Shown here in pieces: positions 1-64,000 of a stretch of DNA of 64,000 bases (position 1 is its first letter; the number at the start of each line of letters is the position of its first letter). A model generated the notes under the pieces. It had not been told where the DNA came from. It made no database searches and saw only the letters and a list, made by a program, of their open reading frames with translations. A program made the position numbers and the translations under genes. Source of the stretch: Verrucomicrobiota bacterium (GTDB taxonomy: Bacteria > Verrucomicrobiota > Verrucomicrobiia > Chthoniobacterales > Terrimicrobiaceae); NCBI GenBank assembly GCA_018970255.1, contig JAGWWS010000002.1:1-64000 (forward strand). The letters run 5' to 3'.

Positions 1-770
1 CTCCCGTCGAACTGCACGAGGTGCAGGTCCTGCGGGCCATAGTGGTTGTGGACGATATCGACATGCACCGCGATCCCGCGCTGGTGGCAGGCTTTGACGA
101 ATTCCTTGAAGCCGTCCGGCCCGCCGTAGGCTGTTTCGATGGCAAAGGGGTCGCTCGGGTTGTAGCCCCAGCTGTGGCGGCCGTGGAATTCCTTCACCGG
201 AAGGACGAGCACGCAGTTCACGCCCATTTCCTTCAGGTGGTCGAGCTTTGCAATCGCATCCCGGAAGGTCCCCGGCTCCCCGTCGCCGGGCGTGGGATCG
301 TGGAAGGTGCCGATGTGGAGTTGGTAAATGACGAGGTCCTTGAGCGAGCCCGAGGATTGGAAATCCGTGTCGCCCCAATCGAACGCATCCACATCGTAAA
401 TCACGGAATTACCGTCGGAGGCAGTCACCTGGCGGGCGCGCGGGTCCTTGCGGCGCAGTTCGCCGTTGATGAGGAAAAGGTATTCGTCGCCGGGCTTGGC
501 GGAGGAAATTTCAGCCGACCAGATCCCGGTCCGCTCCTCGCGCTCCATTTTTCCGCGCTTCGGATTCCAATCGTTGAAGGTCCCGATCACATCCACCGAC
601 TTCGCATTCGGGGCCCAAACGCGGAAGCGCGTCCCTTCCACCCTGCCGCCCGAATCGCGCACCACCATCGCACCGAGTTCCCCGGCGAAAGCCGATTTCG
701 AAGCCTCCCTTGGCGCCGCGAACAACGCCGGCACCGCGCAGAAAAGAACCACCGCCAAAGCCATCTTCAT
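1..770 (-). CDS. Exported GH13 alpha-amylase-family enzyme (3' part outside window)
   Basis: The frame is open from an ATG at 770 to the left edge, giving the first 256 residues. A signal peptide (about 1-19) is followed by a CBM48-like N-terminal module (about 45-115, with FRVWAPNAKSVDVIGTFNDW) and the start of a GH13 barrel. YQLHIGTFHDP, WGYNPSDPFA (201-210) and the region-I motif DIVHNH (238-243) are visible. This order is typical of branching and debranching enzymes and maltooligosyltrehalose trehalohydrolases, so it should act on alpha-glucans, here outside the cytoplasm. GGAAAGGA lies upstream of the ATG; an ATG two codons downstream is an alternative start. The catalytic residues lie beyond the window, so the exact activity cannot be named. 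Confidence 0.85.
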   Translation of the reverse strand, partial: MKMALAVVLFCAVPALFAAPREASKSAFAGELGAMVVRDSGGRVEGTRFRVWAPNAKSVDVIGTFNDWNPKRGKMEREERTGIWSAEISSAKPGDEYLFLINGELRRKDPRARQVTASDGNSVIYDVDAFDWGDTDFQSSGSLKDLVIYQLHIGTFHDPTPGDGEPGTFRDAIAKLDHLKEMGVNCVLVLPVKEFHGRHSWGYNPSDPFAIETAYGGPDGFKEFVKACHQRGIAVHVDIVHNHYGPQDLHLVQFDG

Positions 771-825
771 CACGCGGCGAATCCTTTCCGCCCGCCGCGG
801 AATCCCGCAAGCGTTTTCGACCCGC

Positions 826-854
826 TTGACACGGCATGGATGCGCCTGCAAAAA
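826..854 (+). promoter_or_regulatory. Candidate sigma-70 promoter upstream of the cobalamin-riboswitch-like leader
   Basis: A perfect -35 hexamer TTGACA (826-831) is followed after 17 bases by a weak A-rich -10 (CAAAAA, 849-854). Transcription would begin near 861, just before the structured leader. The -35 match and spacing are seen directly; promoter function is inferred and the -10 is poor. Confidence 0.35.
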
Positions 855-889
855 ACTCCCCGCCGCGTCCAGCGGCAACGATCTTTTTC

Positions 890-1099
890 CAATCACAACC
901 AATCCGCCGGCCTAGGAAAGAAAGGGTGGAAGTCCCTCACTGTCGCGCAAAGGTCAAAGTCCGGGTTCGAACCGGCGGAGAAAACCGCACAGCGCCTGCG
1001 ACGGCGCAACGGCAGCGCATGACTGTCCGTGCCGGGGGTGGTCCTTTCGAACACGGGGGAAGGGATTGTCCAACGACATTCCCCGTTCCGAAAGGACAC
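890..1099 (+). promoter_or_regulatory. Cobalamin-riboswitch-like leader with a Shine-Dalgarno-masking hairpin
   Basis: The stretch 921-960 carries a cobalamin-aptamer-like core: GGGTGGAAGTCCC, then CACTGTCGCGCAAAGGT, then AAGTCCGG. A hairpin CCGG-GTTCGAA-CCGG follows (961-975); its loop GTTCGAA (965-971) is complementary to TTCGAAC at 1046-1052, as expected for the L5-L13 kissing contact. GTCCTTTCG (1041-1049) can also pair with CGAAAGGAC (1089-1097), which holds the AAGGA ribosome-binding site just before the ATG at 1100. Ligand binding that settles the kissing loop would thus control translation. The remainder of the 329-base gap (771-1099) holds only the promoter candidate. The aptamer call rests on motif recognition; no covariance search was possible. 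Confidence 0.65.
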
Positions 1100-2092
1100 A
1101 TGAAAAAAACACTGATGGCCGCGCTGGCATTTGCCGCGGCGGCTTGGAATGGAAATGCGCAACTTGTCGCGAGCTTCGAGAATATCAATTACTGGGCGGG
1201 CACGGGACCGAACCGCGCCGCGTTGGTGATTCAATGGAACGACGACATCAACCCCGGTTCCTTGGCGTGGGGATATCGCTGGAGCGGAAATGCGACGGGC
1301 CTCGATATGCTCAATGCCATTGCCGGGAATACGACGATCACAGACCCCGGGCAAAATCCAATCGGGAGCCTTTCTGGAGCCGATTCGCACTTGGCTGTCG
1401 AGGTGGTGCGCTACTCTTTTGGCGATTCGATTCTTTCGATCGATTACTCGGGCGCGAATCCGGTGCGAACTCGAGCCGACTGGGAGAATGGTTACTGGCA
1501 ATACCTGATCTTCGGCGGGAGCTTCGAGTATACGAACTGGGGTGATCCCGGGCCGAGTCTCTACGACACCCCAGGGAGTTCACTTTATGCGAATTTGAGT
1601 TGGTTTTCCTCCCCGATCGGGATGGGTGATCGCGCACTGGTGGACGGCTCCTGGGATGCGTTGAGTTTCGCGCCTGATTTCTCGCCTATCGGAGTGATGC
1701 AGCCTGTGTCCGCGCCGGGGCCCACGGCAGATAGCGATCACGATGGTCTGCCCGACTCTTGGGAAAATCAGCATTTCGGAAGCCTTGTGGAAAATGCCTC
1801 TGCGGACTCCGACGGCGATGGCACGACAAACCTGATGGAGTATCTCGCGGCAACAAATCCAAAGTCCGCCACTTCCGTCTTCCGCCCGACAACGCACACT
1901 TCCGGCGGAAATCTGGTTGTCTCCGTGCCGACGGTTTCGGGTCGAAGCTACCGCGTGTGGGGAACTGCGATTTTACAGGGCGCATGGACGCTTCACGACA
2001 CGATAACCGGCGATGGAGCGATCGTGGAGTGGCTATATCCGCTCACTCAATCATCCAAATACTTTTTCAGAATCGAAATTCTGATCCCGTAG
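1100..2092 (+). CDS. Exported protein with calcium-type T3 repeats, downstream of the B12-riboswitch-like leader
   Basis: The protein has 330 residues: a signal peptide (MKKTLMAALAFAAAAWNGNA), a globular part (about 21-205) rich in Trp, Tyr and Gly, including the stretch ALVIQWNDDINPGSLAWGYR, and two thrombospondin-type-3-like Asp-rich motifs (DSDHDGLPD, 211-218; DSDGDG, 236-241) before a small C-terminal beta domain. I recognise the WND...LAWGYRW pattern as recurring in exported proteins of Verrucomicrobiota-type genomes but know of no defined function. No PEP-CTERM tail is present. The start was chosen because AAGGACAC precedes it and the leader hairpin ends there; a longer reading from 836 would run through the riboswitch. 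Its position suggests a cobalamin-responsive extracellular or envelope protein. Confidence 0.8.
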   Translation: MKKTLMAALAFAAAAWNGNAQLVASFENINYWAGTGPNRAALVIQWNDDINPGSLAWGYRWSGNATGLDMLNAIAGNTTITDPGQNPIGSLSGADSHLAVEVVRYSFGDSILSIDYSGANPVRTRADWENGYWQYLIFGGSFEYTNWGDPGPSLYDTPGSSLYANLSWFSSPIGMGDRALVDGSWDALSFAPDFSPIGVMQPVSAPGPTADSDHDGLPDSWENQHFGSLVENASADSDGDGTTNLMEYLAATNPKSATSVFRPTTHTSGGNLVVSVPTVSGRSYRVWGTAILQGAWTLHDTITGDGAIVEWLYPLTQSSKYFFRIEILIP

Positions 2093-2220
2093 CCGAACTG
2101 AAAAACCGGCAAACCACCATGAGGACAAAAAATCTCGGTCGTCGTTTTCCCGCAATCGTGCCATTGCTTCTCACCGTCCCACGCGGGGACTGCCGGGGTT
2201 TCAGCGACTTTTACTGATCC

Positions 2221-2979
2221 GTGCGCAAAAGCGGCTTCACACTTGTTGAAATGCTGGTGGCTATCACGATTGCAATACTGCTCGCCTCCTTGTTTTTCGT
2301 GGTCGGACGAAATGCCTATGCGGCGTCCTCGCTGGCGGTTTCCGCAAACAACATCCGGCAACTGGCAGCGGGCGGCATGGCGTATCTCGCCGACAACAAT
2401 TACAACTTTTGGCCGTTCCTTGAAAAAAAACCGGAGGGCGATCTTTGGTGGTTCGGTCTTGAACCCAAATCCGCCCTCGGCCGCCCGGAAGGCTCGCGCA
2501 AGATTGATATGGCTGCAGGTCCGCTCGGAACCTACATCCCGAGAGGTTTTGCCCCGGACCCGAGTCTTCGCCTGTCCGGAACGGCCTTCAAACCGAAGTT
2601 TGAATTCGGCTACATCGGGTGTGCCTACAATGTTCATCTCGCCGGTGAGAGAAGCGACGGCAGGGCTGTATGGGTCACCACGCCAAAAAGCCCGCGGCCG
2701 AAACGGTTTTGGGAACTCCAAAAACCGGAGTCCACTGTGATGTTTGCAACATCAGCGCAGGTTTATCCTTTCAGCAAGAAACCCGTCATCGAAGAATTCT
2801 ATGGCATCGATAAAGACGAAGTGACGGTCCACGGCCGTCACGGCGGTAAGGCCATGGTGGCCTATGCGTCGGGCAACGCCGGCTTCCTGCCACTGGACAA
2901 ATCCACAATTAACCGGAACGCACCCGGCGCAAACATCGGGCGCTTCGCCCCGCGCGGCAGCACGCTGTATTTGAAATAG
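2221..2979 (+). CDS. Type II secretion/type IV pilin-like prepilin (pseudopilin)
   Basis: This 252-residue protein starts at GTG, the first start after an in-frame TGA. It opens with a class-III prepilin leader, MRKSG followed by FTLVEMLVAITIAILLASLF. Prepilin peptidase would cut after Gly5, and Glu10 is the conserved Glu5 of the mature pilin. The rest resembles the DUF1559-like pseudopilins abundant in Verrucomicrobiota and Planctomycetota. It lies 128 bp after the B12-leader gene on the same strand, so it may be co-transcribed. The gap holds a short 32-codon reading frame (2119-2217) without a good ribosome site. Only one pilin gene is present and no major pilus locus is visible. Confidence 0.8.
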   Translation: MRKSGFTLVEMLVAITIAILLASLFFVVGRNAYAASSLAVSANNIRQLAAGGMAYLADNNYNFWPFLEKKPEGDLWWFGLEPKSALGRPEGSRKIDMAAGPLGTYIPRGFAPDPSLRLSGTAFKPKFEFGYIGCAYNVHLAGERSDGRAVWVTTPKSPRPKRFWELQKPESTVMFATSAQVYPFSKKPVIEEFYGIDKDEVTVHGRHGGKAMVAYASGNAGFLPLDKSTINRNAPGANIGRFAPRGSTLYLK

Positions 2980-2992
2980 CGCCCGCGCTATT
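2975..2992. terminator. Symmetrical hairpin containing both convergent stop codons
   Basis: AATAGCGC (2975-2982) and GCGCTATT (2985-2992) form a perfect inverted repeat around two bases. It contains the TAG of the pseudopilin gene and the TAG of the convergent gspF-type gene. It could slow both polymerases or base-pair the two 3' ends. Neither strand shows a clear T-run, so intrinsic termination is uncertain. Confidence 0.35.
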
Positions 2993-4268
2993 GCTGCTGC
3001 ATCCCTGTGATGATGCTGATCAGGGGCAGGAAGAGCGCGATCACGATGGTTCCCACCACCACGGCCAGGAAAACAATCATCACGGGCTCGAGGAGCGAGG
3101 TCAGGCCGGAGACGGCATTGTCCACCTCGTCGTCGTAAACCTCGGCGACCTTCAGCAACATCTCGGGCAACTGCCCGGTCTCCTCGCCGACATCGATCAT
3201 GCTGATGACCATCGGCGGGAACACCCCGCTCGCCTCGAGCGGTTGCACGATCGACTCGCCCTCGCGGACGCTGTCGTGGACTTTGGTGATCGCATCCGCC
3301 ACCACGGCGTTCCCTGCGGTGTCGCGCGTGATGTTGAGCGCTTGGAGGATCGGAACGCCGCTTGTCACGAGGGTCCCGAGCGTGCGCGAGAAACGCGAAA
3401 TAGAACTCTTCCGCGTCAGGTCGCCGAACACCGGCGCACGCAGTTTGAACGCATCGATCGCAGCCCCGCCCTGCTTGGTCTTCGCCGCAAAATTATACCC
3501 CACCACCAGCGCCACGATCCCGGCGATGATGAAATACCAGTTCGTCTGCACCAGTGTGCTCAAGCCGATCACGAATTCCGTCAACGGCGGCAGCGGCTTG
3601 CCGCCAAGCATGTCGTCGAAGATCGCCTTGAATTTCGGAACGATGAATGCCAGCAGGAACGCCATGATCACCACGGCGATCACCAAAACGATCACCGGAT
3701 AGAACATTGCCGAAACGACTTTGTTTTTGATCTTTTGCGCCTTCTCCTGGAACTCCGCGAGGCGCAGGAGCACGACCTCAAGCACGCCGCCGAGTTCGCC
3801 CGCCTTCACCATGTTCACATAGAGCTTGTTGAAAATTTTCGGGTGCCCCGAGAGCGCCTCGGAGAATGTCCCGCCGCTTTGCACCGACTCCGCGATGCTG
3901 GTGATCGTTTTTTTCAGGACGGGGTCGGGCTCCTGTTTGGATAGCACGGTCAACCCCCTCAGCAACGGCAGCCCCGCATCGATCAGCGTCGCGAGCTGCC
4001 GCGTGAAAATCATCAGCGTCCGCGCCTTGATCGTCTTCCGCTCGAGGAACGGGATGTTGATGTTCAGCTTGATCTCTTTGTTGAGCGCCGAACCGGCCCC
4101 CGCCGCTTTGCCCTTCGCCTTGGGCGCCTTGCCCTCCGCCGTGATGCTCTTCGGGAAATACCCAGCCTGCCGGAGTTGCGCCACGGCATCGTTCTGGTTT
4201 TCGGCATCGAGCACCCCCGCGGCTTCCTGTCCGCGCGAGTCGAGGGCTACATAATTGAAGCGGGGCAT
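2988..4268 (-). CDS. gspF: Type II secretion/type IV pilus inner-membrane platform protein
   Basis: The 426-residue protein is of normal GspF/PilC length. It has an N-terminal cytoplasmic segment (MPRFNYVALDSRGQ...), two T2SSF domains (about 84-207 and 287-411) and three hydrophobic segments (about 190-213, 243-260, 394-420). The repeated signatures FTRQLATLIDAGLPLLRGL (88-106) and FSRTLGTLVTSGVPILQAL (293-311) are clear. It would form the rotating platform under the pseudopilus in the inner membrane and work with the assembly ATPase, which is not next to it. It converges on the pseudopilin gene, which may be one of its substrates. The choice between T2SS and T4P membership cannot be made from this gene alone. 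Confidence 0.92.
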   Translation of the reverse strand: MPRFNYVALDSRGQEAAGVLDAENQNDAVAQLRQAGYFPKSITAEGKAPKAKGKAAGAGSALNKEIKLNINIPFLERKTIKARTLMIFTRQLATLIDAGLPLLRGLTVLSKQEPDPVLKKTITSIAESVQSGGTFSEALSGHPKIFNKLYVNMVKAGELGGVLEVVLLRLAEFQEKAQKIKNKVVSAMFYPVIVLVIAVVIMAFLLAFIVPKFKAIFDDMLGGKPLPPLTEFVIGLSTLVQTNWYFIIAGIVALVVGYNFAAKTKQGGAAIDAFKLRAPVFGDLTRKSSISRFSRTLGTLVTSGVPILQALNITRDTAGNAVVADAITKVHDSVREGESIVQPLEASGVFPPMVISMIDVGEETGQLPEMLLKVAEVYDDEVDNAVSGLTSLLEPVMIVFLAVVVGTIVIALFLPLISIITGMQQQ

Positions 4269-4333
4269 GTGGTGGGAAGGTTTCTGGCGCTTTGATTAAA
4301 ACCCGGTCCCGAACCTGTCGAGACGCGAATTCC

Positions 4334-4954
4334 TCACGCCGCCACAAACGGGTTTGTCTTACGCTCCACGCCGATCGTTGTCTCCGGCCCGTGCCCCGGA
4401 AAAACCCGCGTCGCCGGGTCCAGCGGATACAATTTCTTCCGGATCCCCTCGAAAAGCAGCGGACCGTTCCCGCCGGGCAAATCCCACCTCCCCACCCCGC
4501 CGCTGAACAGCACATCCCCGCCGACCAGCACGCCCGCCGAAGGAATGTAAAAACACAAACTCCCCGGGCAATGCCCCGGCACATGCAGCACATCCATCGG
4601 CACCCCCGCGATCCCCTCCGTCCGCCCCTCGCCGAGCAGCAAATCCGCCGCCACCGGCTCGAACTCGATATCGAACCCATGCCTCTTGAAAAACGCCCCG
4701 TCCGCGACCATCGGCGCCGTATCGGCATGGAACGCCACCCGGCACCCGTGCCGCCGCACCACCGCCGCCGCATCCATCACATGGTCGAAATGCCCGTGCG
4801 TCAGCACCAGCCAATCGATCCGCCCCCCCGCGAAATGCCGGTCGGCATCCTGCGGCGCATCGAACAAAACCGTCCCCCCCGGCGCCCGCATCAGGTAGGC
4901 GTTGGTCTCCAGCGGTCCGCCGGTGAAAATCTCGAAAGTCGGTGGTTTTTCCAT
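4334..4954 (-). CDS. MBL-fold metallohydrolase (glyoxalase-II-like)
   Basis: The 206-residue protein shows the metallo-beta-lactamase signature THGHFDH (52-58), a later metal histidine in VPGHCPGS, the bridging aspartate in GGDVLF and a final histidine in FPGHGPET. The spacing fits the small hydroxyacylglutathione-hydrolase-like/YcbL group, which cleaves thioesters such as S-lactoylglutathione, though the true substrate is open. The start at 4954 follows a strong GGGAGGGGGA ribosome site; a longer frame to 5077 would run over the divergent protease gene. The start codons of this gene and the protease lie 67 bp apart, so they share a divergent promoter region. Confidence 0.85.
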   Translation of the reverse strand: MEKPPTFEIFTGGPLETNAYLMRAPGGTVLFDAPQDADRHFAGGRIDWLVLTHGHFDHVMDAAAVVRRHGCRVAFHADTAPMVADGAFFKRHGFDIEFEPVAADLLLGEGRTEGIAGVPMDVLHVPGHCPGSLCFYIPSAGVLVGGDVLFSGGVGRWDLPGGNGPLLFEGIRKKLYPLDPATRVFPGHGPETTIGVERKTNPFVAA

Positions 4955-5021
4955 ACTCGGGTCTCCCCCTCCCGCGACATTTGATTTTTCCGGCGTTCTC
5001 TGCAAGGTTTCCCCTCGCCAC

Positions 5022-7238
5022 ATGGGCAAACACTTCCACTCCGCGCTCGCAGGGCTCCTCGCGGCATTCCTCGCCACCGCTCCGGTCCGCGCGGAAAAAT
5101 CCCACCCCGCCGACCAAGGGCAGATCGCCCTCGCCGTCGCGAATTGGCTCCAGCAGGCGCACTACAGCCGCGCCCGCCTCGACGACGCCATGTCCCGCCG
5201 CCTCCTCGACACCTACCTCGAGCTCCTCGACTACAACAAACTCTACCTCACCGAAGCCGATGTGCAGGAGTTCCGGGACAAATATGCCGCCTCGCTCGAC
5301 GACATGATCCTGCGCGGCGACCTCTCGCCCGCCCACGAAATCTTCGGTCGCTTCAAATCCCGCGTCGAAGCCCGCGTCGAATCGAACAAAAAACTCGTCG
5401 GGGAAACCAAGGACTTCTCCTGCAACGGCACCGTCGAACTCAACCGCCAAAAATCCCCCTGGCCCGCATCGCCCGAAGAAGCCGATAAAATCTGGGCGGA
5501 CCGCGTGAAGGCGGAACTCCTCCAGGAAAAACTCAGCGAGTTCAAACTCCGCACCCCCGAGGAAACCGTCACCCGCCGCTACGACCAGGCACTCCGCAAT
5601 GTCCGCGAAATGGAAGGCGAGGATGTCGTGAAAACCTTCCTCAGCGCCCTCGCGCAAAGCTACGACCCGCACTCGGAATACCTCAGCCCGAGCGATATGG
5701 AGAATTTCCAGATTTCCATGAAACTCTCGCTCGTCGGCATCGGCGCCGTGCTCCGCTCCGAGGACGGCTACGCGAAAATCATGGAACTCGTCCCCGGTGG
5801 CCCCGCCGACAAGGACGGCCGCCTCCGCGTCGGCGACCGCATCCTCGCCGTCGCGCAGGGGGACAAGGAATTCGAGGATGTCGTGGATATGAAGCTCGAC
5901 AAGGTCGTCGAAAAAATCCGCGGGGAAAAAGGCAGCCAAGTCCGCCTCCAGGTCATCCCCAGCGATGCCAGCGACCCCTCGAAGCGCTCCATCGTCGAAA
6001 TCACCCGCGACAAAGTCGAACTCAAGGACCAGGAAGCCAAAGCCGAACTCCTCGATGTCACCGAGCCCGATGGAAAAGTCCGCCGCATCGGCTGGATCAC
6101 CCTCCCGTCTTTCTACGCAAACATGAGCGGCAACGGCGAACCGAAGAGCACCACCGCCGATGTCGAAGCGCTCCTCACCCGCCTCAAGCAGGAAAATATC
6201 GAGGGTCTGGTCATTGACCTCCGCCGCGACGGTGGCGGCTCGCTCGAGGAAGCCATCAACCTCACCGGCCTCTTCATCCCGAAAGGTCCCGTCGTCCAAG
6301 CAAAGGACCAGAACGGAAAAATCACCGTCAACAGCGATAAAAGCCCCACCGTCGCCTACGACGGACCGGTCGTTGTTTTGATGAACCGCCTCAGCGCCTC
6401 CGCGAGCGAAATTTTCGCCGCCGCCCTCCAGGACTATGGGCGCGCCGTCGTGGTCGGCGACGAACGCAGCTTTGGGAAAGGCACCGTCCAAACCGTCATC
6501 GACCTCGACAAAGCCATGTCCCTTCCGTTCTTCAACCTCGACCGCAAGCCCGCCGGCGCGCTGAAGCTCACCATCCAAAAATTCTACCGCGTGCGCGGCG
6601 GCTCCACACAAAAGAACGGCGTCTCCTCGGACATCATCCTCCCCTCCCGCACCGACAACCCCGAGATCGGCGAAGCCTCGCTCCGCAACCCCCTCGAATA
6701 CGACGAAGTCGCCCCGGTTGTGACCGCCGAAGCCGACAGGACATTCCTGTTCCTCGACGAACTCCGCCGCCGTTCCACCGGGCGAGTCGCCGCCGACCCC
6801 GAGTTCGCCTATGTCCGCGAGGACATGCAGCGCCTGCGGGACCGCATCGAGAAAAACCGAATCAGCATCAACGAGGAAGTCCGCCGCACCGAACTCGACG
6901 AGGACAAAAAACGGAAGGAAGCCCGCAAGGAAGAGCGGGAAAAACGCGGACCGCTAGTCAATGCCAAGGCTTGGCAAATTACGCTCGATGACGCCAAATC
7001 CGGCCGCAAGGAACTCGAGGTCGTCGACTACGAGCGCGAGCGCGACAAGAAATACCTCGATGAGGAAGAGGAGGCCGAGGAGTCGGAGAAAGGGAAAAAC
7101 GGTGAAAAGAAAAAGCCCGAGCCCGACCCCATCCGCAACGAAGCGGTCCGAATCATTGGCGACTTGATTGGTCTTTCGGACATCGCCCGCACCGCCAGTG
7201 CGGACACCTCGAAAAAGCCTGCCTCCGAAGCCCCCTGA
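5022..7238 (+). CDS. prc: Carboxy-terminal (tail-specific) periplasmic protease
   Basis: This 738-residue S41 protease has a signal peptide (1-24), an N-terminal helical domain, a PDZ domain (about 235-330), the protease core and a C-terminal DUF3340-like region. The catalytic dyad is in SASASEIFAA (Ser462) and SFGKGTVQ (Lys486), matching Escherichia coli Prc closely. The C-terminal part (about 635-715) is very rich in Glu, Lys and Arg and probably helical. Prc trims lipoproteins, penicillin-binding protein 3 and peptidoglycan endopeptidases in the periplasm. It is followed after 16 bp by the YjbQ-family gene. Confidence 0.93.
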   Translation: MGKHFHSALAGLLAAFLATAPVRAEKSHPADQGQIALAVANWLQQAHYSRARLDDAMSRRLLDTYLELLDYNKLYLTEADVQEFRDKYAASLDDMILRGDLSPAHEIFGRFKSRVEARVESNKKLVGETKDFSCNGTVELNRQKSPWPASPEEADKIWADRVKAELLQEKLSEFKLRTPEETVTRRYDQALRNVREMEGEDVVKTFLSALAQSYDPHSEYLSPSDMENFQISMKLSLVGIGAVLRSEDGYAKIMELVPGGPADKDGRLRVGDRILAVAQGDKEFEDVVDMKLDKVVEKIRGEKGSQVRLQVIPSDASDPSKRSIVEITRDKVELKDQEAKAELLDVTEPDGKVRRIGWITLPSFYANMSGNGEPKSTTADVEALLTRLKQENIEGLVIDLRRDGGGSLEEAINLTGLFIPKGPVVQAKDQNGKITVNSDKSPTVAYDGPVVVLMNRLSASASEIFAAALQDYGRAVVVGDERSFGKGTVQTVIDLDKAMSLPFFNLDRKPAGALKLTIQKFYRVRGGSTQKNGVSSDIILPSRTDNPEIGEASLRNPLEYDEVAPVVTAEADRTFLFLDELRRRSTGRVAADPEFAYVREDMQRLRDRIEKNRISINEEVRRTELDEDKKRKEARKEEREKRGPLVNAKAWQITLDDAKSGRKELEVVDYERERDKKYLDEEEEAEESEKGKNGEKKKPEPDPIRNEAVRIIGDLIGLSDIARTASADTSKKPASEAP

Positions 7239-7254
7239 TCCCCGGTCCGCACCC

Positions 7255-7674
7255 GTGGCATCACGCACCGAGTTCTTCGAAGTCCGCACCGCCGGCAAGG
7301 GTCTCTACGAAATCACCTCCCAAGTCCGCCGCGCCGTCTCCTCCTCTGGCGTGCAGGAAGGCGTCGCCACCGTCTTCGTCCGCCACACCAGCGCCAGCCT
7401 TGTGATCTTTGAAAACGCCGACCCCTCTGCCGCACGCGACCTCGAAATGTTTTTCGAGCGCCTCGTCCCCGAGGATGGCGAAGGCTATGTCCACACCGCC
7501 GAGGGTCCCGATGACATGACCTCCCACATCCGCATGTCCCTCACCCGGACGAACGAATCCATTCCCGTCTCCGCGGGAAGATTGGTCCTCGGAACCTGGC
7601 AGGGAATTTTCCTCTTCGAGCACCGCCGCGCCCCACACACACGCGAAGTCGCCGTCAATACCACCGGCGCCTGA
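7255..7674 (+). CDS. YjbQ/UPF0047 family protein
   Basis: The 139-residue protein starts at GTG, 16 bp after the protease. It spans the complete YjbQ fold, with HTSASLVIFENADP, EGPDDMTSHIRMSL and GTWQGIFLFEHR. The family has been linked to a weak thiamine-phosphate synthase activity, but its physiological role is unsettled. The tight spacing suggests co-transcription with prc. No thiamine genes lie nearby, so context does not support a thiamine role. Confidence 0.85.
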   Translation: MASRTEFFEVRTAGKGLYEITSQVRRAVSSSGVQEGVATVFVRHTSASLVIFENADPSAARDLEMFFERLVPEDGEGYVHTAEGPDDMTSHIRMSLTRTNESIPVSAGRLVLGTWQGIFLFEHRRAPHTREVAVNTTGA

Positions 7675-7732
7675 TTTTCGGTTGGCGCACCCCCGCCCGC
7701 GGTGGAATCCTCACCGCGCAAATACCACCATT

Positions 7733-7978
7733 ATGAAAATCGACACCTACACCAAATCGGTCCTCACCATCATCGCTGTCGCCCTCGTCGCCCTCGTCTT
7801 CAAAGGCGCACCCGCCATCCCCACCGCCCAAGCCCAAGAAAATGCCGCGGCGCTGACCAAAGTGGACCTCGTCTCCGTAAACGGCACGCCACTCTCGCAG
7901 GTCATCGCGGACAACGGCGACCTCAACCAAACCAGCGCCGCCCTCGTCGCCATCCCCGTCCGCATCCTGAACGACTGA
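7733..7978 (+). CDS. Small single-pass or secreted hypothetical protein
   Basis: The 81-residue protein has a hydrophobic N-terminus (about 9-24, VLTIIAVALVALVFKG) followed by AIPTAQAQE, which looks like a signal-peptidase site, then a short polar domain with LVSVNGTPLSQV. Short proteins with this MKIDTYTKxVLT start occur widely and have no known function. It is 58 bp downstream of the YjbQ gene in the same direction. The next gene is convergent; the gap 7979-8078 holds a GC hairpin (GCTCTG-CTTGC-CAGAGC) with no T-run. Confidence 0.6.
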   Translation: MKIDTYTKSVLTIIAVALVALVFKGAPAIPTAQAQENAAALTKVDLVSVNGTPLSQVIADNGDLNQTSAALVAIPVRILND

Positions 7979-8078
7979 TCGCGCTCCGCGAAGAATCCCC
8001 ACCCCACGCCTTGCGAGGAGGGCTCTGCTTGCCAGAGCAGGGATTGTCCCCGCCACAAAAAACGCCCCGAACTCCCCC

Positions 8079-9353
8079 TCAAAAGATCCTGCGAAGCGCA
8101 CGCTTCGCCAAATCGCAAGCCCGCTCCAGATCATCGGTCCCATGCGCCGTGCATAGGAATCCCGCCTCGAACTGCGACGGCGCAAAATAAACCCCGCCCT
8201 CCAGGCACGCGTGGAAAAACTTGGCAAACTTCGCCCTGTCCGCACCCATCGCATCCGCAAGGTTCCGCACCGGTCCCCCACAAAAATACAAACAAAACAT
8301 CGACCCGATCCGGTGCAGCGTGAGCGGCAAGCCCCCGATCGCCTCCCGGATCCCCCGCTCGAATTCCTCCCCGGTTTTTTCCAACCGCCCCCATCCATCG
8401 ATCCGCTCCATCTCGCGGAGCTGCGCCAAGCCAGCCGCCAGCGAGACCGGATTTCCCGACAGCGTCCCCGCCTGGTAAACCGGTCCGTCGGGCGAAAGGA
8501 AATCCATCACCTCCGCCCGCCCACCGAAAGCCCCCACCGGCAGCCCCCCGCCAATCACCTTCCCCATCGCCGTCAAATCGGGTCGAACGCCAAAAACCTC
8601 CTGCGCCCCGCCGCGCGCGAGGCGGAACCCGGTCATCACCTCGTCGAAAACCAAAAGCGCCCCATTCCTGTCGCACAGTTCCCGCAGCCCCTCCAAATAG
8701 CCCGGCAGCGGCAAATACAGCCCCGCATTCGCCGGCACCGGCTCCAAAATCACCGCCGCAATCCGCCCGGGGTTCGCCGCAAAAGCCGCCTCCACCGCGC
8801 CAAGGTCATTGAATGGCAGCGCCACCGTCAGCTGCGCAAACTCCGCCGGCACACCTGCGCTGTCGGGAGTCCCGTTTGTTAGCGCGCCGCTCCCCGCCTT
8901 GACCAAAAGCGAATCCACATGCCCGTGGTAGCAACCCTCGAATTTCACCACCATCGGCCGCCCCGTGAAACCGCGGGCGAGCCTCACGCAGCTCATCGTC
9001 GCCTCGGTCCCGCTGTTGACCATCCGGACTTTCTCCACCGAAGGCACCATCCGGCAAATCGCCTCCGCCATTTCCACCTCGAGCGGGTTCGGCGTCCCAA
9101 AGCTCAATCCATCCGCCACCGCAGCCCGCACCGCCTCGATGACCGGCTCCGCCGCATGCCCCAAAATCGCCGGCCCCCAAGTCCCCACAAAATCAACCAG
9201 CTCCCTCCCCTCGACCGTCACCAACCGGCACCCGCGCGCCGACTTGGTGAAAAACGGCTCGCCGCCCACGCCCCGGAACGCCCGCACCGGCGAGTTCACG
9301 CCGCCGGGGATGCGTTTCTTTGCGGATTCAAAAAGTGCCCGGCTCGTCATCAT
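8079..9353 (-). CDS. hemL: Glutamate-1-semialdehyde 2,1-aminomutase
   Basis: This is a full-length 424-residue class-III aminotransferase. It converts glutamate-1-semialdehyde to 5-aminolevulinate, the committed C5-pathway step to haem and other tetrapyrroles. The PLP lysine is Lys265 in AMGKVIGGGLPVGAFGG. MVNSGTEATMSCVRLAR (phosphate binding), CYHGHVDSLL and VFDEVMTGFR (PLP aspartate) match the family. It is divergent from lipA (71 bp apart). No other haem genes are in the window. Confidence 0.95.
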   Translation of the reverse strand: MMTSRALFESAKKRIPGGVNSPVRAFRGVGGEPFFTKSARGCRLVTVEGRELVDFVGTWGPAILGHAAEPVIEAVRAAVADGLSFGTPNPLEVEMAEAICRMVPSVEKVRMVNSGTEATMSCVRLARGFTGRPMVVKFEGCYHGHVDSLLVKAGSGALTNGTPDSAGVPAEFAQLTVALPFNDLGAVEAAFAANPGRIAAVILEPVPANAGLYLPLPGYLEGLRELCDRNGALLVFDEVMTGFRLARGGAQEVFGVRPDLTAMGKVIGGGLPVGAFGGRAEVMDFLSPDGPVYQAGTLSGNPVSLAAGLAQLREMERIDGWGRLEKTGEEFERGIREAIGGLPLTLHRIGSMFCLYFCGGPVRNLADAMGADRAKFAKFFHACLEGGVYFAPSQFEAGFLCTAHGTDDLERACDLAKRALRRIF

Positions 9354-9424
9354 CGGTCTCGGGCTTGATGGTTGACAGCACGGCGCGCAAAGACAAGATC
9401 GCCGCAGTCCGACTCCGCGACACC

Positions 9425-10312
9425 ATGGCGACCATCAAGATCGACCCGACCCTGCACCAACCCAAGAAGCCCGACTGGATCAAGGTCCGCCTGCCCTCGA
9501 ACCCCGTTTTCTTTTCCACCAAGGGGCTCATCTCCGACCTCCGACTCCACACCGTTTGCGAAAGCGCCCAGTGCCCGAACCGCTGGGAATGCTGGAGCGG
9601 CGGCACCGCCACTTTCATGATCGCGGGCGACCGCTGCACCCGCGCCTGCGGCTTCTGCGCCGTGGACACCGCGAAACCCTTCGCCCTCGAAGCCGACGAA
9701 CCCCAGCGCGTCGCCGAAGCCGTCGGCCGCCTCGGCTTGAAGCATGTCGTCATCACCGCCGTGGCACGCGACGACCTCGCCGACGGGGGCGCCGACCATT
9801 TCGGGAAAACCATCGAAGCCATCCGCGCGCTCGATCCCAAAATCGTCATCGAAGTCCTCGTCCCCGATTTCAACGGCAAGGACGAACCCCTGCAGCGCGT
9901 GCTCTCGGCCGGTCCCGATGTTTTCAACCACAACCTCGAAACCGTCGAACGCCTCACCCCGCTCGTCCGCTCGCGCGCGAAATACCGCCTCTCGCTGGAT
10001 TTCCTCAAGCGCGCCGGGGAACTCCGCCCGGACATCATGACGAAGAGCGGCATCATGCTCGGCCTTGGCGAAACCGAACCCGAACTCTTCCAGGCGATGG
10101 ACGACCTCCGCGAATCCGGCGTGCGCGTCCTCACCCTCGGCCAATACCTCCGCCCCACGCCGAACCACCTGCCCGTCCTCGAATACATCACGCCCGAAAT
10201 GTTCGACCACTACGGCGACATCGCCCGCCGCAAGGGCTTCGAATTCGTCGCCAGCGGACCCCTCGTCCGCAGCTCCTACCACGCCGCGGACTTCAATCCC
10301 GTCCAGCGTTGA
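9425..10312 (+). CDS. lipA: Lipoyl synthase
   Basis: This 295-residue radical-SAM enzyme inserts two sulfurs into protein-bound octanoyl groups. The auxiliary cluster cysteines are Cys45, Cys50 and Cys56 (CESAQCPNRWEC). The radical-SAM cysteines are Cys71, Cys75 and Cys78 (CTRACGFC). The C-terminal SGPLVRSSYHA carries the conserved serine. The start MATIKIDPTL was preferred over an upstream ATG at 9368 because a TTGACA hexamer sits at 9372-9377, between the two. The product would lipoylate the partners of the lpdA protein encoded at 52.8 kb. Confidence 0.94.
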   Translation: MATIKIDPTLHQPKKPDWIKVRLPSNPVFFSTKGLISDLRLHTVCESAQCPNRWECWSGGTATFMIAGDRCTRACGFCAVDTAKPFALEADEPQRVAEAVGRLGLKHVVITAVARDDLADGGADHFGKTIEAIRALDPKIVIEVLVPDFNGKDEPLQRVLSAGPDVFNHNLETVERLTPLVRSRAKYRLSLDFLKRAGELRPDIMTKSGIMLGLGETEPELFQAMDDLRESGVRVLTLGQYLRPTPNHLPVLEYITPEMFDHYGDIARRKGFEFVASGPLVRSSYHAADFNPVQR

Positions 10313-10743
10313 CCTGGAAAATCCTCGCCGCCGGCAAGCCCGCGCTCGAATTCGCCCGCCTCGGCATCGAGGACTACCTCTCCCGCCTCCAGCGCTCGGG
10401 CAAAGCCGAAATCCATTTCGTCAAAACCGGACCCGCCCTGCACCGGCGCATGCTGGAACTTTCGGAAGGCTGCCACCGCATCCTGCTCGACGAACGCGGC
10501 GCCACATTCACCAGCCGCGCCTTCGCCGCCGAAATCCAAAAACTCCAAAACCGCTCGGTTTCGAAATGCGCCCTCCTCGTCGGGGCCGCCGACGGCTGGG
10601 ACGAAGAAACCCGTGCGAAAGCCGACCTCCTCTGGTCGCTCGGCCCGCAAACCCTCCAGCACGAACTCGCCCTCGTCGTCGCCCTCGAACAAATCCACCG
10701 CGCCCAGGGAATCCTCGCCGGCACCCCCTACCACCGGGATTGA
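10309..10743 (+). CDS. rlmH: 23S rRNA (pseudouridine1915-N3)-methyltransferase
   Basis: The 144-residue SPOUT methyltransferase is recognised by LLDERGATFTSRAFA, ALLVGAADGW and the C-terminal LQHELALVVALEQIHRA-GTPYHRD. It would methylate helix 69 of the 23S rRNA on the 70S ribosome. The start is TTG at 10309, overlapping the lipA stop as TTGA, which implies translational coupling. The usual glycine-rich SAM loop reads VGAADGW rather than the more common IGGAxG, a small deviation. Confidence 0.9.
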   Translation: MTWKILAAGKPALEFARLGIEDYLSRLQRSGKAEIHFVKTGPALHRRMLELSEGCHRILLDERGATFTSRAFAAEIQKLQNRSVSKCALLVGAADGWDEETRAKADLLWSLGPQTLQHELALVVALEQIHRAQGILAGTPYHRD

Positions 10744-10759
10744 AATTTGACTGGGGACT

Positions 10760-13408
10760 CTAACGCGAAGCGGCGACAAGCCGGAGGGCGGTTTCGACCG
10801 TGTCAATTTCGGAGGGCGATTTGTCGCGGCGGATGCGGGCGATCCGCGGGAAGCGCAGGGCGAGTCCAGAATCGTGGCGTGGGCTTTCGCGGATGGCGTC
10901 GAAGGCGATTTCCAAAACCACGCGGGGCTCAACCTCGATGCGATTCCCTTTCTTGGCAACCGCCAGCGACAGGAACTCGTCGGTGAGCGCTGAGATTTCG
11001 GCGTCGGTCAAACCGGAGTAGGCTTTCCCGAGCGTGGCGAGCCCGCCATCGGCCGAGCGTAGCGCGAAAGTGTAGTCACTCAAAACCCCGCGGCGCTTGC
11101 CATGGCCGTATTCGACCGCCACCACCACGGCATCGAGCGTGGCGAGGCGCTTTTTGAGTTTCACCCAGGCCCCGCCCCGCCTTCCCGGTGCATACGGGCT
11201 GGCGGGGTCTTTGACCATGAGCCCCTCGTGCCCGCGCTTGCGGGTCGCGTTGAAAAGTTCGTCGAGTTCCGCGGCGCCGGCAGCCTGGAAAAGCTCCGCC
11301 CGGCGGAGGGGCTCGCGGAAATCGAGGGATGCCAACTTCGCCCTGCGGCGGCGCAGCGGTTCTTGGAGCAGCGTTTCGCCGCCAAGCCGGAGGATGTCGA
11401 AAACCACGCAAACGGCGGGAATCTCGCCGCCGAGGAACAAATCGGGCTCGCGGCGGCCGAGCCGCTTTTGGAGCTCGAAAAACGGCAACGGCCGCCCATC
11501 GGCCCACGCAAGGATTTCGCAATCGAGGACGGCGCCACGGCCGAGTTGGACAGCGGCGGCGGCGATTTCCGGGAATGTCTCCGTGATGCGCTTGAGGTCC
11601 CTCGTGAAAATCTCGGCGCGCGAACCATCGCAGTGGACTTGGGCCCGGATGCCATCGAACTTCGGCTCGACCCACAGGTCCCCTCCCCCAAAGCGTGCCG
11701 CAATGGATTCGGCATCGGGCTCCGGAATGGCGAGCATGCACTTCAGGGGCTGGAAAACCCGGAGGGCGCGTTCGGCCAAACGGTCGGATTTGGCAAGGAC
11801 GGCGACACGCGCAAGGTCGCCTTCGAGCATGTTTGCGTCGCGGACCTCGGCGGGGTCTGTGCCGAACGCCGCCGCGAGCGCCTCCTCGAGCAAACCTTCC
11901 TTGAGTCCGATTCGGAGGTCGCCGGAGAGGATTTTGACGAGGAACTTCGAGGCCAGTGGGGGAACGGCCCGGAACATTCGTTCAAGAATCCCCGCTTTTG
12001 CCACGGAACCGCGGGCGGAACGGAGTTCGCGCAGAAAAGAATCAACATCCGCCAAGGAAGGGTTCGCGCTGCCTCCTGCACCCGCCATCACCTGCTCGGC
12101 GGTGAGGCCAGAGTCGTTCAGCCCCCGCGCAATCGGGCGGTATTCGCCTCCGGGCATGCCCGAGGCTTTGATGAGCGCGGCGCGGATCACCGTCCGCCCT
12201 GCCTGGTGGGGGGCGCCATCGGAAGCGGGGAAAGCATGACCCGCGAACCAAACCGCCACGCGCGCCAGATCGTCGTCAGCGAGTTTTTGGAAATAGGTGG
12301 CGAGCAGTTCGGTCTTCGCCTTTTTTCCGGTGAGCGATGCGATGCGTTCGCCGATGGAACAAAATTCCAAAAAGCCTGTATCCGCTACCGGATCGGCGGC
12401 AGGCGCCGCTTTTTGGGGAATGGCGGGAACGGGGATGGAGAATTCCAACTGGTTCGGTCCCGTGAGCGCCCAAGCTTCGATTCCGCGGGCGCGGAGGTCG
12501 GCGGCGAATTCCGATGCGAACCCATGCAGCGTGAGAACTCGCGCCGGGGAGACATTATCGACATGCTTGAGGAGGTCGTCGTAGCCGGCATGGTCGGAAA
12601 GCGGGAATGCCGCATCGCAGCGCAGGCGGTGCACGGCGCCGGGGTCCATCGCCCAACCGGTCACCGCCGCAACCCGCCGGGACGGGACGGCTGCCATGGC
12701 GCGGCTGCCCGCCGCCGTGGGCGGGCAAATGACGACATGCCCCCTCGCCCCCGGCGGGTGCCATTCCGCAAACTCCGGAAAAGCAATCCCCGCATCGCGG
12801 TAAACCGGGACGAGCTTGGAAATCGTTTGATGGAGCATGACAGGCAACCCCGCACCGTGGAGGCTTGCGAGAAGTTCCTGCGCCTTACCGAGCGAGTAGC
12901 CGAGGAGGACCGGGACTGCGTTTTCCTCGATGGCTTCGATGCAGAACTTCAGGATGCCTGCCAAGACTTCGTCCGAAGGCGGGAACACATAGCGGGGCAG
13001 GCCGTAGGTGGTTTCCATCACAAGCGTGCCCGCCCTTGCGTGGCCGGTGGATTCGGCGCTCGCCCCTTGGCGCAATTTGAAATCGCCGGTGTAGAGGAGC
13101 GTCCCGCCCTCGGTTTCGATGAGGGATTGCGCGGAGCCGAGCACATGGCCGGCGGGAAGCAGTTCGATGCGGAATCCGGCAAAATCCTTTGGTTCGCCAA
13201 AAGGCAGCGGGATTTTTTGCCCTGTTCCGGCGCCCATCCTCGCTTCCATGAGCCGGAGCGTATCGGGTGTTGCGATTGTGGTTTCGTGCCGTGCGGTGTG
13301 GTCGCTGTGGGCGTGGGAGACGAATGCGAGCGGCCTGGGGAACCTCGGGTCGAGCCAAAGCCCCGCCGCGGGCAAATGCAGCGCACCGGGATAGCGGACC
13401 TCGACCAT
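10760..13408 (-). CDS. Fused beta-CASP metallo-exonuclease and ATP-dependent DNA ligase
   Basis: This 882-residue protein joins two enzymes that are usually separate neighbours. Residues 1-325 are an MBL/beta-CASP nuclease with HAHSDH (32-37), PAGHVLGSAQ, YTGDF and FPLSDHAGYDDLL (269-281). Residues about 345-880 are an ATP-dependent DNA ligase with an N-terminal helical domain, adenylation lysine Lys583 in EPKFDGIR, DCEILAW, EGLMVKDP and WVKLKK. The start is MVEVRYPGAL; an extension to 13675 would run through the divergent gene. In many bacteria the exonuclease, ligase, an Lhr-type helicase and a phosphoesterase form a repair cluster, but neither of the latter two is seen here. The fusion should couple end trimming to sealing. 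Confidence 0.92.
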   Translation of the reverse strand: MVEVRYPGALHLPAAGLWLDPRFPRPLAFVSHAHSDHTARHETTIATPDTLRLMEARMGAGTGQKIPLPFGEPKDFAGFRIELLPAGHVLGSAQSLIETEGGTLLYTGDFKLRQGASAESTGHARAGTLVMETTYGLPRYVFPPSDEVLAGILKFCIEAIEENAVPVLLGYSLGKAQELLASLHGAGLPVMLHQTISKLVPVYRDAGIAFPEFAEWHPPGARGHVVICPPTAAGSRAMAAVPSRRVAAVTGWAMDPGAVHRLRCDAAFPLSDHAGYDDLLKHVDNVSPARVLTLHGFASEFAADLRARGIEAWALTGPNQLEFSIPVPAIPQKAAPAADPVADTGFLEFCSIGERIASLTGKKAKTELLATYFQKLADDDLARVAVWFAGHAFPASDGAPHQAGRTVIRAALIKASGMPGGEYRPIARGLNDSGLTAEQVMAGAGGSANPSLADVDSFLRELRSARGSVAKAGILERMFRAVPPLASKFLVKILSGDLRIGLKEGLLEEALAAAFGTDPAEVRDANMLEGDLARVAVLAKSDRLAERALRVFQPLKCMLAIPEPDAESIAARFGGGDLWVEPKFDGIRAQVHCDGSRAEIFTRDLKRITETFPEIAAAAVQLGRGAVLDCEILAWADGRPLPFFELQKRLGRREPDLFLGGEIPAVCVVFDILRLGGETLLQEPLRRRRAKLASLDFREPLRRAELFQAAGAAELDELFNATRKRGHEGLMVKDPASPYAPGRRGGAWVKLKKRLATLDAVVVAVEYGHGKRRGVLSDYTFALRSADGGLATLGKAYSGLTDAEISALTDEFLSLAVAKKGNRIEVEPRVVLEIAFDAIRESPRHDSGLALRFPRIARIRRDKSPSEIDTVETALRLVAASR

Positions 13409-13499
13409 GTGCGGAAGTTTTCCACACCGCGGGGGGTTTTTCCAAGGCGCGCTTGGGCCGGCCTTGGAAATCGCACATGCCCGAATTAGGTTCCCGGCC

Positions 13500-14384
13500 A
13501 TGCGATGGTTTTTTGCGTTGGTGGTGTCGGCAGCTTTCTTTGCGGCGAACGCGCCCGCCGCCAGCCTGCCGCCGGGTAAGGTTTTCGTGAACCGCTTGAA
13601 ATTCGACAGCCTCGTCGCCAAGGCGCAGGCGGGGCGCTGGGCGGACCTTCCCATCGGGGCGCGGACGGCGCGCATCGGCCTCGCGCTCGCCGGGACGCCG
13701 TATGTGAACTACACGCTCGAACTCCACGACCGCATGGAGGCGCCCTCCGTGAACATGGACGGCATGGATTGCTGGACCTTTTTTGAAATCGCGCTCGGCA
13801 CGGCGCGGGCGTTGAAAACATCCGCCTCGCCGCGCCCGGAGGACCTCCTGGCCATGGTGGAACTCGAGCGCTACCGGGGCGGGCGTTGCGACGGCACTTT
13901 CGCCTCGCGGCTCCACCACCTCGAGGATTGGGTCCATGACAATTCACGCCGCGGACTCATCCAGGACATCACGCCGCAACTCCCCGGCGCGCGCCGCCTC
14001 CAACGGGAAATGGCCTACATGGGAAAAAACTGGAAGAGCTTCCGCCAGTTGCGCGCGAACCCTTCGCTCGTTCCAAAATTCCAAAAATTCGAAGCCGCCA
14101 TTTCGCAGCGCGGGATTCACTACATCCCGAAATCCCGCGTGGCGGCCATCGAGAAACACCTGCGCGACGGGGATGTCGTTTCCATCGTCACGACCTGGCC
14201 GGGCACCTACACCTCGCATGTCGGTTTGGCCGTGCGCGACAAGCGCGGTGTGCTGCGCTTCCTCCACGCCTCGCGCAACCACCGCAAGGTCGTCCTCGAC
14301 GAACGCCTCAGCGATTACCTCGCCGGCAACAGCAAGCACATGGGCATCTTTGTTTCGCGCCCACTGGAGGCGCCCGCTTTGTGA
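13500..14384 (+). CDS. Exported DUF1460 (amidase-like) protein
   Basis: The 294-residue protein has a signal peptide (MRWFFALVVSAAFFAANAPAA). The DUF1460 fold is recognised from GTPYVNYTLE, the cysteine motif MDGMDCWTFFE, GRCDGTFASRLHHLEDW and the histidine in TYTSHVGLAV. Members are NlpC/P60-related cysteine peptidases or amidases that act on cell-wall peptides in the periplasm. It is divergent from the exonuclease-ligase gene (91 bp) and its stop overlaps the start of the next gene (TGATG), suggesting coupled expression. Confidence 0.8.
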   Translation: MRWFFALVVSAAFFAANAPAASLPPGKVFVNRLKFDSLVAKAQAGRWADLPIGARTARIGLALAGTPYVNYTLELHDRMEAPSVNMDGMDCWTFFEIALGTARALKTSASPRPEDLLAMVELERYRGGRCDGTFASRLHHLEDWVHDNSRRGLIQDITPQLPGARRLQREMAYMGKNWKSFRQLRANPSLVPKFQKFEAAISQRGIHYIPKSRVAAIEKHLRDGDVVSIVTTWPGTYTSHVGLAVRDKRGVLRFLHASRNHRKVVLDERLSDYLAGNSKHMGIFVSRPLEAPAL

Positions 14385-15760
14385 TGGACTACGATTTCGT
14401 CGCCATCGGAGGGGGAAGCGCGGGCTATGCGGGGGCCCGCACGGCTGCGGCACTCGGTTTGAAAACCTCCGTCATCGACGGGGGGAATGAAATCGGCGGA
14501 CTCTGCATCCTTCGCGGGTGCATGCCGAGCAAGGCGCTCCTCGAATCCGCGGAGCGCTTCCGGGCGATGCGCCATGCGGCCGAGTTCGGGCTCGCCTGCG
14601 ACAACCCGCGGTTCGACACCGCCGCCATCGTCCAGCGCAAGCGCCGGCTTGTTTCGGAATTCGCCAGCTACCGGCGCGCGCAACTGGAGGGCGGACGGTT
14701 CGATTTCATCCGTGGCCGGGCGGAGTTTGTTTCGGAAAACGAAGTCCTGGTGGATGGCTCGCGCCGGGTTTCTTCGCGGAGCTTCCTCATTGCCACGGGC
14801 TCCGAAATCGCCGTGCCGCCGGTTCCCGGCCTCGCGGGGGCGGGTTGCCTGACGAGCGACTCGATGCTCGAGCTGGAGAAGTTGCCCGGCTCGCTCATCG
14901 TCCTCGGGGCCGGGGCGGTCGGCCTCGAGATGGCCAGCTACTGCCGGGCGTTCGGCTGCGAAGTCACCATTGTGCAGCGCAGCCCCCAAATCCTGAGCGG
15001 CACCGACCCCGATGTGGCCGGCGAACTCGAAGCAGCCCTCCGCGCCGACGGCATCGGGATTTTCACGGGAACCCAACTCAATCGGGTGGACCCCGGTTGC
15101 GTGGAATTCACAAAGGGTGGCGAGACCCACAGGCTGGAGGCAGATGCGGTGCTGAATGCCCTCGGGCGAAAACCCGCGCTCTCTGTCCTTGGAAATTCGG
15201 GGGTCCCAACCAGCAGGGGCAAGATTTCCGTCGATGAAACCATGGCCACGGCTGTTCCCCACATCTTCGCGGCCGGGGATGCCTGCGGGTTCCTCGAAGT
15301 GGTGCATACGGCAATCCAACAGGGCGAAACCGCGGCTTCAAATGCCGCCCTGCTGCTCGGCAAGCGCGGCGGCGAACCCAGCCTGATGGACTACCGGTTG
15401 AAACTTTTTGCCACTTTCACCGAGCCCGCGCTCGCCAGCGTCGGGGCCACGGAGGCCGAACTGCGCGCCCAGGGCAGGGATTTTGCCACGGCTTCGTATC
15501 CCTTCAACGACCACGGCAAATCCATCATCATGGGGGCGAAATTCGGGTTCGTAAAACTCACAGCCTGCCGGCGCACCGGCGAAATCCTCGGAGGCGCCGT
15601 GGTTGGCCCGGGGGCGCCGGACTTGATCCATGAAGTCGCAGTGGCCATGCACCACAGGACCAGCGTCCGCGAATTCGCAGCCATCCCTCACTACCACCCC
15701 ACCCTCGCCGAAATCTGGACCTACCCCGCGGAGGAACTCGCCGATAGCCTGGGAATTTAA
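14384..15760 (+). CDS. FAD-dependent pyridine nucleotide-disulfide oxidoreductase
   Basis: The 458-residue enzyme has an N-terminal FAD site (VAIGGGSAGYAGARTA), a redox-active disulfide Cys41/Cys46 in GGLCILRGCMPSK, an NAD(P) site (VLGAGAVGLEMA) and the second FAD motif IFAAGDACG. The C-terminal dimerisation domain keeps the HPTLAE motif, so the active-site base is present. It resembles the dihydrolipoamide dehydrogenase/mercuric reductase group, but the classical lpdA is at 52.8 kb, so this one probably has another disulfide substrate. GTG at 14381 is an alternative start. Confidence 0.85.
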   Translation: MDYDFVAIGGGSAGYAGARTAAALGLKTSVIDGGNEIGGLCILRGCMPSKALLESAERFRAMRHAAEFGLACDNPRFDTAAIVQRKRRLVSEFASYRRAQLEGGRFDFIRGRAEFVSENEVLVDGSRRVSSRSFLIATGSEIAVPPVPGLAGAGCLTSDSMLELEKLPGSLIVLGAGAVGLEMASYCRAFGCEVTIVQRSPQILSGTDPDVAGELEAALRADGIGIFTGTQLNRVDPGCVEFTKGGETHRLEADAVLNALGRKPALSVLGNSGVPTSRGKISVDETMATAVPHIFAAGDACGFLEVVHTAIQQGETAASNAALLLGKRGGEPSLMDYRLKLFATFTEPALASVGATEAELRAQGRDFATASYPFNDHGKSIIMGAKFGFVKLTACRRTGEILGGAVVGPGAPDLIHEVAVAMHHRTSVREFAAIPHYHPTLAEIWTYPAEELADSLGI

Positions 15761-16707
15761 TCCGAAAGCAGGTTTTTCGGCCGCTCGTCGGGTTTTCCTT
15801 CGGACTTCTTGGCGGATGGCATTTCGACAGGGCGGTCTCTAATCGAAGGAACAGGAGGCGCCCCCTCCGGAGCGGCAGGCTGCATTTTTTCGTCGAGTTC
15901 GGTTTCGACCGCTCCGATGACTGATGCCGTGTCGTTTGGTCCGATGACCATTGCCGGGCGTTTATCTCGCTGGGTATAGGTTTTTCTCTCGAGCACCTCG
16001 CCGTTCAGGCCGACCAGCGAGTAGAGGAAGGTTTTCGGTGCGAGGTTTTGGAGAATGTGAATGCGGTTGCGCGTGTCGAGTTGCACATCGGGAACACCAT
16101 AGGAAACAATGCGGCCGAGGCGGTGTGTGCAGAGCACACTGCGTTTCTCAGGATCGACAATTCGAAGGTAGAGCTGGGAGCTGGAAGGAAAGCGGTGGGT
16201 GAGAAGAGTAATGTCACGCGTCCCTCCTCCGCCGGGTTCTTCTGCCGGAACTCCGACTGATTTCGACCAAATCGTTCGGCCCTCTGTGATTTCAATGTTC
16301 AGTGGCGGCGAGGTGAAGGTGCCGAACGGTTGTGCGTTGACGCTGGCGCGGACGCGGTAGCCGCCGTATTCGGCCAGTGGATAGAGCGGCGCGAGGTTGA
16401 CCGCGCGAGTGATTTTCTGGCCGGGCTCAAGGAGAATTGGTGGATTCGTGTGCGAGGAACAACGAGGAGCAACTGGGCGGCCATCGAGGGTTTCGATCAG
16501 GAATCCGAACCAACGGGTGTTTCCGCTATCGGCAAGATTAAGGGCATTACCGGTGCGGTTGGTGATGCTGACATTCACGATCAGCGGTTCGTAGGCAATG
16601 TAGAGCGTTCGCTTGAATTCAATATCCACCTGAAGCCGCGCCACAGCAGGACCAGCCGACGCAGCCAGCAAGAGCAGTGCAAAAAAAGCGCGGCTCGCGC
16701 GGATCAT
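15757..16707 (-). CDS. Exported hypothetical protein, last gene of the pseudokinase-FGE operon
   Basis: The 316-residue protein has a signal peptide (about 1-23, MIRASRAFFALLLLAASAGPAVA). Beta-rich segments follow (VDIEFKRTLYIAYEPLIVNVSITNRTG and similar), suggesting an Ig-like extracellular fold, then a charged Pro/Glu/Lys tail (about 270-316). I know no family. Its ATG overlaps the stop of the upstream gene as ATGA, so it is translationally coupled to the pseudokinase-FGE protein. Its stop overlaps the 3' end of the convergent oxidoreductase by 4 bp. Confidence 0.7.
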   Translation of the reverse strand: MIRASRAFFALLLLAASAGPAVARLQVDIEFKRTLYIAYEPLIVNVSITNRTGNALNLADSGNTRWFGFLIETLDGRPVAPRCSSHTNPPILLEPGQKITRAVNLAPLYPLAEYGGYRVRASVNAQPFGTFTSPPLNIEITEGRTIWSKSVGVPAEEPGGGGTRDITLLTHRFPSSSQLYLRIVDPEKRSVLCTHRLGRIVSYGVPDVQLDTRNRIHILQNLAPKTFLYSLVGLNGEVLERKTYTQRDKRPAMVIGPNDTASVIGAVETELDEKMQPAAPEGAPPVPSIRDRPVEMPSAKKSEGKPDERPKNLLSD

Positions 16708-19556
16708 TGCGCAGGTGGACCGTCCGAAACCGTGCGGAATCCAAGCGTTTCATCGCTCATGAGTTCGTCGAGTTTGATGACGCGACGAGTGGATGCAGAT
16801 CCGGCCGGGTTTTTCCAGTTGCCTCCGCGAATGACGGGAATTTGTTCTCCCGGCATCTCGGGATCCTCGGCCAGGGTGGCGGTCCACTCTGAAACATTTC
16901 CGGCCAAACCGACGACTCCGTATGGGCTTTTGTCCGAAGCAGGCTGATTGACCGGACTGGAGCGCTTGAACCCATCCTGCTCTCCGCCTTTTTTAGGATC
17001 GGGGTTCGCGGTGAAATCAGCGCCAGTGTTTGCGCGCTTGAGTTCCTCCTCATCGCCCCATGGATATTTCCAGCCCTGCTGACCCCGGGCGACTTTCTCC
17101 CATTGCTCCTCGGTCGGGAGTTTGCGGCCCTTCCAATTCGCATAGGCGTAGGCGTCGAACCAATCGACGCCAAAGACAGGGGAATCCAAAGAGAGCGCCG
17201 CGCCTTGATACTGGCCCCATTTGCGCGCCCGGTTGAAGTAGCCGGGATTCGGGGGCTCGAGCTGGGTCTCATCCGCCCAGCCTTTTGGCACATGGGATTT
17301 TCCGGGCGGTTGGGATGGATGGGCGATTCGCGCGGCGAGACCGGGATCGGCGGCCAGCGCATCGAGGAATTTTTTGTATTCGTAAATCGAGACCTCGTAT
17401 TTCGAGATGTAGAATTTCGGCAGTTCCTTGCGCTCGTCCTGATAAGCGAATTCGCCGGCGGGAATTTCGATCATGGCTCCCAGATCATCGACCTGAATGA
17501 TGCTGGAACTATTGAGATGATAGTAAATCGCGAAACAGGCGGCGGCCGTGAGGGCCAGCGAGATGCTGCTTCCAATGATGACACGCGAGCGGCTTTTTTT
17601 GCGGTTTTCTCCCACAGCACGGGAGACAGCAATGTCGCGCGCTTGAATCTTCGCGGCATCGGCGGGGGCTGCTTTGGGCAATTTACTCTCGGCGAGTGCG
17701 GCAACCTCGGGCCATGTGATGGGCTGGTCCGCAGCACGAAGGAGACTGGCGGCAACCTCGCGGGCCGGCTTGGAGTCGGCGGATTGCGGCAGGGATTTGT
17801 GGATGAACCCGCCGAGAGCCTCCATCTCCGATGCATCGGAGGGAGTGGACGAGGAATCTCCACAGGCGATGTTCGCTAGTCGCGGGAGGCCTCCGGGTTT
17901 GAGCAAAATCGCCTCGGCAGTAAGCGGTTGATGGGCGATGCCTTCTTTCGAGAAGTATGCGAGGGCCTCAGCGACAACCTTGAAAATCTGGAGCGCAACC
18001 AAAGGCTTCAACGTTCCGCCTTGCGCCTGGATTTGTGCCAGAGTGGGAACGGGGGCGAATTCGCTGGAGTAAAAGTGGAAGCCCCTATCAGAACCGCCCT
18101 CATAAACAGCAGCGATGGTCGTGTGAGACACACGCGCCTTTGCGCGCGAGTCAGCGAGAAAGCGCTCCAGCACGGCAGAATCTTTGGCTGATTCCGGATC
18201 CAAAACGGTGAGCAAAACCTGACGCTCGATATTTGTTTGCCGGGCACGGTAGAGGCGCTCGGTTTGGAATTTTGCGGAGAGTGATTGGATTTCGTAATTT
18301 CCAAGCGTGGTTCCAACCAAATCGTCGGGGGGTAATTGGGCTCGGACCGGACCAGCCTTGGCCTTGATTGCTGGCGCGGGAGTTGGTTTGGCCTGCTGCG
18401 CCGCAGGGGAGACGGCAACATTGACCACCTTGGGAGCAACCGAGGCGACCGCTGGCTTTATCGATGTTTGAGGAGGTGGAGGCGGAGTTTGCGCAAGTGG
18501 CTTAGGGGGCGCCGCGGTGGCTGCAGGAGTCGGCGGAAGCGCAGGTTTCGCGACCGGCGCCGTGTTTTTGGGCGACACGGCGGGCACTGGTGAAGTCGGC
18601 GCAAAAGGGCGTGGAGCCGGTCCCCCCGGTTTTACAAAGCCGGTCGGCATCGACTGGGCAGGCTCTTCGAACTTTATGGTGGTCGTGGGAATCCGAGGAC
18701 TCGGTTTTGTGGGTCCCTTGACCAAATCGGCGGGAGCTGGAGGTAGTTTTTGCTGCTGAGGTTGGGGAGGAAGAGATGCGGTTGCCGGTTTCGATGTAAC
18801 AACAGCAGTTGGAGGAGGTGGCGGAGCAGAAGTTGGCTGGGGCGCTTGGGGCAGCGGCGCTGGTGTTGAGGATACGGGCTTAGATGGTTCCGGCGCAGAC
18901 GGCAAAGCCTTGGGAGAGACCGGAACCTCTGTTGCCACCTTTACAACCGGCGGCTCAGGCGAGGCAGGTTTTGCCTCACCTTTTTCTAAGGCAGGTAAAG
19001 CCTCCGGTTCATTCTTGGCTGATTTTTTTCGAGGGGTTTTCTTTTTTGTTTCCTTGGTTGAAGCGGGAGTTTCGGGTTCCGCCGTCTTCGGCACAGACGC
19101 GGAAGGGGTTGGTGTTTGGACTTTGGGCTCAGGTGTCGGAGCGGGCTGAGCCTCGGTCACTGGAGCCGAAACAACAGGCATGGGCGTAGGCTCTTCGACC
19201 CGAGGCTCACCGATCAGTTCCACAAGAGTCTTGCGGAGGGTTTCGGGATTCAGCGGCAGCGAAAGGAAGGGGGCTCCGGAGAGACGGTCCGCGTAGGGTG
19301 AGATATCGAATTTTGAGCTAAACAAAATCCGCATGTCCGGCAAAAAGGGCGCCACCGTGTCCCGCAGAGTGAACCCATCAGCCGGTGAGAAATAGACCTC
19401 GGAAATCAAAAGATCGCATCCGCCGTTTTCATTCATCCAGACGACTGCATCGTCCGAGTTGTGGGCGACACCCGGTCGGGGCCAGCCCAAATCAACGAGC
19501 ATTTTAGAAAGATCATCCGTGATTTGGGATTCGGTGAAAGCGAGGAGGATTTTCAT
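16704..19556 (-). CDS. Receiver-like, Pro-rich, pseudokinase, TM and FGE-sulfatase multidomain protein
   Basis: The 950-residue protein has five parts: a degenerate response-regulator receiver (1-117), a long Pro/Ala/Lys linker (120-410), a kinase-like domain (about 420-620), a transmembrane helix (659-680) and a formylglycine-generating-enzyme-like domain (690-950). The FGE part shows MIEIPAGEFAYQDE, GRKLPTEEQWEKVARG, YPWGDE, GLAGNVSEWTA and VIRGGNW. The receiver has Glu53 where the phospho-acceptor Asp is expected (LLISEVY). The kinase lacks the ATP lysine (LLTVLD, Thr450) and the catalytic Asp (AHQPLTAEA), and has NIA in place of DFG, so it cannot phosphorylate. The FGE domain would sit outside the membrane. 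The gene overlaps both neighbours by 4 bp. Confidence 0.8.
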   Translation of the reverse strand: MKILLAFTESQITDDLSKMLVDLGWPRPGVAHNSDDAVVWMNENGGCDLLISEVYFSPADGFTLRDTVAPFLPDMRILFSSKFDISPYADRLSGAPFLSLPLNPETLRKTLVELIGEPRVEEPTPMPVVSAPVTEAQPAPTPEPKVQTPTPSASVPKTAEPETPASTKETKKKTPRKKSAKNEPEALPALEKGEAKPASPEPPVVKVATEVPVSPKALPSAPEPSKPVSSTPAPLPQAPQPTSAPPPPPTAVVTSKPATASLPPQPQQQKLPPAPADLVKGPTKPSPRIPTTTIKFEEPAQSMPTGFVKPGGPAPRPFAPTSPVPAVSPKNTAPVAKPALPPTPAATAAPPKPLAQTPPPPPQTSIKPAVASVAPKVVNVAVSPAAQQAKPTPAPAIKAKAGPVRAQLPPDDLVGTTLGNYEIQSLSAKFQTERLYRARQTNIERQVLLTVLDPESAKDSAVLERFLADSRAKARVSHTTIAAVYEGGSDRGFHFYSSEFAPVPTLAQIQAQGGTLKPLVALQIFKVVAEALAYFSKEGIAHQPLTAEAILLKPGGLPRLANIACGDSSSTPSDASEMEALGGFIHKSLPQSADSKPAREVAASLLRAADQPITWPEVAALAESKLPKAAPADAAKIQARDIAVSRAVGENRKKSRSRVIIGSSISLALTAAACFAIYYHLNSSSIIQVDDLGAMIEIPAGEFAYQDERKELPKFYISKYEVSIYEYKKFLDALAADPGLAARIAHPSQPPGKSHVPKGWADETQLEPPNPGYFNRARKWGQYQGAALSLDSPVFGVDWFDAYAYANWKGRKLPTEEQWEKVARGQQGWKYPWGDEEELKRANTGADFTANPDPKKGGEQDGFKRSSPVNQPASDKSPYGVVGLAGNVSEWTATLAEDPEMPGEQIPVIRGGNWKNPAGSASTRRVIKLDELMSDETLGFRTVSDGPPAQ

Positions 19557-20560
19557 TGGGGCTTGCTTTGGAGGTAAAGGGGAAGTGGGTGTTCGCGCGC
19601 AAGGGTGCCTGGATCGGCACGGGTGTCCTGAAGTTCGCTGTTGTAGTAAATGCCCACCACATAGCCTGCATACTCCAGTACGACTCCATTCGATGGCGTG
19701 TAAACCGCGTTGAGCAATTCAGGCTCTTTTTCGGACCAATTCACAGGAGGGCTGATCCACTCGGTTTGAATCTGTGACTCGGTGAGAAGCACATTCCCGC
19801 TGGCGTCGCGATCGTAGAAGAAAACGTGCACCGCCATTCGACGCGGGTCGATTTTTGTATCAGGGCGGCCCTTGATCGCAATGCGAAGCTCCTTTGACCC
19901 AGCTGCGCCATCGGCCAATCGGGTGTCAACAATCCCCAAGCTGGCACCCGGCTGAAGACCGAATTCGTCACGCATATCGGCCCCCTCTGCCGCGGCCTCG
20001 ATAGTGGGGGCTGTTGGCGCTTCAGGAACCTTGATGGTGGCGAGCTTGCGTTGGGTTTGCTCCCGCAGTTCGGCAGGAAGCTCGGGCATCTCAAGGACTT
20101 TTTTGTAGGTGGAAAGTGCCTCAGCGGGTTTCCCCATTTTTTCCTGAAGCCTGGCGATTCTCAGGAGAATTCCAGCATCCGTTGGAACCAGCTTTTCCGC
20201 CTCCCGAATCTTGGAGAGTCCGAGATCAAAATCCCCAATGCGAAATGCCTTATCGGATTCACTTACCAACTCCTTGACCCGGTTCACCAGTGCGCTGTCT
20301 ACCGCTGGTTGATCAGCCGGCGTAACGGGAACCTGCTCAACAGGCGCTTGAGGAGGCATCTCGGCCGGGGCCGATGCAGACTTATTCGAGGAACCTGTCA
20401 AAAGCTTCACCACGCTTTGCTGGAGCCCCGGAAGAAAATGGATGCCGATCGCTAGAATTTGCACCACCAGAAACACACCCAATAAAGCAGCAGCGAGCTT
20501 GAAAGCCTTTCCGAGTGATGGTTTGCGGGGAGCGGGGTTCGTAACGACGGTCTGGCTCAT
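19553..20560 (-). CDS. Membrane-anchored TPR-like protein
   Basis: The 335-residue protein has one N-terminal transmembrane segment (about 22-44), a Pro/Ala linker, two TPR-like helical repeats (about 95-165, including DSDKAFRIGDFDLGLSKIRE and LQEKMGKPAEALSTYKKVLE) and a beta-rich C-terminal domain (about 195-335) with PRRMAVHVFFYDR and YAGYVVGIYYNSEL. It is the first gene of a three-gene operon joined by two ATGA overlaps. A role as scaffold for the downstream pseudokinase-FGE protein is inferred from this coupling only. The upstream gap to the methyltransferase operon is 63 bp, so read-through is possible. Confidence 0.7.
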   Translation of the reverse strand: MSQTVVTNPAPRKPSLGKAFKLAAALLGVFLVVQILAIGIHFLPGLQQSVVKLLTGSSNKSASAPAEMPPQAPVEQVPVTPADQPAVDSALVNRVKELVSESDKAFRIGDFDLGLSKIREAEKLVPTDAGILLRIARLQEKMGKPAEALSTYKKVLEMPELPAELREQTQRKLATIKVPEAPTAPTIEAAAEGADMRDEFGLQPGASLGIVDTRLADGAAGSKELRIAIKGRPDTKIDPRRMAVHVFFYDRDASGNVLLTESQIQTEWISPPVNWSEKEPELLNAVYTPSNGVVLEYAGYVVGIYYNSELQDTRADPGTLAREHPLPLYLQSKPQ

Positions 20561-20623
20561 TGGAGGAGCGGAATATCTATGTGTTGCCGCTGAAAAATCA
20601 AAGAGCGAATCCTTGTCGCCCGA

Positions 20624-21238
20624 TCATCCTCGAAACCGAAATCGCAAAAACGCCTCCCTGCCTTCGCGTCCCGAAAAGGTGGCAATCATTGTCTCACGAT
20701 GCAGCAAATCGAACTTCTGTCCGAAGAATTGTAGAACCTCGCTCATTTGCGAACCAAATGGCGGAGACTCAGGGTCCTGATTATCGGGATTCAGGAAGAA
20801 AATCCCGAAAAGCTGACCGCCGACCTTCAAACAGTCTGCTGCGGCGGCGACATAGTCGGATCTCCGGGTTGGCGGGATGGCGCAAAAACAGGTGTGCTCG
20901 AAAATAGCATCGAATGGACCAAGGCACTTCGCATCTCCGGCGAGGAAATCGCCGAGCACATATTCCTCCCCTCCCCCTTTTGGAAATGCCCGCGCCGCTT
21001 GCAATGCCGCCGGGGCGATATCGAATCCAACAACCTCCGCAGCACCCGCCGAGGCGATTGCGCGGACATCATGTCCAGACCCACAACCAGGCACCAAAAC
21101 CCGACCCGTCAGTGGCGTTTTTTTCAAAAAATCCAGAAGTGCCGGGTGGGGCGCATCCTTGTCCCAAGGCGTGTCGCCCGCGAGGTAGCGCGATTGCCAA
21201 TCAACGGCGGCGCCAGCGTGTTCCGAGCGAGATGCCAT
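20624..21238 (-). CDS. TPMT-family SAM-dependent methyltransferase
   Basis: The 204-residue enzyme begins MASRSEHAGAAVDWQSRY, followed by GDTPWDKDAPHPAL, motif I RVLVPGCGSGHD and a second acidic motif VVGFDI. FEHTCFCAIPP matches the thiopurine methyltransferase/thiol methyltransferase family, which methylates thiols, selenium or halides. It is the last gene of a five-gene operon, and its start lies 38 bp inside the preceding methyltransferase gene. The start at 21238 was chosen from the family N-terminus. Confidence 0.8.
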   Translation of the reverse strand: MASRSEHAGAAVDWQSRYLAGDTPWDKDAPHPALLDFLKKTPLTGRVLVPGCGSGHDVRAIASAGAAEVVGFDIAPAALQAARAFPKGGGEEYVLGDFLAGDAKCLGPFDAIFEHTCFCAIPPTRRSDYVAAAADCLKVGGQLFGIFFLNPDNQDPESPPFGSQMSEVLQFFGQKFDLLHRETMIATFSGREGREAFLRFRFRG

Positions 21239-21944
21239 ATTGGAATTTCCGGGCGTGTTCACGGATGAGGAACGGAATGTCCTTCTCGAATTCGAGGTCA
21301 AAATGCGGCGCGAGAACAGCAGCCAGAACTTCGCGCGAGGTGTGAGAACCGGGCTTTCCGCCAAGCCAGTTCGACGGCGGTGTGAATTCAGCGAGCCAAG
21401 AAAATGGCGTTGCGAGCAAAAGCTGCCCGCCCGGCGCAACCAAATCCGGGAGGCGTTCGAGGAATCTCATCGGCTCCGGGAGGCGACAGATGAGGTTTGC
21501 GGCAAGAACCACATCGAAGCCGCGAAGCCCGGAGTTCAAAGACATCGCATCGCCGACCTCGAAGGAAACCCGCTGCGCGTCAATACCTGCAGGAATTGTT
21601 GCTGCAAAATCCTGCCTGACCTCCCCCTCGAGTGCGACGGATGAGGAAACCGAGCCATTCGCCGCCAACCCTTTTGCGGCATCGATGAAAGCCGCTGAAA
21701 AATCCACTCCGACCACCCGTTCCGCGAAACGCGCCAGTTCGAATGACGAGCGCCCGACGGCACACCCCACATCGAGGGCGCTGGAATTCTTCGACCCGCC
21801 GTCGAGCAATTGGGAAACAACCCGCGCGGGAAAGCCCCATGCTTCCGCGGGAACCGGCAAACCGCGCGCAGCTTCCCCGAACTCGGCGTAATGGAAAAAC
21901 AGGTAGTCCTCCACCATGCGCCGCTCCTCGTAGGGGTTCGCCAT
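21201..21944 (-). CDS. Stand-alone 4-mercaptohistidine N1-methyltransferase-like protein
   Basis: The 247-residue protein matches the C-terminal methyltransferase half of ovothiol synthase OvoA: MANPYEERRMVEDYLFFHYA, ALDVGCAVGRSSFELAR, VVGVDFSAAFIDAA, and AANLICRLPEP with a downstream FEKDIPFLIREHARKFQ. In ovothiol biosynthesis this domain N-methylates 4-mercaptohistidine after the iron-dependent sulfoxide synthase has acted. That N-terminal synthase is not in the window. It starts 1 bp after the squalene-synthase-like stop, and its 3' end overlaps the TPMT gene by 38 bp. Confidence 0.75.
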   Translation of the reverse strand: MANPYEERRMVEDYLFFHYAEFGEAARGLPVPAEAWGFPARVVSQLLDGGSKNSSALDVGCAVGRSSFELARFAERVVGVDFSAAFIDAAKGLAANGSVSSSVALEGEVRQDFAATIPAGIDAQRVSFEVGDAMSLNSGLRGFDVVLAANLICRLPEPMRFLERLPDLVAPGGQLLLATPFSWLAEFTPPSNWLGGKPGSHTSREVLAAVLAPHFDLEFEKDIPFLIREHARKFQYGISLGTRWRRR

Positions 21945-21945
21945 A

Positions 21946-22827
21946 TCAGGGTCGCGGGGCGAAGACGGCACGGAAGAAAGCCGACCACACTGCGAAGCGC
22001 GGCACCTTGAGGTTCTCCCCGAGCGGATGCTCGGCAACCATCGCCAGCGTCTTCGTGCCAAGTTCGAGCGGCAACAGGCAAGCCGCGCGGAGCATTCGCG
22101 GTGCAACAGCCGCCGCATACTCCCGCCCGGCTTCAAGCAGCGCAGCGGCATTTTGCATCTCGGGATAAAACCGCTCGTCCGGAATATAAATCCGACCGCG
22201 GGCGGCATCGCCACGGCGGTCCCGCAGGATGTTCACAAGTTGGAGCCCCTGCCCGAAGCGGTGCGCAAGCGGCAGCAGTTCCTCCAGAGGGCGGTTGGCG
22301 TATCCAGGGATGTTTTTGAAACAAATGCGCGTCCAGAATTCGCCAACACTTCCCGCAACCTTCGCAGTGTAATCGGAGACTTCCTCCGGCGAGAGCGGAA
22401 ACGCGGGCGAGTCGTCCTCCGCCGCCGGGAAGCGCTCGATGTCAAAAATCTGCGCGCCAAGAATGGTGCGCCAAACCCCGAGGATTTCCCCCGAATCCGG
22501 CAAGGCGGGAATCGCCGAGAGGAGTTGCGGGAACACCGCCAGCAAATCCCGCTCGGCACCGGACAATCCAAGGTCGGGGCATTTTTCGGGAAACGAATCC
22601 GGCAGAGCGCGCAGAAGTGCGAGGCGCTGGAAGTCGGGCGCGGAAGACGCATCGGCAATTGTGTCCGAAGCACGCGCCAGCATGTAGGCAAGCGAGAGGG
22701 TCGGGCGCACGGATGCCGGCAGCACGCGCAGCGAGAGTTGGAACGACCGCGCACAGCGCCTCACCAGGACATCGAATGCCCGCGTATCGAGGATGGTTGC
22801 GGACAGCGGCTTCGCGGCGGGACTCAC
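21946..22827 (-). CDS. Squalene/phytoene-synthase-family protein
   Basis: The 293-residue protein has the trans-isoprenyl diphosphate head-to-head synthase fold. It contains LSLRVLPASVRPTLSLAYML, the first aspartate motif ASDTIAD (Asp55 and Asp59) and the second, NILRDRRGD (Asp203 and Asp207), followed by GRIYIPDE. The metal-binding aspartates are retained, so it may be active. The first motif resembles squalene synthase rather than phytoene synthase. It starts at GTG overlapping the alpha-E stop as GTGA. No hopanoid or carotenoid genes adjoin it, which is unusual for this family. Confidence 0.8.
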   Translation of the reverse strand: MSPAAKPLSATILDTRAFDVLVRRCARSFQLSLRVLPASVRPTLSLAYMLARASDTIADASSAPDFQRLALLRALPDSFPEKCPDLGLSGAERDLLAVFPQLLSAIPALPDSGEILGVWRTILGAQIFDIERFPAAEDDSPAFPLSPEEVSDYTAKVAGSVGEFWTRICFKNIPGYANRPLEELLPLAHRFGQGLQLVNILRDRRGDAARGRIYIPDERFYPEMQNAAALLEAGREYAAAVAPRMLRAACLLPLELGTKTLAMVAEHPLGENLKVPRFAVWSAFFRAVFAPRP

Positions 22828-23783
22828 AGCCACCGGCAATAGGTGCCCCAAAGGGCGTTGGAAACCGCGCCGAGGCGCACCTGGATTTGGTCGAGGTATT
22901 GGTGGAGCCCGGTTTGGAAAATCTGGTCCACCGTTGTGAAATCCAAATTCGAGCGGAGCATTCCGGACAAACGCTCCGCCTCGTTCGCAAAATGCCCGCG
23001 GTCGGACCCCGAGATGCTGTGCAGGGCGAGGTCGAGCGCATCCACGCAAAACCGGATGGAGCGCGGGAACGAGTCGTGGAGGACGAGGAACCCGGCGACA
23101 TCCCAAGCCGAAACGCGCCCGTGGCTGAGCTTGAAGTAGGCTTCCATCGCGCTGCAGGAGCGAAGCACTGCCATCCATTGCGTGATGTCCACATTTCCGC
23201 CGACTTCTTCCTCGCTGGGCAACAACACATGGTATTTGAAATCGAGGACGCGCGAAGTGGAGTCCGCCCGCTCGATGTATTTGCCGGCTTGCAGAAATTG
23301 CCACCCCTCGCCGTGTGTCATCGTCGCATCGGTCACGCCTTGGAACGCATGCAACCTTCCGACCAACCCACGGTAAAAGCCAATCGGGCTCTCGCGGAAC
23401 GCCGCCCGCGCTGCGGGGCTGTGTAGATAAAGAAACTGCCCGTTCAACTCCTCCCACATCTCGCTCGAAATCTGCTCGCGAACCGTCCGCGCATTTTCCC
23501 GGGCGCAAGTGACGCTCGAGAGAATCGAGTTCGGGTTGGTTTTTTCAAAAGTCACAAAATCCATCACCGAGTCCGGCGATGGCTCCGGGTGCAGGGTTTC
23601 GAAGAGGTCTTTGTCCTGGAGAGTAGCGAGGATGGGCAGCCAATGCCCGTCGGAGGAACCGGAATTCTGGTCCTCGAAATCCAGCACGAGCTGCATGTTG
23701 ACATCTAGGATGCGCGCGCAGGTCTCGGCACGCTCGAGGTAGCGGCTCAGCCAGAGGCAGGAATCGGCGACCCGGCTCAGCAT
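22824..23783 (-). CDS. Alpha-E domain protein (DUF403)
   Basis: The 319-residue helical protein begins [20 protein letters not shown], the standard alpha-E opening, and also shows [23 protein letters not shown] and [19 protein letters not shown]. Alpha-E proteins nearly always accompany circularly permuted ATP-grasp enzymes in a predicted peptide-forming or modifying system whose product is unknown. Here it overlaps the ATP-grasp gene by 7 bp and the synthase gene by 4 bp. It is probably cytoplasmic, with no signal or membrane segment. Confidence 0.88.
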
Positions 23784-25228
23784 GCGTCCCCCTCGTCCAA
23801 AACCCAGGTGTCCTTGCTCCCCCCGCCCTGCGAGGAGTTGACCACGAGCGAACCCTTGCGCATCGCGACGCGCGTGAGCCCGCCCGGGATGATTGTGCAT
23901 TTCTCGCCCATCAAAATGTATGGGCGCAGGTCGATGTGCCGACCCTCGAATTTGCCGTCCACATAGCAGGGCGAGCGCGAAAGGCTGATGACCGGCTGCG
24001 CGATGTAGCCGCGCGGGTCGGCGATGATCGCGGCGCGGAATTTTTCGACCTCCGCCTTGGTGGCTTGGGGTCCGATCATCATCCCGTAGCCGCCGCTCTC
24101 GTTCGCCGCTTTGACCACGAGTTTCTCGAGATTTTCCAAAATGAACTTCCGGTCCGACTCCACCGCGGAAAGGTAGGTCTCCACATTTTGGATCAACGGT
24201 TCCTCGCCGAGGTAGAATTTGATCATCGCGGGGACATAGTAATAGGTGACCTTGTCGTCCGCGACGCCCGTGCCGAGCGCGTTCGCCAGGTTCACGTTCC
24301 CCTCGCGGTAGGCGTTCACGATTCCCGGCACACCGAGCACCGAGTCCTTCCGGAAAACCGTGGGATCGAGGAAATCGTCATCGACCCGGCGGTAAATCAC
24401 ATCGACCTGCTTGAGCCCCTTCGTGGTCTTCATGTAGACCCGCGCGTCCTGCACCACGAGGTCCTGGCTCGTCACAATCTCGATGCCCATGGAACGCGCG
24501 AGAAACGAATGTTCGAAGTAGGCGGAATTGTAGATTCCAGGGGTCAAAACAACCACCGTTGGGTCGGGGTTGCCCCCGGGCGCGACATGGCGCAGGGCGG
24601 CGAGGAGTTCCTGCGGATAAGCATCGACCGGACGCACCTGGTGCCGCGAAAAAAGTTTGGGGAAAACCCGCTTCATTGCCTGCCGGTTTTCCAGGAGGTA
24701 GGAGACACCGGACGGGCAGCGGCCGTTGTCCTCGAGCACCATGTAGTTGCCATCCGCGCCGCGGATCATGTCCGTGCCGCAAATGTGGATGTAGATTCCA
24801 TGCGGCACATCGAAGCCCACCAACTCCGGGCGGAAGTGTTTCGCCGTGGCGATGATCTCCCGCGGCACGATGCCCTCCTTCACGATCCGTTGGTCGTGGT
24901 AGATGTCCTGGAGGAAAAGGTTCAGCGCGCACAACCGCTGCTCGAGCCCGCGCTCGATGGTCTTCCATTCGTTCGCCGGAATGATGCGCGGCACCAGATC
25001 GAACGGCATAATCCGCTCGGTGCCCTCGTCGCCGCTGTAAACCGTGAACGTGATTCCCTGGCTGATGTAAGCCGCCTCCGCCAGCGCACGCTTGCGCTCG
25101 AAAGCCGCGGCATCCATTTCCGAAAACCGCTCGAGGAGGCGCTTGTAGTGCGGACGCACGGTTCCATCCGCCCCGAACATCTCGTCGAAAAAACCGCCGG
25201 TGTCGTAGTTGTCAAAAAGACCCTGCAT
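23777..25228 (-). CDS. Circularly permuted ATP-grasp protein (DUF404/DUF407)
   Basis: The 483-residue enzyme contains [92 protein letters not shown] and the terminal [23 protein letters not shown] (split here for length: [23 protein letters not shown]). These are hallmarks of type-2 circularly permuted ATP-grasp proteins, which probably form amide bonds at ATP cost. It is the first gene of the five-gene operon. Neither a transglutaminase-like partner nor the anbu peptidase often found with this pair is present; a terpenoid-synthase-like gene and two methyltransferases follow instead. Confidence 0.9.
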
Positions 25229-25279
25229 AGCCTAGTGTGCAGGATTTCCAAAGCCAGAGGCTGTTGGAAGGATAAAAAT

Positions 25280-25798
25280 CTACTCCTTTGCCGGTGCGAG
25301 AGGGTCGAAATCCCCGGCGGATGCCACGCCCGAGAATTTCGGGTAAACAAACCGTGCCGTTGTCGACTCCCCGCGGGTCACGCCCCGGACCACCGGAACA
25401 TCCCGGTCGCGGATGAACGCGAGCGAAGCCGCTAGCAGCGCCGTGCCAACGCCGCGGTTGCGGTATTCGTGCAGGATCATCGGACCACTCACAAGGTGGT
25501 TGGTGGCATCCCGCGATGGATCGAGAAGCGAAGCCCCGATGATGCGGTTGCCGTGAACCGCGACGATGCAAGGCGGGTCGGATTGTTTGAAAGACTCCTT
25601 CACAGAACCCCCGATAAAATCCTCAAGCCGCCGCTGGAGGTCGCTCCAGGATGGATCGAGCCCGAACGCCGTCAGGATCGTGCGTTGCACAACCTCGTCC
25701 TCGTCCTTGGTCGCCACGCGGATCGATAGCGGCGGAACACTCCAGGAGATCCCGCCAAGGTTTTTGGCGTCCCAAGAAAAACAAACCCAGCGTTTCAT
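25280..25798 (-). CDS. GNAT-family N-acetyltransferase
   Basis: The 172-residue protein has the GNAT core: IVAVHGNRIIGASLLDP (beta4), the acetyl-CoA pyrophosphate loop HEYRNRGVGTALLAASL and a C-terminal VTRGESTTARFVYPKFSGV. The substrate is unknown. It lies 51 bp upstream of the ATP-grasp operon on the same strand and may be its first gene. The start MKRWVCFSW was chosen over a longer frame because GGGGGGACC precedes it. Confidence 0.7.
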   Translation of the reverse strand: MKRWVCFSWDAKNLGGISWSVPPLSIRVATKDEDEVVQRTILTAFGLDPSWSDLQRRLEDFIGGSVKESFKQSDPPCIVAVHGNRIIGASLLDPSRDATNHLVSGPMILHEYRNRGVGTALLAASLAFIRDRDVPVVRGVTRGESTTARFVYPKFSGVASAGDFDPLAPAKE

Positions 25799-25980
25799 TC
25801 CCGGGTCCCCCCGGCTCCCAAGCCCGCGGACCGCATCAGGAATTTCCCCTGTCACGGCGGCACACCCACCAGACGCACCCCATCAAAGCCGAAACAACAA
25901 TCGCAAAAGCAGCAAATGGCATAACTGGACTCCATCTCCCAAATCGCCCGCCAGCGGTCAATGGAATTCCCGGTGTCGGC

Positions 25981-26017
25981 AAAAGAAAAACGGGCACCGG
26001 AATGAACCGGCGCCCGT
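25981..26017 (-). terminator. Rho-independent terminator of the RRM gene
   Basis: On the minus strand ACGGGCGCCGG-TTCATT-CCGGTGCCCGT forms an 11-bp stem with one G-T pair, followed by TTTTCTTTT. It lies about 30 bases past the stop of the RRM gene. The rest of the gap 25799-26049 holds nothing I can assign. Confidence 0.8.
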
Positions 26018-26049
26018 TGCGTGTGAAATCAAAAGATTCCTTTGTCGCG

Positions 26050-26442
26050 TTAGCGGCGTTCGAAGTCACGGCGTCCGCCGCCACCCCCTCCACCGCCACG
26101 GAAGTCGCGGCGTCCACCGCCGCCACCACCGCCTCCGCTACGGAAATCACGGCGTGGTCCGCCGAATCCGCCGCCTCCGCCTGCGGGCCTGTCCTCACGG
26201 GGACGGGCCTCGTTGACGGTGAGCGCACGGCCATCGAGTTCCTTGCCGTGGATTTGTTGGACCGCTGCTTGCGCTTCGGCATCGCTCGCCATCGTGACGA
26301 ATGCGAAGCCGCGCGACCGGCCGGTGAATTTGTCCTGCATCAGCATGACTTCGGAAACCGCGCCGCACTGCGAGAACAGGTCTTGAATGGCAATCTCCGT
26401 CGTGTTGAACGACAGGTTGCCGACATAGAGTTTGTTTCCCAT
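26050..26442 (-). CDS. Glycine-rich RNA-recognition-motif protein
   Basis: The 130-residue protein has one RRM with RNP2 (KLYVGNLSF, 4-12) and RNP1 (SRGFAFVTM, about 47-55), then a tail of poly-Gly runs separated by three RRDF blocks. It resembles the cold-inducible RNA-binding proteins of cyanobacteria, which bind single-stranded RNA in the cytoplasm. It stands alone with a strong terminator. The near-identical GGGGGGGGRRDF units are coding repeats, likely grown by slippage. Confidence 0.9.
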   Translation of the reverse strand: MGNKLYVGNLSFNTTEIAIQDLFSQCGAVSEVMLMQDKFTGRSRGFAFVTMASDAEAQAAVQQIHGKELDGRALTVNEARPREDRPAGGGGGFGGPRRDFRSGGGGGGGGRRDFRGGGGGGGGRRDFERR

Positions 26443-26652
26443 TTCTTTTCTTTCTTGCACAGGGTCTCAGGCCTGTTCCCGACCGCCGGGTTTCAGACCC
26501 CCGCCGGCACCGGGCCGCCGGGATGTCCACCAAATTCCTGATCGCGTGTGTCAGCCCGTGACATTGGTCTTTTGTAGCGCTTTGGCAACCACTTTTTCCC
26601 GCCACCCTTGCGCATGGTTGACGCGGCACCGCCACTCTTGGACATTCCACGC

Positions 26653-27177
26653 ATGGGAATTTCGAAAGCCGCCGCGGTCGCGCTCGCACTGTTTGCCGCC
26701 GCCACCTCGGTCCAAGCGGCACAGATCATGCGCGTCCCCTTCAACTTCCAGTGGGGCGAATCCACCAAGCGCGTGGAGCAAAGCCTCCAGGGCATCAAGG
26801 CCCGCATCGTCGAGCGCCGCACCCTCAAGGACCGCACGCTCCTCACAGTCGAAGGCATCCCCCAAAAATTCCTCCGCCGGACAGTCTTTTTTTTCCGCGA
26901 CGATTCCCTCTGCGAAATCGAACTCCAATACGGCGACTCCTCCTGGGACTCCGCGAGATACCAATCCTTCTTCGAGGAGGTCCGCCGGAATGTGGATGGC
27001 AAATACGGCGTCGGCCGCCAGCTCGTGCTCGACCGCTCGCGCCAGGGCGAAGTCCTGCAAAGCCTCAGCGGCTACCAATGGCTCCAGGGTGGAATGTCCC
27101 TGCGGCTCTTCCTTTTCTCGGCGGAAAAAAACGCCCAGGCCCTGCGCGTGCTCAGCCTGCACTACCGCGAAATCTAA
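26653..27177 (+). CDS. Exported hypothetical protein
   Basis: The 174-residue protein has a signal peptide (MGISKAAAVALALFAAATSVQA). It then has a compact basic/aromatic domain with FNFQWGESTKRVEQSLQG, RRTVFFFRDDSLCEIELQYG and QGEVLQSLSGYQWLQGGMSL. I do not recognise the family; the layout suggests a periplasmic protein of the small beta-barrel or cystatin-like kind. A TTGACG/GACATT pair with 17-bp spacing lies 6-35 bases upstream, so the transcript may be nearly leaderless. It converges on the esterase-like gene with a 3-bp gap. Confidence 0.65.
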   Translation: MGISKAAAVALALFAAATSVQAAQIMRVPFNFQWGESTKRVEQSLQGIKARIVERRTLKDRTLLTVEGIPQKFLRRTVFFFRDDSLCEIELQYGDSSWDSARYQSFFEEVRRNVDGKYGVGRQLVLDRSRQGEVLQSLSGYQWLQGGMSLRLFLFSAEKNAQALRVLSLHYREI

Positions 27178-27180
27178 GGT

Positions 27181-28272
27181 TCAGCGGAACAAAAACCGCA
27201 GCGCATCGCCGAACCTCGCCCGCCACGACAACTCCGTGTGCGCCCCGCCCGGCACGCTCCGGACCGTAAACTCCGCCCCCTCTTTCCAACCTTTCTCCCT
27301 CAAAAGCCCCGCCAAAAGCGCGTGGTAGCCCGCGTAGCACTCGTCGAGCCCCTGGTCGCCGTGGTCGAAATACATCCGCGCACCCGCATCCAGCGCGGGT
27401 TCCGCCTCCAGCGCCCGCAGCAGGGCGGACTGGTCCGGCAGCGATTGCGACACATCCTCGAAGGAAGTCGAGAGGCACGCGAATTTGCCAAAAAAACCCG
27501 GATGCCTCAGTGCCACATGGAACGCATTCAATGCCCCTAGCCCCGCGCCGCCCAGCATCCTCGCCTCCGCCCGCGCATCCGTGCGGTAGTGCTGGTCGAG
27601 GTAGGGCAACAACTCGCTCACGACGAATTGCGCGAACGCCGCGCCGCCCAGCTCGGGCGATAAATCGAAATCACGCATCGTCGCATTGTCCTCGGAAAAT
27701 CCCTCTGGATGGCAAACCCCCACCACCACCGCCTCGGGCATCACGCCCTCACGCGACATCAGGTCCACCCATTCGTCCGCCGCCCAATCCACATTCGAAA
27801 CCGCACTCGTCGCCGGATCAAAAACATTCGCACCGTCGTAGAGCAGCACCAGCGGGAACCTCTTCCCCTCCCCCCGCCCGTAGGATGGCGGGAGCCACAC
27901 CGTCAATTCCCGCTCGCCCGCCAGGATCCTCGAATGGACCCGGTCGTGCGTGAGCCGCCCGCTGTAGCGGTCCTTCCAGTCTGCCACCGTCCTCGAGAGC
28001 GTCGCATCGAGCCACACCTCGTGCCGTGCGTTGTGCGGCACATGCCCCCACGCATCCACCGCCTCGCTCTCCCAATTCCCCCGCGTGACCTTGTATTCAA
28101 AATGCACCCCCGTGTCCGCCTCGATGCTCCCCGTGTGGTGCGGCGGATGCCACTCGAGCTTGAGCGCCCGCGCCGGATCCCAATTCCCAAGCGCCCCTAT
28201 ACCCCCGGTCAAAAAAACCGGCTCGTGCGGGCGGTCGATCGGGGGAACCACGCGGAAGCGAATCGTGCTCAT
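27181..28272 (-). CDS. CBM20-like/esterase-D-like fusion lacking the nucleophile serine
   Basis: The 363-residue protein joins an N-terminal starch-binding-like module (about 1-92, with LTGGIGALGNWDP and FEYKVTRGNWE) to an esterase D/enterochelin-esterase-like alpha/beta hydrolase (about 105-363, with VWLPPSYGRG, FPLVLLYDGANVFD and FVVSELLPYLDQHYRT). The nucleophile elbow, normally GGAS-LG, reads GGAGLGAL (241-248), so Gly244 replaces the catalytic serine. The acid (YFDHGD) and histidine (GGAHTELSW) remain. It is thus probably a binding or scaffold protein rather than a hydrolase. The start MSTIRFR was chosen at the CBM edge. There is no signal peptide. Confidence 0.8.
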   Translation of the reverse strand: MSTIRFRVVPPIDRPHEPVFLTGGIGALGNWDPARALKLEWHPPHHTGSIEADTGVHFEYKVTRGNWESEAVDAWGHVPHNARHEVWLDATLSRTVADWKDRYSGRLTHDRVHSRILAGERELTVWLPPSYGRGEGKRFPLVLLYDGANVFDPATSAVSNVDWAADEWVDLMSREGVMPEAVVVGVCHPEGFSEDNATMRDFDLSPELGGAAFAQFVVSELLPYLDQHYRTDARAEARMLGGAGLGALNAFHVALRHPGFFGKFACLSTSFEDVSQSLPDQSALLRALEAEPALDAGARMYFDHGDQGLDECYAGYHALLAGLLREKGWKEGAEFTVRSVPGGAHTELSWRARFGDALRFLFR

Positions 28273-28390
28273 CCGCAGAAATCCTACCACCCCCGGCGCC
28301 AATGGCAACGCCGCTCAATTCGATACCCGCAACACCGCATTGCCCCATTTCGCATTTCGCATTCTTGAAAAAAACTGCCACCCTCCGGAT

Positions 28391-29587
28391 GTGAAGCAGC
28401 CATTCGATCCAATCCCCGCTGTCCTTGCCGACATCCGCCGCGGCCGGATGGTCGTGGTTACCGACGATGCCGACCGCGAGAACGAGGGCGACCTTGTCAT
28501 GGCCGCCTCAAAGGCCACGCCGGCCGCCATCAACTTCATGGCGAAATTCGGCCGCGGCCTCATCTGCGCGCCAATCACCACCGACCGCGCCTCGCAGCTC
28601 GGGCTCCAGCGCATGGTTTCGCAAAACCGCGAACTCTTCAAAACCGACTTCACCGTCTCCGTCGATGCGAAAGGCATTGGCACCGGCATCAGCGTGAAGG
28701 ACCGCACAGCCACCATCCGCGTGCTCGCAAACCCCGCTTCGAAACCCGGGGATCTCGTCCAGCCCGGCCATGTCTTCCCGCTCCAGGCCAAGCCCGGCGG
28801 CGTCCTGCGCCGGGCCGGCCACACCGAGGCAGCCATCGACCTCGCCCGCCTGGCCGGCCTCGACCCCTCGGGCGTCATTTGCGAAATCATGCGCGCCGAC
28901 GGCGCCATGGCGCGCCTCCCAGACCTCGTCCGCTTCAAAAAACGCCACGGGCTGAAAATGTGTTCCATCGAGGAGCTCATCGCCTACCGCCGCAAAAGCG
29001 AAAAACTCGTCGAGCGCGAGGAGACCATCGCCATGCCGACCGATTACGGCGATTTCGACCTCCACCTCTACCGCTCGCTCGTGGACGGCCTGCACCACAT
29101 CGCGCTCGTGAAGGGGAAAATCTCCGCGTCGAAACCGACCCTCGTCCGCGTTCACAGCGAATGCCTCACCGGCGATGTCTTCGGCTCGCGCCGCTGCGAT
29201 TGCGGCCCGCAACTCCAACTCGCCATGAAGCGCATCGACCAGGAAGGCTCGGGCGTCCTGCTCTACATGCGCCAAGAGGGCCGCGGCATCGGCCTCGCCC
29301 CGAAAATCCGCGCCTACAAACTCCAGGAACAAGGCCTCGACACCGTGCAGGCCAACGAGCGCCTCGGTTTCCCGATGGACCTCCGCGACTACGGCCTCGG
29401 CGCGCAAATCCTCGCCGACCTCGGCGTCCACAAAATCCGCCTCCTCACGAACAACCCGCGCAAGGTCGTGGGCCTCGAGGCCTACGACATCCACATCGTC
29501 GAGCAACTCCCGATCCGCCCCCCCCCGAACCCCCACAACGCCCGCTACCTCGCCACCAAAAAGAAAAAGATGGGCCACAAGCTCTGA
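28391..29587 (+). CDS. ribBA: Bifunctional DHBP synthase/GTP cyclohydrolase II
   Basis: The 398-residue enzyme supplies both starting branches of riboflavin synthesis. The N-terminal RibB part (1-205) has DDADRENEGD (25-34) and the downstream AGHTEAAIDLARLAG. The C-terminal RibA part has the zinc cysteines Cys258, Cys269 and Cys271 (SECLTGDVFGSRRCDCG) and YMRQEGRGIGL. The start is GTG at 28391, chosen because the RibB fold starts there. No FMN riboswitch is visible in the 118-bp leader. The photolyase gene follows after 5 bp, so flavin synthesis and a flavoenzyme are co-transcribed. Confidence 0.93.
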   Translation: MKQPFDPIPAVLADIRRGRMVVVTDDADRENEGDLVMAASKATPAAINFMAKFGRGLICAPITTDRASQLGLQRMVSQNRELFKTDFTVSVDAKGIGTGISVKDRTATIRVLANPASKPGDLVQPGHVFPLQAKPGGVLRRAGHTEAAIDLARLAGLDPSGVICEIMRADGAMARLPDLVRFKKRHGLKMCSIEELIAYRRKSEKLVEREETIAMPTDYGDFDLHLYRSLVDGLHHIALVKGKISASKPTLVRVHSECLTGDVFGSRRCDCGPQLQLAMKRIDQEGSGVLLYMRQEGRGIGLAPKIRAYKLQEQGLDTVQANERLGFPMDLRDYGLGAQILADLGVHKIRLLTNNPRKVVGLEAYDIHIVEQLPIRPPPNPHNARYLATKKKKMGHKL

Positions 29588-29592
29588 CCCCC

Positions 29593-30990
29593 ATGCAAAC
29601 CGCCATCCACTGGTTCCGCCGCGACCTCCGCCTCACGGACAACACCGCCCTCGCCGCCGCCGCGAAGTCGGCGAAAACCGTCGTCCCCGCCTACATCCTC
29701 TCGGACTGGAAAAAATCCCACCGCTGGACCGGACCGAACCGCCAGCAATTTCTCTGCGGGTCCCTCGCCTCGCTGGACGCCAACCTCCGCGCCATCGGCT
29801 CGCGCCTCATCCTGCGCGAAGGCGATGCCGTGGCCGCATTGGAAAAACTCGCGGCCGAAACGCGCGCCGAAGCCATTTTTTTCAGCCGCGACCCGGACCC
29901 CTTCGGCCAAGCCACCGAAGCCCGCCTGGCCGCAGCCGCCAAGCGCCTCGGCATCGCCGTCCACGCCCACAAGGACATCGCCCTCCACGAGCGCGACGAG
30001 GTCCTCACCGGCTCGGGCGACAATTTCCGCGTCTTCACCCCCTACTTCCGCGCTTGGCAAAAACTCCCGAAGCCCGCCGCCACCGGCGCCATCAAAAACC
30101 TCGCCACCCCCGCCGAACCCGCCTCGCTTCCGCTGCCGGACAACTCCCGCTGGCAAATCCCCTCCGGGGCCCCAGGCGTCCTCGAGCCCGGCGAAAAAGC
30201 CGCCCGCGCCCGCATGCGCGATTTCATCGCCCGCCGCCTCGCCACCTACGGCGCCGAGCGCGACATCCCCTCGGGGCTCCACACCTCGCGCCTCTCGCAG
30301 GACCTCCGCTTCGGCCTCGTTTCCATCCGTGAACTCCACCAAGCCTGCCTCGCCCAAGCCGACTCACTTGACGCCGGCGGCCGCGGCAGCGCGGTGAAAT
30401 ACATCGCCGAACTCGCCTGGCGCGAATTCTACATGCAGATCCTCTGGAAATTCCCGGAAGTCCTCGACCATGAGTTCAACCCGAAATTCCGCGGCATGCG
30501 CTGGCCGGGCGACCCCTCCCGCCTCGCCGCATGGAAAAACGGCGAAACCGGATTCCCGATTGTGGATGCCGCCATGCGCGAACTCCGCGAAACCGGCTTC
30601 ATGCACAACCGCACCCGCATGATCGCCGCCATGTTCCTCACGAAGGACCTCCACCTCGATTGGCGCCTCGGCGAACGGCACTTCATGCAAACGCTCGCCG
30701 ACGGCGAGATCGCGAGCAACAACGGCGGTTGGCAATGGAGCGCCGGCACAGGCGCCGACGCCGCCCCCTACTTCCGCATCCAGAACCCCTGGAGCCAGAC
30801 AAAGCGCTTCGACCCCGAAGGCCTCTACATCAAACAATGGGTGCCCGAGCTCCGCGATATCCCCGCCGTGAAGTTCCACGAACCGCCCGCCCCCGGCACC
30901 CGCCTCGCAAAAAACTACCCCCCGCCAATCGTCGACCACGCCGCCGCCCGCGACACCACGCTCGAGCTCTTCAAAGCCCACCAGTCCTGA
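29593..30990 (+). CDS. phrB: Deoxyribodipyrimidine photolyase (class I)
   Basis: The 465-residue enzyme repairs cyclobutane dimers using FADH- and blue light. The antenna domain starts IHWFRRDLRLTDNTALA. The FAD domain has TSRLSQDLRFGLVS, WREFYMQILW, GFPIVDAAMREL, GFMHNRTRMIAAMFL, DGEIASNNGGWQWSAGTGAD and FRIQNPWSQ, all typical of CPD class I photolyases. It is transcribed with ribBA, which makes its cofactor precursor. The next gene is convergent. Confidence 0.93.
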   Translation: MQTAIHWFRRDLRLTDNTALAAAAKSAKTVVPAYILSDWKKSHRWTGPNRQQFLCGSLASLDANLRAIGSRLILREGDAVAALEKLAAETRAEAIFFSRDPDPFGQATEARLAAAAKRLGIAVHAHKDIALHERDEVLTGSGDNFRVFTPYFRAWQKLPKPAATGAIKNLATPAEPASLPLPDNSRWQIPSGAPGVLEPGEKAARARMRDFIARRLATYGAERDIPSGLHTSRLSQDLRFGLVSIRELHQACLAQADSLDAGGRGSAVKYIAELAWREFYMQILWKFPEVLDHEFNPKFRGMRWPGDPSRLAAWKNGETGFPIVDAAMRELRETGFMHNRTRMIAAMFLTKDLHLDWRLGERHFMQTLADGEIASNNGGWQWSAGTGADAAPYFRIQNPWSQTKRFDPEGLYIKQWVPELRDIPAVKFHEPPAPGTRLAKNYPPPIVDHAAARDTTLELFKAHQS

Positions 30991-31006
30991 ACTCGGGCCC
31001 CCGCTT

Positions 31007-31939
31007 TTACTTCCCCTCGGCCCGGGGATGCGCCGCATCGTAAGCCGCCTTCAACCTCTCCACCGTCACGTGCGTGTAGATTTGGGTGGTCGAAAGACTC
31101 GCGTGCCCGAGAAGCGTCTGCACACTCCGCAAGTCCGCGCCATTGTCGAGCAGGTGCGTGGCGAAACTGTGCCGCAGCTTGTGCGGTGACAAATCCGCCG
31201 GCAGCCCCGCCTGTCTCAGCCGGTTTTTGATAAGCAAATTCACCGCATGGGCGGAAAGCCGCTTCCGCGATTTGTTGATAAAAAGCGGACCCTCGACCAC
31301 CCGGGCCTCGTGCCGATAGCGCGAGAGCGCCTCGAGCGCGAAACTCCCGACCGGACAAATCCTCTCTCGCGCCCCCTTTCCAAGCACCCGCGCCGTTTCA
31401 CCGATCGGATCCACATCCTTCACATTGAGCCCGACCAATTCCGAAAGACGCATCCCTGTGGAATAAAACAGTTCGATGATCGCGGCATCGCGTGCCGCAC
31501 TCCACTCCGGAGCCTGCTTGTGGCGCGCATTTTTGAGCGGAGCCTCCACCAGCGACTCGACCTGGGTCGTCGTCATGAAGCGCGGTAGCTGCCTCTCGAG
31601 TTTCGGCAACGAAACATCGAGCAGAACATTCTTCCGCACCACGCCACGCATTTTCAAAAAGGAATACAGCGCGCGCAGAGAGGAAAACCGCACGCGCACG
31701 GTCGCCCTCGATGCCCCCGCCTTCATCAAGTCGAGCATCCAATTCCGGAAAACCTCCACACCCAGAGTCGCCCAATCCCCGTCCGGGAGGAACCTGCGGA
31801 ACGTCTCGATTGAGGCACGATAGGTCGTCAGGGTGCATGGCGAGGAATTCCGCTCGGCATCGAGCCAGCTCAAAAATTCTTCAGCTCGTGCATCCAGCAC
31901 CGGAGCCGTTCTTGGGACTTTGGGGCGCCCCCTTTTCAA
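31007..31939 (-). CDS. xerC: Tyrosine recombinase XerC/D
   Basis: The 310-residue protein has an N-terminal SAM-like domain (about 18-100) and the catalytic domain with Arg164 (TGMRLSELVGL), Lys188, His253 and Arg256 (SPHKLRHSFATHLL), His279 (LLGHAS) and Tyr288 (TTQIYTHV). It would resolve chromosome dimers at dif together with a second Xer and FtsK. It could also be XerD; only one Xer is seen. It starts at TTG, overlapping the stop of the DUF4912 gene as TTGA, an unusual partner for this recombinase. Confidence 0.88.
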   Translation of the reverse strand: MKRGRPKVPRTAPVLDARAEEFLSWLDAERNSSPCTLTTYRASIETFRRFLPDGDWATLGVEVFRNWMLDLMKAGASRATVRVRFSSLRALYSFLKMRGVVRKNVLLDVSLPKLERQLPRFMTTTQVESLVEAPLKNARHKQAPEWSAARDAAIIELFYSTGMRLSELVGLNVKDVDPIGETARVLGKGARERICPVGSFALEALSRYRHEARVVEGPLFINKSRKRLSAHAVNLLIKNRLRQAGLPADLSPHKLRHSFATHLLDNGADLRSVQTLLGHASLSTTQIYTHVTVERLKAAYDAAHPRAEGK

Positions 31940-33507
31940 ATGCTCGCAGGCTGCAACACAAGGGCAGTGCGCCGCGAGCGCGATCCATCGGGCGAGACCG
32001 CCTCGATTGGCAACTCACCGCGACTGCCTGAAAAAACCACAGTGTGCTCGAATGATCCATCGGCACCGACCTCGACCGTGTCCCCGCCGACTTTCAGCCG
32101 GCCACCCGGTTCGGTGCGCCCGCGCAGAGTGATTTCCGCCGCGACTTCGAAGCCCATCGGCGCCCTTGCTGTAGCAAACCCGAACGAATTTTCCGAAGAA
32201 CCCCAGCTCGAAAGCCCGCCGGAGCCCCAGCTCGCCAGAAACCCGCTCCCCATGCTGGAAATCGCGGCCTGCGAAAAACTCGAAACCTCCGCGCCAGCCC
32301 ATGAAGAGCCGACCGCCCCGAACCAACTCATGAATTCCTTCCAAGATGAGAGCGCGCCGAGGGCGAGCGTCTCGGAGCCCCCGAAAGCCTCGGAGCCCCC
32401 GAGGAATTCGGACCCCACTCCCCCGCCGGCCAGCAAGCCGCTCGACAATTCCCCGGAGGACCAGAACCCGCGCGCCAGCGCGGACCAGCTCGTCAGGGCC
32501 GAAACCATCCAACTCGAAAGCTCTCCGGCGAATTTTTCCGCAAAGCCGGCCGACGCCAAATTCCAGGAGCCCGAGCGCATCTCGCCGCTGAGTTCCGAGA
32601 AGGCGCTGAAGAGGCTGCTCTCCGCCTTGCCAAGCTGCAGGCGCGCGACCAACTCGCCGAGCTCCCCGGAGCTGAGGCGCTCGCGCAGCCGCGCGAAAAT
32701 CGCGGAGTGCAATTGCTCCGAACTCCACTGCCCGCTTGTAATTTCCCGGATGAATTCGCTGCCGAGCAGCGCGACCAGGATTTTCCTCTCCTGCTCCATG
32801 AGAAAGCCCTGCGAGGAACCACCGGCTGCGAGCAATTTTTGCATCTCCGCCATCGCAGGAACGAGCGCCGCGGCATTGGCGGGCGACCCCGAGATCGCTT
32901 CGACGAGCCGTTGGAAACTGAGGTGGAGCGGCAGCGTGGCGAAATCAAACGAGAGCGAATCGCTCATACGGTCGCGCGGCGTCACCGTGGGCGCCGACCT
33001 CGCGATCGAGTTCCATTTGCGCGAGCGGTAAAATCCCAACTCCACCGCGTAGGTCCCGCCGGCCTGCCGCACGGGCACATACCAATTGCGGGTTTCGAAC
33101 GGCACTTCGATCTCCTGCTCGACATCCCCGTTGCCATCCTCGATGCGCAACTGGCACGGGCCGCCGGGGTGCCGCGAAATATCGATGTCCCAATAGGTGA
33201 AAAGCCAGTTCGGGTCCTGCGCGACGAGGTAGATCGTATCGGTGCCGTAGCCAAACGGCAGTGTGCCGAGGTTCTCGAGCAAAGCGGACTCGACCGTGTC
33301 GCGCGGGGCGGCCGCCGACTTGGATTTCCCGGAAACTTTCGGCGTGGCTTTCAGCTTCGGCGCGGTTTTTGCCGCCGCCTTCGCAGCAGGCTTGGCAACA
33401 CGCTTCTTCGACGGGGCGGGATCCTTTGGCAACGCCTTGGATTTTGACTTCAAGACACGCTCGGCCGATTTCGGCTTGTCCCCGGTTTTTTCCTTTTTCT
33501 TCGCCAT
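31936..33507 (-). CDS. DUF4912 protein with a histone-like N-terminus and a Ser/Trp/Gly-rich region
   Basis: The 523-residue protein has four parts: a Lys/Ala-rich basic N-terminus (1-66, resembling the tail of histone H1), a DUF4912 domain (about 85-200, with YLVAQDPNWLFTYWDID, RNWYVPVRQAGGTYAVELGF), a helical stretch, and a low-complexity Ser/Gly/Trp region (about 312-440, recurring SSW units). It ends with a beta-sandwich-like domain (about 450-523). DUF4912 is of unknown function and typical of Verrucomicrobiota and some Firmicutes. It is translationally coupled to xerC. A DNA- or surface-binding role is only a guess. Confidence 0.8.
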   Translation of the reverse strand: MAKKKEKTGDKPKSAERVLKSKSKALPKDPAPSKKRVAKPAAKAAAKTAPKLKATPKVSGKSKSAAAPRDTVESALLENLGTLPFGYGTDTIYLVAQDPNWLFTYWDIDISRHPGGPCQLRIEDGNGDVEQEIEVPFETRNWYVPVRQAGGTYAVELGFYRSRKWNSIARSAPTVTPRDRMSDSLSFDFATLPLHLSFQRLVEAISGSPANAAALVPAMAEMQKLLAAGGSSQGFLMEQERKILVALLGSEFIREITSGQWSSEQLHSAIFARLRERLSSGELGELVARLQLGKAESSLFSAFSELSGEMRSGSWNLASAGFAEKFAGELSSWMVSALTSWSALARGFWSSGELSSGLLAGGGVGSEFLGGSEAFGGSETLALGALSSWKEFMSWFGAVGSSWAGAEVSSFSQAAISSMGSGFLASWGSGGLSSWGSSENSFGFATARAPMGFEVAAEITLRGRTEPGGRLKVGGDTVEVGADGSFEHTVVFSGSRGELPIEAVSPDGSRSRRTALVLQPASI

Positions 33508-33700
33508 GCTGTTGGTTTCCGATCGAGAGGGACAGTGCGCTTCTTAACGGACCCCGCAAATGGGTTGCAAGCCCCATATTGCTAATTTTGGACAACTTTT
33601 GTCGACCCGTTCAAAAACCCGCAGCGCGCCTTGCCGGCAATCCGCGCCCTGATAGGATTTGACTCATGATTTTGGCAAAAACCCCCGCATCTTTCGCCCC

Positions 33701-33973
33701 ATGCCACTGACCGCCCGCCAAGTCGAACTCCTCGTGGGCGATCTCGACTACATCCTGCCCCGCACGCGCTGCGATTCGATCCAACTTACCAAGGCCCACA
33801 TCCTCCGCGCCGTCGAGCGCGACCCCTCGGTCCTCGCCGAACTTGTTGAAGGCCTCCCGCCCGGCGATGCCCGCTGGCTCAGCGTTCCCCTCGAGGAGAT
33901 CCGCCGCGCGAATTCCCGCCTGGGCGCCCCGGCGGAAGCAGGTCCGCTCCTGTTCTCGGGAACGGAATTCTAA
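33701..33973 (+). CDS. Small hypothetical protein
   Basis: The 90-residue acidic protein begins MPLTARQVELLVGDLDYILP and contains LTKAHILRAVERDPSVLAELVEGLP. It has no signal or membrane segment and I do not recognise it. Its last 95 bases overlap the 3' end of the convergent MGMT-like gene, so one of the two annotations may be too long. It is divergent from the DUF4912 gene (193-bp gap, no assignable element). Confidence 0.5.
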   Translation: MPLTARQVELLVGDLDYILPRTRCDSIQLTKAHILRAVERDPSVLAELVEGLPPGDARWLSVPLEEIRRANSRLGAPAEAGPLLFSGTEF

Positions 33974-34319
33974 AGAAACACTCCGCCACCACCTTCCCGT
34001 CCGCATCGAAACGGACGCCCTCGGCCTCCAGCAAACGGCGCTTCCTGTCCAAGGCCGGCACATCCGTTTCCCCGAAAAACCCGCCCAGCCCGCGGTTGGA
34101 CAAGACCACCCTGTGGCACGGCACCTCCGGCGCAAACGGGTTCCTCGCGAGCGCCGCCCCCACCGCTCTCGCCGAGCCGCACCCCGTCGCCAGCGCCACG
34201 CCCAGATAGGTCGCCACAAAACCCCGCGGCACTGTCGAAACCGCCTGGTAAATCGCAAGGTCCATGATGCTCGGCACGCCCTTGCCGCGCGCCTTTGCGG
34301 ATTGCTTCGGTTTTGCCAT
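33879..34319 (-). CDS. MGMT/ATL-family DNA alkylation-response protein
   Basis: The 146-residue protein contains the O6-alkylguanine transferase core, including SIMDLAIYQAVSTVPRGFVATYLGVA, NPFAPEVPCHRVVLSNRGLGGFFG and LLEAEGV. The PCHRV motif keeps the alkyl-acceptor cysteine, so it is a transferase rather than a Cys-less ATL. The N-terminal domain of Ada/Ogt is absent. The C-terminal 25 residues are Pro/Gly/Arg-rich and overlap the convergent gene. Its ATG lies only 19 bp from that of the divergent superoxide dismutase gene. Confidence 0.8.
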   Translation of the reverse strand: MAKPKQSAKARGKGVPSIMDLAIYQAVSTVPRGFVATYLGVALATGCGSARAVGAALARNPFAPEVPCHRVVLSNRGLGGFFGETDVPALDRKRRLLEAEGVRFDADGKVVAECFFRIPFPRTGADLLPPGRPGGNSRGGSPRGER

Positions 34320-34338
34320 GGGATAATTTCCTACCAGC

Positions 34339-35043
34339 ATGAATACCATATTTCGCTGGATTTTCACCCCGCTCGCCGCAGCAGCCCTCGCCGCCCCCGC
34401 ATTTGCCCAAACCCCCGCCGCCACCGAGCCCACCGGCCCCTACACGCTCCCGCCGCTCCCCTATGCCTACGAAGCCCTCCAGCCGCACATCGATGCCGAG
34501 ACGATGCGCATCCACCACAACAAGCACCACCAAGCCTACATCACGAACGCCAACAAACTCCTGGCCGGGCACCCCGAACTCGCGAAGCTTTCGCCCGAAG
34601 AACTCCTCGAAAACCTCGAGGATGCCCCCGAGTCCATCCGCGCCGGCCTCCGCAACAATGTCGGCGGCCACCTGAACCACTCGCTCTTCTGGCTCATGAT
34701 GTCGCCCGACGGCGGCGGCGAGCCCACCGGCCCCCTTGCGGAAGCCATCAACGAAACCTTCGGCTCGTTTGCGGAATTCAAAAAACAATTCACCGATGCG
34801 GCCATGAAGCGCTTCGGCAGCGGTTGGGCATGGCTCGTCGTGAAAGGCGGCAAGCTCTCGATCCTCTCCACCCCGAACCAGGACCCACCCCTCCTCGAGG
34901 GCTACACCGCCATCCTCGGCCTCGATGTCTGGGAACACGCCTACTACCTCAAATACCAAAACCGCCGCGGCGACTACGCCTCCGCGTGGTGGAATGTCGT
35001 GAACTGGCCTTTCGTTTCGGAACTCTACGAGAAAGCCAAGTGA
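34339..35043 (+). CDS. Exported Fe/Mn superoxide dismutase
   Basis: The 234-residue protein has a signal peptide ([23 protein letters not shown]) before a complete Fe/Mn-SOD. The N-terminal helical domain has [18 protein letters not shown], and the metal ligands are in [18 protein letters not shown] and LDVWEHAYY. It would remove superoxide outside the cytoplasm. Fe or Mn preference cannot be read from sequence with confidence. GATAAT lies 12 bases before the ATG, so the transcript would be almost leaderless. Confidence 0.92.
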
Positions 35044-35095
35044 CCCTGGCACCCACCACCTTCTCGCGTCTTCGCGCCCCCATTCCCTGACCCGA

Positions 35096-36001
35096 ATGCA
35101 AGCCTCCGCCTCGCTCCAGCATTCATCCCCATCCGAGGCACCCCCCGACTCACCGCTCCGCCGCACCGCCGCGAAATTCCTACGCGACAAGGCCGCCATC
35201 GCCTCGCTCGTGGTAATCGCTTTCTTCCTTTCGGTCGCACTCGCCGGCGGAATCCTCTCGCTGCTCGGCCTCCCGATGCCGATGGACCCCAACGCCACGA
35301 ACCTCGAATCAAAACTCCGCCCACCCTCCGCGGCCCACTGGCTCGGCACCGACAACCTCGGCCGCGATGTCGCCTCGCGCATGGTGGCCGGCTCCACCAT
35401 CTCGCTCACCGTCGGTTTTGTTGCCATGGCCGTTTCGCTCGGCATCGGAATCGTGCTCGGCGCCGTGAGCGGCTACTGCGGCGGCTGGGTGGACAATGTG
35501 CTGATGCGGATCGTCGATGCCCTCCTTTGCTTCCCCTCGTTTTTCCTGATCCTGAGCGCGATTGCGATCCTCGGTCCGAACATCTGGATCATCATCGCCG
35601 TCATCGGCCTCGTGGGCTGGACGGGCACGGCACGGCTCGTCCGCGCCGAATTCCTCACTCTCCGCGAAAGCGAATATGTGCGCGCCGCCCGCGCCATGGG
35701 GCAATCCACGCCGCGGATCGTCTTCCGCCACATCCTGCCCAACGCCGCCGCCCCCATTTTCGTCACGGCCATCGTGAGCATTCCCGATGCCATCCTCGTC
35801 GAGTCGGGGCTCAGCTTCCTGAGTTTCGGCGTCCCGCCGCCGCAGTCCACCTGGGGCAACATCATCGCCGACGGCAAAACCTACATCCTCGACGCCTGGT
35901 GGCTGATCGTGTTTCCCGGCCTCGCCATTTTCACCGCGTCCCTCGCGTTCTATATTGCCGGCGACGCCCTGCGCCGCGCAGCCGAAACCCGCCCCGAATG
36001 A
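35096..36001 (+). CDS. Oligopeptide/dipeptide ABC transporter permease (DppC/OppC type)
   Basis: The 301-residue inner-membrane protein has an N-terminal cytoplasmic OppC_N segment with the first helix (LVVIAFFLSVALAGGILSLL), then five more helices. It has the conserved HWLGTDNLGRDVASRMVAG and the ATPase-coupling EAA loop ARAMGQSTPRIVFRHILPN. It pairs with a DppB-type permease, which is not present upstream or downstream. It overlaps the ATPase gene by 4 bp. Confidence 0.9.
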   Translation: MQASASLQHSSPSEAPPDSPLRRTAAKFLRDKAAIASLVVIAFFLSVALAGGILSLLGLPMPMDPNATNLESKLRPPSAAHWLGTDNLGRDVASRMVAGSTISLTVGFVAMAVSLGIGIVLGAVSGYCGGWVDNVLMRIVDALLCFPSFFLILSAIAILGPNIWIIIAVIGLVGWTGTARLVRAEFLTLRESEYVRAARAMGQSTPRIVFRHILPNAAAPIFVTAIVSIPDAILVESGLSFLSFGVPPPQSTWGNIIADGKTYILDAWWLIVFPGLAIFTASLAFYIAGDALRRAAETRPE

Positions 36002-36831
36002 ACCCGCCACTCCTCAAGGTCGAAAACCTCTCCATCGATTTCCGCGGCGAAAGCGGCACTGTCCACGCCGCGAAAAATGTCTCGCTCGAAATCCACGCCG
36101 GCGGCTCGCTCGCCATCGTCGGAGAAAGCGGCAGCGGCAAAAGTGTCACAGCCCTCGCCCTCGCACGCCTCCTCCCCACCCCGCCCGCACACTACGCCGG
36201 CGGCCGCATCCTTTTCGACGGCCGGGACACCCTCACCCTTCCAGAAAACGAAATCCGCGCCATCCGCGGCGCCGGCATCGCCTACATTTTCCAGGAGCCC
36301 GCCACTTCGCTGAACCCCGTCTTCACCATCCGCTCGCAAATCGCCGAAGGCATCCGCCTCCACCGGCCCGAGGTCCGCGACACCGATGCCGAGGTTGTGA
36401 AATGGCTCGCCGCCGTCGGCATCCAAGACCCCGCCCGCCGCATGCGCGACTACCCGCACCAACTCAGCGGCGGCATGCAACAGCGCGCCATGATCGCCAT
36501 GGCCCTCGCCTGCCGACCGAAACTTCTGGTCGCCGACGAACCCACCACCGCACTCGATGTCACCATCCAGGCGCAAATCCTCGCCGAGTTGAAGCGCCTG
36601 CGCGCCGAGTTCGGCATGGCGCTCCTGCTGATCACACACAATTTCGCCATCATCCGCGGCCTTTGCGACCGCGTGGCCGTGATGTATCGCGGCGAAATCG
36701 TGGAAGCCGGCGAAACGGAAAAAGTCCTCGGCGCGCCGCAGCACCCCTACACGAAAGCCCTCATCGCCTGCATCCCCCGCCTCGGCGCGAAACAAAAGCG
36801 CCTCCGCACAATCGACCACGCCCTCGTCTGA
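35998..36831 (+). CDS. Oligopeptide/dipeptide ABC transporter ATP-binding protein (DppD/OppD type)
   Basis: The 277-residue ATPase has Walker [11 protein letters not shown]-loop [11 protein letters not shown], signature LSGGMQQR, Walker B LLVADEPT and the switch LITHNF. It ends with [16 protein letters not shown], the start of the oligopeptide-specific C-terminal region, which carries an iron-sulfur site in some members. It is shorter than OppD (about 330 residues) and no DppF gene follows. It is coupled to the permease by an ATGA overlap. The rest of the transporter must lie elsewhere. Confidence 0.9.
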
Positions 36832-36900
36832 ATTTCAGCTACCCGCCGGAAAAATCCCTTGCCCCCGGTTAAAACGCAGCCATCATTTTCCCATCCCAGC

Positions 36901-36974
36901 GCGGGTGTAGTTCAATGGTAGAACGGCAGCTTCCCAAGCTGCATACGAGGGTTCGATTCCCTTCACCCGCTCCA
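36901..36974 (+). tRNA. tRNA-Gly(CCC)
   Basis: The cloverleaf is complete: acceptor GCGGGTG/CACCCGC, D-arm with TTCAATGGTAGAA, anticodon stem GCAGC/GCTGC with loop TTCCCAA (anticodon CCC), T-arm GGGTTCGATTCCC. The discriminator is T and CCA is encoded. In the 319-base gap 36832-37150, the part before the tRNA has only a weak promoter candidate and the part after it (36975-37150) is AT-rich with nothing assignable. Confidence 0.95.
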
Positions 36975-37150
36975 TCATTTTGCTGCTACAATTTGTCCAC
37001 CAAACTTCTTGAATACACCTCGGCCCATTTCACAGCTCGAATGAAATGCAGTGCTAATTTCGTAAGCGGCTTGAAGCTTGCATGTCCAAAATCACAACGG
37101 CAAAAATTGTTGATAGTATGATTCAAAGTCCTCGGGATATAAGGATTCTA

Positions 37151-37546
37151 ATGAAACGAACAGCAGTCCTTTTATTGCTAAGCCTTGTGCTATTTCCTCT
37201 TCAGATTTCGTTCGCTGACAACCTAAATGCCGGTTCGAAAACATTTCCAGAGTCGCCGTGCAATTTTATCGAAGAGCCTGATTTAAATTCAATCCTCGGC
37301 AAGTGGAGATGGTTCGATGCTCAAGTAGTGTTTTTTTATGCCGACGGCACTTTTATAGCCACTGGGTCAAGTCGAGAAAAGTCGACCCGATATGGCACAT
37401 GGAAAAAAGAAGCTCACAGAAAGTTTACTCTTCTGTGGGATAATGGCGCATGGGAAGATGTGCTTACGTTGTCTAGCAACGGTAACGGTCTCCGTGGGCG
37501 AAACAACAATCGCGACAGGATTTCGGCGGAACGCATCCAAGACTAG
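37151..37546 (+). CDS. Exported hypothetical protein in AT-rich patch
   Basis: The 131-residue protein has a signal peptide (MKRTAVLLLLSLVLFPLQISFA) and a small beta-domain with ILGKWRWFDAQVVFFYADG, YGTWKKEAHRKFTLLWDNG and LRGRNNNRDRISAER. This looks like the lipocalin-like 'GxWxW...GTW...DTLTLS' proteins common in this phylum, function unknown. AAGGA ends 5 bases before the ATG. Codon use and base composition are clearly more AT-rich than the flanking genes, and the gene lies between two tRNAs, which suggests later acquisition. The gap to tRNA-Val (37547-37694) holds nothing I can assign. Confidence 0.65.
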   Translation: MKRTAVLLLLSLVLFPLQISFADNLNAGSKTFPESPCNFIEEPDLNSILGKWRWFDAQVVFFYADGTFIATGSSREKSTRYGTWKKEAHRKFTLLWDNGAWEDVLTLSSNGNGLRGRNNNRDRISAERIQD

Positions 37547-37694
37547 ACAAGCGCGAAGGGTCATCACTCACCGAGAGTATTTATCACACCCATCTCCAAA
37601 TTATGATCGTTTTGAAAGGAGTTCAAATATGATCGGTTTGCTCCAGGATCCTTTATGTAGGCGGCTTCAAAAGGCAACTCGCCGAGAGGGGAAG

Positions 37695-37769
<75 letters not shown>

Positions 37770-37817
37770 AGAAACGTCCGAAGAAAAACCCAACCGCTCC
37801 GTTTTTTCAATGGCTAT

Positions 37818-38750
37818 TTACGCCGAGAGAAAAGCCGCTGCGTTGTCGAGATCGGCGACGGCCGAGACGGAAACAATCAGAGTCCCCTTTCGGATGCGTC
37901 CGACCAAGCCGGCCAAAACACCGCCAGGACCGAGTTCGATGAAGCGTTCCACGCCGAGTTTGTCGATGAGGTATTCGATGCTCTGCGACCAGCAGACACT
38001 CCCCGTCACTTGGTCAGCGAGAGTCTTGCGGATCATTTGGGGATCGCGAACTTCGACAGCATCGACATTGCAAACGACCGGCACGCGCGGTTCGGCCATT
38101 TCGGTTTCTTCAAGAGCAGCGGAGAGGGCTTGATAAGCCGATTCCATGAGGCGGGAGTGGAACGCCCCTGCAACCGTGAGCTCCACGGCTTTTCGGGCGC
38201 TGTATTCCTTCGCGAGCGAAACTGCCAACGCGATCTTCGAAGACTCGCCGGAAAGAACGATCTGTCCCGGCGCGTTGAGATTCGCCACATCCACATCGGC
38301 TGCAGCCGCGAGTTCACGCACGCGATCCTCCTCGCCGCCGATGATTGCAGCCATTCCGCCTTGCGAGGATTCGCACGCCGCCTGCATGGCCCGAGCGCGC
38401 TTGTCCACAAGACGCAAGCCAGTTTCAAATCCGAAAGTCCCCGCTGCGGCATGCGCTGTGAATTCGCCCAGAGACAGGCCCGCCACCGCATGAAACTCCA
38501 GTGAGGGCACTCGGGCTTTCAGGGCTTCTAGACAAGCAAGCCCGTGGACATAAAGTGCAGGTTGGCAAACCGATGTTTTGGTCAACTCCTCCGCCGGACC
38601 TTCAAACGCGGTGGCGGAAAGTTTGTAACCGAGAATTTCATCTGCTTGGCGAAACAAGTCTGCGCAAACGGGAAACTCGGCGGCAAGGTCTTTGCCCATA
38701 CCAACGGTTTGAGCGCCCTGCCCGGAAAAAATGAGTGCGGTTTTTTTCAT
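37818..38750 (-). CDS. fabD: Malonyl-CoA:ACP transacylase
   Basis: The 310-residue enzyme loads malonyl groups from CoA onto acyl-carrier protein to start fatty-acid synthesis. It has the oxyanion motif FSGQGAQTVGMG (8-19), the nucleophile Ser93 in AGLSLGEFTA, the catalytic histidine in VAGAFHSRLM, and QPALYVHG. It is of normal length. It follows the bicarbonate-transporter gene by 7 bp on the same strand, so they form an operon. Other fab genes are not in the window. Confidence 0.93.
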   Translation of the reverse strand: MKKTALIFSGQGAQTVGMGKDLAAEFPVCADLFRQADEILGYKLSATAFEGPAEELTKTSVCQPALYVHGLACLEALKARVPSLEFHAVAGLSLGEFTAHAAAGTFGFETGLRLVDKRARAMQAACESSQGGMAAIIGGEEDRVRELAAAADVDVANLNAPGQIVLSGESSKIALAVSLAKEYSARKAVELTVAGAFHSRLMESAYQALSAALEETEMAEPRVPVVCNVDAVEVRDPQMIRKTLADQVTGSVCWSQSIEYLIDKLGVERFIELGPGGVLAGLVGRIRKGTLIVSVSAVADLDNAAAFLSA

Positions 38751-38757
38751 GGAATGA

Positions 38758-39720
38758 TCAAGCCCAGAGGGCGTGGATGATGGAATAAGCGAGCGGGATG
38801 CCCAAGAGAAGATTGAAAGGGAAAGTCACGCCGAGAGCCAGCCCCACGTAGACGCTTGGATTCGCCGCAGGAAGCGCGGCCCGGAAAGCCGCCGGCACTG
38901 CAATGTAGGAACCACTCGCGCACAGAATCGCAAAAAGAACCGCATCGCCTTCTCGCAATCCCAAAATCTTCGCCACAGAAATAGCCACCGCACCGGCGAC
39001 GATTGGAAATCCGAGCCCGAGAGCCAATGGAAAAAAACCTCCCGCCTTCAAATCTCCAATCCGCCGCGCAGCCACGATCCCGAGATCCAGCAGGAAAAAG
39101 CACAGCATGCCCGGGAACAAGCCGCTCACAAAAGGCGCCAGGGACTTGATGCCCGATTCCGGCGTGACAATTCCCACCACGAGACTCCCGAGCAAAACCA
39201 AAACCGATTTGTTGGCGAGACACTCGTGAACAACACTCGCCCACGAGGGATTTTCGCTCGGATCCTTGGCGTCCTTCCGCCTTGCGAGGAGCAACCCGAC
39301 CAGAATCGCAGGGCTCTCCATCAAAGCCAGGGCCGCCACCATGTAGCCACCGAACGGCGTGCCGCGAGCCTCGAGATAGGAAGCCGCTGTCATAAAAGTC
39401 ACCGCACTCACCGAACCGTAAGTCGCAGCCACCGCCGCCGCATCCGCTCTCGAAAAGCGGAGCCGCGCAACCGGGTAAACGAGGAACGGAATAACGAAGG
39501 AAGCCGCTGTCGCCACCAACAGCGGGATGACAATTTCCGCAGTGAACTCCGTTTTTTGAAGCTCAGTGCCTCCCTTGAACCCGAGCGCAAACAGCAAATA
39601 AAGCGACAGCACCTTGAGAACGGAGTCCGGAATCTCGAGGTCCGACTTGACCAGCACCGCGAGCGCTCCGAGCAGAAAAAAAAGGATCGCTGGCGAGATA
39701 AGGTATTCCCACGAACTCAT
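38758..39720 (-). CDS. sbtA: SbtA-type sodium-dependent bicarbonate permease
   Basis: The 320-residue membrane protein has about ten hydrophobic segments in two inverted halves, typical of SbtA (DUF897). Recognisable pieces are SPAILFFLLGALAVLVKSDL, LYLLFALGFKGGTEL, YGSVSAVTFMTAASYLE, MESPAILVGLLLA and ILCASGSYIAVPAAFRAALP. SbtA imports bicarbonate with sodium in cyanobacteria. No SbtB regulator gene adjoins it. The start MSSWEYLISP was chosen at the first helix. It is directly upstream of fabD. Confidence 0.88.
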   Translation of the reverse strand: MSSWEYLISPAILFFLLGALAVLVKSDLEIPDSVLKVLSLYLLFALGFKGGTELQKTEFTAEIVIPLLVATAASFVIPFLVYPVARLRFSRADAAAVAATYGSVSAVTFMTAASYLEARGTPFGGYMVAALALMESPAILVGLLLARRKDAKDPSENPSWASVVHECLANKSVLVLLGSLVVGIVTPESGIKSLAPFVSGLFPGMLCFFLLDLGIVAARRIGDLKAGGFFPLALGLGFPIVAGAVAISVAKILGLREGDAVLFAILCASGSYIAVPAAFRAALPAANPSVYVGLALGVTFPFNLLLGIPLAYSIIHALWA

Positions 39721-39770
39721 TGCGGCGCGATGATTGGGAGCATCCGCATTTTTGGAAAGCGGAAAACCCG

Positions 39771-40298
39771 ATGAAAACACTTCTCTCGATATCCCTCCTC
39801 GCCCTCGCCGCCTGCTCCTCCACACCGAAGCTTCCCCCGCTCCGCACCGTCGACCATGTCGACCTCCCGCGCTTCATGGGGGATTGGTATGTCATTGGAA
39901 CCATCCCTTGGTTTCTCGAGCGCGACAATGTCGGCACCATGGACATCTACAGCCCCCGCCCGGACGGTCGCATCGACATCCGCTACGTCTTCCACAAAAA
40001 ATCCCTCGACGCCCCACGCCGCGAGATGAAAGCCATCGCCGAGGTGGTGGATAAAAACTCCAACGCCCAATGGGCGGTCCAATTCCTCTGGCCCTTCAAG
40101 GCCCCGTTCCTCGTAATCGACCTCGACCCGGACTACACCCGCACCACGATTGGATATCCGGATCGCAGTTTGATTTGGATCATGGCGCGCACCCCGCAGA
40201 TTCCCGAGTCCGAATATGCCGCCGCTCTCGCCACGGCAGCGGCCCAGGGTTACGACACCTCGCGCATCGTGAAGGTTCCTCAAAAAAACCAGCCCTGA
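39771..40298 (+). CDS. blc: Lipocalin family lipoprotein
   Basis: The 175-residue protein has a lipoprotein signal ending LLALAAC (Cys15). A complete bacterial lipocalin follows: DLPRFMGDWYVIGTIPWFLER, IDIRYVFHKKS, WAVQFLWPFKAPFLVIDLD and SLIWIMARTPQIPESEY. Blc-type lipocalins sit on the outer membrane and bind fatty acids or lysophospholipids. It is divergent from sbtA-fabD (50 bp), a loose link to lipid metabolism. Confidence 0.88.
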   Translation: MKTLLSISLLALAACSSTPKLPPLRTVDHVDLPRFMGDWYVIGTIPWFLERDNVGTMDIYSPRPDGRIDIRYVFHKKSLDAPRREMKAIAEVVDKNSNAQWAVQFLWPFKAPFLVIDLDPDYTRTTIGYPDRSLIWIMARTPQIPESEYAAALATAAAQGYDTSRIVKVPQKNQP

Positions 40299-40367
40299 GC
40301 GCAAAGGCCTCCTCCGTTCGTTTCAAGGGAACCAGCCGCGTTTGCTGCCTCATGCGCATCCGTGCAT

Positions 40368-40385
40368 AATCGGGCATGCCCGATT
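40368..40385. repeat. 18-bp perfect palindrome spanning the hrpB start codon
   Basis: AATCGGGCATGCCCGATT is its own reverse complement and is centred on the ATG of hrpB at 40376. It could be an operator or an RNA hairpin that hides the start codon. No second copy was noticed in the window. Confidence 0.55.
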
Positions 40386-42895
40386 CACTGCCCATTTACG
40401 ATATCGACGAGGAAATCGTCGAAGCGCTGCAGTCGGGCAACCGCCTGGTCCTCCAAGCACCCACGGGCTCCGGAAAATCCACGCAGGTCCCCCAGATGCT
40501 CCTCGACGCCGGTGTCCTCGGCACCGGGCGCTGCATTGTCCTGCAGCCTCGCCGCCTCGCCGCCCGCATGCTCGCCGCCCGCGTCGCCTCGGAGCGCGGC
40601 GCCCGCCTCGGGGGGGAAGTCGGCTACCAAATCCGCCTCGACAATGTCTCCTCCCGCGAGACCCGCATCCTCTACGTCACCGAGGGAATCCTGCTGCGCC
40701 AAATGCTGGCGGACCCCTCGCTCCGCGGCGTCTCGGCGCTGGTGTTCGACGAGTTCCACGAGCGCCACCTCTACGGCGACATCAGCCTCGCCCGCGCCCT
40801 CGACCTCCAGGAATCGCTGCGGCCCGACCTGAAAATTGCGGTGATGTCGGCCACGCTCGACGGGCAGCAACTCTCCTCCTACCTCGGCAACCCCGCCACC
40901 CTCGGCTCCGAAGGGCGCACGCACCCGGTCGAAATCGTCCACCTCCGCCACGAACCGCGCGAAGACCCCGTTTGGGAACTCGCCGCCGACGCCGTTGCGG
41001 GACACTTCGACGAAACCGGGGGCAACATCCTCGTCTTCATGCCCGGCGCCTACGAAATCCAGCGCACGATCCGCGAACTCCAAGCCCGCGTGGGCAACCG
41101 CTGCGCCATCCTGCCGCTCCACGGCGAACTCCCCGCCGCCGAACAGGACAAAGCCGTCAACCGCTCGCAAACACGCCGCATCATCGTCTCGACGAATGTC
41201 GCGGAAACCTCGCTCACCATCGACGGCGTCACGCTCGTCGTGGATTCCGGCCTCGCCCGCATCGCCCGCCACGACCCCAACCGCGGCATCAACACCCTCT
41301 TCATCGAAAAAATCAGCGCCTCCTCCGCGGACCAGCGGGCGGGCCGCGCCGGCCGCACCTCGCCCGGTGTTTGCGTGAGGCTGTGGACCGAGCGCGACCA
41401 CGCCTCGCGCCCCCGCAGCGAACTCCCCGAAATCAAGCGCCTCGATCTCGCCGAAACCATCCTCACCCTCAAAGCCGCAGGCGTGGGCGACCTCGGCGCC
41501 TTCCGTTGGATCGAACGCCCGGCCCCCCAGGCGCTCTCCCTTGCCGAGACCCTCCTGCGCGACCTCGGGGCCCTCGACCCCGGCGGGGCGGTCACGCCCG
41601 TCGGCCGCCGGATGCTGAATTTCCCGGTCCACCCGCGCTACGCCCGCATGTTCATTGCCGCCGGCGAACTCGGCTGCGTGCGCGCCGCCGCCCTCATCGC
41701 CGCCATCACGCAAACACGCCCGATGCTCCTCCGCGTGGAAAAACGCCTCGAAGAGGAGCGCAACGAAATCTTCTCCGGCGGAACCTCCGATTTCCTCGTC
41801 CTCATGCGCGTCTTCGAATGGGCAAAAGCCCGCGACTTCCGCATGAACGAGTGCCGCAAGCTTGGCATCCACGCCGATTCCGCCCGCCAAGTTGGGAAAC
41901 TTTTCGACCAATTCCTCGACATCGCACACGCCGAAGCCCTCCAGGTCGAGGAAGCCCCCGCCCCGGATGCGAACATCGCGAAGTGCATCCTCGCCGGGTT
42001 TGCAGACCAGGTGGCCGTCCGCCGCAGCCCGGGCACACTCGTCTGCGACATCGTCCACGGCCGCCGCGGGCTCCTCGCCCGCTCCAGCGTTGCCTCGCAG
42101 GGGCGCCTCATCGTCGCTGCGGAAATCGCCGAAATCGAGGGCCGCGACGGCGACGCCCGCGTCCTCCTCAACCAAGCCACCGAAATCGAGGAAGCCTGGC
42201 TGCGCGAAATGTTCCCGGGCGATTTCACGGAACGGACCGACCACTTTTTCGACAAACCCCAAAACCGCGTGGTGGTCCGCCGCGAAAAAATCTTCCGCGA
42301 CCTCGTCCTCGAAAACCGCGACCGCGACGCAGAAGCCGGCCCAGCCGCATCGAACTGCCTCGCCGCAGAGGTGCTGGCGGGAAACCTCCGCCTCAACGGC
42401 TGGGACGACTCCGTCGAGCAATTCATCCACCGCGCCAATTTCCTCGCCCGCCTCTGCCCGGACCAAAACCTCCCGGCCATCGGCCCGGACGAGCGCCACC
42501 ACATCATCCTCCTCGCCTGCGACCACGCCACCTGCTACCGCGACATCAAGGACACCCCCATCCTCCCCCACGCCCGCTCGCTGCTCACCCCGGCCCAACT
42601 CCACCTGGTGGACAAACACGCCCCCGAGCGCTTCGAACTCCCCGGCGGACGCCGCGCAAAAATCACCTACTCCGAATCCGCCGACCCCTTCCTCTCCGCC
42701 CGCATCCAGGACCTCTACGGCGTGCAAGAGGACATCCGCATCGCCATGGGCCGCCACGCCCTCACGCTCCACATCCTTGCCCCGAACCAACGCCCCGTCC
42801 AAGTCACCCGCAGCCTGAAAACCTTCTGGACCGAAACCTACCCCGGTCTCAAAACACAACTCTCCCGCCAATACCCGAAGCACGAATGGCGCTAA
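40376..42895 (+). CDS. hrpB: HrpB-type ATP-dependent RNA helicase
   Basis: The 839-residue DExH helicase has Walker A PTGSGKST (29-36), motif Ia QPRRLAARMLA, motif II DEFHERH, motif III MSATLDG, motif V STNVAETSLTIDGV and motif VI QRAGRAGRT. The HA2 and C-terminal HrpB domains follow. DEFH instead of DEAH in motif II is usual for the HrpB group. It is presumed to unwind RNA, with an unclear cellular role. It stands alone between divergent and convergent neighbours. Confidence 0.93.
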   Translation: MPDSLPIYDIDEEIVEALQSGNRLVLQAPTGSGKSTQVPQMLLDAGVLGTGRCIVLQPRRLAARMLAARVASERGARLGGEVGYQIRLDNVSSRETRILYVTEGILLRQMLADPSLRGVSALVFDEFHERHLYGDISLARALDLQESLRPDLKIAVMSATLDGQQLSSYLGNPATLGSEGRTHPVEIVHLRHEPREDPVWELAADAVAGHFDETGGNILVFMPGAYEIQRTIRELQARVGNRCAILPLHGELPAAEQDKAVNRSQTRRIIVSTNVAETSLTIDGVTLVVDSGLARIARHDPNRGINTLFIEKISASSADQRAGRAGRTSPGVCVRLWTERDHASRPRSELPEIKRLDLAETILTLKAAGVGDLGAFRWIERPAPQALSLAETLLRDLGALDPGGAVTPVGRRMLNFPVHPRYARMFIAAGELGCVRAAALIAAITQTRPMLLRVEKRLEEERNEIFSGGTSDFLVLMRVFEWAKARDFRMNECRKLGIHADSARQVGKLFDQFLDIAHAEALQVEEAPAPDANIAKCILAGFADQVAVRRSPGTLVCDIVHGRRGLLARSSVASQGRLIVAAEIAEIEGRDGDARVLLNQATEIEEAWLREMFPGDFTERTDHFFDKPQNRVVVRREKIFRDLVLENRDRDAEAGPAASNCLAAEVLAGNLRLNGWDDSVEQFIHRANFLARLCPDQNLPAIGPDERHHIILLACDHATCYRDIKDTPILPHARSLLTPAQLHLVDKHAPERFELPGGRRAKITYSESADPFLSARIQDLYGVQEDIRIAMGRHALTLHILAPNQRPVQVTRSLKTFWTETYPGLKTQLSRQYPKHEWR

Positions 42896-42902
42896 TCCTC
42901 CG

Positions 42903-44171
42903 CTACCCCTTCAAAACCGCCGCCACCTCCTCCGCCGCACGCCATCCCGTTTCCATCGCCCCGTGCACCGTGCCGCTCGCACCATGGGTGTTGGTCGCCT
43001 CGCCGGCGAAAAACAATTTCTTCTCCACCGGCCTCGCCAGCGCCTCGCGGCTCGCCTCGGTCGTTTGCGGGGTCGGGTAGCTGTAAAGCCCGCGCACATA
43101 CGGGTCGGACCCCCAATCCGCCACCAACCCGCGCTCGAATGAACGCGAAGCCAGCCTCCCGCCGAAAATCTCATCGAGTTCCTCGATGGCGAACCTCACC
43201 GGGTCCACGCCCATGCTGTCGAGCGCCTCGGCGCGCGTCCCGCCCACGAACGCGGTCAACACATGCGATGCCGATGCCTTCCCCTTGCACGCCGCCCAGA
43301 ACTGCGGAAGGAACCCGTCGGTGTGGATGAAGTAGGTCGTCTCGTCCCAAAAGCGGTGCTTGAACTTGAGGAGGATTTTCATCCCGGTGTCCATGCCGAT
43401 GCTGTCGGCCGCGGCAAATTTCTCCTTCGGGAGCTGCGGTGAAAAATGCAGCAGCCGGTCGCGCAGCATGGGCAGCGGCACCGTCACCACCACCGCCCGG
43501 CAGCGGAGTTCCCCGCCATTAAAAAGCCTCACCACAGGGTCACCGCCCCATTCGATCGCCGCCACCGCCGCATTCAAGCGGATCCTCGCCCCGAGCCGTT
43601 CGGCGGCCGGCCGGAACAAATCCCCGTAGCTCCCCGCCAGCGTGTAGTTCGTCTCGCGCGCCTCCCAGCCCCGCTGGTAGCTGGCGAACCCCCGGATCGC
43701 GAGCCGGTCGAGCGTCGTCCCGTGCTCCACGCCGAGCCGCGAATCGAGGTAATGCCAAGCCCGCCTCGGAAAATGCGACCTCACCAGGAATTCTTCCGCC
43801 GTCCAATTCTCGCTCCTGTAGTTGCCGAGGTGGTCGATGAAATCGCACGCCCTCGCCACATCGGGGTCCCGCTGCGCCTGGTCGAGCGCCACGAGTTTCC
43901 CGTCCAGCCTCAAAACATCGTCGAGCGTGAGGTGGTGCACCAAATCCATTCCGCTCGCCGCCGCGAGCCGCGCCACCGCATTGTCGGGCCCATGCACCTC
44001 CTCGGCCCCCAATTCGATCGGAATGTCCGCGAACCCCTCGAGCGAATGCACACGCCCGCCGGTCCGGTTCGAGGCTTCGAGCACTAGCGGCTCGATCCCG
44101 CGTTCCAAAAGGCGCTCCGCCGCACACAGCCCCGCCGCCCCCGCGCCGATCACGATCGCTTGGTTTTCCAT
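42903..44171 (-). CDS. Flavin-containing amine oxidoreductase
   Basis: The 422-residue enzyme has the dinucleotide-binding start AIVIGAGAAGLCAAERLLERG (first 20 residues: AIVIGAGAAGLCAAERLLER), the family motif EASNRTGGRVHS, and the C-terminal FAD contact LFFAGEATNTHGASGTVHGAMETG (split here: LFFAGEATNTHGAS and GTVHGAMETG). This matches monoamine/polyamine oxidases and related desaturases. The substrate is not predictable. There is no signal peptide. The start MENQAIVIG was chosen at the FAD motif; the ATG is divergent from tig (107 bp). Confidence 0.88.
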   Translation of the reverse strand: MENQAIVIGAGAAGLCAAERLLERGIEPLVLEASNRTGGRVHSLEGFADIPIELGAEEVHGPDNAVARLAAASGMDLVHHLTLDDVLRLDGKLVALDQAQRDPDVARACDFIDHLGNYRSENWTAEEFLVRSHFPRRAWHYLDSRLGVEHGTTLDRLAIRGFASYQRGWEARETNYTLAGSYGDLFRPAAERLGARIRLNAAVAAIEWGGDPVVRLFNGGELRCRAVVVTVPLPMLRDRLLHFSPQLPKEKFAAADSIGMDTGMKILLKFKHRFWDETTYFIHTDGFLPQFWAACKGKASASHVLTAFVGGTRAEALDSMGVDPVRFAIEELDEIFGGRLASRSFERGLVADWGSDPYVRGLYSYPTPQTTEASREALARPVEKKLFFAGEATNTHGASGTVHGAMETGWRAAEEVAAVLKG

Positions 44172-44278
44172 AGATGCCTCCCAGCCTACCCCGCCGCCGC
44201 CCGCAACGCCAGCGCACCGCTTTTTTCGAGTGTTCCGTTGCCCCGCCACCCCGATTCTGCTTTCCTCGCCACCCCATT

Positions 44279-45610
44279 ATGAAAGTCGCACTGGACCGGA
44301 AACCGAACTGCATCATCGATCTCACCATCGAACTCCCCCCGGACCGCGTCGCGAAGGAAATCGGCCTCGTCGCCGGGCAATTCCAAAAACACGCCCGCAT
44401 CCCCGGCTACCGCCCGGGCAAAGCCCCCGCAGCCGTCATCGAAAAGCGCTACGCCCGCGAAATCGAGGAGGAGGTCCGCGAAAACCTCATCGGCGAGGCG
44501 ATCCGCGAATCCGCCAAAAAAGAGGGCCTCAAGCTCCACGGCGTCCGCGATGTCCCCGAAGCCCACATCGCCGAAGACAAATCCATGCGCATCCGCGCCA
44601 CCGTTGTTGAAATCCCGCAATTCTCGCTCCCGGACTACAAATCCCTCTCCGTCTCCGCCCCCAAGCGCGCCGTCACCGATGCCGATGTCGAGTCGTTCCT
44701 GGAATACCTCCGCGAGCCGCATTCGAAATTCGACCCCGTCGCCGGCCGCCCGCTCGCCATGGGCGACTACGCCGTTGCGAGCTACGAGGCCTCGGTCGAT
44801 GGAAAACCCCTCGCCGAAACCGCCCCGAAGGCGCCCGCCCAGCTCAAGAGCCGCCGCAATGCCTGGATCCTCATGAGCGAAGGCACCCTCTTCCCCGGCT
44901 TCGCCAAGGCCATCGAAGGCATGGAGCCCGAGCAACAGCGCAGCTTCGAACTCGATGTGCCGGAGAATTTCCCCGTCCCGGAACTCCGCGGCAAAAAGGT
45001 CGCCTACTCGCTCACCCTCCACGGCATCAACACCAAGGTCCCGCCCGCCCTCGACGACGAACTCGCAAACCGCATCGAACCCGGCTCCACGCTCGACTCG
45101 CTGCGCAAAAAAATCCGCGAACGCCACGAGGAATCCTCCGAAGCCCAGTTCAAGTCCGCCGTCCGCAAGGCCGTCATCGAAAAACTCCTCGAGGGCTTCG
45201 CCTGCGAACTCCCCGAGGACCTCGTCCACCTCGAAACCAAATCCATCGTGAAGGACATTGTCATGGAATCGCAGGCCCGCGGCCTCAGCGACGAGGACAT
45301 CAAGGAACAGACCGGCAAGATCGTCGAAACCGCCGAGGGCGGCGCGAAGGACCGCGTGCGCGCAAACTTCCTCCTCCTCCGCATCGCCGAGAAGGAGGGG
45401 CTCGACGCCTCCGAGGCCGAACTCCACGAAGCCCTCTTGGACATGTCCCGCGAATACAATATCCCGCTGAAAAAACTCGTGAAGGACATCGGCCGCAGCG
45501 GCACCATCGGCCGCATCCGGGAACAAATCCGCATTTCCAAGGCCCTTGATTTGGCAGTCGCCAATGCTACCGTGGCGGCAACCGCGGAGCCCTCCACGCC
45601 GAACACTTGA
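44279..45610 (+). CDS. tig: Trigger factor
   Basis: The 443-residue ribosome-associated chaperone has an N-terminal ribosome-binding domain with the variant signature [19 protein letters not shown] (the GFRxGKxP loop), a PPIase-like middle domain (about 150-235, with [15 protein letters not shown] and [12 protein letters not shown]) and a C-terminal helical arm (about 255-420). It leads the usual tig-clpP-clpX order. Confidence 0.93.
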
Positions 45611-45627
45611 CCAATCCCAAAAACACC

Positions 45628-46263
45628 ATGCTTGTCCCAATCGTCGTCGAACAAACCGGGCGCGGAGAGCGCAGCTACGACATCTACTCCCGCCTCCTCA
45701 AGGACCGCATCATCTTCATCGGCACCCCCATCGATGACAATGTCGCGAACCTCGTCATCGCCCAGATGCTCTTCCTCCAAATGGAGGACGCCAAAAAAGA
45801 CATCAACATCTACATCAACTCCCCCGGCGGCTCCGTCACCGCCGGCCTCGCGATCTACGACACCATGCAGTTCGTCACCTGCGATGTGAACACCTACTGC
45901 ATGGGCCTCGCCGCCAGCATGGGCGCCGTCCTCCTCTGCGCCGGCACGAAGGGCAAACGCTACGCCCTCCCGAATTCCGACATCATGATCCACCAGGTCT
46001 CCGGCGGCGCCCGCGGCCAGGCCAGCGATGTCGAGCGCCAGGTCGAGTTCATGTTCAAACTCAAAAAACGCCTGAACCGGATCATCTCCCACCACACCGG
46101 CCAGAGCGTCGAAACCGTCGAGAAGGATGCCGACCGCGACTACTACATGACCGCCGACGAAGCCAAAAATTACGGCCTCGTGGATGAAGTCGTGAAGTCC
46201 CGCAAGGACCTCCCCGAAGCCGCCAAGGCCGCCGAAAAGGCTTCCGAGAAATCCTCCGACTAA
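45628..46263 (+). CDS. clpP: ATP-dependent Clp protease proteolytic subunit
   Basis: The 211-residue serine peptidase has the catalytic triad Ser97 ([10 protein letters not shown]), His122 (SDIMIHQ) and Asp171 (KDADRDYYM), with the oxyanion loop [10 protein letters not shown]. It assembles as a tetradecamer fed by ClpX. The start [10 protein letters not shown] follows the family pattern; a TTG seven codons upstream is possible. It lies 17 bp after tig. Confidence 0.95.
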
Positions 46264-46275
46264 CCCCGCTTCCCC

Positions 46276-47541
46276 ATGGCGCGCGCGAACAACCTCACGA
46301 TGTGCTCGTTTTGCGGCAAGAGCCAGGCCGAGGTGCGCAAGCTCATCGCCGGCCCCGGGGTTTACATCTGCGACAGCTGCATCACCATTTGCAAGGGCAT
46401 CCTCGAGAAGGAACTCAAGGACGACACCCGCCGCACAAAGCCCTCCTTCCGCGTCCCGAAGCCCGCCGAGATCAAGAAACTCCTCGACCAGCATGTCATC
46501 GGGCAGGACACCGCGAAGAAGGTCCTCTCCGTCGCCGTCCACAACCACTACAAGCGCCTCACCCAATCCACCGCCGCCGCGCAGCTCGGCCCGCTCGAGG
46601 ATGTCGAAATCGAAAAGAGCAACATCCTCCTCCTCGGCCCCACCGGCTCCGGGAAAACCCTCCTCGCCCGCACCCTCGCGCAGGTCCTCGATGTCCCCTT
46701 CGCCATCGCCGACGCCACCTCCATCACCGAGGCCGGCTATGTCGGCGAGGATGTCGAAAACATCATCCTCCGCCTGCTCCAGAATGCCGACTACGATGTG
46801 AAGCGCTGCGAGATGGGAATCATCTACATCGATGAAATCGACAAGATCGGGCGCAAGACCGACAATGTCTCCATCACCCGCGATGTCTCCGGCGAAGGCG
46901 TCCAGCAGGCCCTCCTGAAAATCCTCGAAGCCGCCACCTGCAATGTCCCCCCCCAGGGCGGGCGCAAGCACCCCCAGCAGGAATACATCCAGGTCAACAC
47001 CGAGAAAATCCTCTTCATTTGCGGCGGCGCCTTTGTCGGCCTCGAAAAAATCATCCAGCGCCGCCTTGGCGGCCGCACCCTCGGCTTCAACGCCCCCGTC
47101 ATCGGCAACGCCGCCGGAACGGACCGCACCGAAACCCTTTCGAAGGTCGAACCCGAAGACCTCATTTCCTTCGGCCTCATCCCGGAATTCATCGGCCGCC
47201 TGCCCGTCGTCGCCACGCTCGACGAACTCACCGAGGACCAGCTCGTCCAGGTCCTCACCGAACCCCGCAACGCCATGGTGAAGCAATACACCAAGCTCCT
47301 CGGCATGGACGGCGTCGGATTGAATTTCACGAAAGACGCCCTGCGCGCGCTGGCCGGCGAAGCCATCAGCAAAGGCACCGGGGCCCGCGCGTTGAGGTCG
47401 ATGATCGAGCGCATCATGCTCGATGTCATGTTCGACTGCCCCGGCCGCGACGACATCGCCGAAGTCACCATCAACCGCGCCGTCGTTGAAGGCAAAAAGT
47501 CCCCCCTCCTCCGCCGCAAACAGGAAAAAGACGCCGCCTAA
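46276..47541 (+). CDS. clpX: ATP-dependent Clp protease ATP-binding subunit
   Basis: The 421-residue AAA+ unfoldase has a zinc-binding domain with Cys10, Cys13, Cys32 and Cys35 (CSFC and CDSC), Walker [13 protein letters not shown], Walker [12 protein letters not shown], the pore loop GYVGEDV and the RKH-type loop [13 protein letters not shown] region. The sensor-2 arginine is in [15 protein letters not shown]. It delivers substrates to the ClpP made just upstream (12-bp gap). Confidence 0.96.
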
Positions 47542-47551
47542 CCCCAGGGTA

Positions 47552-47574
47552 GGGACGACGCTCCGGGCCGTCCC
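47552..47574. repeat. REP-like GC hairpin after clpX
   Basis: GGGACG (47552-47557) and CGTCCC (47569-47574) form a hairpin within the phrase GGTAGGGACGACGCTCCGG, a style of intergenic repeat common in this group. The gap between convergent clpX and the ROK kinase is 47 bp. It may also help end transcription, though no T-run follows. Confidence 0.45.
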
Positions 47575-47588
47575 AAACTTCAAGCGCC

Positions 47589-48506
47589 TCAGGCGCCGCC
47601 CTCTGCCAGCAAGGCCGCCCCAAAAACCCCCGCACTGTCGCCCAACTGTGGCTTCAAAATTTTCGTCCGGAACTCGGAATTGAAAACATGCGCTGCCACC
47701 GCGCGCCTCGTTTCTTCACCGTAGAGCGCCGCCACATTTCCAACCCCGCCCCCAACCACAATCGCATCGGGGTCCAAAACATTCACCACCGCCGCAATCG
47801 CCTCGCCGAACTTTTCGCGCAACCGCCGAATCGTCTCCACCGCCAAAGCCTCCCCGGCATCCGCCCGCTTCACGATTTCCGGCAGCCGAACGTCATCCCC
47901 GCCATGGCTCCGGTAGAACCTCTCAAGGGAAGGCCCCGCAATGACCGTCTCCACGCACCCGGCCCGCCCGCAGTAGCACGGATGTGATTCGCCGCGCATC
48001 GGATTGTGCCCCCACTCGCCGGCGATTCCATGCAACCCCTCGAGGATCTCGCCATGCACCACGATCCCGCCGCCCACACCGGTTCCCAAAATCAAACCCA
48101 TGACCACCGCCTCCCCGCGCGCGGCGCCCCACAGGGCTTCGGCCAGCGCGAAGCAATTCGCATCGTTCGCCATCTTCACCCCACAACCCAGCGCCGATTC
48201 CAAATCCTCCCGCAACCTCCGCCCGTTCAGGCAAACCGTATTCGAATTCTTCAAAACCCCGGTTGCCGGTTCCACTGCGCCGGGCGTCCCGATCCCCACC
48301 ACGCGCGGCCCCGCCAATCCGCTCTCCGCCTCCAACTCGCCAACCAAGCGCCCGATGTTCTCCAAAATCCGCCCATACCCGGCACCCGCTTCGGTATCCG
48401 TCCGCCTCCTCCACAACGCCAAGCCTGGCTTTGCGGCATCAACGATTGCCGCCTCGATCTTTGTGCCCCCCAGGTCGATTCCCCAGAGGTGCCCGCCCGC
48501 GCTCAC
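47589..48506 (-). CDS. ROK-family sugar kinase (glucokinase-like)
   Basis: The 305-residue kinase has the phosphate-1 motif WGIDLGGTKIEAAIVD, ANDANCFALAEA with the catalytic Asp, LILGTGVGGGIV, and the ROK zinc site in GHNPMRGESHPCYCGRAGCVET (cysteines in PCYCGRAGC). The EWGHNP signature and zinc motif favour glucose or fructose as substrate. There is no N-terminal helix-turn-helix, so it is an enzyme, not a repressor. It starts at GTG, overlapping the dnaN stop as GTGA. Confidence 0.88.
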   Translation of the reverse strand: MSAGGHLWGIDLGGTKIEAAIVDAAKPGLALWRRRTDTEAGAGYGRILENIGRLVGELEAESGLAGPRVVGIGTPGAVEPATGVLKNSNTVCLNGRRLREDLESALGCGVKMANDANCFALAEALWGAARGEAVVMGLILGTGVGGGIVVHGEILEGLHGIAGEWGHNPMRGESHPCYCGRAGCVETVIAGPSLERFYRSHGGDDVRLPEIVKRADAGEALAVETIRRLREKFGEAIAAVVNVLDPDAIVVGGGVGNVAALYGEETRRAVAAHVFNSEFRTKILKPQLGDSAGVFGAALLAEGGA

Positions 48507-49600
48507 GCAGAGACGCGCATCGGCATGATCACATACAGGAACGGGGTCTGGATTTTCAAAACTCCCGGGCTCATCTCGTCGATCAACTCCAGGTAAACCT
48601 CCTCGTTCGAGAGGTTGCGGAGCGGGTCCATGAGGAACTCCGGATTGAACGCGATCGAAATGTCCTTGCCGCGGTAGTTGATCGCCATCGACTCCTTCGC
48701 CTCGCCCACCTCCGGCGTGGTCGCCGTAATGTCGAGGTTGTTCTTGGTGAAATTCAGCCGCACCGAACTCGTCTTGTCCGTGCTCAGCAGCGACACGCGC
48801 CGCACGCAGTTCAGGAACGCCTCGCGCTCGAGCGTCACGCGCTCCTTCGCCGCCCCGGGGATCACCTGGCGGTAGTTCGGGTAATTCCCCTCGACGAGCT
48901 TTGAAACCAAAACCGTCCCGCCCAGGTCGAACGAAACGAGGTTTTCGGAACTCGCTATCACCATTCCGCCCTCTTCGGCCAGCAGGCGCTGCAATTCCGT
49001 CACCGCCTTCGTCGGCAAAATGAAATCCCGCTCGCTGCTCTTCGGGAACTCGAGGTCGCTGTCGAACAGCGCGAGCCGCCGCCCGTCGGTCGCCACGAGC
49101 GTGAGCTTGTTCTCCTGCAGCGAAAACAAAATGCCGTTCAGCACGAACCGCGCCTCGTCCGTCGAAATCGCATAAGAAGTCTTCCTCAGCCCGTCGCGCA
49201 GCTCCGACTGCTTCAGGTTCAGCTCATTCCCCTTCTCGATCGCGGGGAACACGGGGAACTCCTCCTTCGGCAGCCCTAGGATTTTGAAAAAACTCGCTCC
49301 GCAGCGGATCGTCGCCGCGTTCTTGGAATCCGTCTCGATGAGGATCTCCGCGTTCGGCATCTCGCGCACGATCGAAACCAACTTGCGCGCCGGCAGCGTC
49401 GTCGTGCCGGGCTTTTCGACCTTCGCCTCCACGCGGCAGCGGATACCCACCTCGAGGTCGGTTGTGGTGAGCCTCAACCCGTTCTCATCGGCCTCGAGCA
49501 ACACATTCGTCAAAATCGGGAGCGTCGGCCGGGAACTCACGACATTCTGGGTGCGCTGCAGGCCTTCGAGGAGGGATTCTTTGGTGACCGCGATCTTCAT
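48503..49600 (-). CDS. dnaN: DNA polymerase III beta sliding clamp
   Basis: The 365-residue protein has the three-repeat clamp fold, beginning MKIAVTKESLLEGLQRTQNVV and containing GIRCRVEAKVEKPGTTTLPA, VATDGRRLALFDSDL and the C-terminal PVRNLSNEE-like region, ending in YVIMPMRVSA, the usual clamp terminus. It rings DNA and tethers polymerases. It is not beside dnaA or recF (recF is 5 kb away), so the usual origin cluster is broken up. It is co-transcribed with the ROK kinase gene. Confidence 0.95.
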   Translation of the reverse strand: MKIAVTKESLLEGLQRTQNVVSSRPTLPILTNVLLEADENGLRLTTTDLEVGIRCRVEAKVEKPGTTTLPARKLVSIVREMPNAEILIETDSKNAATIRCGASFFKILGLPKEEFPVFPAIEKGNELNLKQSELRDGLRKTSYAISTDEARFVLNGILFSLQENKLTLVATDGRRLALFDSDLEFPKSSERDFILPTKAVTELQRLLAEEGGMVIASSENLVSFDLGGTVLVSKLVEGNYPNYRQVIPGAAKERVTLEREAFLNCVRRVSLLSTDKTSSVRLNFTKNNLDITATTPEVGEAKESMAINYRGKDISIAFNPEFLMDPLRNLSNEEVYLELIDEMSPGVLKIQTPFLYVIMPMRVSA

Positions 49601-49614
49601 TTTTGGAACCGCGA

Positions 49615-49643
49615 TTGATACGGGGGAGCCCCCGAGGTGTCAA
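49615..49643 (-). promoter_or_regulatory. Candidate sigma-70 promoter of dnaN with a GC palindrome in the spacer
   Basis: On the minus strand TTGACA (49643-49638) is followed by exactly 17 bases and TATCAA (49620-49615). The spacer is almost wholly CGGGGG/CCCCCG (49621-49634), able to form a stem. Transcription would start about 8 bases before the dnaN ATG, giving a nearly leaderless mRNA. Confidence 0.5.
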
Positions 49644-49682
49644 CGCACGACTTCCCGCCCGGCATCACGAAAAGCGGTCCAC

Positions 49683-50567
49683 TCATGCCTTGTCCCAACG
49701 GCGCAGCGATTCCTCGTGCAAATGCCTCCGCGCCCGCCGGGCAACGATGCCGTATTTTGGCCCGAACAGATATGCCAAGACAAACGCGGCCCCGAGGATC
49801 AACACAATCGCCGGTCCCGACGGAATATTCGCCCAGTAGCTCGCCATCAACCCCGCCACCGCACCGCCCGTCCCCAGCGCCGCTCCGCCCCACAGCATCG
49901 TGTCGAACGAATCACTCAACAGATAAACCGTCGCCGCCGGCAGGATCAAAAGCCCGAGCGAAAGCAAAACCCCCACCGCCTGAAGCGACGAGACCATGGC
50001 CAGGACAATCAAAACCACCAGCATCCCCAGGAGCCCGCCCACCGGCACGCCGAGCGCTTTGGCGACCGATGCCTCAAAAACCGAAAGCAAAAGCGGCCGC
50101 TGGAACGCCACGAGCAAGAGCAGCACCACGCAGGTGATCGCGTAGCTCGTCCACAAATCCGCATCGCCCACGCCGAGGATGTTGCCAAAGAGGAAATGGT
50201 CGAGGCTCACCCGCACATTCGCGAATTTGATAATCGCCACGCCGACCGCGAACGCCACGATGTAGAGGGCCGCAATCGCCGTCTCCTCCTTGACCCGCGA
50301 ACTCCGCGAAATCATGTGCCCGCCCAGCACGACGAAAAGCGCCGCCAGCAGTCCCCCGAGCAACAATCCTCCCGGCGTCAGCCCGACCAGGATCGCCGCC
50401 AGCGCGAGCCCCGGTAGCAGCGAATGCGACAGCGCATCCGCCACCAGAGCCAGCCTCCGCACCACCACGAACGCACCGAGGAACCCGTTCGTGAAACCCA
50501 CCAGCACGCAGGCCATCAACGCCCGCCGCATGAACTCGTATTCGAATGGCTCGAAAACCCAGCCCAT
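49683..50567 (-). CDS. znuB: Zinc/manganese ABC transporter permease
   Basis: The 294-residue ABC-3 family membrane protein has eight to nine hydrophobic segments. It contains FLGAFVVVRRLALVADALSHSLLPG near the N-terminus (key residues ADALSHSLLPG), VSLDHFLFGNILGV, and VGVLLSLGLLILPAATVYLL. It forms the channel of the transporter with ZnuC as ATPase. GTG at 50570 is an alternative start. The last gene of the four-gene metal-uptake operon; 82 bp separate it from dnaN. Confidence 0.9.
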   Translation of the reverse strand: MGWVFEPFEYEFMRRALMACVLVGFTNGFLGAFVVVRRLALVADALSHSLLPGLALAAILVGLTPGGLLLGGLLAALFVVLGGHMISRSSRVKEETAIAALYIVAFAVGVAIIKFANVRVSLDHFLFGNILGVGDADLWTSYAITCVVLLLLVAFQRPLLLSVFEASVAKALGVPVGGLLGMLVVLIVLAMVSSLQAVGVLLSLGLLILPAATVYLLSDSFDTMLWGGAALGTGGAVAGLMASYWANIPSGPAIVLILGAAFVLAYLFGPKYGIVARRARRHLHEESLRRWDKA

Positions 50568-50609
50568 CACGCCGCACCCCCTGAAAACTGAAAACCAAAA
50601 ACTGAAAAC

Positions 50610-51368
50610 TTACACATGGTGGAAATGCCGGTGCTCCCCCGCGCCTTCGCCGCTGAACACATGAGTCGCGAATGCTCGGTCGAGATTTTCTTTCGTAAAA
50701 GCATCGGCCGTTTTCCCCGCCGCCACGAGCTCGCCGTTCAAAATCAAAACATGGTCGAACAACTCGCCCACGCTCTTGAGGTCATGGTGCGATGCCAGCA
50801 CCAGCTTGCCGGAATCCCGCAGCCTGCCGAGCGCCGCGAGGAAAGCCTCCGTTGCATTGCGGTCCAGCCCGGTGAACGGCTCGTCGAGAAGGTAGATGTC
50901 CGCCCGCTGCGCCCAGGCCCGTGCCAAAAACACCCGCTGTTGCTGCCCGCCGGAGAGCGCCGAAATCTGCCGTTCCGCCAAGTCCCCGATGTCGCAAACC
51001 CGCATCGCCTCGTCCACCACCTCGCAGTCGCGCTCCGTGAACCTCCGCCACATGCCGAGCGCCGGATAGAGCCCCATCTCGACGAGCCCGCGAACGGTCA
51101 CCGGAAAATCCCAATCCACCGCCTCGCGCTGCGGCACATACGCGATCTCCCGCCCGCTCCGCCCGCCTGCATGCCCGGTGAATTCGATCCGCCCGGTCTC
51201 GAGCGGCAGGAGCCCGGCCACCGCCTTCAGCAGCGTTGTCTTCCCCGCGCCGTTCGGCCCCAGCAGCGCGACGATGGACCCGCAGGAAAACTCCGCGCTC
51301 AAGTGGTGCACCGCCGGAATCCGGTTGTAGCTCACCGTCACATCCTCGAATCGCAGCCGGTGGTTCAT
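50610..51368 (-). CDS. znuC: Zinc/manganese ABC transporter ATP-binding protein
   Basis: The 252-residue ATPase has Walker A LLGPNGAGKTTLLKA, Q-loop YVPQREAVDWDFPVTV (typical of metal transporters), signature LSGGQQQR, Walker B IYLLDEPFTGLD and switch ASHHDLKSV. The C-terminus GEHRHFHHV is His-rich and could bind metal. Its ATG overlaps the stop of the preceding small membrane protein gene (ATGA). Confidence 0.92.
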   Translation of the reverse strand: MNHRLRFEDVTVSYNRIPAVHHLSAEFSCGSIVALLGPNGAGKTTLLKAVAGLLPLETGRIEFTGHAGGRSGREIAYVPQREAVDWDFPVTVRGLVEMGLYPALGMWRRFTERDCEVVDEAMRVCDIGDLAERQISALSGGQQQRVFLARAWAQRADIYLLDEPFTGLDRNATEAFLAALGRLRDSGKLVLASHHDLKSVGELFDHVLILNGELVAAGKTADAFTKENLDRAFATHVFSGEGAGEHRHFHHV

Positions 51369-51787
51369 GGGTCGTTCAACACCACCACATCGTCCACCAC
51401 ACCCTCGCCCCAGAGCGTGGCATCCTTCAAAACGCGCCCGCCCCGCTCCACCTCCACCCGCACGGCACACTTGCCGCCCTCCTGCGAAAAATCCGCGAAC
51501 ACCGCCACATCCTCGGGCGCCGATTCCGACATGGGAAAAACCGCCTGGAATTCGCGAACCCCGTCGCCCGACTCCGCAGGCTCCTTCCCCGCGACCATTA
51601 CCGAAAGCCTCGCCGGAGCCGACGCCGTCAGCCGGACCGTGTAATCCACCAGCGCGCCTTCCGTTTTTGCCACCGCCGCCACAGGCGCCACGACGCCATC
51701 CCCGCGCGTCATGAACCACACCGGCACGCCCAGCAGAACCAGCGCGCCAGCCACCACCAACACCCTCGCCAGCGGGAATCCGCGCAC
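51365..51787 (-). CDS. Membrane-anchored hypothetical protein inside the metal ABC operon
   Basis: The 140-residue protein starts at GTG, 2 bp after the znuA stop. It has one N-terminal transmembrane segment (about 8-25, VLVVAGALVLLGVPVWF) and an extracytoplasmic beta-rich domain with LVDYTVRLTASAPARLSVMV and KCAVRVEVERGGRVL. It has no His-rich stretch. I know no family. Gene overlaps on both sides argue that it works with the transporter, perhaps as an accessory periplasmic subunit. Confidence 0.7.
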   Translation of the reverse strand: MRGFPLARVLVVAGALVLLGVPVWFMTRGDGVVAPVAAVAKTEGALVDYTVRLTASAPARLSVMVAGKEPAESGDGVREFQAVFPMSESAPEDVAVFADFSQEGGKCAVRVEVERGGRVLKDATLWGEGVVDDVVVLNDP

Positions 51788-51789
51788 CC

Positions 51790-52695
51790 CTACCGCAGCG
51801 CCCCCACGATCGTGTTCACATTGCTTCGCATCATCCCTTCATAGGTGCCCGCGTTGCCGGTTCCAAGCCCATCCGCATACAAAACCCCGCCCGGCTTCGC
51901 CCCGGTTTCTGCCGTGATTTCCGAGAGCACCTTGGGGTTCTCGATGTTCTCGGCAAAAATCGCCTTCACGCCCTTGCCGCGGATTTCCCCGATCAATTCT
52001 TGCACCCGGCGCGAGGAGGGTTGCTCCTCCGTGGAAATCCCCTGCACCGCCATCACCTCGAACCCGTGGTCCTTCGCGAAATACCCCAGCGCATCGTGCG
52101 AAGTCACCAGCACCCGCGACGCCTTGGGCAATTGCGCCACCTGCTTGCGCACCCACTTCGCCAGGCCCGCGAGGCGACCATCGAGCTTCGCGGCATTCGC
52201 TTCGTATTCCGCCTTCCCCGCCGGATCCGCCTCCACAAAGGCATCGCGGATTTGTGCCGCCACGAGCCGCGCATTCCCGATGCTGTGCCACCAATGCGGG
52301 TCCAACGAACCATGGTGGTGGTGCGAATGGTCATGCCCATGAGCGTCACAAGCCTGCTCCGCCTCGATCGGTTCAACCACATCGCCGGCCACCACCACTT
52401 CCACGCCGTCCTTCGCGACAGCCTGCCGCATCTTGTCGAGATACCCCTCGAACCCCATCCCGTTCGCGAGCAAAATCCTCGCGCCCGCCACCGCCCGGTA
52501 GTCCCCCGGCGAGGGCTCGAACGCATGCGGGTCCACACCCGGCTCCACGATTTCCACCACCTCCACCCGGTCCCCTCCAATGTCCCGCGCGAAGTCCGCC
52601 ATCACCGTGCTCAGCGAAGCCACGCGCACCGGTTCAGCCCGCAGAGGCCCCGCCGCCAGCGCCAACGCCGCTGCGATTGAAAAAATGTGTTTCAC
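51790..52695 (-). CDS. znuA: Zinc-type ABC transporter substrate-binding protein
   Basis: The protein has 301 residues. It has a signal peptide (MKHIFSIAAALALAAGPLRA), the cluster-9 solute-binding fold with PGVDPHAFEPSPGDYRAV, a His/Asp-rich loop HGHDHSHHHHG typical of zinc-specific members, LDPHWWHSIGNARLVA, VTSHDALGYFA and GVLYADGLG. It captures Zn2+ in the periplasm. The GTG start at 52695 gives a clean signal peptide. ATG codons at 52719 and 52722 would lengthen it and run into the palindrome at 52722-52736. Confidence 0.92.
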   Translation of the reverse strand: MKHIFSIAAALALAAGPLRAEPVRVASLSTVMADFARDIGGDRVEVVEIVEPGVDPHAFEPSPGDYRAVAGARILLANGMGFEGYLDKMRQAVAKDGVEVVVAGDVVEPIEAEQACDAHGHDHSHHHHGSLDPHWWHSIGNARLVAAQIRDAFVEADPAGKAEYEANAAKLDGRLAGLAKWVRKQVAQLPKASRVLVTSHDALGYFAKDHGFEVMAVQGISTEEQPSSRRVQELIGEIRGKGVKAIFAENIENPKVLSEITAETGAKPGGVLYADGLGTGNAGTYEGMMRSNVNTIVGALR

Positions 52696-52721
52696 CGCGC
52701 CAACCTGACCGCTCCGCATCA

Positions 52722-52736
52722 TGCAAGTCAATTGCA
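52722..52736. promoter_or_regulatory. Candidate operator palindrome upstream of znuA
   Basis: TGCAA-GTCAA-TTGCA is a perfect 5-5-5 inverted repeat between the divergent znuA and lpdA genes, 27 bases before the znuA start. Zinc uptake operons are usually repressed by Zur, and this is the only obvious dyad there. Assignment to Zur is inference; the lpdA -35 candidate (TTGCAA, 52756) is 20 bases away. Confidence 0.35.
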
Positions 52737-52811
52737 GAAACAACCCCCATTGCGGTTGCAACCCCGCGCCCCCTCCGCCATGATGCGCCGCTCAAATCCA
52801 AAAAAAATCCT

Positions 52812-54191
52812 ATGGCTGATTACGATCTCATTGTGGTGGGCGGCGGACCCGCCGGTTATGTTGGCGCCATCCGCGCCGGGCAGCTCGGCAAGAAAGCCGC
52901 CGTGGTCGAAATGGACCGCGCCGGCGGCACCTGCCTGAACTGGGGCTGCATCCCGACCAAGTCCCTCCTCAAAAACGCCGAGGTTTACCAGACCGTCAAA
53001 AACCACGCCGGCGACTTCGGGCTCAAGGTCGAAGGGTTGAGCTACGATTGGGACAAGGTCATCGGCCGCAGCCGCAAGGTTTCCGACAGGCTCGCCGGCG
53101 GCATCGAAATGCTGCTCAAGAAAAACAAGGTGGACTACATCCGCGGCGAAGCCTCCATCCCGTCCCCCGGCACCGTCGCCGTCACCGGGACCGATGGAAA
53201 AAAGGCCGAGCACAAGGCCGCGAAAATCCTCATCGCCACCGGCGCCGCCAGCCGCGAAATGCCGGGCTTCCCGTTCAACGGCACCTCCGTGATCGGCAGC
53301 CGCCAGGCCATGGTCCTGCCGAAGCAGCCGAAGGACATCATTATCATCGGTGCCGGCGCGATCGGCGTGGAATTCGCCTACTTCTTCAACGCCTTCGGCA
53401 CCAAGGTCACGATTGTCGAAATGCTCCAGAATGTCTTGCCCGTCGAGGACACCGAGGTGAGCGTGGCATTGGAAAAATCCCTCGCCAAGCAAGGCATCAA
53501 GATCCTCACCGGCACCAAGGTGGACAAAGCCGAGACCACGAACAAAGGCGTGCGCCTGGCGGTCAGCGGCAAAGCCACCGAAACGCTCGAAGCCGAAATC
53601 GCCCTCGTCGCCATCGGCGTCGCCCCGCTCCTTCCGCAGGGGCTCAAGCTCGAGACCGACGCGAAAGGCTACATCAAAACCAGCGACACCTACGCAACAA
53701 GCGTGAAGGGCATCTACGCCGCCGGCGACATCATCGGGCCGCCTTGGCTCGCGCATGTCGCCAGCTACGAAGCCATCCAGTGCGTCGAGGGCCTCTTCGC
53801 CGGGAAGAAACCCAAAAAGGTTTCCGTCTTCCCCGGCTGCACCTATTGCCAGCCGCAGGTCGCCAGCGTCGGCCTCACCGAGCGCGCCGCAAAGGAAAAA
53901 GGCATCGACTTCAAGGTCGGGAAATTCCCCTTCATGGCGAGCGGCAAAGCCCTCGCGGTGGGCGAGAGCGACGGGTTCGTGAAGCTCATCGTCGGCGCCA
54001 AACACGGCGAAATCCTCGGCGCGCACATCATCGGGGCGGACGCCACGGAAATGATCGCCGAGATGGGCCTCGCCATCCAAATGGAAGCCACCCACGAGGA
54101 AATCCTGGCAACCATCCACGCGCACCCGACCCTGAGCGAAGCGATCCACGAAGCCGCCCACGCCACCCAAGGCCACGCAATCCACATCTAA
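52812..54191 (+). CDS. lpdA: Dihydrolipoyl dehydrogenase
   Basis: The 459-residue E3 flavoprotein reoxidises dihydrolipoyl groups of 2-oxoacid dehydrogenases and the glycine cleavage system with NAD+. It has the FAD site LIVVGGGPAGYVGAIRA, disulfide Cys41/Cys46 in GGTCLNWGCIPTK, NAD site IIIGAGAIGVEFAYF, GIYAAGDIIG and the catalytic HAHPTLSEA. A candidate promoter (TTGCAA, 17 bp, CATGAT; 52756-52784) precedes it. No E1 or E2 genes are adjacent. Confidence 0.95.
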   Translation: MADYDLIVVGGGPAGYVGAIRAGQLGKKAAVVEMDRAGGTCLNWGCIPTKSLLKNAEVYQTVKNHAGDFGLKVEGLSYDWDKVIGRSRKVSDRLAGGIEMLLKKNKVDYIRGEASIPSPGTVAVTGTDGKKAEHKAAKILIATGAASREMPGFPFNGTSVIGSRQAMVLPKQPKDIIIIGAGAIGVEFAYFFNAFGTKVTIVEMLQNVLPVEDTEVSVALEKSLAKQGIKILTGTKVDKAETTNKGVRLAVSGKATETLEAEIALVAIGVAPLLPQGLKLETDAKGYIKTSDTYATSVKGIYAAGDIIGPPWLAHVASYEAIQCVEGLFAGKKPKKVSVFPGCTYCQPQVASVGLTERAAKEKGIDFKVGKFPFMASGKALAVGESDGFVKLIVGAKHGEILGAHIIGADATEMIAEMGLAIQMEATHEEILATIHAHPTLSEAIHEAAHATQGHAIHI

Positions 54192-54280
54192 ACGAAACGG
54201 CTTCCTCAAAGTTGGCGAAGCTGAAACAAAAATTCCATTGCGTCGCCCATCGTTGCTCAATACTTTCACCCACCTTTCCA

Positions 54281-54354
54281 GGAGCCTTAGCTCAATCGGT
54301 TAGAGCGCTGCCCTGTCACGGCAGAGGTTGCGGGTTCGAGCCCCGTAGGCTCCG
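54281..54354 (+). tRNA. tRNA-Asp(GTC)
   Basis: Acceptor GGAGCCT/AGGCTCC, D-arm TAGCTCAATCGGTTAGAGC, anticodon stem CTGCC/GGCAG with loop CTGTCAC (anticodon GTC), T-arm CGGGTTCGAGCCCCG, discriminator G. CCA is not encoded, unlike the other two tRNAs in the window. A TTGCGT/TACTTT promoter candidate with 17-bp spacing ends 14 bases upstream. Confidence 0.95.
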
Positions 54355-54413
54355 CGTCTTCTAGGAAAACTTATCATCGACGACCCCGCCGAATCTCGGC
54401 AGTTAGCGGTCTG

Positions 54414-55454
54414 GTGTTGACGGAAATCCAGCTGAGAAACTTTCGGTGCTTCGAGTCTTTGTCGCTCGATTTGTCGCCGGCCCGCACTTTCATCGTAGGG
54501 CGAAATGCCCAAGGCAAAACATCGCTTCTGGAAGCCGTATGCGTCCTGCTCCGACTCCAATCACCAAGAACCAGCACCTCCTCTGATTTGATCCGCGCCG
54601 GCTCGGAGGCGCTTTCTGTTCAAGGGCTGTGTGGTGAAACCCGCCTCGAATTTCGATTTAGCCCATCGGGGCGCACGATTTTCGTCGATTCAAAACCCCA
54701 AGCCAAAAGCGGGGATTACCTCTCCACCGGTCGAGTCACGTGGTTTGCAAACATAGATCTCGAACTGGTGAAAGGCGGCGGCTCCACACGCCGTCGCTAT
54801 CTGGACTTTCTCGGCGCCCAATGCGAACCGGGCTACTCCACCGCACTGCGAAACTACGAACGCGCACTCCGCTCCCGAAATGCCCTGCTTCGCGAAAATC
54901 GCCCTCGCTCAGAAATTGAAGCCTTCGACCCGCTCCTGATCGAATCCGGCGAATTGCTTCTCCATGCGCGTGCCAAACTCTGCGTGGCGATCGCTCCCCT
55001 CGCCCGCGCCGCCTGCTCGGAAATCTCGGGAAATTCGGATCTGCTCGAAATCTCTTATCAACCCGGTTGCAGCCAATCTTTCGCTGAAAATCTCGCTGTA
55101 TCCCGCCCCGCCGAGGAACGCCTTCGCCAGACCGTGTGCGGCCCGCACCGCGATGACATCGAAATCAAATTGAACACGCTATCCGCCGCCTCCTTCGCAT
55201 CGGAGGGTCAACAACGCACCATCGCGCTTGCCCTCAAACTCGCCCAGGCACGCCATCTCGCCGCCCTCCACGGAAAATCCCCCGTCCTCCTCATGGACGA
55301 CATTTTCGGCGAACTCGACCCGCAACGCCGCAACCGCCTTCTCGCCTCCCTCCCCGAGACCCAAACCCTCATCACCACCACCTTCCTCGACTGGACCGAT
55401 ACCGCACAGGCCTCCACCGTCCTGCATCTCGAGTCCGGCCGCCTTACTCCCTAA
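54414..55454 (+). CDS. recF: DNA replication and repair protein RecF
   Basis: The 346-residue SMC-like ATPase begins MLTEIQLRNFRCFESLSLDL, with Walker A VGRNAQGKTSLLEA (28-41), the signature region ASEGQQRTIALALKLAQ and Walker B VLLMDDIFGELD. It loads RecA at gaps with RecO and RecR. It starts at GTG. The gene is somewhat less GC-rich than leuA after it. It is unlinked to dnaA/dnaN. Confidence 0.93.
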   Translation: MLTEIQLRNFRCFESLSLDLSPARTFIVGRNAQGKTSLLEAVCVLLRLQSPRTSTSSDLIRAGSEALSVQGLCGETRLEFRFSPSGRTIFVDSKPQAKSGDYLSTGRVTWFANIDLELVKGGGSTRRRYLDFLGAQCEPGYSTALRNYERALRSRNALLRENRPRSEIEAFDPLLIESGELLLHARAKLCVAIAPLARAACSEISGNSDLLEISYQPGCSQSFAENLAVSRPAEERLRQTVCGPHRDDIEIKLNTLSAASFASEGQQRTIALALKLAQARHLAALHGKSPVLLMDDIFGELDPQRRNRLLASLPETQTLITTTFLDWTDTAQASTVLHLESGRLTP

Positions 55455-55507
55455 CCCTCCTGATTCCTTGGCTCCCGCACCGCACCGGTGCTAATTTTTC
55501 CCACCCG

Positions 55508-57166
55508 ATGCAATCCGCACCCGTCACAAAATACCGCCCGTTCCCGCAGGTGGACCTCCCCGACCGCCAATGGCCCTCGCGCACCATCACGGCCGCGCCC
55601 GCCTGGTGCAGCGTGGACCTCCGCGATGGCAACCAGGCCCTCGCCCAGCCCATGGGCGTGGAGGAGAAGCTCGAGTATTTCGAAATGCTCGTCCGCATCG
55701 GTTTCAAGGAAATCGAAATCGGTTTCCCCGCCGCCTCGCAGATCGAGTTCGATTTCTGCCGCCGCCTCATCGAGGGCAACCTCATCCCGCCCGATGTCTC
55801 GATCCAAATCCTCTGCCAGTGCCGCGAGGACCTCATCGCGCGCTCGCTCGAAGCCCTCGCCGGCGCGCCCAGCGCGATTTTCCACCTCTACAATTCCACC
55901 TCACCGAAACAGCGCGAATATGTCTTCAATGCCACCCGCGCCCAGATCATTGGCATCGCCACGCACGCCGTTTCGTTCCTCCGCAAAAAAATGCAGCCCC
56001 TCGCGGACTCCGGCTCCCGCATGCGGCTTGAGTATTCCCCCGAAAGCTTCACCAGCACCGAACTCGATTTCGCTCTCGAGATTTGCGAGGCCGTCACGGA
56101 CACCTGGCAGCCCACGCCGGAAAACAAAATCATCCTCAACCTCCCCGCCACCGTCGAATACGCCACGCCGAATGTGCATGCGGACCAGATCGAATGGATG
56201 TCGCGCCGCCTCACCCGCCGCCACCTCACCACCCTCTCGCTCCACACCCACAACGACCGCGGCACCGGCACCGCCGCCACGGAACTCGCCCTCCTCGCGG
56301 GAGCCGACCGCGTGGAAGGCACCCTCTTCGGGGTCGGCGAGCGCACCGGGAACCTCGACATCGTCAGCGTCGCCCTGAACCTCTACACCCACGGCATCCA
56401 CCCCGGCATCGACCTTTCCCGCCTGAATTCCATCCGCGAAGTTTACGAACGCTGCACCCGCATGGAGGTCCACCCGCGCCACCCCTACGCCGGCGACCTC
56501 GCGTTCACCGCCTTCAGCGGTTCGCACCAGGACGCCATCCGCAAATCCTGGGCGCGCCAGCAGCCCGGCCAGCCTTGGGATGTCCTCTACATCCCGATCG
56601 ACCCCGCCGACATCGGCCGCAGCTACAAGGCGATCGTCCGCATCAACTCGCAGTCCGGCAAAGGCGGCGTCGCCTATGTCATGGAAACCGAGTTTGGCTA
56701 CCAACTCCCCCGCTCCGTCCAAAAGGAACTCGGCCGCATCGTCAACGCCGTCTCCGACGAAAAAGGCACCGAGCTCGAGCCAGCCGAAATCCTCGCCCTG
56801 TTCGAAAAAACCTACATCGTCCCGGCCGGCGCCATCTCGCTTCAATCCTTCCACGCCACCCGCAAAGGCGAGGAAGTCCATGCCGAAGCCGAAATCGCCC
56901 TTGGCGGGAAAACCCAAAATGTTTCCGGCAAGGGAAACGGCCCCATCGCCGCCTTCGCCGACGCCCTCTCGCGCACGGGGCTCCCCGCTTTCACCATCCA
57001 AAACTATTCCGAGCATTCCCTCGGGGCCGGAGCCGACGCCCGCGCCGTGAGCTACATCGAAATCCGCACCGCCGACGGCCGCACCACCCACGGCGTGGGG
57101 ACCGACACCAACATCGAGCTGGCCCCCATCCGCGCCATCGTCAGCGCGCTGAACCGCTGTAGGTAA
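55508..57166 (+). CDS. leuA: 2-isopropylmalate synthase
   Basis: The 552-residue enzyme condenses acetyl-CoA with 2-oxoisovalerate as the first step of leucine synthesis. The barrel has WCSVDLRDGNQALAQPMG, EIEIGFPAASQIEFDF, LNLPATVEYATPNVHADQIE and the metal histidines in SLHTHNDRGTGTAATELAL with GADRVEGTLFGVGERTGN. A C-terminal leucine-binding regulatory domain (about 430-550, ending GTDTNIELAPIRAIVSALN) is present. Length and N-terminus (PVTKYRPF, RQWPSRTI) match the long LeuA2 form. No other leu genes adjoin it. Confidence 0.94.
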   Translation: MQSAPVTKYRPFPQVDLPDRQWPSRTITAAPAWCSVDLRDGNQALAQPMGVEEKLEYFEMLVRIGFKEIEIGFPAASQIEFDFCRRLIEGNLIPPDVSIQILCQCREDLIARSLEALAGAPSAIFHLYNSTSPKQREYVFNATRAQIIGIATHAVSFLRKKMQPLADSGSRMRLEYSPESFTSTELDFALEICEAVTDTWQPTPENKIILNLPATVEYATPNVHADQIEWMSRRLTRRHLTTLSLHTHNDRGTGTAATELALLAGADRVEGTLFGVGERTGNLDIVSVALNLYTHGIHPGIDLSRLNSIREVYERCTRMEVHPRHPYAGDLAFTAFSGSHQDAIRKSWARQQPGQPWDVLYIPIDPADIGRSYKAIVRINSQSGKGGVAYVMETEFGYQLPRSVQKELGRIVNAVSDEKGTELEPAEILALFEKTYIVPAGAISLQSFHATRKGEEVHAEAEIALGGKTQNVSGKGNGPIAAFADALSRTGLPAFTIQNYSEHSLGAGADARAVSYIEIRTADGRTTHGVGTDTNIELAPIRAIVSALNRCR

Positions 57167-57180
57167 TCGCCTGTAGATTT

Positions 57181-57365
57181 TCCCGCGAAGGCGCGACGAC
57201 GCGAAGCGGAAATGTAGCGCAGGCGTCCCGCCTGCGGCTTAAGGAGGTCAATTTCGGGCGCGACGCCCAACCTACTCCAGAAGCGCTCGATCGCATCGAT
57301 TTCAAGACCACAGCTTCCCTGCCCAGTGCCGCAGGCACCCTTTGCATCATCGCGCCTTCGCGGGA
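57181..57365. repeat. Intergenic element bounded by 16-bp perfect inverted repeats
   Basis: TCCCGCGAAGGCGCGA (57181-57196) recurs inverted as TCGCGCCTTCGCGGGA (57350-57365); the arms extend to about 21 bp with two mismatches. The interior holds GTAGCGCAGGCGTCCCGCC, a phrase also seen in the 61.0-61.1 kb repeat. It fills the gap between convergent leuA and the flagellar chaperone gene, has no reading frame of note, and looks like a REP- or MITE-like unit. Confidence 0.6.
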
Positions 57366-57373
57366 GACCCAAA

Positions 57374-57817
57374 TTATGCCCAGTTCTCGGTTCGAACAGG
57401 CTCGTCGTCGGTATACGCAGTTCGCGAGAGTGTGCGCACCTGCTTAAGACGCAGGCGAGCCGCATTCATTTCCTCGACCTCTTTTTTGACAGTATCGAAA
57501 TCCGCCTCAAAAGCTTTGCGGTTTTCCTCCCTTTTTGCATCCGCCGCAGCCAGTCGCCGATCCAAAGCCGGGCGCTCAGACGGCTCGATTTGGATCGTTC
57601 CGAGGACAGTCGTTAGCGTCTCAATCAAAGATCCCTGCGCCGGTAATATCTCAAGGAGGCTGGAGATATCCTTTTTTCGGATGTAGAAAGCCTCCAACTC
57701 CAAATTTTTTTCATAACGGGAAAGAACCACCTCCAACCTCTCTTCCTCCGCGGTCATTTTTCTCAGCAGCTTGCCTGCCGCTGCTTTATTGGGAACCGGA
57801 GTCCGCCGAATCAGCAT
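57374..57817 (-). CDS. Probable flagellar export chaperone (FlgN/FliT-like)
   Basis: The 147-residue protein is almost all helical and charged, with KMTAEEERLEVVLSRYEKNLE and a C-terminal coiled-coil stretch (about 85-125, AAADAKREENRKAFEADF). Its ATG lies 7 bp inside the fliS gene. Position and composition fit FlgN or FliT, cytoplasmic chaperones that guard hook-filament or cap subunits, but I see no diagnostic motif. Confidence 0.5.
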   Translation of the reverse strand: MLIRRTPVPNKAAAGKLLRKMTAEEERLEVVLSRYEKNLELEAFYIRKKDISSLLEILPAQGSLIETLTTVLGTIQIEPSERPALDRRLAAADAKREENRKAFEADFDTVKKEVEEMNAARLRLKQVRTLSRTAYTDDEPVRTENWA

Positions 57818-58245
57818 TTCGCGCCAAGACTCTCGACCGAACCGCCAGCTTGCTGCTGAGCAGATTGAACGAGCATCTGAGCCCAGGCGTCCCGAATGTC
57901 TTGCATGAAACCGGCCACGACCTTGATTTTCTCGACATCCTTCTCACGATTGGCCTTGTTCAGATGATCCTGCATGAAGTCGTAAAGTCTGTAGAGATTC
58001 TCGGAGAATGCTCCCCCGACTTCCATGTTCAAGGTGGCTTGCAATTCCGTGATGATCGCCTGAGTGCGCTGAATGTTATTGTGAATCGCTTCGGCACGAC
58101 GCGCAAAATTATCCTCTTGAAATCCCAACTCGGCCGCCGCCATGAAACGCAACGCCCCATCATAGAGCATCAACACTAATTCCCCCGGCGAGGCAGTATT
58201 GGTCGCCGTCTTCCGGTAGATGTGAAGGGGGTTGTTGGATTTCAA
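57811..58245 (-). CDS. fliS: Flagellar export chaperone FliS
   Basis: The 144-residue helical protein matches FliS: YRKTATNTASPGELVLMLYDGALRFM, NIQRTQAIITELQATLNMEVGG and LYRLYDFMQDHLNKANREKD (each within 20 residues: SPGELVLMLYDGALRFM, TQAIITELQATLNMEVGG). It binds flagellin and keeps it unfolded until export. It lies 4 bp after the 120-residue gene and overlaps the next chaperone gene by 7 bp. Confidence 0.9.
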   Translation of the reverse strand: MKSNNPLHIYRKTATNTASPGELVLMLYDGALRFMAAAELGFQEDNFARRAEAIHNNIQRTQAIITELQATLNMEVGGAFSENLYRLYDFMQDHLNKANREKDVEKIKVVAGFMQDIRDAWAQMLVQSAQQQAGGSVESLGAKC

Positions 58246-58249
58246 AATA

Positions 58250-58612
58250 TTAAGAGATGCGCCCGTTGGTCAGCTCAGAGGCGACAAAAAGCGTGGCGAT
58301 CCCGTTGACCACGTTGAGGGCCGGGTAGTTCGGGTCCACATTCCACCTCTTGGCTTCCTCGACCTTGTCTGGACGAACATCCGCTTGGGTGGATGCCCAC
58401 TCGCGAATCATTTCGCGGTGAGGAGCCTCGACAGTATCTGTGGCCGATTTGTATTGAGGGAGGTCCGTCTTGCCAGAGGCAATCACGGAATCCCGAACAG
58501 GAACCTCGCTCGCTCCGACCTGGGGCGCGGACATGGTGCTTTTGGCAGTTGCCGCGTTGACCTCCGGCCAGACCGGCTGTGGCAATGGCGCGATAGGTTG
58601 AACGTTATTCAT
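58250..58612 (-). CDS. Hypothetical protein between fliD and fliS, with FlgM-like tail motif
   Basis: The 120-residue protein is disordered at first (Pro/Ala/Val-rich, 1-60). It ends with REWASTQADVRPDKVEEAKR and NVDPNYPALNVVNGIATLFV. The 'VRPxKVxxAK...DPNYP...V...IA' pattern resembles the C-terminal helix region of FlgM-type anti-sigma-28 factors. In many flagellar loci this slot holds FlaG. A GGAG ribosome site lies 8 bases before the ATG. Confidence 0.5.
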   Translation of the reverse strand: MNNVQPIAPLPQPVWPEVNAATAKSTMSAPQVGASEVPVRDSVIASGKTDLPQYKSATDTVEAPHREMIREWASTQADVRPDKVEEAKRWNVDPNYPALNVVNGIATLFVASELTNGRIS

Positions 58613-58640
58613 GGTGTTACTCCGATTCTATTTGATGATT

Positions 58641-58668
58641 GTTATACTTTGGTGTTTATGGTTGTCAA
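58641..58668 (-). promoter_or_regulatory. Sigma-70-type promoter for the flagellar chaperone operon
   Basis: On the minus strand TTGACA (58668-58663), 16 bases, then TATAAC (58646-58641), 28 bases before the ATG of the 120-residue gene. This lies in the AT-rich 120-bp gap after fliD, so the chaperone genes can be expressed separately from fliD. Confidence 0.55.
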
Positions 58669-58732
58669 AATCTTTTTGTGAATATCTTTTACCATCTTCT
58701 TATTTCGTCGGTTTTCTCGATTTCTTTAGAAA

Positions 58733-60934
58733 TTATTTATTGTTCGAGGCGAATGTCCTCTGCAGATAGGAACTTTGCTGCTGGAACTTGGACTGCGCTC
58801 GCTCCATCGCGATGAACGAGGACTCCATGAGCTGGCGTTGCGACTCGAGCCGACGCTCAAGATCCGCGATCTGCTTGTCCAGACTCGTGTTCTGCTTCTG
58901 GATCGAGGTCAGCTGGATGCCGATTTTACCTGATGCCGCAGAAACATCGGTGGAACTATCGCCCAAAAGCGCGTTCAACCTGGGGATGAGTCCCGAAGAG
59001 CTTCTGGTGAAAAAATCCAACACAGCCGCTCCCTCAGTATTGATCTGACTTTCCAAAAGCGCAGCATTGGATAACGACAGAGTGCTTTCGATTCCACTTG
59101 TAGAAACACCTAGGTCCGCCAGACGGCGAATGCTTCCACTGCCCAAGGCATCCCGGAAAAGCGATTGCCTGAGAGAGCGGGAGATATCCGCCAGCTCCCG
59201 GCTTCCCGCCAAAACACCAGCCGTAACCTTGCCATCAGCGTAAGTAACCTTGGTGTGCTTTTCAATAACCGACTGAAGAGCATTGTATTTAGAAATAAAA
59301 TCGTTAACAGCCTCTTTTGCGGCCGAGGAATCACCTTTGATGGTAATTTTTTCCGAAACTGTTGATCCTCCCAAAGCAATAGCCGGTTGCGCGGATGCAT
59401 CAACACTCAATCCGCGAATTCCATGCACAGTTTCACTAAAAACATTTGATCGACTCGTTAAATCGCCGCCATTATTCACGGTTACGATTGCATCCCGGCC
59501 GGCAGTGACACTTGTAAGAGAAGCAATGCCTGTTGAAAGGTTAACATTTCCGAATAGTGCCGCAACAACTCCACCCGTGTCCGTATCACTCCCTGGATCA
59601 GTAGAATCTAAATCCGTCGGATCGAAAATAGAAACAAATGTCCCAACATTCCCTGTGTTTTTATTTGTTAAGACGATAGCATCGTTTGCCAAATCATAGC
59701 TTGCAGTTACTTGAGCGGATGATGCAGTGATTTTGTCGAGAATTGTTTGAATGGTGTCATTCAGGTCATAACTGATTTGTGCACCGTTGACATAAAAAGA
59801 TCCAGGCCCAGACGGGGCAGTATCAAGATTCGCTGATGATAGCGGCTGATTTAGACCCACTTTCCCTAAGACTCCATCTGTAACATATCGATATGGGATG
59901 GGAACAGCAGTCGGGGTTGCCCTATCTGCTCCCGAAATGGATCCATAATCTTCAGTTGCATCTTTTGTTAGACCGAAAACATGCAGAATATCAGAATATG
60001 GGCCGGAGGAAGGTTCTTGAATGATAATACCTGACGGAGAACTTAGCTCAATTTGGCCGGTGGCACTGTTAAAAATTGCTGTTGAGCCTGGACCTAACGC
60101 ATTAGTTAAATCGCCTAGAAAACCACCGAGACTTTGCGAGGCGCTTGGTACCACTCCAATATCTTGACCATTGATTCGGATGTAACCATCATCCGTCTCG
60201 TCGATAGCAAATCCGAATACAGACAAATGGGTATTCAGGTCGATAGAAGTCCCTGGAGGAACCAGTGTTCTCAAATCAGTCCCGCTATTGCGACCCTCCG
60301 TATTAATAGGATCGCTTATTAAATTCATTGCTTGCAAAAAATTAGATGTGTCCGCCCCGCTTCCAAGAACAATCGGCGTGGTGCCGGAAAGAATAGAGAA
60401 TTTTCCGGCAGAATAGGAAACACTTAACCCAGTAGCCCCAGCAATTCTATCCCTCACATCGTTGATCGAGTCAGTCGCAGCTACGTTGATGGTTTTTCCA
60501 TTCACCGTAAAGAATCCATAGGTAAGAGTCCTTCCTAAGGGCGTAGAGGCAAGTGAATTTGAAGGATTCAACGCCGCCGAATCTCCAATACCGGATCTAC
60601 CTCTAACTACGCCGGCTCGGGCGGTTTGTTTGATAGTGAAATCATATTCTCCGGCAGAAGCGGTAGTCTCGGCGGTAGCCTTCCACTTGGTGTCGGGATT
60701 AGCAATGGATGCCGCCTTTTTGAGAAGTGCCTTCTCAGTTCCAATCGCTCCAACACTGGACTTGAGGGTCGTAACAGCAGAACGAACCTCGTTGAGAGCA
60801 TTTGTCCGGGTCGACAACTCTGCCTTCTCCCTCTGCATGCGCTTCTGTGGCGCCCGACTCACTTCGATGAGCTGGTCTACAATGCCCTTCCAGTCGAAAC
60901 CAGAGGCCAGTCCAGATAATGCCAATCCTGCCAT
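58733..60934 (-). CDS. fliD: Flagellar filament cap protein FliD, enlarged
   Basis: The 733-residue protein is much longer than the 470-residue enteric FliD. FliD_N (about 1-110) starts LALSGLASGFDWKGIVDQLI with MQREKAELSTRTNALNEVRS. FliD_C (about 530-733) ends in a coiled coil (LDKQIADLERRLESQRQLME, FQQQSSYLQRTF). Between them are three flagellin-IN-like units beginning FFTVNGKTI (141), YIRINGQDI (251) and FYVNGAQI (380). It caps the filament and folds flagellin outside the cell. No flagellin gene is in the window. Confidence 0.9.
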   Translation of the reverse strand: MAGLALSGLASGFDWKGIVDQLIEVSRAPQKRMQREKAELSTRTNALNEVRSAVTTLKSSVGAIGTEKALLKKAASIANPDTKWKATAETTASAGEYDFTIKQTARAGVVRGRSGIGDSAALNPSNSLASTPLGRTLTYGFFTVNGKTINVAATDSINDVRDRIAGATGLSVSYSAGKFSILSGTTPIVLGSGADTSNFLQAMNLISDPINTEGRNSGTDLRTLVPPGTSIDLNTHLSVFGFAIDETDDGYIRINGQDIGVVPSASQSLGGFLGDLTNALGPGSTAIFNSATGQIELSSPSGIIIQEPSSGPYSDILHVFGLTKDATEDYGSISGADRATPTAVPIPYRYVTDGVLGKVGLNQPLSSANLDTAPSGPGSFYVNGAQISYDLNDTIQTILDKITASSAQVTASYDLANDAIVLTNKNTGNVGTFVSIFDPTDLDSTDPGSDTDTGGVVAALFGNVNLSTGIASLTSVTAGRDAIVTVNNGGDLTSRSNVFSETVHGIRGLSVDASAQPAIALGGSTVSEKITIKGDSSAAKEAVNDFISKYNALQSVIEKHTKVTYADGKVTAGVLAGSRELADISRSLRQSLFRDALGSGSIRRLADLGVSTSGIESTLSLSNAALLESQINTEGAAVLDFFTRSSSGLIPRLNALLGDSSTDVSAASGKIGIQLTSIQKQNTSLDKQIADLERRLESQRQLMESSFIAMERAQSKFQQQSSYLQRTFASNNK

Positions 60935-61013
60935 AATATTCGATTCGGAGGGTTTTAGAAAATCTTTAGGAGTTTTTCAAAAAATGACAAGCAGCGTCTT
61001 GAGAAAGCCAACT

Positions 61014-61107
61014 GGAGGGCGATGCTCCGCCTGAGCCCAAAACCGTAGCACAGGCATCCCTGCCTATGATCGTTCTCAACTCTAACAGGCGGGACGCCCG
61101 CCCTACG
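61014..61107. repeat. GC-rich intergenic repeat with inverted arms
   Basis: GGAGGGCGATGCTCCGCC begins the unit; GTAGCACAGGCATCCCTGCCT and AGGCGGGACGCCCGCCCTAC form imperfect inverted arms. The phrase recurs at about 57.21 kb and in weaker form at 47.55 kb. It occupies most of the 258-base gap between fliD and the PEP-CTERM gene. Confidence 0.6.
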
Positions 61108-61176
61108 AAAAATCCGGCTCCACTCTCAGTCCTTTTAACTTTTCAACCCCCTCCCGTTCTCCGTGCCGCCGTGAGA

Positions 61177-61200
61177 GGAAAACGCCGTTGCTTTACGGCG
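61177..61200 (-). terminator. Intrinsic terminator overlapping the stop of the PEP-CTERM gene
   Basis: On the minus strand CGCCGT-AAAGCA-ACGGCG is followed by TTTTCC. The TAA stop (61195-61193) sits partly within the stem-loop, so termination follows directly on translation end. Confidence 0.5.
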
Positions 61201-63250
61201 CGTCCGGAAGGCACGTCCTACGTCCTTTGGGCAGCTGGCGTCTGCGAACGTGCCACAGCACAAAACCTACTCCAAATGAGAACAATGCCCAAGTCGATGG
61301 TTCGGGAATAACAGTTAAAGTTCCGGTGGATTGAGAAAAAGTCCAAAGTGTTCCATCTCCTGTATTCCGCTGCCAAGTATTTGCCGAAACCAGACTGAAG
61401 GAACCATCGTAGGAGCCAGCAACAGTGACAGAGGCGAAATTGCCGGACCTGCTTGGAGATCCAGCAAAGAGATTATAGGTATTGGGCGAACTTTCACTGA
61501 CTCCAGAAATTTCGCCAGAAATGGACAGCGCCAGCGCTCCGCCGTAGGTTAATGCCCCGGTGACAGAGATGCTATCCGAACTCCCGCTCGAATTCGAGAG
61601 ATCCATCCGGACAGTTCCGCCACTATTCAAGGTGAGGCCCGCGCCGGCGGTGATCGTTCCGAATCCACCAACACCATTTCCGGGAACAAGATTGGCCGAG
61701 TTGTTTAAGGTCACCATTCCTCCGAATGACGCATTTCCAGCCAATGATCCACTGGATACGGTCACAGCACCTGCCACAGAATTGCCGACAAACTCCAATG
61801 TTCCTCCACCACTTTTAGTGAGTATTCCAGTGCCACTGATTCCACCAGTAAAACGGAGTGTGGCCGCGGCGTTATTCACATCCACTGCAGCTCCACCACT
61901 GCCGACTGTGAAACCACGATTCGTAGTTGCGCTTGCGCCCGTATACTCCAACTCTCCACCGTTCAGAACAAGGTTGCTTGCGGCGCTTGAGGATTGTCCG
62001 ATACCGCTTACAGAGCCTCCATTTGCTATTGTGTTGAAACTGAGAGTGCCTGAGTTTAATGTAGTTACTCCAGAATAAGTATTTGAACCGGCTACGGTCA
62101 AAACCGCACTCCCATTTTTTGTAAATCCCCCGGAACCGGAAATCACGCCTAAAAACGTTTGAGAAGAGGTTTGATTGACGGTCAGAGTTTGACTCGCCGA
62201 TATGGCGATTTCTCCGCCCGTCCCGCCTCCGCCGGAGAGTGGGCCGATCGTTTCGCTCCCAAGCACATTCAAACGAACCCCGGAGCTATCTGCAAGAGTC
62301 ACTGCGCCACTATCCGATATTGCGCTTCCACCACTGATGGCGAGTGTTCCCCCGCTGATCGTCGCCGTTCCGGAAAAAGAGTTGGTTCCATTCAATGTCA
62401 TGGTTCCGGAACCGGTTTTCGTTAAGCTTCCGCTACCAATAATCCTTCCAGAGAAAGTCTGGTCACCGGTTTCAGCAACCGTCAAAGTTCGACTTGCATC
62501 AATGGTGACATTTCCTCCAGTGGTCCCACCGCCCCGCAAAGATCCGATCGTTTCACTGGCCGAGATCTGGAGAGTCACATTGGCGGTATTTGCGAGCGTA
62601 ATCACACCGGAATCGTAGATGGCGTCACCAGTGCTACTATTGAGAACCAAGGTGCCTCGATTGATGCTTGTAGTTCCAGTGTAGGTATTCTGCCTAAAAA
62701 AAGTGAGCGTGCCATTTCCGGATTTGGTTATTCCCCGCGAACTGGAATCATCAGCAAAGCTACCATAAACATTGATATTTGACGTCGCGTTCGCAGTAAT
62801 CGTTATCGAGTTTCCAAGAGTGATCGTGCCAATATCAACAGTTGTATTTCCTAAGTTAAAAGTTTTAGAGCTATGAAGGTTTGAGAGGCTTCCACTCAAA
62901 GTAAACGCACTCCCAGTTATCGTCAAAGCTGAAGCCCCGAAAGTGGAATTCATCGTAATCGAATTCGCAGTGAATGTTCCTGCTGATAAATCGTTTGAGG
63001 TCGTAAGACTCAATCCACTTGCGGGGTTGAAGAAAATATCTTCGGTTCCGGATGGCACCCCCCCCGACCATCGAGCAGTGCTGTTGTCGCTCCAATTTCC
63101 AGAGTCCGTTCCGGTCCATGTTGTGTTATTGGCGAGACCCGAACTACTCAAATGGCAGAACAACATTGTCCAAAGAGCACAAACACTCAAGCTTCTCACC
63201 AAGCTGAATGAGGCTCTAGAGGAACAAGAAATGTTTCTTCGGGGGTGCAT
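61193..63250 (-). CDS. PEP-CTERM protein with autotransporter-type beta-strand repeats
   Basis: The 685-residue secreted protein has a long signal peptide (about 1-40, with LVRSLSVCALWTMLFCHLSS) and a long array of PATR beta-strand repeats such as LTKTGSGTMTLNGTNSFSGT and LTVAGSNTYSGVTTLNSGTL. It ends in a PEP-CTERM sorting signal (VIPEPSTWALFSFGVGFVLW plus RRRQ), which an exosortase would cleave. It should form a beta-helix on the cell surface or in exopolymer. The ATG at 63250 follows GAGGATGTA. No exosortase gene is in the window. The coding bases are less GC-rich than the neighbours. Confidence 0.88.
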   Translation of the reverse strand: MHPRRNISCSSRASFSLVRSLSVCALWTMLFCHLSSSGLANNTTWTGTDSGNWSDNSTARWSGGVPSGTEDIFFNPASGLSLTTSNDLSAGTFTANSITMNSTFGASALTITGSAFTLSGSLSNLHSSKTFNLGNTTVDIGTITLGNSITITANATSNINVYGSFADDSSSRGITKSGNGTLTFFRQNTYTGTTSINRGTLVLNSSTGDAIYDSGVITLANTANVTLQISASETIGSLRGGGTTGGNVTIDASRTLTVAETGDQTFSGRIIGSGSLTKTGSGTMTLNGTNSFSGTATISGGTLAISGGSAISDSGAVTLADSSGVRLNVLGSETIGPLSGGGGTGGEIAISASQTLTVNQTSSQTFLGVISGSGGFTKNGSAVLTVAGSNTYSGVTTLNSGTLSFNTIANGGSVSGIGQSSSAASNLVLNGGELEYTGASATTNRGFTVGSGGAAVDVNNAAATLRFTGGISGTGILTKSGGGTLEFVGNSVAGAVTVSSGSLAGNASFGGMVTLNNSANLVPGNGVGGFGTITAGAGLTLNSGGTVRMDLSNSSGSSDSISVTGALTYGGALALSISGEISGVSESSPNTYNLFAGSPSRSGNFASVTVAGSYDGSFSLVSANTWQRNTGDGTLWTFSQSTGTLTVIPEPSTWALFSFGVGFVLWHVRRRQLPKGRRTCLPDAP

Positions 63251-63431
63251 TACATCCTCAAACGATTGCCCTAATCCAAGCAAGGTTCAAGGTATTTGTC
63301 ACATTCCGGGAAAGTGGCATATTTCAGATTTCGGCTTGAGATAGTCTGCGCAAGCAGCAGACAAATACTAGGAGTTTTGGCACGCACAAACCGATTGGGG
63401 TTCGAGACAAAATTCGCTACGCTCCTTTCAG

Positions 63432-63794
63432 ATGACCGCCAGACTCACGAAATCCTTCATCCTCGAAGCCGCCCAGAGCCTGCCCAAGGTTCCCGCCGGC
63501 CACAAATGCGGCCGCATGCACGGCCACACGTTCACCATTGAAATCTCCGTGGAAGGCGCAGTGGACCCCGCCACCGGCTGGATCTACGACCACGCGCGCA
63601 TCAGCGCCGCAATGAGGCCGATCATCGCCGAACTCGACCACGCTTACCTCAACGACATCCCCGGACTCGAAAATCCCACGATCGAACTCATGGCGGATTG
63701 GCTCTGGAAGCAGCTCCAGCCCGACCTCCCCGGCCTCTGCGAAATCGTCATCCACGAGACCCCCTTCGCCCGCGTGACCTACCGCGGGAACTGA
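63432..63794 (+). CDS. queD: 6-carboxytetrahydropterin synthase-like protein
   Basis: The 120-residue protein has the PTPS fold: FILEAAQSLPKVPAGHKCGRMHGHTF, with catalytic Cys26 and zinc histidines His30 and His32 (CGRMHGH), LDHAYLNDIPGLENPT and the C-terminal Glu in VIHETPFARVTY (first motif split as FILEAAQSLPK and CGRMHGHTF). It makes 6-carboxy-tetrahydropterin for queuosine. The first zinc ligand, His in AAH of other members, is Gln15 here (EAAQ). No other queuosine genes adjoin it. Confidence 0.88.
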   Translation: MTARLTKSFILEAAQSLPKVPAGHKCGRMHGHTFTIEISVEGAVDPATGWIYDHARISAAMRPIIAELDHAYLNDIPGLENPTIELMADWLWKQLQPDLPGLCEIVIHETPFARVTYRGN

Positions 63795-63805
63795 AAGGCT
63801 TTTTG

Positions 63806-63990
63806 ACCACAGAAGACACAGAGTGCACAGAGGATGAGACAGGATGCCAGTGTAGCTGAAACTACATTTCTACTCCATCAGCAATGCTCCGTGAACTCCG
63901 TGGCGACAAAAACCTTCGCGGCTCCGCGGCTTCGCGGGAAATCACTCAGAGCGCAAGCAGGTCCATCAAGCGTGAGACAGAGGTTTTGAC
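63806..63990. repeat. Intergenic 'cacagag/ctccgtg' repeat region
   Basis: The stretch has CCACAGAAGACACAGAG (63808-63824), a GTAG-CTGAAA-CTAC hairpin (63853-63866), CTCCGTGAACTCCGTGGCG and CTTCGCGGCTCCGCGGCTTC. Such near-repeats of CACAGAG and CTCCGTG are scattered in intergenic DNA of Verrucomicrobiota-type genomes. I see no gene from 63795 to the right edge. Confidence 0.5.
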
Positions 63991-64000
63991 GTGTGAGGCT

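Follow-up and report, generated by a model that had tools for sequence, protein, structure and literature searches.

The question raised by the window, as we call the whole 64,000-nucleotide stretch analysed here, is whether five closely packed genes form one pathway. A preliminary description had claimed five tightly spaced or overlapping genes of named families and proposed that they act together. The five reported frames were confirmed as open reading frames on the minus strand (20624-25228), the families hold, with Pfam scores far above cut-off, and the co-directional minus-strand run exceeds five genes, with a GNAT-like gene upstream and three more genes downstream:

25280 to 25855, minus strand: GNAT-like acetyltransferase gene, next upstream of ATP-grasp (PF00583, 29 bits, cut-off 20.7; start uncertain)
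23777 to 25228, minus strand: circularly permuted (CP) ATP-grasp protein, 483 aa (PF14403, 552 bits; 594 bits to PDB 3n6x)
22824 to 23783, minus strand: Alpha-E protein, 319 aa (PF04168, 320 bits)
21946 to 22827, minus strand: squalene-synthase-like (SQS-like) protein, 293 aa, GTG start (PF00494, 116 bits)
21201 to 21944, minus strand: standalone OvoM/OvsM-type methyltransferase, 247 aa, opening the second module (TIGR04345, 186.3 bits, cut-off 170)
20624 to 21238, minus strand: TPMT-family methyltransferase, 204 aa (PF05724, 99.5 bits)
19553 to 20560, minus strand: 335-aa protein without a Pfam match, found behind the two methyltransferase genes in some members of the genus
16704 to 19556, minus strand: 950-aa protein with an FGE-sulfatase domain (PF03781, 124 bits)
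15757 to 16707, minus strand: 316-aa protein without a Pfam family, of cluster c78, which follows the FGE gene in loci L236, L238 and L240

The tight spacing was also borne out: the ATP-grasp and Alpha-E genes overlap by 7 bp, the Alpha-E and SQS-like genes by 4 bp (GTGA) and the two methyltransferase genes by 38 bp, while a single base separates the SQS-like gene from the first methyltransferase gene. The run may be co-transcribed.

Since our codon-usage gene picker overlooks some of the short genes (among those of the window, the 204-aa methyltransferase), we used tblastn to check the key neighbourhood counts. In all 15 other genomes of the genus, CP-ATP-grasp, Alpha-E and SQS-like genes are adjacent; with the window included, the order is the same in 16/16. 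Across these 15 genomes, the ATP-grasp protein is 79-88% identical and Alpha-E lies directly behind it in every case; the 7-bp overlap is kept in 15/15 fetched loci, and a GNAT-like match lies upstream of ATP-grasp in 13/15 (tblastn). Elsewhere in the family, the SQS-like gene lies beside ATP-grasp/Alpha-E in 2/10 genomes, in one case separated from Alpha-E by 1.2 kb; among the other SQS loci of the order, it does so in 0/85. The two methyltransferases follow this trio in none of the 15 other genus genomes; in all 15 they are paired with each other, on a different contig from the SQS-like gene. Neither was found in the 109 fetched SQS loci, some of which are shortened by contig ends, and the 20 fetched loci with an OvoM-like gene held no SQS, ATP-grasp or Alpha-E match. 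Because many relatives' assemblies are in pieces, a gene missing near a contig end counts for less. As the trio and the methyltransferase pair are separately conserved in the genus, the window is probably the junction of two independently conserved modules and not one five-gene pathway. Hence, we rejected one conserved five-gene system on these neighbourhood counts: the two methyltransferases do not stay beside the first two genes, and the SQS-like gene does so within the genus and in part of the family, so that the single-pathway claim survives in part for the SQS-like gene and fails for the methyltransferases. A tempting five-gene pathway is thereby replaced by two testable units.

The first module would comprise the GNAT-like, CP-ATP-grasp, Alpha-E and SQS-like genes and is retained across one genus as sampled here. 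CP-ATP-grasp/Alpha-E pairs (COG2308/COG2307) were reportedly treated by Iyer et al. in 2009, and a transglutaminase or Anbu is frequent, though not universal, in their operons. The window is like these systems in having both full-length domains, adjacent and overlapping, but unlike them in that no transglutaminase or Anbu was found among the eight window genes scanned (16704 to 25855). Judging from what is known of the families, the pair most likely forms an ATP-dependent amide (peptide-like) bond. For Alpha-E, there was no solved relative at E values up to 0.1, and its structure, predicted from four sequences, reached a pLDDT of 41, too low for use. The gene context of such pairs is set out in passages of PMC5666114. 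At another locus, the window genome carries a fused 839-aa ATP-grasp/Alpha-E copy with a transglutaminase adjoining.

The metal-binding aspartates of the SQS-like protein are intact (DTIAD and DRRGD), as the preliminary description had it, and the paired aspartates of the two DxxxD motifs occur in 90/90 and 99/99 of the alignment rows with letters there. This alignment holds 100 of 110 possible rows (109 loci plus the window) and the tree 95, rows having been lost to the gene picker or to a 200-aa limit. The predicted structure (pLDDT 87) has squalene synthases as all 14 of its best Foldseek matches (3vja, query TM 0.76, E 2e-7), and the structure or profile matches include two carbazole prenyltransferases of the SQS fold, CqsB4 and LvqB4. 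The motif VAGxVGEFWT is common to all 13 aligned SQS sequences, window included, and may set them apart from the characterised bacterial enzymes. Fold, DxxxD motifs and profile match to solved enzymes thus liken the protein to squalene synthase (farnesyl-diphosphate farnesyltransferase), although it scores 42.8 bits against the NCBIfam TIGR01559 cut-off of 286.75. It belongs to the same superfamily as HpnC and HpnD, but falls well below their cut-offs as well (45.1 versus 250.45 and 67.2 versus 278.6, respectively); a second, HpnD-like gene of the window genome, at G000:C54, reaches 218 bits, also below cut-off. Fold, motifs and literature suggest that the enzyme most likely couples two molecules of farnesyl diphosphate in head-to-head fashion, giving squalene or a close C30 relative, but with a score so far below the NCBIfam squalene synthase cut-off this product is a tentative assignment. 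The part of PMC9543262 that deals with neutrophilic Verrucomicrobia reports a squalene synthase gene in them and predicts that most stop at squalene. A role in hopanoid synthesis only was rejected, squalene-hopene cyclase being present in 5/16 genus genomes (12/29 searched) versus 16/16 for SQS, with several of the genomes incomplete; no hopanoid gene was seen by eye in the 9 kb of contig surrounding the window genome's own cyclase.

The family of the SQS-like gene spans the order, with a match in 114/117 genomes, four of which (G021, G053, G064 and G111; E 2e-4 to 6e-4) are absent from the fetched loci. A DUF362 gene lies upstream of it, at most 379 bp away, in 62/95 tree rows, 29 of these 62 with a 4-bp overlap, and 15/95 rows have neither DUF362 nor ATP-grasp/Alpha-E upstream. 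In the genus of the window, a DUF362 orthologue is present in 16/16 genomes and does not adjoin the SQS-like gene. The tree gives the genus clade an SH-aLRT support of 99 and the family clade 97, with the SQS of the trio nested in the family found across the order. We infer the direction of the relocation: an SQS-like gene native to the order would have parted from DUF362, its usual partner, and come to lie in close coupling behind Alpha-E. Our literature search found nothing joining DUF362 with squalene synthase, and the order-wide pairing may point to unstudied chemistry.

The best-surviving alternative is that the trio is a true pathway, in which the ligase pair makes an amide and an isoprenoid is provided, or attached, by the SQS-fold enzyme, as the existence of SQS-fold carbazole prenyltransferases and the constant gene order and 7-bp overlap in the genus, together with the two other family genomes, would allow. 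Moreover, the gene after SQS changes between at least six contexts across the 16 genus genomes, window included, and the trio order is unbroken; hence, selection may be maintaining a functional link. Likewise, since SQS stays linked to the ligase pair in one genus and part of another, the two may share a pathway. However, in other genera Alpha-E follows ATP-grasp in 20/20 fetched loci with no SQS seen within five genes, and the genes downstream of Alpha-E vary among these loci. Genomes such as G031 and G042 also have SQS but no ATP-grasp match, and the trio's SQS sits within a family that spans the order. On balance, a true trio pathway appears unlikely. The more specific reading, that SQS was recruited into an amide-forming ATP-grasp/Alpha-E operon in this genus to yield a terpenoid-linked peptide or amide, appears somewhat less likely still, but if true it would offer a chemical handle on the product of a widespread gene pair. 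In any case, an isoprenoid enzyme coupled to ATP-grasp/Alpha-E throughout the sampled genus is a neighbourhood clue to what the pair makes.

Returning to the reading of the window as a junction of two modules, the surroundings of the methyltransferase pair in relatives show what was joined. Downstream, 4/7 fetched genus loci carry the genes found there in the window (the 335-aa gene, then the FGE gene); in one of these four (L237) the FGE gene is matched at its start only, where the contig then ends. Upstream, 6/7 of these loci carry a divergent gene of cluster c34 (representative YifB) at the position that SQS occupies in the window. A lineage-specific rearrangement probably put the second module directly after the SQS gene, at a distance of one base. 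The window genome is assembled in 88 contigs and the join is known from this one assembly, which would fit an assembly error, but the break lies between a stop and a start codon one base apart, presumably a rare outcome of a misjoin, and the methyltransferase query has no second full-length match in the genome. We therefore regard a misjoin at the boundary of SQS and the first methyltransferase as unlikely, and give assembly error as the source of the join a low probability. Least probable is a new species-specific pathway making a small molecule that is both prenylated and methylated, which the tight spacing and the 1-bp gap had suggested, since the methyltransferase pair of relatives lies elsewhere, with the same trailing genes in 4/7 fetched genus loci, and the five genes were seen together in no other searched genome.

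The second module would consist of the OvoM/OvsM-like and halide/thiol-methyltransferase-like pair, with three further genes in part of the genus. The smaller, 204-aa enzyme is like halide/thiol methyltransferases (PF05724; best solved matches 8ajp and 9h0g) and unlike thiopurine methyltransferase (54.3 bits versus the TIGR03840 cut-off of 223.2); no literature was found for thiol methyltransferase terms. The 247-aa enzyme had been called a mercaptohistidine-type methyltransferase, and the family model agrees (TIGR04345, OvoA C-terminal methyltransferase, above cut-off). It matches over nearly its whole length the OvoM/OvsM enzymes (5-thio- and 5-selenohistidine N-methyltransferases), with OvsM 9bxh as the best PDB match (E 7e-49). 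The assignment is weakened by the missing partner, as no OvoA N-terminal (sulfoxide synthase) region scores above cut-off in the window genome (best 48.8 of 400 bits). OvoA is above cut-off in 1/58 genomes, with five more at 109-124 bits, below it. The assignment is also weakened by two changed motifs: unlike OvoM/OvsM, 31/31 standalone sequences have Cys in place of the Asp of NLIDRL, and REHxRKxQ[YWF] instead of RETxRKxQH. This count covers 30 loci, including the window's own copy (L166), plus the window sequence, that is, 30 distinct genomes of the 52 with a match. The ovothiol pathway was rejected on the lack of OvoA above cut-off and the changed motifs. The altered residues may touch the substrate, and what the module methylates is probably a small molecule different from 5-thiohistidine. 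The standalone OvoM-like enzymes with changed motifs may, too, point to unstudied chemistry. The acidic NLI[DE] residue and the His of the final motif are kept in the three solved enzymes and in the fused OvoA of genome G016.

The five genes that the preliminary description had joined into one pathway are present as claimed and lie on the minus strand; consecutive genes overlap by 7 bp and by 4 bp, are then 1 bp apart, and finally overlap by 38 bp. Profile matches assign them to the following families:

23777-25228, minus strand, CP-ATP-grasp
22824-23783, minus strand, Alpha-E
21946-22827, minus strand, SQS_PSY (the SQS-like gene)
21201-21944, minus strand, OvoA C-terminal-type methyltransferase
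20624-21238, minus strand, TPMT-family methyltransferase

The run is flanked by a GNAT-like gene upstream and by three more minus-strand genes downstream, in a host genome of 2.56 Mb on 88 contigs. The window appears to be the meeting point of two modules: the upper one (the GNAT-like gene and the first three genes) is a genus-level variant of how genes are arranged around ATP-grasp/Alpha-E, a known ligase pair, and the lower one consists of two methyltransferase genes whose pairing is widespread in the order.

A search with the SQS-like protein in 117 genomes, including that of the window, gave a match in 114. We fetched 109 loci around the matches, some ending early at contig ends, and searched them with the window proteins. 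ATP-grasp, Alpha-E and SQS follow each other in the same order in all 15 other genomes of the genus, with a GNAT match ahead of them in 13. Elsewhere in the family, this trio occurs in two of ten genomes (G024 and G025; in the latter, 1.2 kb separates Alpha-E from SQS), and it was not seen in G018. The other SQS loci of the order (n = 85, some reaching contig ends) gave no match to either ATP-grasp or Alpha-E.

The ligase pair and SQS may be linked: in 16 genomes the order of the trio is never interrupted, although what comes after SQS varies among at least six contexts, the window's among them. Against this, the sample is narrow, being a single genus, and an ordinary role exists for SQS. Both DxxxD motifs of the SQS-like family are conserved, and an AlphaFold2 model built from 13 sequences (pLDDT 87) has human, Aspergillus and TcSQS squalene synthases as its top structural matches (TM 0.76 by query length). 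Solved squalene synthases again came first with a profile of the alignment, and the protein fits none of the NCBIfam equivalogs. According to PMC9543262, a squalene synthase gene is reported in neutrophilic Verrucomicrobia, most of which are predicted to stop at squalene; the presence of a squalene-hopene cyclase in only 5/16 genus genomes agrees with that prediction. All genus genomes except G001 (15/16) carry the SQS-like gene together with a second, stronger SQS_PSY match.

The SQS-like gene is a member of an order-wide family. In a tree of 95 rows (short search), the genus forms a clade (SH-aLRT 99) inside a family clade (97). In 62 of the 95 rows, a DUF362 gene of the same strand lies no more than 379 bp upstream of SQS, and in 29 of these the two overlap by 4 bp; another 15 rows lack both DUF362 and ATP-grasp/Alpha-E upstream, and one lies at the end of its contig. 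A DUF362 orthologue is present in 16/16 genus genomes and never adjoins SQS: the copy of the window's genome is at G000:C48:28333-29424, and that of G003 is on the SQS contig, about 95 kb off. The simplest history would have SQS parting from DUF362 and settling behind Alpha-E, in the ancestor of the genus or close to it. The ATP-grasp/Alpha-E label needs three changes on the tree, at least two of them forced by starred branches, so that one gain with losses and two gains (G024, G025) are both possible. DUF362 precedes SQS in much of the order (loci such as L146 and L158), often with the 4-bp overlap, and its N-terminus reads like a signal peptide in the window's genome and in L146; a literature search for DUF362 together with squalene synthase found no paper. 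An SQS relative with 39% identity (L157:190-996) lies outside the phylum, on a contig titled Elusimicrobia. The 0.9-Mb genomes G031 and G040 keep the SQS-like gene, G031 with a second SQS_PSY gene as well, and neither gave a match to the ATP-grasp, DUF362 or OvoM-like gene.

ATP-grasp matches occur in 94/117 genomes, some of them weak only or to the fused kind only. In other genera, Alpha-E follows ATP-grasp in 20/20 loci fetched, the genes after Alpha-E vary, and no SQS lies within five genes. The second copy in the window's genome is fused (839 aa) and beside a transglutaminase, a context described, together with Anbu, in PMC5666114; no product of the pair is named in the literature passages among the matches listed. 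At this locus (G000:C56, L151:8022-14138), the fused gene is followed by the transglutaminase and by three genes identified by eye: a similar gene, a short-chain dehydrogenase-like gene and a polyprenyl diphosphate synthase-like gene.

The five-gene combination did not hold as one conserved system: the 109 SQS loci, some reaching contig ends, gave no match to either methyltransferase, and the trio alone is kept in the genus. Each methyltransferase protein was searched in 58 genomes, 31 of which have the two genes adjacent by listed coordinates, window included. In 15/15 other genus genomes the pair is adjacent, and on a different contig from SQS, most clearly in G010 (about 20 contigs), where SQS lies at about 964 kb on a contig of 1.0 Mb, and the pair at about 148 kb on one of 0.66 Mb; the overlap of the pair is kept within the genus at roughly 30 to 38 bp. 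Among seven genus loci fetched, four have the 335-aa and FGE genes after the pair, as in the window, and in six a divergent gene, always from a single cluster (representative YifB), lies on its other side. The downstream order is common to relatives, and the join to SQS is the new part. A joint product of all five genes is unlikely. The FGE gene, found behind the pair in part of the genus, encodes in the window (16704-19556) a protein of 950 aa that has its FGE-sulfatase domain at the C-terminus and also contains a long proline-rich stretch.

The closest relatives of the second methyltransferase are halide and thiol methyltransferases. The best solved relative of the first, which has a strong match (E <1e-50) in 49/58 genomes, is OvsM (5-selenohistidine methyltransferase), followed by OvoA and OvoM enzymes. 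Compared with three solved enzymes, however, the 31 standalone sequences have Cys for the Asp of NLIDRL, His for the Thr of RETxRK, and Tyr, Trp or Phe for the last His of the latter motif. In the true OvoA of G016, the methyltransferase domain retains both an acid (Glu) and the last His. We infer that the changed positions touch the substrate. The OvoA N-terminal region exceeded the cut-off of 400 bits in one of the 58 genomes (G016), and five more reached 109-124 bits. Nearly all standalone OvoM-like genes with changed motifs (window 21201-21944, L166-L195) are in genomes without OvoA over the cut-off. G016, a member of the family, carries the fused OvoA at C116:54771-56828 (N-terminal region 655 bits) and, apart from it, an OvoM-like gene of the standalone kind at C24.
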